IMG/VR virus record: IMGVR_UViG_3300012928_000049 | Coordinates: 1 to 22,365 of that record | Length of the DNA: 22,365 nt | Source: a virus | Strand: one strand, 5' to 3' | In this document: positions 1 to 22,365 of the stretch, one piece after another | How positions within the stretch are numbered: the first letter of the stretch is position 1 | Layout of the letters: each line of letters opens with the position of its first letter | Program-made: the position numbers and the translations under genes | The notes under the pieces: generated by a model | What the model was told of the DNA's origin: nothing | Databases searched by the model: none | What the model saw: the letters and a program-made list of their open reading frames with translations, nothing else

Positions 1-457
1 AAGCAATAGCTTCACTGGCAGGGTTGGGAGGCACTGGAAGTGGTCCGTGTTTGTACTGACTTAAATTAGGGTCAATCTCATCTAAGTTGCTTGCTTGTCG
101 GTTTGTCTCGTGCTGAGTTCTAAACGTCTTTGGCGAGTAAAACTCCATATCCACAGAAGTGTAACGACGAGAAATCTCGTTGTAACTCCAAGTTCTGTGC
201 CTATGATGTTGAGAACGGACATAGAGAGGGACAACGAACTTGAAAGTCATAAAGCAGTGCTCTAGCGTAGAAGTGTGTTTGTGCTTTACGAGATAGTTGA
301 TAAGTTTTTTATCTCTCTCGTCTAACTCTTCTTTTTCAACGCCAAAACTTACTCTTGCTGCATTTACAACAGACAAGTCATTGCCAATAGTTTGAACAAG
401 CTCTACCTTGCCAATGTCATCTCCGTAGAGATAGATCGTGTCGTTCTCTCTTTTCAA
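1..457 (-). CDS. thyX: Flavin-dependent thymidylate synthase ThyX (5' part; runs off window)
   Basis: ThyX makes dTMP from dUMP using methylene-tetrahydrofolate, FAD and NADPH, a cytoplasmic step supplying phage dTTP. The frame read from 457 gives 152 residues and is still open at the window edge; ThyX is usually about 210-250 residues, so the C-terminal third is missing. The ThyX signature RHRxxSxNExSxRY is complete at residues 86-99 (RHRTWSYNEISRRY), and an N-terminal segment NDLSVVNAARVSFG (26-39) is also typical. There is no ATG before residue 70. The start is best placed at TTG 457-455, which follows a GAGGG sequence by about six bases inside the end of the co-chaperonin gene. The two genes overlap or abut, indicating one transcript. 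The family call is seen directly; the TTG start is inferred. Confidence 0.93.
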   Translation of the reverse strand, partial: MKRENDTIYLYGDDIGKVELVQTIGNDLSVVNAARVSFGVEKEELDERDKKLINYLVKHKHTSTLEHCFMTFKFVVPLYVRSQHHRHRTWSYNEISRRYTSVDMEFYSPKTFRTQHETNRQASNLDEIDPNLSQYKHGPLPVPPNPASEAIA

Positions 458-458
458 C

Positions 459-737
459 TTAGCCCTCTACATAACCTAAAACATAGTTCTCTGAAACAAG
501 ATTGACTTCTTCACCACCAATCTCTACCTGCTGTAGCATATTAGACGGGAAGACAATCATCTTTCCACAATTAGTTGAATTGAAGGCTGCGCTACAGTCG
601 AAAGCAGTAGCAATGATTTTGCCCACATAAAATTGAGGAGCCTGGGTTACACCAGTTGGTAACAGAATGTCTGTTTGCTGCTGTTCTTCAGGCTTCTCAA
701 TTTCAACTAAGATGTTTCTATTCGTAGGCTTGAACAT
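459..737 (-). CDS. GroES/gp31-like co-chaperonin
   Basis: This 92-residue protein has the length and pattern of GroES-type co-chaperonins. It opens with P-x-NRNILVEIE, like the GroES start PLxDRVxV. An ILLPTG segment lies at 24-29, followed by a mobile-loop-like stretch, then GKII, GKMIVFPSN and a C-terminal strand GEEVNLVSENYVLGYVEG resembling the GroES ending. In T4, the unrelated-looking but structurally similar gp31 replaces GroES so that host GroEL can fold the major capsid protein; a similar role is inferred here. The start ATG overlaps the preceding stop (TAATG), with AAGG seven bases upstream. It sits between the 85-residue protein and thyX in the operon driven from near 1050. A gp31-like rather than true GroES origin cannot be separated by eye. 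Confidence 0.75.
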   Translation of the reverse strand: MFKPTNRNILVEIEKPEEQQQTDILLPTGVTQAPQFYVGKIIATAFDCSAAFNSTNCGKMIVFPSNMLQQVEIGGEEVNLVSENYVLGYVEG

Positions 738-994
738 TAGTTAACCTTCTTTACTGTGGCGTAGAAGTCCATTAGTTGCTCTGGGTCAACATTGTTCTTG
801 ATCATTCTGAAAGCCTTCACAGCCATAGAAATCTCATCCTTATCCAACCAACCATTCTCAACATAGTTGGTCTTCAAAGCTCGCTTCTGTTCCTTGAAAG
901 GCTCCATTGCATCCTCAATGGCAGCGAGTGATTGAACATAGTTCAGGATGTGCTCTTCTTTGCGCTCTTCGAGCGTCTTAAATGTATCAGTCAT
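737..994 (-). CDS. Small helical protein, possibly GapR-like DNA-binding
   Basis: An 85-residue, almost entirely helical, charged protein. Its N-terminal helix (about residues 7-45) is rich in Glu and Lys with an IEDAMEPFKEQKRALK core, followed by a short linker with NGWLDKDE and a second helix AVKAFRMIKNN, ending in an EQLMDFYATVKK helix. The long helix, NG turn, helix, and short terminal helix ending in a DxY motif recall the GapR/DUF2312 family of dimeric, overtwisted-DNA-binding proteins, but no diagnostic residue settles this. It is the first gene after a strong promoter (1024-1053), has AAGGAG seven bases before ATG, and is translationally coupled to the co-chaperonin. It is certainly a real gene from the spacing and SD; the function is not established. 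Confidence 0.8.
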   Translation of the reverse strand: MTDTFKTLEERKEEHILNYVQSLAAIEDAMEPFKEQKRALKTNYVENGWLDKDEISMAVKAFRMIKNNVDPEQLMDFYATVKKVN

Positions 995-1023
995 TGTTTC
1001 TCCTTTGTCTGACTGTGTGCTTT

Positions 1024-1053
1024 ACTATAGCACAGGTTACTTTTGTTTGTCAA
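1024..1053 (-). promoter_or_regulatory. Extended -10 sigma70 promoter for the 85-aa/co-chaperonin/thyX operon
   Basis: On the minus strand a perfect -35 TTGACA (1053-1048) is followed by an 18-base spacer ending in TGC, then -10 TATAGT (1029-1024), five of six consensus bases with a TGn extension. It lies in the 73-base gap after nrdJ. The expected start is about 1017, leaving a leader of about 23 bases that contains AGGAG. This is readable by an unmodified host sigma70 holoenzyme and suggests early expression. Confidence 0.85.
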
Positions 1054-1067
1054 GAGTTTTTTTAACT

Positions 1068-3479
1068 TCATCCACACTTTGCATAGCCGCAATCTGTACA
1101 AGTAGCGCAGCCATCTTGATAAATCATTCCAGCAGAGTCACATTCTGGACAAGTCTTATCCGAAGCCTCTGTGCCATCCTGAATATAATTCTTTAAAATT
1201 CTAGCAACACAACGGGTAAACGAGAACATTGAACTTTCCTTGTCCTTCTGTAGTTGCTCTACCATAAATCTCACTTCTGCTCCGTGGCGAAGTCCAAGTG
1301 AAATCATTCTTGTAAACGCAGAGTTGTTTGGATTGTCAAACACTCTAACTACGTCCTTTATAACACCGTCTTCTCCGAAAGTCAAGTCATATCTATTATC
1401 TTTTGTCTTGAAAGAATTTTTTCTTAAAGTGCCTGATGTGTGCTTCTTTGGAATCTCGATTAAACTTGACTCTCCACCAAGAACCTCGTAAGGCTTACCG
1501 TCCATCTTTCCAATAAGAATAGTCCAAGGCTTACCCTGAATCGTTGTGTGATGAATATCACATTCTAAGTCTTCTGGACGTTTTGGTGCTGAACGCTGTG
1601 GAAAGTCCTCTGTTTGAGCTTCCGTATTCGTAACCAAAACACCTGAGCGTGAACCGTCAACATAAACTGTGATACCCTTCAAGCCTCGCTTCCAACCTTC
1701 TCGGTAAAGTCGTTCAACTACTGCTGGCTCTGTACCTGCTGGTAGGTTGATAGTTGATGAGATAGCATGATCAATAGAATTCTGAATAGCTTCTTGAATC
1801 TCTACTCTCTTCATCCAGTCAATCTGATCTGATTCAACAAAAAAGTCTGGCAGTTCTTGACCTGGGTTTTGTGACAACCAGTCTTGTGCATTGTGATGGA
1901 AGACTTTGAATTCTTTCCAACCGTCACCCAACTCGTCCACAAAGTCTGGTTCAATGTTTGTTTCATCGTGCGACAACTTACGTCGTCTAACGTAAGAGTT
2001 TCTGAACACTGGCTCTAAACCCGAACTGGTCTGTGACATAATAGAAACTGAGCCAGTTGGAGCATTTGTCAAGATAGAAATGTTTCTTCTGCCGTGAGTT
2101 GCCATCTGATCCTGCATTTCTTGAGGGAGCCTCTGGATAAAAGCATTGCCTCGCTCCTTACCCCAGTTGAATATTGGAAAGGTTCCTCTTTCTGTAGCTA
2201 GATTTAAAGATTCTCCATAAGCAGTGTTGCGAAGTGTCTCATAAATGCCAGTGATGATGGTAATGGCTTCGCCGCTATCGTAAGCAAGATTCATTCTTGC
2301 GAGGGCGTCTGCCAAGCCGTGAGTTCCAAGACCCGTTCTTCTACCGTCTGCTGCTGCTGTCTTTAGTTTCTCCCAAAGATGAACTTCGTCTGGCGTATCA
2401 GCAGCTTCAAGAATCTTTTGCAACTTTTCAAGTTCTAACTCAACCAAGTCGTCTGAAAGCCTCATTGCTGTGGAGACTGTCTCTGTAAACTTCTGAAAGT
2501 TGAATGTTGCCTGCTCTGTAAAAGCGTTCTCAACAAAGTTCTTTAGGTTCACTGAGATAAGTCGGCAGGAGTCATAGGCTGAAAGGGGAATCTCTGCACA
2601 AGGGTTTGTGCAAATGGTAGCGAAGCCCTCTTCCTTGTATTCGTTTGCTGGCAGATTATCACAGATGTTATCCCACATAAGGATTCCTGGCTCTGCTGTC
2701 TCTGTTGCAGACTGGACAATCTGGTCCCAAACTTCTCTAGCCTTTACTTCCTGTGTGGTAGTCGGGTTGTCACTACCAATGGGGAAGTGTAAGTTATAAG
2801 TTTCATCAGCTTCTACGGCTCGCATAAAGTCATTAGTAATCTTTACTGAAACATTGGCACCTGTAACTTTCGTCAAGTCGTGCTTCATCTTGACGAACTC
2901 TGCGATGTCTGGATGTCGAACATCCATAGAGATCATTAGAGCGCCTCGTCTGCCGTTCTGACCAATCATACTACAAACATAAGAATAAAAGTCTGCAAAC
3001 GACCAAGCGCCTGTAGTGGTGCCAGCGGAGTTATTGACGATGCTTCCGTCTGGTCTAAGTTCTGATAAGTCAAGACCAACACCACAGCGTCTCTTGAACA
3101 GGTTGGCGAGGTCACGACCCGAGTTGATAATGGAAGAAACATTATCCTCTGGTGAAGCAACTACTACACAGTTGGATAGTGAAACATTTACAAAGTTGTT
3201 TCCAATGCCCATCATTGGAGACCCTTGAGGGACAATATATTTAAAATTGTCAAGATAATCAAAAATCTTATCTTCTGTCAGGGCACGAGGACCGCCAAAC
3301 TTTGTTTCAATTCTCGCAAATTCTGATGCAAGACGTTTGTGCATGTCTCTCGGTGTAAGCTCCTGAAAGTTGCCTTCTCTATCCTTTAGGCAGTATTTTG
3401 TCATAAAGACGTTTGTCGCTAATTCGTCGCCTTGGAAGTAATCTAAGGTTGCCTTCCTAACCTGCTTTTCTGTATACAT
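1068..3479 (-). CDS. nrdJ: Adenosylcobalamin-dependent (class II) ribonucleotide reductase NrdJ
   Basis: This 803-residue protein reduces ribonucleotides to deoxyribonucleotides using a thiyl radical generated from coenzyme B12, so it needs neither oxygen nor a second subunit. The radical loop NPCAEIP is at 292-298 with Cys294. The redox pair is Cys104 (SLSNC) and Cys305 (DSCRLISVNL). The 11-residue gap between Cys294 and Cys305 equals that in Thermotoga NrdJ (322 and 333). The C-terminus carries six cysteines (777, 780, 791, 794, 797, 802) in the zinc-ribbon/redox tail ending CGYAKCG that re-reduces the active site. The N-terminal ATLDYFQGDELA is also class II-like. No ATP-cone domain and no intein is evident. 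The start overlaps the helicase stop (TAATG) behind AAGGAG. With thyX nearby it forms a dNTP supply unit. Confidence 0.95.
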   Translation of the reverse strand: MYTEKQVRKATLDYFQGDELATNVFMTKYCLKDREGNFQELTPRDMHKRLASEFARIETKFGGPRALTEDKIFDYLDNFKYIVPQGSPMMGIGNNFVNVSLSNCVVVASPEDNVSSIINSGRDLANLFKRRCGVGLDLSELRPDGSIVNNSAGTTTGAWSFADFYSYVCSMIGQNGRRGALMISMDVRHPDIAEFVKMKHDLTKVTGANVSVKITNDFMRAVEADETYNLHFPIGSDNPTTTQEVKAREVWDQIVQSATETAEPGILMWDNICDNLPANEYKEEGFATICTNPCAEIPLSAYDSCRLISVNLKNFVENAFTEQATFNFQKFTETVSTAMRLSDDLVELELEKLQKILEAADTPDEVHLWEKLKTAAADGRRTGLGTHGLADALARMNLAYDSGEAITIITGIYETLRNTAYGESLNLATERGTFPIFNWGKERGNAFIQRLPQEMQDQMATHGRRNISILTNAPTGSVSIMSQTSSGLEPVFRNSYVRRRKLSHDETNIEPDFVDELGDGWKEFKVFHHNAQDWLSQNPGQELPDFFVESDQIDWMKRVEIQEAIQNSIDHAISSTINLPAGTEPAVVERLYREGWKRGLKGITVYVDGSRSGVLVTNTEAQTEDFPQRSAPKRPEDLECDIHHTTIQGKPWTILIGKMDGKPYEVLGGESSLIEIPKKHTSGTLRKNSFKTKDNRYDLTFGEDGVIKDVVRVFDNPNNSAFTRMISLGLRHGAEVRFMVEQLQKDKESSMFSFTRCVARILKNYIQDGTEASDKTCPECDSAGMIYQDGCATCTDCGYAKCG

Positions 3480-4891
3480 TATTTTTCACTCTCCTTCGTG
3501 CTTTTATTCATAATTTTTGTTCTATGTTTCTTATATTTCTCTGCCAATGATTCCTTCTGCTTCTTCACAATGTCACTTGACGATTGCGAAATTGTCTGAC
3601 CCATCTGTGAATTTGCCACCCTAATCCGAACATTTTTAGTGCTCATAAAAATTGGATAAACCAAGCCATCGGCTCCGTTCCTGTTCTTCGCTATGAAGAT
3701 TCTTCCTGTGTCATTATTTTTGTCTTCAACAGTTCTTGACAACGAAAATATGAAGTCAGCAACAAAACATTTATTGAACGCTTCTGATATAGACTCCATT
3801 GTAATAACTTCGGCATTTAGACCTGACCTATTCGTTTGAGATGCTGTCCAGACAGGACAGTCAAAAGTTTGAGCTATTGCTCGCAACTCTTCATAAATAG
3901 ATTCCAATTCATTTCTTTTCTCTCTTTGTGAAGAAACTGGTCTCAACAAATCACCATAGTCTACAATAACCATACCAATGTCTTCGCCTAATCTGGTCAA
4001 TTTATCCAAATGAGTCTTGAGCGTGTTGGTGCTTGCAGATTTGGTAGGGTACTCTTTTACGATCAGTTTACCATCCACATCTTGAATTTTATCGAAAATA
4101 TATTCCTTATTAGTAAAAACATCTTGAAGATTTATTCCAGTCAAACAACTGTCATATCTAGTTGCCACCACTTTATCAGCTAACTCTAGAGTATAGTGAA
4201 TAACTGTTCTACCCTGGCGAAGTGCTTCTGCTCCGAGATGAACCAGTGCCATTGATTTGCCTGCACCTGTCGGAGCTATGCAAACTCCGAGTTCTCCCGA
4301 GCCTAGACCACCTCTGGTTAGATTATCAAGAGGCACCCAGCCTGTACCTACTGGATTTCTTGCCTTAATTTCAAAACGCTTTTCGAAGTCTTTAACGTAA
4401 TCATAACCAACATCATTGCTTGAACCAAGAGTGATAGACTCTGTTATTATCTTTGCAATCTCGTCGAATGAAGAAGTCTTTACCAAATCAACACACTTCA
4501 ACATTGCCTTCTTTACACTCTGTTTTCTACAGAACTCCAAAGAAGTGTCCTTAATGTAAGGGGCTGATTCAAAGTTTTCTGGAGAAGTTGACAATCTTGA
4601 GAAGTAATCCCTGATTTGCTTTTTAGACAAATCTGTTTCATTCTCAAGCTCTGCTCTCACAATGGTCATCATCGTGTCTCTGCTTGGATGAGTTCCGAAC
4701 TTCTCACGATAATTAAAGATAAGTTTTACAAATGACCTGAGATAGCTTAACTCTAGAAAGTCATAATCAAACACTTCCATTATTTGGTCTGCGAATACTC
4801 TATCATCTAAGATAATTTGAACCAAACCTTCTTGAAATTTAGTTCCATAATGAGAGAAGTTTGATTTTTCTTTTTTAGCCACTTTGGTCAT
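3479..4891 (-). CDS. Replicative DNA helicase, gp41/DnaB-like
   Basis: A 470-residue RecA-fold hexameric helicase that would unwind the fork 5'-3' on the lagging strand. The N-terminal helical domain (about 1-155) is followed by a linker with the family's GTGWVPLDNLTRGGL (182-196). Walker A is APTGAGKS at 206-213, the catalytic-Glu region is HYTLEL (232-237), Walker B is MVIVDYGD at 307-314, and the DNA/sensor motif is ASQTNR at 350-355. This is the pattern of T4 gp41 and marine T4-like helicases rather than of T7-type primase-helicases; no primase domain is present and no primase gene is seen in the window. A promoter lies just upstream (4918-4947), AGGAAA precedes the ATG, and the stop overlaps the nrdJ start. 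Confidence 0.93.
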   Translation of the reverse strand: MTKVAKKEKSNFSHYGTKFQEGLVQIILDDRVFADQIMEVFDYDFLELSYLRSFVKLIFNYREKFGTHPSRDTMMTIVRAELENETDLSKKQIRDYFSRLSTSPENFESAPYIKDTSLEFCRKQSVKKAMLKCVDLVKTSSFDEIAKIITESITLGSSNDVGYDYVKDFEKRFEIKARNPVGTGWVPLDNLTRGGLGSGELGVCIAPTGAGKSMALVHLGAEALRQGRTVIHYTLELADKVVATRYDSCLTGINLQDVFTNKEYIFDKIQDVDGKLIVKEYPTKSASTNTLKTHLDKLTRLGEDIGMVIVDYGDLLRPVSSQREKRNELESIYEELRAIAQTFDCPVWTASQTNRSGLNAEVITMESISEAFNKCFVADFIFSLSRTVEDKNNDTGRIFIAKNRNGADGLVYPIFMSTKNVRIRVANSQMGQTISQSSSDIVKKQKESLAEKYKKHRTKIMNKSTKESEK

Positions 4892-4917
4892 TCTACTTTC
4901 CTATATTCTGTCCCACT

Positions 4918-4947
4918 AAGATAACACAACTCTCTATGAATTGTCAA
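4918..4947 (-). promoter_or_regulatory. Extended -10 sigma70 promoter for helicase-nrdJ
   Basis: TTGACA at 4947-4942 lies within the last codons of the exonuclease gene. An 18-base spacer ends in TGT, followed by TATCTT (4923-4918), which matches four of six -10 positions and has the TGn extension. The expected start near 4911 leaves a 20-base leader containing AGGAAA before the helicase ATG at 4891. The geometry is the same as that of the promoter at 1024-1053. Confidence 0.7.
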
Positions 4948-5905
4948 CACAAATTCTTCTAAAGATCGCATAAAGATCTGTGAAGTTGATAGTTCCAAAT
5001 CCATCGTAAGTCATCATCTTATCCACTTCAGTTTTGTTGAATTCGAACTCGAAGTTATCAAGCGTGAATCGAACCTTCTGCTTGCCCTGAATAGAGATTA
5101 GTGGGAAGTATAGTTGCATCATTTTATAGTTTTGTTCTATGATGTCCACTGAGTCTACAATTCCGTCGTGAACCTTGAGAGGCTTCTCTACTTGTTCACA
5201 GGCTTCTACAATGTCATCTAATGTGTAATCTCGTGATTCAGATAGGAAAGGAAACCTTCTTGCGATGGTTGATAGACCAACGCCAGGGACGCCTGGGAGG
5301 TTGTCTGACTTATCTCCAGCAATAGCCCTTGCAAGTGCAAAGTTTCTAGGATGAATCCCAAACTGCTCTACCACTCTTGGCAAGTTCAATGTTTCCTTCT
5401 GAATAGGTCTGTGAACAATCGTCTCATCATCGCAAAGCTGATAAAAGTCTTTATCGCTTGAAACGATTATCTTATGCCAGCCTTTATAGTTGTTATCTTG
5501 AACAACTAGGGAGATTAGGTCATCTGCTTCCACTGAATCGAGAACAAGTTGAATGACTGGTGTTTCATTTAGAAGCTCCATCAGTCTGACCTGTTGCCAA
5601 ATCTTGTTGTCCCTTTCTTCACTCTCGTTTAGATTCCTGTTTGAACGATTCAAGCGAATAGGCTTGCGACCATCCTTGTAGGTCTTAACCATTGAACGAC
5701 GTTTTCTTGAACCATCTGCACCATCCCAACAAACAACAATCTGGTCTGGCTTTATTTCTCTTGATAGCTTTTGTAGCGTCTTGAAGAAGCCCTTGACTCC
5801 TCCGATGGGAGCGCCGTTGGTTGAGATGCTTGGGTCTACTATGTAAGAACGATAAAAGTTATTCGTTCCGTCGATGACCATTAGTTTTTTCTTTTTTGCC
5901 GTCAT
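4934..5905 (-). CDS. 5'-3' exonuclease / RNase H (FEN/PIN family)
   Basis: A 323-residue flap-endonuclease-type nuclease that would remove RNA primers and 5' flaps during lagging-strand maturation. The metal ligands of the PIN-like domain are visible: Asp12 (VIDGTN), Asp61 (CWDG), the EADD cluster at 126-129, Asp151 and Asp153 (SSDKDF), then Asp198 and Asp201 in the helix-three-turn-helix GDKSDNLPGVPGVG (197-210). It corresponds to T4 RNase H or T5 FEN and to the N-terminal domain of DNA polymerase I, which the polymerase in this window lacks. It lies downstream of a terminator with an embedded promoter (5918-5967); GGAGAG precedes the ATG. Gene-local features look ordinary. Confidence 0.93.
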   Translation of the reverse strand: MTAKKKKLMVIDGTNNFYRSYIVDPSISTNGAPIGGVKGFFKTLQKLSREIKPDQIVVCWDGADGSRKRRSMVKTYKDGRKPIRLNRSNRNLNESEERDNKIWQQVRLMELLNETPVIQLVLDSVEADDLISLVVQDNNYKGWHKIIVSSDKDFYQLCDDETIVHRPIQKETLNLPRVVEQFGIHPRNFALARAIAGDKSDNLPGVPGVGLSTIARRFPFLSESRDYTLDDIVEACEQVEKPLKVHDGIVDSVDIIEQNYKMMQLYFPLISIQGKQKVRFTLDNFEFEFNKTEVDKMMTYDGFGTINFTDLYAIFRRICVDNS

Positions 5906-5917
5906 TGTCTCTCCAAT

Positions 5918-5957
5918 AAAAAACCCCTAGTTGACATCATACTATCAAACTAGGGGT
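5918..5957 (-). terminator. Intrinsic terminator after uvsX
   Basis: On the minus strand ACCCCTAGTT (5957-5948) pairs with AACTAGGGGT (5932-5923), a perfect 10-bp stem. The 15-base loop region allows about two more pairs past a bulge. It is followed by TTTTTT (5923-5918). It lies 24 bases after the uvsX stop and 13 bases before the exonuclease start. Confidence 0.9.
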
Positions 5958-5967
5958 CGTTTGTCAA
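5939..5967 (-). promoter_or_regulatory. Promoter nested in the uvsX terminator, driving the exonuclease
   Basis: TTGACA at 5967-5962, a 17-base spacer ending in TGA, then TAGTAT (5944-5939); TATGAT (5941-5936) is an alternative -10 with a 20-base spacer. The spacer is the 5' arm of the terminator hairpin and the -10 is its loop, so a transcript starting near 5932 would contain only the 3' arm and escape termination. The leader to the exonuclease ATG would be about 27 bases and contains GGAGAG. Confidence 0.75.
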
Positions 5968-5980
5968 GAAGAAAATTTAT

Positions 5981-7102
5981 TTATTCCTGAACTTCATCGT
6001 CCTCGGAATCATAAAAATCTTCTGCCTTACCTTCTCTATTCTTGAACTTCATAATAATGTCTTCGTCCATAATAGAGAAAACGCTTTGACGAAAGGAGTC
6101 ATCCTGAAGTTTATCAATCCAGTTCTTCCTCTGAAACTTTTCTTCAGTTCCATCATCCTTTACAAGCGCATACCATGCGCCTGATTGTTTCAGCCTCTCC
6201 GAACGAGAGATAGCATCAAACCAACTCTCTTCGTCTTGAACCCCATAGAGACCATTACCCCACAAGATTTGAAACTGACAGTTTCTACCTGTTGATCCGA
6301 AGCGAGACTTCTCCAACTTCACTCTTGCAGTAGAGCCGATTCTAAAACCATTCTCGTCTGTGACAAACGATGCCTTGGCTTTAGGTCTTGTCAGCCAGAT
6401 GCGAAGTGAGTAAGCATACTGCGCCGCCTTACCACCTGGGGTGATGTAAGGAGTTGTCATTGCCTCGGAAGGCGACCTAGTAATGTTGGTCTTCAACTGA
6501 TTTAGAATAACCAGTGAAGCATCCTTGTTCGCAATAGGGACAGTCAACTTTGGTAAACCCTTTGATAAGATTCTTGGCTTTACAGCCATCGTTGACTGAG
6601 GATTGTAATCACTCTCAAGGTCTGAGATTGACGGAGTGAAAGCCAAAGAGTCCCAGATAAATAACCACTGGTTATCAATGCTCAATAAATCCTCAATAGT
6701 CTCCAAGACAAACTCTACAGACTCAGCTTGAATGTAAGTGAATCTCTCTAAGTCGCAGTTGGCTCTCTCCAGAAAGGAAGAATCTAGTGCAGACTCAGAA
6801 TCAAAGTAAACCACATCAATGCCCATCTTCTGTGCATTAGCAGCAATGCCTGCTGCCATGTAAGATTTACCTGAACCTTCCAAACCTGCAATCTCAGTGA
6901 TCTTGCCCACTGGAATTCCTGCCATCTTGCCTGTGCAAATGATAGAGTCCAGCCAACGAGAACCTGTAGGAATCCACTGCTTTACATCAGTTGGATTATC
7001 GTCTTTCAACGAAAAAGCGACATCTCTGCCAGCCTTTTTGTTTATCAACTTTTGGATGTCTTCCATAGACATCTTTCCAGTTGTTTTCTTGTTCTTTGCC
7101 AT
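5981..7102 (-). CDS. uvsX: RecA-like recombinase, UvsX type
   Basis: A 373-residue strand-exchange ATPase that would form filaments on single-stranded DNA for recombination-dependent replication and repair. Walker A is GLEGSGKS at 73-80, preceded by GIPVGKITEIAG as in RecA/UvsX. The MAW-equivalent segment YFDSESALD (99-107) corresponds to RecA YIDAEHALD with a typical UvsX His-to-Ser change. Walker B is WLFIWDSLAF (146-155), and loop regions contain VILNQLKTNI and TPGGKAAQY. The acidic C-terminus (EDFYDSEDDEVQE) is typical of phage recombinases that interact with single-strand binding protein. It follows the gp32-like gene, separated by a terminator, and ends at another terminator. AGGAG precedes the ATG by about six bases. 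No dedicated promoter was found, so read-through from the ssb transcript is likely. Confidence 0.93.
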   Translation of the reverse strand: MAKNKKTTGKMSMEDIQKLINKKAGRDVAFSLKDDNPTDVKQWIPTGSRWLDSIICTGKMAGIPVGKITEIAGLEGSGKSYMAAGIAANAQKMGIDVVYFDSESALDSSFLERANCDLERFTYIQAESVEFVLETIEDLLSIDNQWLFIWDSLAFTPSISDLESDYNPQSTMAVKPRILSKGLPKLTVPIANKDASLVILNQLKTNITRSPSEAMTTPYITPGGKAAQYAYSLRIWLTRPKAKASFVTDENGFRIGSTARVKLEKSRFGSTGRNCQFQILWGNGLYGVQDEESWFDAISRSERLKQSGAWYALVKDDGTEEKFQRKNWIDKLQDDSFRQSVFSIMDEDIIMKFKNREGKAEDFYDSEDDEVQE

Positions 7103-7111
7103 TTGTTCTCC

Positions 7112-7144
7112 TAGAAATAAAGAAAGGGGGTCTTGCGACCCCCC
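7112..7144 (-). terminator. Intrinsic terminator between gp32-like gene and uvsX
   Basis: A perfect 7-bp GC-rich stem GGGGGTC (7143-7137) and GACCCCC (7132-7126), closed by a GCAA tetraloop (a GNRA loop) and followed by TTTCTTTATTTC. It begins six bases after the single-strand binding protein stop. The interrupted U-tract suggests partial read-through into uvsX, giving more ssb than uvsX mRNA. Confidence 0.9.
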
Positions 7145-7149
7145 GAGGT

Positions 7150-7926
7150 TTAGCTGCCTAACAATTCCTTGAAGGCATCATCAACACTCGTGCTCGTGTT
7201 GGTTGTAGCGGTGGTGTTGTTGCTCCCACCGTAGCGTGTCGTTTCAGCAGACAACTCTTCTGCATTGTCACCTGCCAAATATTCGTCCAACATTCGTTGA
7301 ACATCTTCTGGAGACTTTCGCTCGAATAGGGTGTTAAAGTCTGGAATACTTTCTAGCATTTCCTTGCACGACTCATTTGTCAAATCCTTGCACATCGGTG
7401 ATGTCTTTCGGCTTGGCATCAACTTTGTCTGTGGAAATGAGGCTCCCGCTGGCTTTCCATAGCTCAAGAGAAGGTCCGTTCCCTCATTGGGATCTGTGAT
7501 ATCTCCGTACTCTGGATTAAGAACTAGGTTGAGTAACTGCTCGTAAACCTGCTTGCCGTAGCCCCAAACCTTGACACCTTCCTCTTCTTGTCCTCGGACA
7601 ATAACTGGCGAGAAGAATCGCTGGCGAGCCATTAGACTCTTTGCCATCTTAGTACTCTCCTCCGTGCCTTCGTTGAAAAGCTGTCGGATGAAACCGTCCA
7701 ATGGATCGTCCTCACCGAAGTTCTTCTTTGGTGATAAGAATCCTGCATTCTTGCCCAAGTTGTAGTGGAAGAAGAATTCCTTGAAAGGGTCTCCGTCTGC
7801 TGTTGGGATGATGCGGATTGTTTGCTCCCCATCCTCTGGACGCCAAAATTGAGACTTCTTTGAGCCTCCACCTCGGTTCTGTACTGCGCTCAACTTTGCT
7901 CGCATCTTGCCTAAATCAATACCCAT
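7150..7926 (-). CDS. Single-stranded DNA-binding protein, gp32-like
   Basis: A 258-residue protein with the layout of T4 gp32-like SSBs: a basic N-terminal segment (MRAKLSAVQNRGGG, residues 8-21), an OB-fold core opening with FWRPEDGEQTIRIIP (27-41), PFKEFFFHYN (47-56), the GDITDPNEG segment (139-147), and a Ser/Thr-rich linker ending in an acidic tail DDAFKELLGS that would recruit partner proteins. It coats single-stranded DNA at forks and aids UvsX loading. Many relatives carry a CPICEF-type zinc knuckle after the HY segment; here the corresponding region reads DPLDGF, so that zinc site appears lost. AGGAG precedes ATG. A hairpin-capable GGGTAATTCACCC lies in the 68-base leader, and a strong terminator follows the gene. 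Confidence 0.85.
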   Translation of the reverse strand: MGIDLGKMRAKLSAVQNRGGGSKKSQFWRPEDGEQTIRIIPTADGDPFKEFFFHYNLGKNAGFLSPKKNFGEDDPLDGFIRQLFNEGTEESTKMAKSLMARQRFFSPVIVRGQEEEGVKVWGYGKQVYEQLLNLVLNPEYGDITDPNEGTDLLLSYGKPAGASFPQTKLMPSRKTSPMCKDLTNESCKEMLESIPDFNTLFERKSPEDVQRMLDEYLAGDNAEELSAETTRYGGSNNTTATTNTSTSVDDAFKELLGS

Positions 7927-7959
7927 AATTTTTTTCTCCTTGTATCTATGGTTATTTGT

Positions 7960-7972
7960 GGGTGAATTACCC
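7960..7972 (-). other. Small inverted repeat in the gp32-like leader
   Basis: GGGTAATTCACCC is a perfect 4-bp inverted repeat with a five-base centre, about 34 bases upstream of the gp32-like start and just downstream of a TACTATAGGG sequence (7979-7970). T4 gp32 represses its own translation through a leader structure. An analogous operator is possible here but is only inferred from position. Confidence 0.25.
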
Positions 7973-7994
7973 TATAGTATGCCTGACCAATCTT

Positions 7995-8246
7995 TCAGAC
8001 ATCTTGTTGAAAATTAATCTCGTTCTTTTCTGCTTCACCGACAATCGTGTTCCAGTTGAAAATCCTGAACCCGTTCTTGTCAATGTCCCAGACCACTTCG
8101 TGACCCTCTGTGAGAGTCTTTTGTTTATCTTTGTTTTTGATCTTACCATCTAAAAAGTTATTTGGTAAGTCATTTAATTTGATAAATTTCATTTCTCTAT
8201 TTTCGCCGTTAGTCTTGACGAAAGTTGCCGTATAATAGGTTACCAT
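7995..8246 (-). CDS. Small SH3-barrel-like protein of unknown function
   Basis: 83 residues, not matched to a named phage gene. The N-terminus alternates hydrophobic and polar residues (VTYYTATFVKTNGENREMKFIKL), as in a beta hairpin. After a lysine-rich loop (35-43), EVVWDIDKNGFRIFNWNTIVG gives two more strands with the VWDxxxxGFRxFN pattern seen in small SH3-type beta-barrel proteins of phages. The start ATG overlaps the stop of the preceding gene (TAATG) with AAGGAG five bases upstream, and it is followed by the gp32-like gene 68 bases on. It therefore sits in the polymerase transcript. The fold is inferred from pattern only; no catalytic residues are evident. Confidence 0.75.
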   Translation of the reverse strand: MVTYYTATFVKTNGENREMKFIKLNDLPNNFLDGKIKNKDKQKTLTEGHEVVWDIDKNGFRIFNWNTIVGEAEKNEINFQQDV

Positions 8247-8530
8247 TAAAACTCCTTGTTGTTAAACCCATAAAAGGATCTTTCTTCTCTATAGTTCATC
8301 TCCTGAACCCTGTCTGCGAATTTTTGACCTTCTTCTGAAAGCTCGCCTGGGGTCAATCTCTCTATTTCTTTTATTTCTCCCCACTCTTCCAATTCTGGAA
8401 AATAAATAAGGTGTGCTTCAGTTACTTTATCTTTTCTGATAAAAAATCCAGTCATTCCATTTACGTTTGTACCGAAAAGATCGTAATCCTCCCTAGCTAT
8501 GACTGATTCCCCCTTTACAATGTCTGACAT
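8246..8530 (-). CDS. Small beta-rich protein of unknown function
   Basis: The open frame reaches back to 8584, but the start is set at ATG 8530, which has GAGG six bases upstream and begins one base after the stop of the FtsZ-like gene; this gives 94 residues. Residues 5-55 look like a small barrel: KGESVIAREDYDLFG, then GMTGFFIRKD, then AHLIYFPELEEWGEIKEIERL. This is the pattern of KOW/SH3-like domains in which a GxxGxxxR turn joins strands. The C-terminal third is helical and charged. It is tightly packed between the FtsZ-like gene and the 83-residue gene, so all three are probably made together. No function can be assigned. Confidence 0.75.
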   Translation of the reverse strand: MSDIVKGESVIAREDYDLFGTNVNGMTGFFIRKDKVTEAHLIYFPELEEWGEIKEIERLTPGELSEEGQKFADRVQEMNYREERSFYGFNNKEF

Positions 8531-8531
8531 C

Positions 8532-9383
8532 TTATTCCTCTGGAAAAGTTTGAATTTTAGAAGTCCAAATCTCCACAAACGCAAAGTTTGTTTCGTATTT
8601 GGTAGAGTGAATCTGATAGGATGCTCCCTGAAGGTCGCTCATCTTCTCTTTCACCTGCCTGTTTACATTTTTTAGTACTCTGTAGTCCTCCTCTAGCATT
8701 TTTTCGTTTACAGCATAATAATAGCAACGATTGTCTTCGTTGTCAATAGGAAAAAATCTTTTTTCTTCTCCAGAATCAAAATCTACCATTCCAATAGTGT
8801 AAATTCTGGTAAAGTCGCTGTTCTCTATCTTATTATCGAGAACTGGCTTGGTTCTATTGAATACGTTGACCATGTGGTACGTGTATCCAATCATTTCGTT
8901 TATCTTCTCATAATAATTGCTTGGTGTCAAGGCATTTTCTAAAATTTCTTCAACTGCGGGGTTGCTGACCAAGCAAAGTGAGCGAAACACGCCCGAACGA
9001 GCGTACTCCTGTAATACGTTGTAACACACTCTGTCTTTTAGATAAGATTCTCGACCGAGGAGTTCGTGATCTGGCTTGACATAGAGTACGTCTACAGTAA
9101 ACTTCTTGTTTAGGAACTTCAGCACCTGCAACGAAGCACCTGAGATGTTTCCCGAACCTGCCATGATAAAAAGACATTCCCCTGTGTCGGGCATCTGATC
9201 GACAAACCGAGTCATTCTTATCTGCTTTTTATCATACTCTTCGTGAGATGATCTTTTTGTGATACCAAGAGTCTTAGATGTCTTTTTCAAACCCTCATCA
9301 ATAGTAAAAACGCTATACTGAGGGTATTTCTCAAAGTATTTGGCGATTTTACACCCTGCGCTGCCTAAGCCTACTACATTCAT
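8532..9383 (-). CDS. Divergent FtsZ/tubulin-like GTPase-fold protein
   Basis: 283 residues that follow the FtsZ/tubulin order from end to end. The T1-like glycine loop VVGLGSAGCKIA (3-14) comes first, then a second strand ending in TIDEG (27-31), where FtsZ has NTDAQ. LFIMAGSGNISGAS (71-84) lies where FtsZ has VFxxAGMGGGTGTGA. VDVLYVKPDHELLGRE (97-112) parallels the FtsZ T5 segment TVAVVTKPFxFEGR. SLCLVSNPAVEEIL parallels SLITIPNDKLLKVL. ENSDF (187-191) sits at the T7 loop NxDFAD, and a helix plus paired strands (230-277) ends like the FtsZ C-terminal domain. The T4 signature is not canonical and the second catalytic Asp of T7 is Arg193, so nucleotide hydrolysis may be weak or absent. No C-terminal conserved tail peptide is seen. 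The start forms ATGA with the polymerase stop. A role in positioning replication or interfering with host division is inference. Confidence 0.7.
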   Translation of the reverse strand: MNVVGLGSAGCKIAKYFEKYPQYSVFTIDEGLKKTSKTLGITKRSSHEEYDKKQIRMTRFVDQMPDTGECLFIMAGSGNISGASLQVLKFLNKKFTVDVLYVKPDHELLGRESYLKDRVCYNVLQEYARSGVFRSLCLVSNPAVEEILENALTPSNYYEKINEMIGYTYHMVNVFNRTKPVLDNKIENSDFTRIYTIGMVDFDSGEEKRFFPIDNEDNRCYYYAVNEKMLEEDYRVLKNVNRQVKEKMSDLQGASYQIHSTKYETNFAFVEIWTSKIQTFPEE

Positions 9384-10567
9384 TTCATTTTCCTCATTTC
9401 TCCATAACTTTTGCCGATAGAAACACCAACTTTATACTTTCCAAGTGGTGTTTTGGAGAATTTATCAATCATTTCGGGCAAAAGCTCCTTATCCTCATCT
9501 GATAGGTCCAACAGAACGCTGTCGTGAACAAGAAACCTTACCTCTGACCTCTTGTGCTCCAGCATTTCCCAAATGGCGTAAGCACTATTGAGAAAAATGT
9601 CACTAGAAGTTGACTGAATCAGGTAGTTCAAGGCTGTTCGCTCTTGGGATTCAATAACTCTGCCCATTGGTGTTCTTATTTTACCATCTGAGAAGTATTT
9701 TTTAACAAGTTTATCCCTACAATAATACTTTTCTGCTTCTTTGTCAAGAGAATTCGGATTATACAGCCAAGAAAAAATCTTTTCCTTTGCCTGCTCTCTA
9801 CTAAGTTCTTCTTGTTTGTACAAGTTCTCCATGTTCCACTGGTGGAGGTCTTCTTCTGGCTGTTCAGAGCCAGATAGCCCCAGCAGTGTTCTTAGTTCGG
9901 CGGCATTAAAGTCAATCTCAACGAGCCAATCGTTCTTTGGCTTCACTATCTTGCGAAACTTCTTGTCAAGAGTCAAAATCGGAAAGCTAGATTTAGACAC
10001 TGTGAGTCTGCCAGTGATCGTGCCAAAGGGATTATATACTACCCTCTGCTCTTCGGTGCCCAACCTCTTTCTAAATGTTCGGACTCTGGCTTCTGCAATG
10101 TGTGGGTTTAACTCTCCCTTGTCAACATTGAAAGATTGTAGCCCTATCGAATGGACCATCCTCATCGTCCTGACAATCACGTCATGGTTTGCTGGCTTTT
10201 CGTAATTGTCGAACACCCATTGTGAAATTTCGTTTTTGATGGAGAAATATTCCAAAAGATACCTCTTTGGAACCAAGTCATAAAAACAGTGCTCGTGCAG
10301 TGAGACCTTCGATAAGAAGAAAGATTTGTAAAAAGCCAACATCTTCTTTTGAACCTTGTTGTATTCTTCTCTAAGGTGTTCTGGACAAACTTCGGCAAGC
10401 TCTTTACCTTTTGCATAGATTTTAGCATACTGAATACCGTTCGTGTCTACGGAAGAAGAGAAGCTCCAAGTGTGAGACAGTTCTTGTGGTATGTTGTCAA
10501 AAGTAAGTTCGTCGTTTGCATAAATACCGACGCACTCCTTTTTATCGTCAAGTGCTTGAAAGAGCAT
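9380..10567 (-). CDS. Short family A DNA polymerase (polymerase domain only)
   Basis: A 395-residue protein carrying just the polymerase part of the Pol I family. GTITGRLT is at 182-189. Motif A is VEIDFNAAELRTLLGLSG, with the metal Asp at 219. Motif B keeps the R-x3-K-x3-F-x3-Y spacing (Arg257, Lys261, Phe265, Tyr269). The QSTSSDI helix (318-324) and motif C VHDSVLLDL (347-355) follow. Typical Pol I motif C is HDE; here Glu is replaced by Ser. Neither a 3'-5' proofreading domain nor a 5' nuclease domain is present, and the fingers are compact. The 5' nuclease function is encoded separately at 4934-5905; no separate proofreading exonuclease is in the window. ATG 10567 is preferred to the TTG one codon earlier because TAGGA lies at a normal distance. 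It has its own promoter. Confidence 0.92.
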   Translation of the reverse strand: MLFQALDDKKECVGIYANDELTFDNIPQELSHTWSFSSSVDTNGIQYAKIYAKGKELAEVCPEHLREEYNKVQKKMLAFYKSFFLSKVSLHEHCFYDLVPKRYLLEYFSIKNEISQWVFDNYEKPANHDVIVRTMRMVHSIGLQSFNVDKGELNPHIAEARVRTFRKRLGTEEQRVVYNPFGTITGRLTVSKSSFPILTLDKKFRKIVKPKNDWLVEIDFNAAELRTLLGLSGSEQPEEDLHQWNMENLYKQEELSREQAKEKIFSWLYNPNSLDKEAEKYYCRDKLVKKYFSDGKIRTPMGRVIESQERTALNYLIQSTSSDIFLNSAYAIWEMLEHKRSEVRFLVHDSVLLDLSDEDKELLPEMIDKFSKTPLGKYKVGVSIGKSYGEMRKMK

Positions 10568-10575
10568 CAAAGTTC

Positions 10576-11856
10576 CTAGAATATGAAAGTTGGTTTTTCT
10601 TTATAAATAAGAGTATCAAAGACATTATCATTTGTCAAGGACTTTTTTTGGAAAAGCTCAGATGTTCGATCAATAAACTTACTTTCCAAGAGATTGATCG
10701 CTTGCAACTCACCCCTATAAGTGTAAATGTTCCAAACCTCTGTTACGAGATTATCAAATTTAGCCTGTGTCCAGTTTTTTGAAGTTTCCACTGAACGGAA
10801 GTAGGCATAGAGTCTTATCCAGTGTCGAGAGTCGTACCTCGTATGAAGTGTGTCCCTAGTTAGAACCTCTTTTGTCTTTACCTCCACCTTGGCAGCACCT
10901 TGGGCGTATGCTGAACGGACATCAAGCGAGGTTGGACAAGGTTTGATCGTCTGATAGGAGGGGCTGAACTGTATATAGCTGCTGTAAAGCTCCTTCATTG
11001 TGTCCATAATTGCTGGAAACTCCACTTCACTCACTCTCTTAAAATACCTTTGAAAAAAATCATCTAAACTGTGGATGCCCTTTTCTGTCATCTTCCTTTT
11101 CGCATATTCCGACGACAAATCATAATACAACCTCCAGGGTATATTTTTGTCAACCTTGAAGCCAAACCTGTAAGCAACTTTTGTATAATTTTCATAGTTG
11201 GGATCTCTTATAAATTCCCTAAATTTCTCCTCATCACTCGATGGATCAGCGGCTGCAACATCGATGACCATCCCAGTTTCTGTCGAGTTTAAAATCCTAG
11301 ATACACAGAACTCGGAAAGAGTGAATGGTTGCGTGTCCCTCTTGAGATGATGGACAAAGTTTCTTACATCTCTTTCATAGTCTGCATAGTTTTTTATTTG
11401 ATTATCACCTCTGACGAACTCTTTGTTGAAAAATTCAACCTTTTCTTGCAAATACGCCCTGTAGTGCTGCTCTATTCCAGAAGTGACCGCTCGCTTCGCA
11501 ACAATTTCTTTAAAGTTTTTAGAATTCTTAGACAACTTTCCTAAAGAATCAAGCTTGCGCCAATACGAAACCATTTCATCAAAACACTCCTTTACGATGT
11601 CCAGCGCATAGATGGTACTTTCTTCACTTTCAAGTTGAGACAAAAAGTCTTGCTTCGGAATCACTGAGAATCCTGAATTATCGATCCTTGCGTACAGAGA
11701 GCGCATCTGGGAAGAGACTTTTATCGGTACAGGTCTAAAGACGTAATCAGGATATCTCTCGTCGTATAAATCTTTCTGCGTAAAGATTTCTTTAGCTGAA
11801 GTCGTATTGTCTGCACTCGGAACAGACGGTGTTGGGTTTTCGGGTAAATATTTCAT
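10576..11856 (-). CDS. Unidentified protein, probable virion/baseplate component
   Basis: 426 residues from ATG 11856, which overlaps the stop of the hub-like gene (TAATG). A TTG two codons upstream lies five bases from GGAGGT and is a real alternative start. The protein is mainly helical and charged, rich in Tyr, Phe, Arg and Lys, with no signal peptide or transmembrane segment. N-terminal residues 1-35 are Pro/Thr/Ser-rich. Recognisable patterns are absent: I see no nucleotide-binding motif, no glycoside hydrolase motif and no collagen-like repeat. It is the last gene of the tail block, directly downstream of the hub-like gene, so a baseplate or tail-associated structural role is inferred from position. 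Its 3' end contains the polymerase promoter. Confidence 0.8.
   Translation of the reverse strand: MKYLPENPTPSVPSADNTTSAKEIFTQKDLYDERYPDYVFRPVPIKVSSQMRSLYARIDNSGFSVIPKQDFLSQLESEESTIYALDIVKECFDEMVSYWRKLDSLGKLSKNSKNFKEIVAKRAVTSGIEQHYRAYLQEKVEFFNKEFVRGDNQIKNYADYERDVRNFVHHLKRDTQPFTLSEFCVSRILNSTETGMVIDVAAADPSSDEEKFREFIRDPNYENYTKVAYRFGFKVDKNIPWRLYYDLSSEYAKRKMTEKGIHSLDDFFQRYFKRVSEVEFPAIMDTMKELYSSYIQFSPSYQTIKPCPTSLDVRSAYAQGAAKVEVKTKEVLTRDTLHTRYDSRHWIRLYAYFRSVETSKNWTQAKFDNLVTEVWNIYTYRGELQAINLLESKFIDRTSELFQKKSLTNDNVFDTLIYKEKPTFIF
10610..10638 (-). promoter_or_regulatory. Extended -10 promoter for the polymerase operon
   Basis: TTGACA (10638-10633), a 17-base spacer ending in TGA, then TACTCT (10615-10610). 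The -10 hexamer is weak, but the perfect -35 and TGn extension repeat the geometry of the exonuclease promoter exactly. It lies inside the end of the preceding structural gene and would give a leader of about 36 bases to the polymerase ATG. It marks the boundary between the tail and replication modules. Confidence 0.6.
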
Positions 11857-13952
11857 TAGCAATTAACACCTCCACCTGAATTGTGGCTGTGGTGGAACTT
11901 ACATTTCAGTTCTGTCTTGAACTTGCCATCTTCAATGCTATTGTAAACCTTTGCCACATAATAATAACCACCTAACCCGATCTGTCGGGCATTTCTTGCT
12001 GCGAAGGAAGTTGAACTTAAATAAACCATCATCCCTGGTCTGAACAGTGGATTCCCAAACATCGTAACCTCGGCATTGTATAAGCCTCTGAGGACAGTAT
12101 AATCACTATCGAAACCCTGCTTCATCATTCTCGCTTCTGTGACAAATTTCTGGTCCTCTTTTGTAAACTTTATGTTCTTAACCAGCCCATGCTCTCTTCC
12201 AGAAATAAGATGATAGATTCCGACGCCTGCGTCTTCCTCCTCTGTGCCATTCGTTTTGGGTGCTTTTTCCATTGTCGGCATCACGCCATAAATGTAATAA
12301 TTTGTATACGGGTTGTCGTTGTGAATAGGGTTCAGTTTTAATTTCATCTCATTTACGTCCCTCAGAGTCATCTGTCGTCCACCAAGATCATCTTCTGACG
12401 TAAAAGTATCTACAGCGAACTTGGGCATCACGGGTCTCATCGTGACATCTTTAACGTCAGAGTTCTCTTGATAACATTTGTCAATAAAGGTATTTTTTAC
12501 TAGATTATTTAGGACATCTCGAAGAAAGTCCATAAAATTGTATGTCTGCCTCTCTCCCTTCTTTATAACGTGCTCCTTGAACCAGTCTCTGAACAACTTC
12601 ATAGAGATCGGGAGGGCAGCGATTGGAATTTCTTCCGCTTGCGCTGCCCTGGGTTGTTTATAAGTAAGAGACCCTAAAATAAAATTAAACCTTTTATCCT
12701 GCACGAAATCTTTTGCAAGAGCAAAAGTATCCTCAAGTAAGTCTCCAAAAAAGAAATAGTCTGAAGAATAAGTCACACCCGCCTTTTGATTCGCCCTAGT
12801 TCTTTGTAATTCTAGTGGACCAGTCAAATTACCTTCTCTATCAACCTTCTGCCTGTCAATACGATAAATTCTACCAGATTTTATCAAATTTGTCATAAAA
12901 GAGTTATATGCCTTTGTTCTCATTTCAGCCAATAGCTCTTGCTGATCTTCTATTCGATCCTCTATTTCTTCCTTCAAATCATCTCTATCTTCTTTTTCTT
13001 GCTCAGTCTCTTTTGGAGGTGGAGGCTCGCATGGCGCTTGAGGTTTTTTACTTGGTGAGTTTAGTTCTTGAAGCTTTCTTTCATTTTTACAAAGACCAGT
13101 CTCTTTTCTTCTAAGGTTTCTCGACTCATCAAGTCTGTCATTCCTTGCAAGACCAAGCTGAAGAACGTCTATGTTGATAAACTTTCTGTCTGCATATCCA
13201 TGAAACTCAGCGGTCATAGAAACTGTACCGTTGTCATTAAAATCAACACTGTGCTTGTAAAGGTTCAAATAGATGCCACGTTGAGCCCTTTCAATAGCTA
13301 TTTTAGTATCGTTGGAATCCATCAAACTCTCTCCAGTTGGCACCGAATATCCAAATTTCAATAGATACCTTATACTGGGTTCTTTTGCTTTGAGGACATT
13401 ACTGCCAGCGGTGTTACAGGGATCGTCAGTGGCGCTAAAATTTCTAATAGGAGTTATGATGTCTGCATAACTGTATTTTCTATCACCATCTCTTCTATCA
13501 CGGAACAACTCTTCTATTGATGAAAAGTAAAACTTAATAGTAACCTTAAATTGGCGTTCGGCGGTGGCAAGACTATCACCTTCCATATCTATTGAAACGC
13601 TCTTAATGCCAGAACCAGAGCCTCGATTCCACATATCCTCTGTCATAGAGGAGTGATCATGAAAGGCGTCAAAGTGAAATTCTGTAAGCTCCCCTGGTTT
13701 ACTTTCCTTATATAATCTGGTATAAGGGATCAGTGATGCCAGTTGAGAGTTTTTTAAACTGAGAAAAGGTGACTGACTCTGATATGATGTCAGAGAAGTT
13801 CTTGTCTTAACTGCGTCACCAACGATGTTAGAATAACTTACTAAACCATCATTTCGCTTTCTATATAAATCTGCGAATTTTTTGAGATTTCTGTTGATAA
13901 CGCACTGGGTTGACCATAATGTCAGTTTTTCTGTAGCTTTCTTATCTGACAT
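11856..13952 (-). CDS. Large baseplate hub-like virion protein
   Basis: 698 residues. The N-terminal part has LASLIPYTRLYK (71-82) followed by strands EFHFDAF and a KVTIKFYF strand (136-143), a pattern seen in large tail/baseplate structural proteins of marine myoviruses. A low-complexity insertion at about 284-345 holds a PPPP run and an acidic coiled coil (EDRDDLKEEIEDRIEDQQEL). The C-terminal region (about 615-690) has NPLFRPGMMVYLSS then GLGGYYYVAKVYNSI and TELKCKF, resembling the end of gp27/gpD-type hub domains, where PG and GGYY precede closing strands. It ends Gly-Gly-Gly-Val-Asn-Cys. It starts three bases after the LysM-like gene, with GGAGGG six bases upstream. The order tape measure, U-like, LysM-like, then this gene supports a hub role; homology by eye is moderate. 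Confidence 0.6.
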   Translation of the reverse strand: MSDKKATEKLTLWSTQCVINRNLKKFADLYRKRNDGLVSYSNIVGDAVKTRTSLTSYQSQSPFLSLKNSQLASLIPYTRLYKESKPGELTEFHFDAFHDHSSMTEDMWNRGSGSGIKSVSIDMEGDSLATAERQFKVTIKFYFSSIEELFRDRRDGDRKYSYADIITPIRNFSATDDPCNTAGSNVLKAKEPSIRYLLKFGYSVPTGESLMDSNDTKIAIERAQRGIYLNLYKHSVDFNDNGTVSMTAEFHGYADRKFINIDVLQLGLARNDRLDESRNLRRKETGLCKNERKLQELNSPSKKPQAPCEPPPPKETEQEKEDRDDLKEEIEDRIEDQQELLAEMRTKAYNSFMTNLIKSGRIYRIDRQKVDREGNLTGPLELQRTRANQKAGVTYSSDYFFFGDLLEDTFALAKDFVQDKRFNFILGSLTYKQPRAAQAEEIPIAALPISMKLFRDWFKEHVIKKGERQTYNFMDFLRDVLNNLVKNTFIDKCYQENSDVKDVTMRPVMPKFAVDTFTSEDDLGGRQMTLRDVNEMKLKLNPIHNDNPYTNYYIYGVMPTMEKAPKTNGTEEEDAGVGIYHLISGREHGLVKNIKFTKEDQKFVTEARMMKQGFDSDYTVLRGLYNAEVTMFGNPLFRPGMMVYLSSTSFAARNARQIGLGGYYYVAKVYNSIEDGKFKTELKCKFHHSHNSGGGVNC

Positions 13953-13955
13953 TTG

Positions 13956-14294
13956 TCACCCTCCATAAATCGTAAGGATCTTATCTAAGGGCAGAGGAAT
14001 AGAAATTTTTTGACCCAACTTTACATGTGCCTCGGTTGGCGTTTTATTGTATCGAGCAATGACCCACCAATACTTTGTCGTGCCATAGAATTGATGTGAC
14101 AGTTTATAGAATCTGTCTCCAGATGACCACAAGTGTGTTGCAATAGTTAAACTCCTATGTTCGGATGTAGTAAGCCTATTAAAGTGCGGAGTTTCAAAGT
14201 GGCGAATTCTTTTGACACCTCGGGCATCACGTAAATCCTCATGAACATCCTCTTTGTTGTCGAACACTCTTCTCGGTATGTATCTAGATGTCAT
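13956..14294 (-). CDS. LysM / gp53-like baseplate protein
   Basis: A 112-residue protein. ATG 14294 is chosen because AAGGAG lies seven bases upstream; a TTG at 14300 is only one base from that SD. The C-terminal half is a LysM-type module: IATHLWSSGDRFYKLSHQFYGTTKYWWVIARYN, ending KLGQKISIPL, i.e. a repeat in which GDxxxxLAxxxYGxxxxWxxIxxxN precedes a G-x-x-I-x-I-P strand. Such proteins are baseplate wedge or hub-adapter components (T4 gp53, P2 gpX). The basic N-terminus (RYIPRRVFDNKEDVHEDLRD) probably contacts neighbours. It lies between the U-like baseplate gene and the hub-like gene. Confidence 0.75.
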   Translation of the reverse strand: MTSRYIPRRVFDNKEDVHEDLRDARGVKRIRHFETPHFNRLTTSEHRSLTIATHLWSSGDRFYKLSHQFYGTTKYWWVIARYNKTPTEAHVKLGQKISIPLPLDKILTIYGG

Positions 14295-14308
14295 CTTCAA
14301 TCTCCTTC

Positions 14309-15124
14309 TTAATCACTTGGCGTATCTACTGTTGGTCCGTTGAGACCGAGCTTATCTTCCCAGGCACGAACTTGCTCCGCTGTTGCCGTTCCGTTTGCCA
14401 AGGCGTCTGCGACCTCTTGTTCTTGGCTTACCTCGGCTGCAATTTCTTTATCCACCTCTTTTGTGAAGACTGCTGGAGTTCCTGCTATGTTGTATGGATA
14501 GAACCTAGCCCTTTTGCCATCCTTCTTCGTGAATCCCAAAGCGTGCTCATGAATCACGTTTAACGTCAGACTGATTTTTATAAACTTTGGGTACAGACCG
14601 CCATCGCTGGCGAAAACAAGATCGTCCATCTGTGGAGCATAACTGAAGCCAGTAGATGCAACCAAGAGACCAGCATCTCTGACGTGACCCCGACCTGCGT
14701 CTGATCTGGAAATCCAATTCATGTACTTCACTCTCAACAAGGGTGCTTGATTTAACGCTGTTGCCGATCCAGCGCCTTGCTTCTCTGGGTCGTGAGATTT
14801 ATAAACTGGATAGTGCATAGTAGCCAGTTCTGCGATTTTTGCAAGATTTGTCTCTGCTTCGGCTTCGGATGCTGCCACAACATCAAACCCGACCGTAATA
14901 GTTCTCGTAGTTGATTTAAAAGTTTGAACTGGGTCCATACGACCATAGACTTCTTCTCCGTCCCAATTAGTGCTGTATTGATCAGAGAAGTCTGTAATAA
15001 AAGCTTTAAAAGATACCATCCTGTCCAGAGGGACATAGTAAATGTCCAGAGAGTGAAAACTCCCTGGTTTTGGAGTCGTTGGGTCGTTAAATCCATAATT
15101 GGGATGTGTATTCAGTTCTACCAT
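14309..15124 (-). CDS. Baseplate protein near the tail-tube junction (gp48/gp54- or U-like)
   Basis: 271 residues. The core reads as a beta-rich domain: VSFKAFITDFSDQYSTNWDGEEVYGRMDPVQTFKSTTRTITVGFDVVAASEAEAETNLAKIAELATMHYPVY spans residues 37-108 (not quoted further). The combination of a strand with RTITVGFDV, a helix of repeated Glu/Ala with NLAKIAEL, then MHYPVY is the signature of gp48/gp54-type tail-tube-proximal baseplate proteins, which start tube polymerisation. After that come PLLRVKYMNW and a late pair of strands with FIKISLTLNVIHEH. The C-terminal 60 residues are an acidic helical tail. It follows the tape measure gene by 32 bases, with GGAG eight bases before ATG. The exact orthologue (gp48 versus gp54 versus P2 U) is uncertain. 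Confidence 0.6.
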   Translation of the reverse strand: MVELNTHPNYGFNDPTTPKPGSFHSLDIYYVPLDRMVSFKAFITDFSDQYSTNWDGEEVYGRMDPVQTFKSTTRTITVGFDVVAASEAEAETNLAKIAELATMHYPVYKSHDPEKQGAGSATALNQAPLLRVKYMNWISRSDAGRGHVRDAGLLVASTGFSYAPQMDDLVFASDGGLYPKFIKISLTLNVIHEHALGFTKKDGKRARFYPYNIAGTPAVFTKEVDKEIAAEVSQEQEVADALANGTATAEQVRAWEDKLGLNGPTVDTPSD

Positions 15125-15156
15125 TGTAAATTCTCCATTCTACATAATAAATAGAA

Positions 15157-17811
15157 CTAAGCCAAACTTATTTTAGCTTCGCTATCTAAAGATTCTACAA
15201 CTGCTCTGGCAAACTCACGTTCGTTCAGTTTAAGAACGATTTCTTTCTGGTTCTGTCTGTTGGAAGAGGAATCATCTCCTGATCCTATGCCGAAAAGATT
15301 TCCGATACCATCAGCTATTGAGTTTGCTATCTCCATAGCATTCATCTGAGCTTGAATAAATACATACCTCTGTGCCTGATCCATCATTTCTTCCAAGTTC
15401 TCAACCTTTCCATCATCAACAGAATTCACTGTTGTCATAAAAGTTACCATAGCATTATCAACACCCATCTCAGAAATCGCTGTCGCCATAGACTTAATTG
15501 CCAAAGCGATACCGATAATTGTCATTCCAACAAGCATTAAAGGTATTGCCAGGACTCCGATAGCGCCGCCGAAGGTGCCCATAACATAACCAAGAAGGAT
15601 TATTGATGCAGCCATTGAAGCAAATGTTGCCGCAAGGATGCCAAACGTAGATGTCATGTTTGGAAGCATCTGCCCAAGGTTGGCAAAGTTCTCGACCATC
15701 AGACCGAGACCTAGTGCAATCGCTGTGACGCTGATAGCTAGACCAAGCATTGCTGCGGCTACGCCGAGGACTGCCAATCCAAAAAGAAACATCGGTACAA
15801 GCATCGCCATAATCGCTGGAACACCAATTAGAACCATTGCCAAGAGGGATGCCGTAAAGACATACATACCGAGACCTGCGATGAGTAACGAGACACCGAG
15901 TAGCTGAAAACCTATTGCCAACAAATAAAGTGAAATAATGACCTGTGGCATTATTTTAATGTTGTCAATAATAATTTGTAGCAAGGCAGCGAAGGCATTC
16001 ACTAAGAGCGACATTCCCGCAGCCAAGATGCCAATGCCTGCGCCGATGAGGAAGACTGCAAGACCTAGTTTAAGCATTGCCACCGCTAATGCTGCAATGC
16101 CTGGAGATGCTGCTGCGCCTGCTGCGCCTGTTAACTTCGTAGCGCCTGCCATTGGTCCAGCCGTGGCAGTAACTGCTGTCTGAGAGCCTGCAAGAATGTA
16201 ATTTTTTGTGGCGATAAGTACTTTCCTTGCTATACTGCCCTGCTCAACAGCGGCGAGTGCTGACTTGACAGCAAGATAGGCTGTTGTTGCTGCACGAGCA
16301 ATTTGCACCGCCTTTACAAGCATGTAGACTGCTGCTGCGGAGCCAATAAGAAATTGAACAAAACTGTTGTTGGTCATCGCTACAAGACCAGATGCCACCG
16401 AGTGCATAATTTCTGCAACAGGCATAAGGGCAATTGCAAACCCTTGCATTGCCATCTCCATCTTCTTTGTAAAAGTGACGCCTGCTTTTTGCCTTTCAGC
16501 TAACTCTTCTTGAGAAAGTGAATTTTCCTTTACATCTTTTCCTAACGCTTTGTTAGACTCGCTGAGTAGCTTTGTTGCCACTGACATATCGGTAATGCCA
16601 ATAGAGTTCGCAACTGCCATCTTTTCGTGGCGACTCATAGCGTCGAAAGACTGTCCCGACATTGCAAGAGCATTTTGTAATAATGCTACCCTCTGCGCTT
16701 CTGTCTCCGCTGTCATAAGCTCCATTGAATCTAAAAACTGCCCTCCCAACAAAGAGTTCAATTTGCCTGCTGCATCAAAAGCTCCATCAAATGTATCGAA
16801 CTGCTGAGTGATCCCAAGCAACTCGTTCATAGAAAGACCTAGTTTTTTAGATTGAACTGCCAAGCCTTTAAAGACTTTTGTGGCATTCTTTCCGTAACTT
16901 GCGAGTGCTGGTGCGGCTGCTTGAAACTCTTTTGCCATCTTTGCTGGAGCAACACCGATGCCACCTGCAAACTTAGCCAAATCATCTACGCCTTGGGCTG
17001 CTTGTTCTGCTGTACCACCCATTACACGCATTGTAAACTCCATTTGAGCGCCTGAGTCTGCGGCTGAGACACCTAACGCCTCCATTCGGGCTGAAACGCC
17101 TACCATCTGTTCTGCTGCACTTTCGCTGACCATGTTGAAGGTTGACATATTGTCCTTGAGAGCAATCACTGCTCTACCAGCTTCGACCATTCCAACGCCG
17201 AACTCACGATTGGCAGTTCCAACTTCAGCTATCATTGAGTTGTATTTCATACCCTCGCCAGTTGCTGATGCAACATCGGCGGTCATGTCTGCTACTGCTT
17301 TGGCGTTCATTATGAGGGCATCACGCACTGCGTTAAAAACTGGGGCTGTGATGGCTGATGTGACCTTTAATAAATCTAGTTTGCCGTTGGCGTCAGAAAA
17401 GGCTGCTTTCATCTTTCCTGCAACTTCTGCCACTGACATTCCAGAATTTGCAAGATCATCTAGGATGGGAATGTTGGCTCCAGCCTTAGCTGCAAAGGAG
17501 TCTATTCTATTATTAAGCCTATTTTGAGCCGCTGACATCTTATCCAGGCTTGCCACTTGGCGTTCACGGGATGCTACAAGTTCTTCTTGCTTTTTGAGTT
17601 GTTCATCAGAATATTTGCCGCTGGCGGCGGCAAGTTCCTGCATCTTTTCGAGGCGGCGTTGTTGGACAGCTACTTCTGCTGCGGCTGCTGCTTGGGCGGC
17701 GGCTGTGAGTTCTTCAGTTGCGGCTTTGTTTCTTATCTTCTGTTGAAGAATTTCTTCACGAAGTGCTTTCTCTTGCTTCAGAGCGCCTAATGTATTCTTG
17801 TCATCAGCCAT
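15157..17811 (-). CDS. Tail tape measure protein
   Basis: 884 residues, the longest tail gene. It sets tail length and is ejected with the DNA. Residues 1-105 form an Ala/Glu/Lys-rich coiled coil. Residues 105-460 are Ala/Gly/Met-rich helices typical of tape measures. Residues about 480-780 contain a series of long hydrophobic, Ala/Leu/Ile/Gly-rich helices that could insert in the host membrane. The C-terminus (about 800-884) is soluble, with an NRQNQKEIVLKLNEREFARAVVESL segment like the tail-tip-binding end of other tape measures. It lies downstream of the chaperone-like pair and upstream of the baseplate genes, as in nearly all contractile and long non-contractile tails. The stop of the preceding gene supplies the AAGGAG. 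The hydrophobic stretch also has GC-richer codons than its neighbours. Confidence 0.93.
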   Translation of the reverse strand: MADDKNTLGALKQEKALREEILQQKIRNKAATEELTAAAQAAAAAEVAVQQRRLEKMQELAAASGKYSDEQLKKQEELVASRERQVASLDKMSAAQNRLNNRIDSFAAKAGANIPILDDLANSGMSVAEVAGKMKAAFSDANGKLDLLKVTSAITAPVFNAVRDALIMNAKAVADMTADVASATGEGMKYNSMIAEVGTANREFGVGMVEAGRAVIALKDNMSTFNMVSESAAEQMVGVSARMEALGVSAADSGAQMEFTMRVMGGTAEQAAQGVDDLAKFAGGIGVAPAKMAKEFQAAAPALASYGKNATKVFKGLAVQSKKLGLSMNELLGITQQFDTFDGAFDAAGKLNSLLGGQFLDSMELMTAETEAQRVALLQNALAMSGQSFDAMSRHEKMAVANSIGITDMSVATKLLSESNKALGKDVKENSLSQEELAERQKAGVTFTKKMEMAMQGFAIALMPVAEIMHSVASGLVAMTNNSFVQFLIGSAAAVYMLVKAVQIARAATTAYLAVKSALAAVEQGSIARKVLIATKNYILAGSQTAVTATAGPMAGATKLTGAAGAAASPGIAALAVAMLKLGLAVFLIGAGIGILAAGMSLLVNAFAALLQIIIDNIKIMPQVIISLYLLAIGFQLLGVSLLIAGLGMYVFTASLLAMVLIGVPAIMAMLVPMFLFGLAVLGVAAAMLGLAISVTAIALGLGLMVENFANLGQMLPNMTSTFGILAATFASMAASIILLGYVMGTFGGAIGVLAIPLMLVGMTIIGIALAIKSMATAISEMGVDNAMVTFMTTVNSVDDGKVENLEEMMDQAQRYVFIQAQMNAMEIANSIADGIGNLFGIGSGDDSSSNRQNQKEIVLKLNEREFARAVVESLDSEAKISLA

Positions 17812-17820
17812 TTACCTGAC

Positions 17821-18165
17821 TTACTCCTTGAACGGATTAAAAGGATACTTCAATCCAGTTGTTCTCTCAAAGTTGGAAGCTGCCTTTCTCAACTTGAACT
17901 TGTCCTTGTAGACTCTAGGGTCATTGAGACCGTACTTTGCAACTGAAGACATGTATTTCTTATCTCTTGCAATCGCTTTGGCAAAACTTGAAATCTCTTC
18001 CTTATTTCCCTTCACGTTGACTGGGATAGAGGCTCCTCCAAACATTGATCTCAAAATAGACTGAACAGCCTTTCCAAAGAGTCTGAAAAAGATCTCATTA
18101 ACTTCTCCTCGTTTAGCTGCACCGAGGTCAATCTCAATTGGCGTGATATCATTATTCTCTTGCAT
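17821..18165 (-). CDS. Conserved small tail-associated protein
   Basis: 114 residues from ATG 18165, which has GGAG seven bases upstream; the longer open frame to 18189 would need a TTG start without a good SD. The N-terminal third is acidic (ITPIEIDLG). A hydrophobic helix VNEIFFRLFGKAVQSIL follows, then KEEISSFAKAIARDKKYMSSVAKYGLNDPRVYKDKFKLRKAASNFERTTGLKYPF spans the C-terminal half; the YGLNDP and FExxTGLKxPF motifs recall small conserved proteins beside the tape measure in marine T4-like phages. It ends ten bases before the tape measure start and shares its SD region with it. Function unknown; tail assembly is inferred from position. Confidence 0.75.
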   Translation of the reverse strand: MQENNDITPIEIDLGAAKRGEVNEIFFRLFGKAVQSILRSMFGGASIPVNVKGNKEEISSFAKAIARDKKYMSSVAKYGLNDPRVYKDKFKLRKAASNFERTTGLKYPFNPFKE

Positions 18166-18207
18166 TGGGTGTCTCCAAAATAAATTCAACTAAAATAAAT
18201 AGTTAGT

Positions 18208-18393
18208 TTACACAAATAACCTGTAAATAGCGTAAGTGGACAAGGTGATCCACAAAGAATGGCAAGCAGTGCGCTTAAACAGGAGTTTTCTTTTTTCACG
18301 CTTTATCTGTCTATCTTTTTGAATCTTAATTTTTTTCTTTAAATACTGAAGGTTTGCTTTGGATTTTATTCTACTATGACTTTTTTTACTCAT
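18208..18393 (-). CDS. Small, very basic protein with a C-terminal hydrophobic segment
   Basis: 61 residues from ATG 18393, which has GAGAGGG about eight bases upstream; the reading frame extends to 18435 without an ATG. Residues 1-42 contain about 20 Lys or Arg and hardly any acidic residues (KKKIKIQKDRQIKREKRKLLFKR). The last 19 residues (ACHSLWITLSTYAIYRLFV) are hydrophobic and could be a single tail-anchor. The product may bind nucleic acid or the inner membrane surface. It interrupts the usual run from tail chaperones to tape measure and lies directly after a terminator, with a TATAAT hexamer (18429-18424) upstream. It matches no family I recognise and could be a phage-specific host-takeover peptide. 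Confidence 0.55.
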   Translation of the reverse strand: MSKKSHSRIKSKANLQYLKKKIKIQKDRQIKREKRKLLFKRTACHSLWITLSTYAIYRLFV

Positions 18394-18423
18394 TTTTTCG
18401 TCCCTCTCGAAAGTTACAACATA

Positions 18424-18429
18424 ATTATA
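18424..18429 (-). promoter_or_regulatory. Isolated TATAAT hexamer upstream of the basic 61-aa gene
   Basis: A perfect -10 hexamer directly after the terminator at 18434-18464, about 30 bases before ATG 18393. No recognisable -35 lies at 16-18 bases and there is no TGn extension, so this is a weak candidate for a promoter restarting transcription after the terminator. Confidence 0.3.
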
Positions 18430-18433
18430 GGAC

Positions 18434-18464
18434 AAAAAAAAAGATCAGGTTACCCCAATCTTTT
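18434..18464 (-). terminator. Intrinsic terminator after the second chaperone-like gene
   Basis: On the minus strand AAAAGATTGGG (18464-18454) and CCTGATCTTTT (18449-18439) form an 11-bp stem with two G-U pairs around a GTAA loop, followed by nine T residues (18442-18434). It lies ten bases after the stop of the 69-residue gene and upstream of the basic 61-residue gene. Confidence 0.8.
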
Positions 18465-18473
18465 CTTTATTTA

Positions 18474-18683
18474 TTAACGTCTTTTGCCTTTCCTAGATGC
18501 TTTCTCTACTGCATCGCTTTCATCTTTTAGTTGTTTAGAAAGTCTCTTAACGAACCAATTTCTGAGACCTACTGGAAGATTGTACGCTTCGATGAAACTC
18601 CAACCTCCGTAGTATTTCAAGAAGAAGAAAGACTCATAGACTTGCTCCATGTAATCAGGAGCTAGTCCAAAAGAATTCCGCAT
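18474..18683 (-). CDS. Small chaperone/baseplate assembly-like protein downstream of the gp26-like gene
   Basis: 69 residues from ATG 18683, with GGAGG nine bases upstream; the open frame runs back to GTG 18716. The sequence MRNSFGLAPDYMEQVYESFFFLKYYGGWSFIEAYNLP is aromatic-rich and helical, followed by a strongly basic end (KASRKGKRR). It overlaps the end of the gp26-like gene by 29 bases in the +1 frame. Two overlapping ORFs between the tail tube and the tape measure are the hallmark of tail assembly chaperones, and in T4-like phages this position holds gp26/gp51-type baseplate assembly proteins. It could be made alone or, by +1 slippage at TTCTTTT (18675-18669), as an extension of the upstream protein. 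Confidence 0.75.
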   Translation of the reverse strand: MRNSFGLAPDYMEQVYESFFFLKYYGGWSFIEAYNLPVGLRNWFVKRLSKQLKDESDAVEKASRKGKRR

Positions 18684-19509
18684 TAAGCGGAACCTCCATT
18701 TCAGTCGCAGTGCCACATTCTCGGCACTCGAAGTCAGATCTCATCTCGACATTTGGGATAAGCTTTTTATATGTATCTCTGATAAACCGAGATTGTTTAC
18801 CAGTCATGTGCCCTACTGCCTGAGCAATAGTACCTTTGTCAGTATGACCTGACACGGAGACAATCATAGTATTAAGCTGATCCTGAATTGCTGTTTCTGC
18901 AAGACCTGCCTTTTTCTTATTAGCTGTCATCTTGACGATCTTGTTTTCGTCAACCCCAGTCAAAGGTTTAAGCTCGACTTGCCAGCCATTATCTAGGGTA
19001 AGTAAAAAATTGCCTGTCTCAGTCCGAGTAACACCATCTACTTCCTGAACTTCTGTGGGTGTGGTGCATTGCTCTAAATCAAACGTAACCTTCTGGCGAG
19101 CGGTGCAAACTGGGCAACTAACCTGTGTGGTATAATCACTGCCATAACCGTCGATTCTTGCCTGAATTAGTACTGCATTCTTATCTCCAATAAGAAGATC
19201 CTGTGGTCCTACTTTCGCATCTATAAGAAGTCTTTCTAGGAACTTATCAATGGCAGTACCTTTTTGCAATAAAGACTTGTTAGATAAAATATCCTCTTCT
19301 GCTGTGGTCATTTGACGAATCTCAATCGTATCTTGACCGTGAAGAGGGTGACCTTCAGGATAAAACTTTCCCTCCGATGGGAGGGAAAGGGTCGTAGTTG
19401 GTCTTACAAAGTCAAGTGGAGCCAGTCCACCTTGGGGAGTCGGCTGGGTTGAAGCCGCTGGAGAAGAGGCTTTTTTCTTTGTTCCAAGCCTATCTTCATT
19501 ATTTCTCAT
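18655..19509 (-). CDS. gp26-like baseplate / tail assembly protein with zinc-ribbon cysteines
   Basis: 284 residues from ATG 19509 (AAGG five bases upstream; a GTG at 19515 overlaps that SD). After a Ser/Pro/Thr-rich N-terminus, LSLPSEGKFYPEGHPLHG begins the conserved domain, followed by IEIRQMTTAEEDILSNKSLLQKGTAIDKFLERLLID and DLLIGDKNAVLIQARIDGYG, the pattern of the T4 gp26 baseplate family of marine T4-like phages. Two Cys pairs, CPVC and CREC (near the C-terminus, ECRECG), probably bind zinc. It lies between the tail tube gene and the tape measure, where other phages encode the tail assembly chaperone whose product is extended by frameshifting. Role: baseplate hub or tape-measure chaperone. 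The family call is good; the exact role is inferred. Confidence 0.8.
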   Translation of the reverse strand: MRNNEDRLGTKKKASSPAASTQPTPQGGLAPLDFVRPTTTLSLPSEGKFYPEGHPLHGQDTIEIRQMTTAEEDILSNKSLLQKGTAIDKFLERLLIDAKVGPQDLLIGDKNAVLIQARIDGYGSDYTTQVSCPVCTARQKVTFDLEQCTTPTEVQEVDGVTRTETGNFLLTLDNGWQVELKPLTGVDENKIVKMTANKKKAGLAETAIQDQLNTMIVSVSGHTDKGTIAQAVGHMTGKQSRFIRDTYKKLIPNVEMRSDFECRECGTATEMEVPLNAEFFWTSS

Positions 19510-19578
19510 AAACACCTTCTTTCGTTTATTATGCTATGTTTAGTTTACACTAAAATGTTTGAGTTGTAAAGTACTTTC

Positions 19579-20121
19579 TTAGATCTGCCAGATAGGTCTC
19601 TCATTGCCCTTCTTGAAAGAGGCATAGTCGTATCTAACCTCAAGCTCAACTTCCGTAAGGTCGTCCGAGTCGTATGCCAAATCACCAAACTTAGCGTCTT
19701 TCACCCAAGCGTTATGAAGACACCAAGTTTCAACTGCTTTGCCTTCAGCATCAATCTGAATAATTTCCATCTTGCCCAAAGCTGCTGAAGCCTTTTTCTT
19801 AGACATTGTTTCAAGATCATCGGCATTCTGTGCTGGGTGATATCCCGCTGCTCTAACGATTTCAACTAATGACTTAGCCGCATCAGGGTTAACAGGATCA
19901 ACAAGAGTGAGAGTAACTGTACTCCATTCTGTTCTTCCTGGGTAATAGTATGTGTGATTCAGGTACTGATGTGTAGACTCCTGAATTGTAAAAGCAGGCT
20001 TTGTAACCTTCTTTGCTGTATACGCTGGGATATTCGCTGTCCCGCCATTGATAGACACGATAAAACGGAACGCTCTCTTAGGATCTTGTCCAGTTCCGTC
20101 TGACCAAAATTGATTTGCCAT
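19579..20121 (-). CDS. Tail tube protein (gp19-like)
   Basis: 180 residues, close to T4 gp19 (163). The protein forms the stacked hexameric rings of the inner tail tube. Visible family features are the N-terminal FRFIVSINGG strand after KRAF, the AKKVTKPAF segment, the HTYYYPGRTEWSTVTLTLVDP stretch (residues 56-76), and the closing DLTEVELEVRYDYASF strand. Together these make the beta-barrel plus long loop of gp19/Hcp-like tubes. ATG follows AAGGAG by nine bases. A strong hairpin (20155-20186) separates it from the sheath gene, consistent with the two being expressed at different levels. Its stop is followed by a 69-base AT-rich gap before the gp26-like gene. Confidence 0.9.
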   Translation of the reverse strand: MANQFWSDGTGQDPKRAFRFIVSINGGTANIPAYTAKKVTKPAFTIQESTHQYLNHTYYYPGRTEWSTVTLTLVDPVNPDAAKSLVEIVRAAGYHPAQNADDLETMSKKKASAALGKMEIIQIDAEGKAVETWCLHNAWVKDAKFGDLAYDSDDLTEVELEVRYDYASFKKGNERPIWQI

Positions 20122-20154
20122 TGATATAGTCTCCTTAAAAAGTCTTTGTATAAT

Positions 20155-20186
20155 AACTAGGATGGACTTAATTATCCATCCTAGTT
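20155..20186 (-). terminator. Strong hairpin between sheath and tube genes
   Basis: A perfect 12-bp stem, AACTAGGATGGA with TCCATCCTAGTT, around the eight-base loop CTTAATTA (plus-strand reading). On the minus strand the stem is followed by ATTATAC, a poor U-tract, so termination would be partial. On the plus strand the stem is followed by TTGTTATTTATT. It may act as a leaky terminator for the sheath transcript or as an mRNA-stabilising structure. Confidence 0.7.
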
Positions 20187-20196
20187 TTGTTATTTA

Positions 20197-22365
20197 TTAG
20201 TCGTCAAATGAAGCGCCTGAGTTGGTGATTACGAAGTCAACTGCGATGAACTCAATAGCTCTAGCAGGCTTCAAGAAAACCTTTGCATAAACAATGTTTC
20301 TATCAACTAACTCTGGGGTCGTTGTCGTTTCATCAAGAACGATTCTGTATTCACTCAAGCCAAATCTAGACTTCACTGAGCCCAAGAAAGGCTCTGCCTT
20401 TGACAAGAATCTTGCCCAAGTTGTGTTTACGTTTTGGTCAAACAATACTGTTGAAGCCATTCTTGAAATCTCCTTCTTGACGTGAATCATTAGACGCCTA
20501 ACATTGATTCTATCAAGAGCAGATGGAGTCATTTGTAGCGTCTTCTGACCGAAAACAACGATGCCCTCTGCTGGGAACTGTGCAATCGGATTGACACCTG
20601 CTTCGTACAACTTATCTCGCTGCTTGGAGTTCAACCTCAATCTTACCTGAGCTACTGGAAGTCCACCAGAACCGTTTGAAAGTCCACCTCTTGTGAAACC
20701 AGCAGGTGCGAACCAAAGTTCTGACTTAGCTGCCGAAGAAGCCATTGTTCCGAGTGCTACCACTGAAGGCGGCATCCAGACAAGTCTGTTGTTAATTTGA
20801 TCATTGACCTGTACCCAAGGGTAGAAAGCACATCCATAACTTGAGCTAAGTGCTCTTGCCTGAAGTTTAGAGATAGCTGTGGAAACATTTGGAAGCCTGT
20901 CTTCCTCTCCATTAGCTGTCTCTGCCTGCCAACCTGCTGGAATGTAATCGCCTTCAAGGTCAATAATTGCCAGTGCGTCACCTCGGTTTTCGCAAACATT
21001 GATGAGCTTGCCAGTGAGAGACTTGTTCGAGCAACCTGGGATTGCCATCAAATTGCACTCAACAACCTCTGGGTCGCTGACCATATCGATAGCCTTTGAA
21101 ATTGTATTGAAAGGGGCACTTTCAACAGCGCTCTTGTCGTCCAAGATATTGTCACAGAACGGCTCTACTTCAATTACTGATAGACCGTCTAGACCACCTG
21201 CCATTGGCATAGTGAAGCTATCAAACCCTGCATCGAGTACCGCTTGAAAAGATTCCGCAGCAGCATTGATGGATGAACCGTCTGAAATGGCGTCAGCGCC
21301 ATTAGAGGCGGCTGCGAAAGTTGCGTGCTTTGACAAGACGCCGTTGATTGTACCAAGCGACTTAACTAAGTCTAAGGAAAAAAGCTCTCCATTGGCTGCG
21401 AACATATCTTCGGTACCGTAAAAAGGCTTTACCAAGTCTTGGTATGATGGGTCAAAATTAGATGTTGGGTTGTCATTAGAATCAATCTCCCCAGTCGTGA
21501 TGCCGAAGAAAGCGTCAGTAGCTGCTGAAAGGTCTGTATCTGACTGTGTTGCTTCTCTGAATCTAAACTTGGGCATGTCGCCTACGCTGACACCATTGGT
21601 GGCAGTATGTAGGGGTGCTGCGAATCCAAAAGGAATAAGTTCTGCGTTTGCTTCACCTGTCTCGATTGGTGTAGAGACCTCTACTCTAACATACTTTGAT
21701 TGATTTGGGTGAGAACCAACCATTCGATATCTTCTTTCCTCTTCTTCCCAAACTTGCTGCATATCACCAATTTTGCTACCAATAAAGTTGGAAGAATTCG
21801 GATCAAGATTACAGTTGGTAAATCTTTCACGAACAACCATAGCCGCATCGTTGTCTGCTGCATCTCTTATCAAAACTGTGAATGAGCCGTATGCGTTGAA
21901 TCTATCAGATGGTTTTACGTCTGCAATTGAAACCTTAAAGTTCTTTTGCTCCCATTCACCAGAGTACAAAGAGTGTAATCTGAAAAGCTTTGTCAAATCG
22001 GCATAGGCGAGTGGTGAGTTAGCATTGTTCTTTCCTGCATAATCACCCATAAACTGAGAAAGTACCCAAGGTGACTTTGATGCCTTAGCATCAGCAATGT
22101 AGTTTCCGAAGCCATCAGCGTGAATTGGAGTAAGCGTAGCGGCTGTGATTGTTCCTAACTCAGCCTTGATGTGTTGATCGAAAGACTGACCAAGGAAGTA
22201 CTTTTCTGTATCCATTGAATCTCTTGTATTCGTAGCAGTAGGATTAGTATTAAGAATCTTTCTGATGTATTTCTTTGAATTAGGGTTAAAGTCTACAATG
22301 AAAGTCTCTTCGTTTGTCTGCCCTGCAACAGCGTCTACACCGTTAACAAAGGCACTCTTTGCGAT
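20197..22365 (-). CDS. Tail sheath protein (gp18-like), 5' end beyond the window
   Basis: The frame is open from 20197 to the window edge at 22365, giving at least 722 residues without a start. The Met at 22215 is internal: the 50 codons upstream of it are open and read as protein (for example FIVDFNPNSKKYIRKIL). T4 gp18 is 659 residues, so this is a large sheath. The C-terminal third has the classic sheath/gp18 pattern: YPWVQVNDQINN, MPPSVVALG, WFAPAG, the PVAQVRLRLNSKQRDKLYEAGVNPI stretch, VVFGQKTLQ, INVRRLMIHVKKEISR, and VYAKVFLKPARAIEFIAVDFVIT at the end. The sheath contracts around the tube during injection. It is followed by the hairpin at 20155-20186. Confidence 0.92.
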   Translation of the reverse strand: MAKSAFVNGVDAVAGQTNEETFIVDFNPNSKKYIRKILNTNPTATNTRDSMDTEKYFLGQSFDQHIKAELGTITAATLTPIHADGFGNYIADAKASKSPWVLSQFMGDYAGKNNANSPLAYADLTKLFRLHSLYSGEWEQKNFKVSIADVKPSDRFNAYGSFTVLIRDAADNDAAMVVRERFTNCNLDPNSSNFIGSKIGDMQQVWEEEERRYRMVGSHPNQSKYVRVEVSTPIETGEANAELIPFGFAAPLHTATNGVSVGDMPKFRFREATQSDTDLSAATDAFFGITTGEIDSNDNPTSNFDPSYQDLVKPFYGTEDMFAANGELFSLDLVKSLGTINGVLSKHATFAAASNGADAISDGSSINAAAESFQAVLDAGFDSFTMPMAGGLDGLSVIEVEPFCDNILDDKSAVESAPFNTISKAIDMVSDPEVVECNLMAIPGCSNKSLTGKLINVCENRGDALAIIDLEGDYIPAGWQAETANGEEDRLPNVSTAISKLQARALSSSYGCAFYPWVQVNDQINNRLVWMPPSVVALGTMASSAAKSELWFAPAGFTRGGLSNGSGGLPVAQVRLRLNSKQRDKLYEAGVNPIAQFPAEGIVVFGQKTLQMTPSALDRINVRRLMIHVKKEISRMASTVLFDQNVNTTWARFLSKAEPFLGSVKSRFGLSEYRIVLDETTTTPELVDRNIVYAKVFLKPARAIEFIAVDFVITNSGASFDD

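Follow-up and report, generated by a model that had tools for sequence, protein, structure and literature searches.

In the window analysed here, a 22,365-base IMG/VR fragment of a marine phage, a promoter is nested within the hairpin of a terminator at the junction between a UvsX-like recombinase gene and an exonuclease gene, and this geometry is conserved in the window lineage. Judging from the sequence, we consider it probable (roughly 0.78) that the element is a bifunctional terminator-promoter, a compact unit that insulates and restarts transcription. Termination, initiation and insulation are the functions that we infer for it; such a fused element would represent a natural and very compact insulator, resetting expression between neighbouring genes without the use of extra bases. 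The element and its flanking genes are composed of the following features:

5981-7102, minus strand: upstream gene, UvsX-like recombinase (phrog_97, E 3.5e-55)
5967-5962, minus strand: -35 hexamer TTGACA, identical in the relatives L003, L005, L006 and L007
5961-5945, minus strand: 17-nt spacer, which holds the 5' arm of the hairpin and the extended TG (5947-5946)
5956-5924, minus strand: terminator hairpin of 13 bp (9 bp, a bulge and 4 bp) with a 6-nt loop
5944-5939, minus strand: -10 hexamer TAGTAT; relatives read TAATAT, TATTAT or TAGTAT
5932, minus strand: predicted transcription start, the seventh base past the -10, at a C/A step; placed from the spacing
5923-5918, minus strand: T6 tract 3' of the hairpin, T6 or more in relatives
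5914-5911, minus strand: GGAG, putative ribosome-binding site of the exonuclease gene, read from the sequence
4934-5905, minus strand: downstream gene, exonuclease (phrog_107, E 6.7e-27)

The two gene identities had been proposed in a preliminary description of this DNA, and both are supported by the family matches. The gap between the two genes is only 75 nt long and houses the terminator, the promoter and the ribosome-binding site, with promoter and stem-loop combined within one short intergenic motif. In the outer stem of 9 bp, 5956-5948 pairs with 5932-5924; a bulged T at 5947 follows, and the inner stem of 4 bp pairs 5946-5943 with 5936-5933 around the loop at 5942-5937. The hairpin is G+C-rich and is directly followed by the T-run, as in an intrinsic terminator, and its energy of -18 kcal/mol (z -6.25) was equalled by none of 200 shuffled sequences. 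The terminator is one-directional, because the plus strand carries no T-run after the repeat. The promoter matches the sigma-70 consensus at 10 of 12 positions, with a spacer of 17 and an extended TG; this match is unremarkable on its own, because 50 promoter-like sites were found in the window scan versus 34.5 expected.

The outer 3' arm begins exactly at the predicted start, 5932, and a new RNA would therefore lack the 5' arm and would not terminate itself. RNA entering from upstream folds at -24.3, and RNA from 5932 onward folds at -4.9 kcal/mol (z -1.4) and forms no stable hairpin, in agreement with the preliminary description, whose sequence and coordinates for the nested element were also correct. 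Its underlying logic, namely that upstream RNA contains the full hairpin and promoter-derived RNA only the 3' arm, holds for the window itself, for five relatives and for numerous phage elements unrelated to it. Two of its details need to be refined. The loop had been equated with the -10; four bases of the -10 do lie in the loop, but the first two belong to the inner stem. The 5' arm had been equated with the spacer; the arm does lie inside the spacer, but the latter also contains five bases upstream of the arm. The preliminary description further suggested that a polymerase sitting at the promoter might alter termination upstream.

We envisage that transcripts arriving from uvsX would copy both arms, form the hairpin and be released at the T-tract, and that a host holoenzyme of the sigma-70 type, as the consensus match suggests, would start exonuclease transcripts at approximately 5932. 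The new RNA, without the 5' arm, would pass its own T-tract without terminating. The element would thus uncouple the expression of two replication-recombination genes and set the level of the second anew.

In its tail sheath and UvsX proteins, the window shares approximately 31-35% identity with Microcystis phage Mel-JY01 and with an uncultured phage, and Rhodothermus phage RM378 is more distant (27% for the sheath); these identities place the window in a distant T4-like myovirus. Because a search of named phages with the junction DNA gave no match, the element was traced through uvsX relatives, and 80 viral contigs containing one were fetched. L001, which duplicates the window stretch, was excluded from the surveys, and L002, in which uvsX runs past the end of the contig, was left out of the junction count. 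The five closest relatives with a readable junction (L003-L007) all keep the element at the uvsX 3' junction, and a scan with a specific motif returned six contigs, the only new one being L087, in which the element is flanked by uvsX and exonuclease genes. When the window was aligned with L003, L005, L006 and L007 (L004 was omitted, its junction being the same as that of L003), 15 pairs, including two outer pairs, were found to be kept in 75 of 75 cells, and the -35, the extended TG, the -10 pattern TANTAT, the 17-nt spacing and the T-run were kept in all five sequences. The covariation signal is weak: it consists of one compensatory pair (C-G to U-A in L003) across five sequences, a result matched by 106 of 500 shuffles. 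The window-type element occurs as a single copy in the 22 kb window, and the two relatives that were searched whole, G001 (75 kb) and G002 (32 kb), contain one copy each.

Several other signals in the window can be placed beside this element. Two promoters with repeats in the spacer (at 8746 and 4947) folded no better than shuffled sequences. The latter promoter (4947-4918, minus strand; TTGACA-18-TATCTT) precedes a helicase-like gene (4891-3479), and its -35 lies within the final codons of the exonuclease gene. At 1053-1010 (minus strand), a promoter TTGACA-18-TATAGT lies upstream of an 85-aa ORF (994-737); its -10 falls within an inverted repeat, TGTGC...GCACA, that has no T-tract, and the arms of the counterpart in L003 (14083) read TGTGT...ACACA, which is a two-sided change. 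A strong plain terminator at 7144-7125 (minus strand), GGGGGGTCGCAAGACCCCCT, separates the gene for a single-strand binding protein from uvsX and has no promoter inside.

The nested design also occurs well outside this lineage. Viral contigs were scanned twice, for TTGACA-17-TATAAT or TTGACA-16-TATAAT followed 6-16 nt later by the start of a T6, with at least 219 distinct matches in at least 239 loci; among the matches listed, 33 of 219 contain a strong hairpin, with the -10 inside it and the T-run directly at its end, versus a mean of 0.67 (maximum 3 in 100 runs) when the spacers of the listed matches were shuffled. These nested elements precede at least 20 downstream gene families, and the stop codon of the gene before them mostly falls no more than 13 nt from the -35. 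These include phrog_30607, a family of unknown function (seven loci), a DnaJ-like protein, named from its sequence without a family match (four loci), exonuclease phrog_255 (four loci), ATP-dependent DNA ligase phrog_114 (two loci), DNA polymerase phrog_262 and clamp loader phrog_168; the naming was done by scanning one member each of six families. A search with L165 gave partial matches only, in unrelated phages and, where annotated, under chaperone- or protease-like genes, and a stretch of L269 lying outside its element had no match among named phages. The same nested design, in unrelated sequences, thus appears to precede many different phage genes, and its recurrence in this form suggests selection for the geometry itself.

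With the 17-nt spacer, 30 of 121 matches listed from viral contigs are nested versus 0 of 118 from genome contigs of bacteria and archaea (Fisher p 2.5e-10), these being proportions per listed match, not per base, and Clostridia being abundant in the genome-contig sample. Another 289 genomes, all from a single bacterial class, gave four matches, two of them in the genome that led there, and none was nested by eye. Chance was also assessed among 402 distinct terminator hairpins taken from 1.58 Mb of related loci, overlapping pieces included. A promoter matching at 9 of 12 positions or better, its -10 no more than 5 nt from the centre of the hairpin, was present in 12 of them versus a mean of 3.0 (sd 1.6, maximum 8 in 100 runs) after shuffling of the upstream 30 bases and the loop. 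At least three of those twelve (L119, L110 and L053/L055) look like chance occurrences with weak hexamers.

A further viral scan, in which the T-run was placed 17-47 nt past the -10, yielded at least 116 distinct matches; among the 116 listed, 16 have a terminator. The hairpin encloses the -10 in three of these 16; in ten, the 5' arm starts at a position ranging from 3 nt ahead of the end of the -10 to 2 nt past it, and the predicted start lies some bases inside that arm; in the remaining three listed cases, the entire hairpin is downstream of the start. The second of these arrangements, with the hairpin beginning at the end of the -10 and the start site inside its 5' arm, is seen in L626, L638, L543, L552, L569, L573, L586, L603, L604 and L616. 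In both main classes, the new RNA would lack the base of the stem. These numbers are small, and they suggest as an organising principle that the start lies inside the hairpin, such that the terminator would be complete only for RNA coming from upstream.

One can extend this reading and propose that nested terminator-promoters are a general phage design that follows the start-inside-hairpin rule and also acts as a relay, in which the polymerase, having just released its RNA at the T-tract, would slide back a few tens of bp to the adjacent promoter and re-initiate. A promoter inside the terminator would be the nearest possible neighbour for such a recycled polymerase, and upstream transcription, if the relay exists, would feed the downstream gene with a new and separate mRNA and not with readthrough. 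We regard this extended proposal as doubtful. The nested pattern is something that annotation pipelines for phage genomes could look for.

The state of the uvsX 3' junction in other lineages bears on a simpler explanation, according to which only the terminator is functional, the promoter being a remnant or a weak match, and exonuclease expression depends on readthrough. The scan of 79 readable loci and the window gave 11 nested junctions, 62 of 80 with a terminator only, and 7 with neither, and on a tree of 61 different UvsX proteins (9 nested) the nested state needs at least three gains or losses. At this same junction, promoters lie in hairpins that differ in sequence from that of the window in L021/L022 (TTGACA-17-TATGAT), in L062 and L073 (TTGACT-17-TATTCT) and in L038 (TTGATC-17-TATCAT). 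In L048, TTGACA and the hairpin remain and the -10 is missing. Since L048 lacks the -10 and most relatives have only the terminator, the two halves are separable, with the terminator as the half that stays, and the promoter half is dispensable, because most relatives do without it. The related junctions of L021 (2163-2240, -10 present) and L048 (4754-4830, -10 absent), both with TTGACA and the hairpin, may capture a promoter in the course of being gained or lost.

The plain terminators of the 62 relatives, the loss of the -10 in L048 and the commonness of chance promoter-like matches in the window all fit a terminator that works alone. Such an explanation, however, leaves the -35, the extended TG, the TANTAT pattern and the 17-nt spacing, unchanged in five aligned sequences, without a reason, and it does not predict that the promoter recurs in hairpins of unrelated sequence far above the shuffled controls. 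We therefore consider it improbable, and we prefer the fused terminator-promoter for the window element.

Among named T4-like phages, RB49 has a nested element of its own (3201-3174, minus strand), which separates topoisomerase gene 39 from the small ORF that follows. It consists of TTGACA-16-TATAAT; a hairpin with a 13-bp stem has TATAAT as its loop, and the T-rich run TTTTC comes next. The promoter is therefore nested in a 13-bp hairpin with a T-rich run, as in the window, but the sequence is unrelated, the spacer is 16, the T-run is interrupted and the genes are different. A 65-nt stretch of RB49 containing this site is present in 58 phage records, and the GEC-3S record annotates a promoter (3175-3202) and a terminator (3164-3191) at the RB49-type site; because these annotations overlap, one instance of the nested geometry has already been recorded. 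A scan of nine named T4-like genomes with a strict TTTTT pattern found no nested case in T4, KVP40, nt-1, Aeh1, S-PM2, P-SSM2, Syn9 or HTVC008M, and it missed the case in RB49, the ninth genome, because the T-run there is interrupted.

RB49 also provides the argument for a different function of the repeat. Among its early promoters (L104, L145-L150), a perfect hairpin lies in the spacer in 8 of 53, e.g., GGGGATCGGTGATCCCC, far above shuffles, and perfect hairpins with stems of 6 bp or more surround the -10 in 16 of 53 versus a shuffled mean of 0.9. Among the strong -10 hairpins listed, most are without a T-tract, so repeats at the -10 can occur without termination, and the inverted repeat of the window might accordingly be a protein-binding operator over the -10 that regulates the promoter and terminates nothing. 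The T-tract, however, is present on one side only, the stem sequences vary among lineages while the pairing is kept, which is a poor fit to one conserved protein site, and relatives carry plain terminators at the same place; we thus find the operator highly improbable and retain the terminator-promoter. We also considered, and rejected, hairpin-bearing promoters as a trait of the entire window lineage, as 27 promoters of the window and its near relatives gave 0 hairpins in the spacer and 2 around the -10; the corresponding counts for other marine loci were 1 and 2 of 118. These counts leave out promoters without a ribosome-binding-like site and a start codon, and the bulged hairpin of the window itself escapes the perfect-stem test.

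Of the known systems, the closest named concept to the window element is the PeSL (Arbiol 2010; Comeau 2014). The term denotes composite promoter-terminators in T4-like phages, and among the texts that cite it (PMC4503421, PMC3950731) a high PeSL density is mentioned. The window element likewise fuses a sigma-70-like promoter and a stem-loop into one short intergenic cassette in a T4-like phage. PeSLs reportedly occur as many motif copies per genome and are said to be located where genomes vary, amid small non-core ORFs; early expression and recombination that swaps genes are further traits ascribed to them. The window element is distinguished by its copy number, being single in the 22 kb window and in each of G001 and G002, and by its place, between the core genes uvsX and exonuclease. 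A strict PeSL cassette, whose main role would be that of a repeated recombination site for shuffling genes, agrees with the composite promoter-terminator in a T4-like phage (an idea present in the title of Comeau 2014) but has very little chance of being correct here, given the single copies, the position between uvsX and the exonuclease gene, and window-clade promoters that are not enriched in hairpins.

An intrinsic terminator followed by a separate sigma-70 promoter would use the same two signals with the same order of effect; RB49 offers a tandem example, with three promoters approximately 52 nt beyond a hairpin centre. In such tandem arrangements the signals are separate, whereas in the window element they share the same bases. 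Searches of openly licensed PMC papers, and passages of PMC7698491, PMC10134795 and PMC2988021, gave no description of a -10 inside a terminator loop.

Finally, the nested elements can be compared with the recycling of RNA polymerase. E. coli polymerase is reported to stay mostly on the DNA after intrinsic termination, to diffuse and to be able to restart at a nearby promoter (PMC6978380, PMC6978322, PMC11347151), as was shown in vitro on engineered templates (PMC6978380, PMC6978322); one of them also reports in-cell evidence for antisense starts and suggests that recycled polymerase might feed sense promoters located close to a terminator (PMC6978322). A promoter that adjoins a terminator, as in the window, could be reached by a polymerase that stays on the DNA after releasing its RNA. 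The nested elements described here constitute a natural test set for the question, which comes from single-molecule work, of whether a terminating RNA polymerase is re-used at the adjacent promoter.
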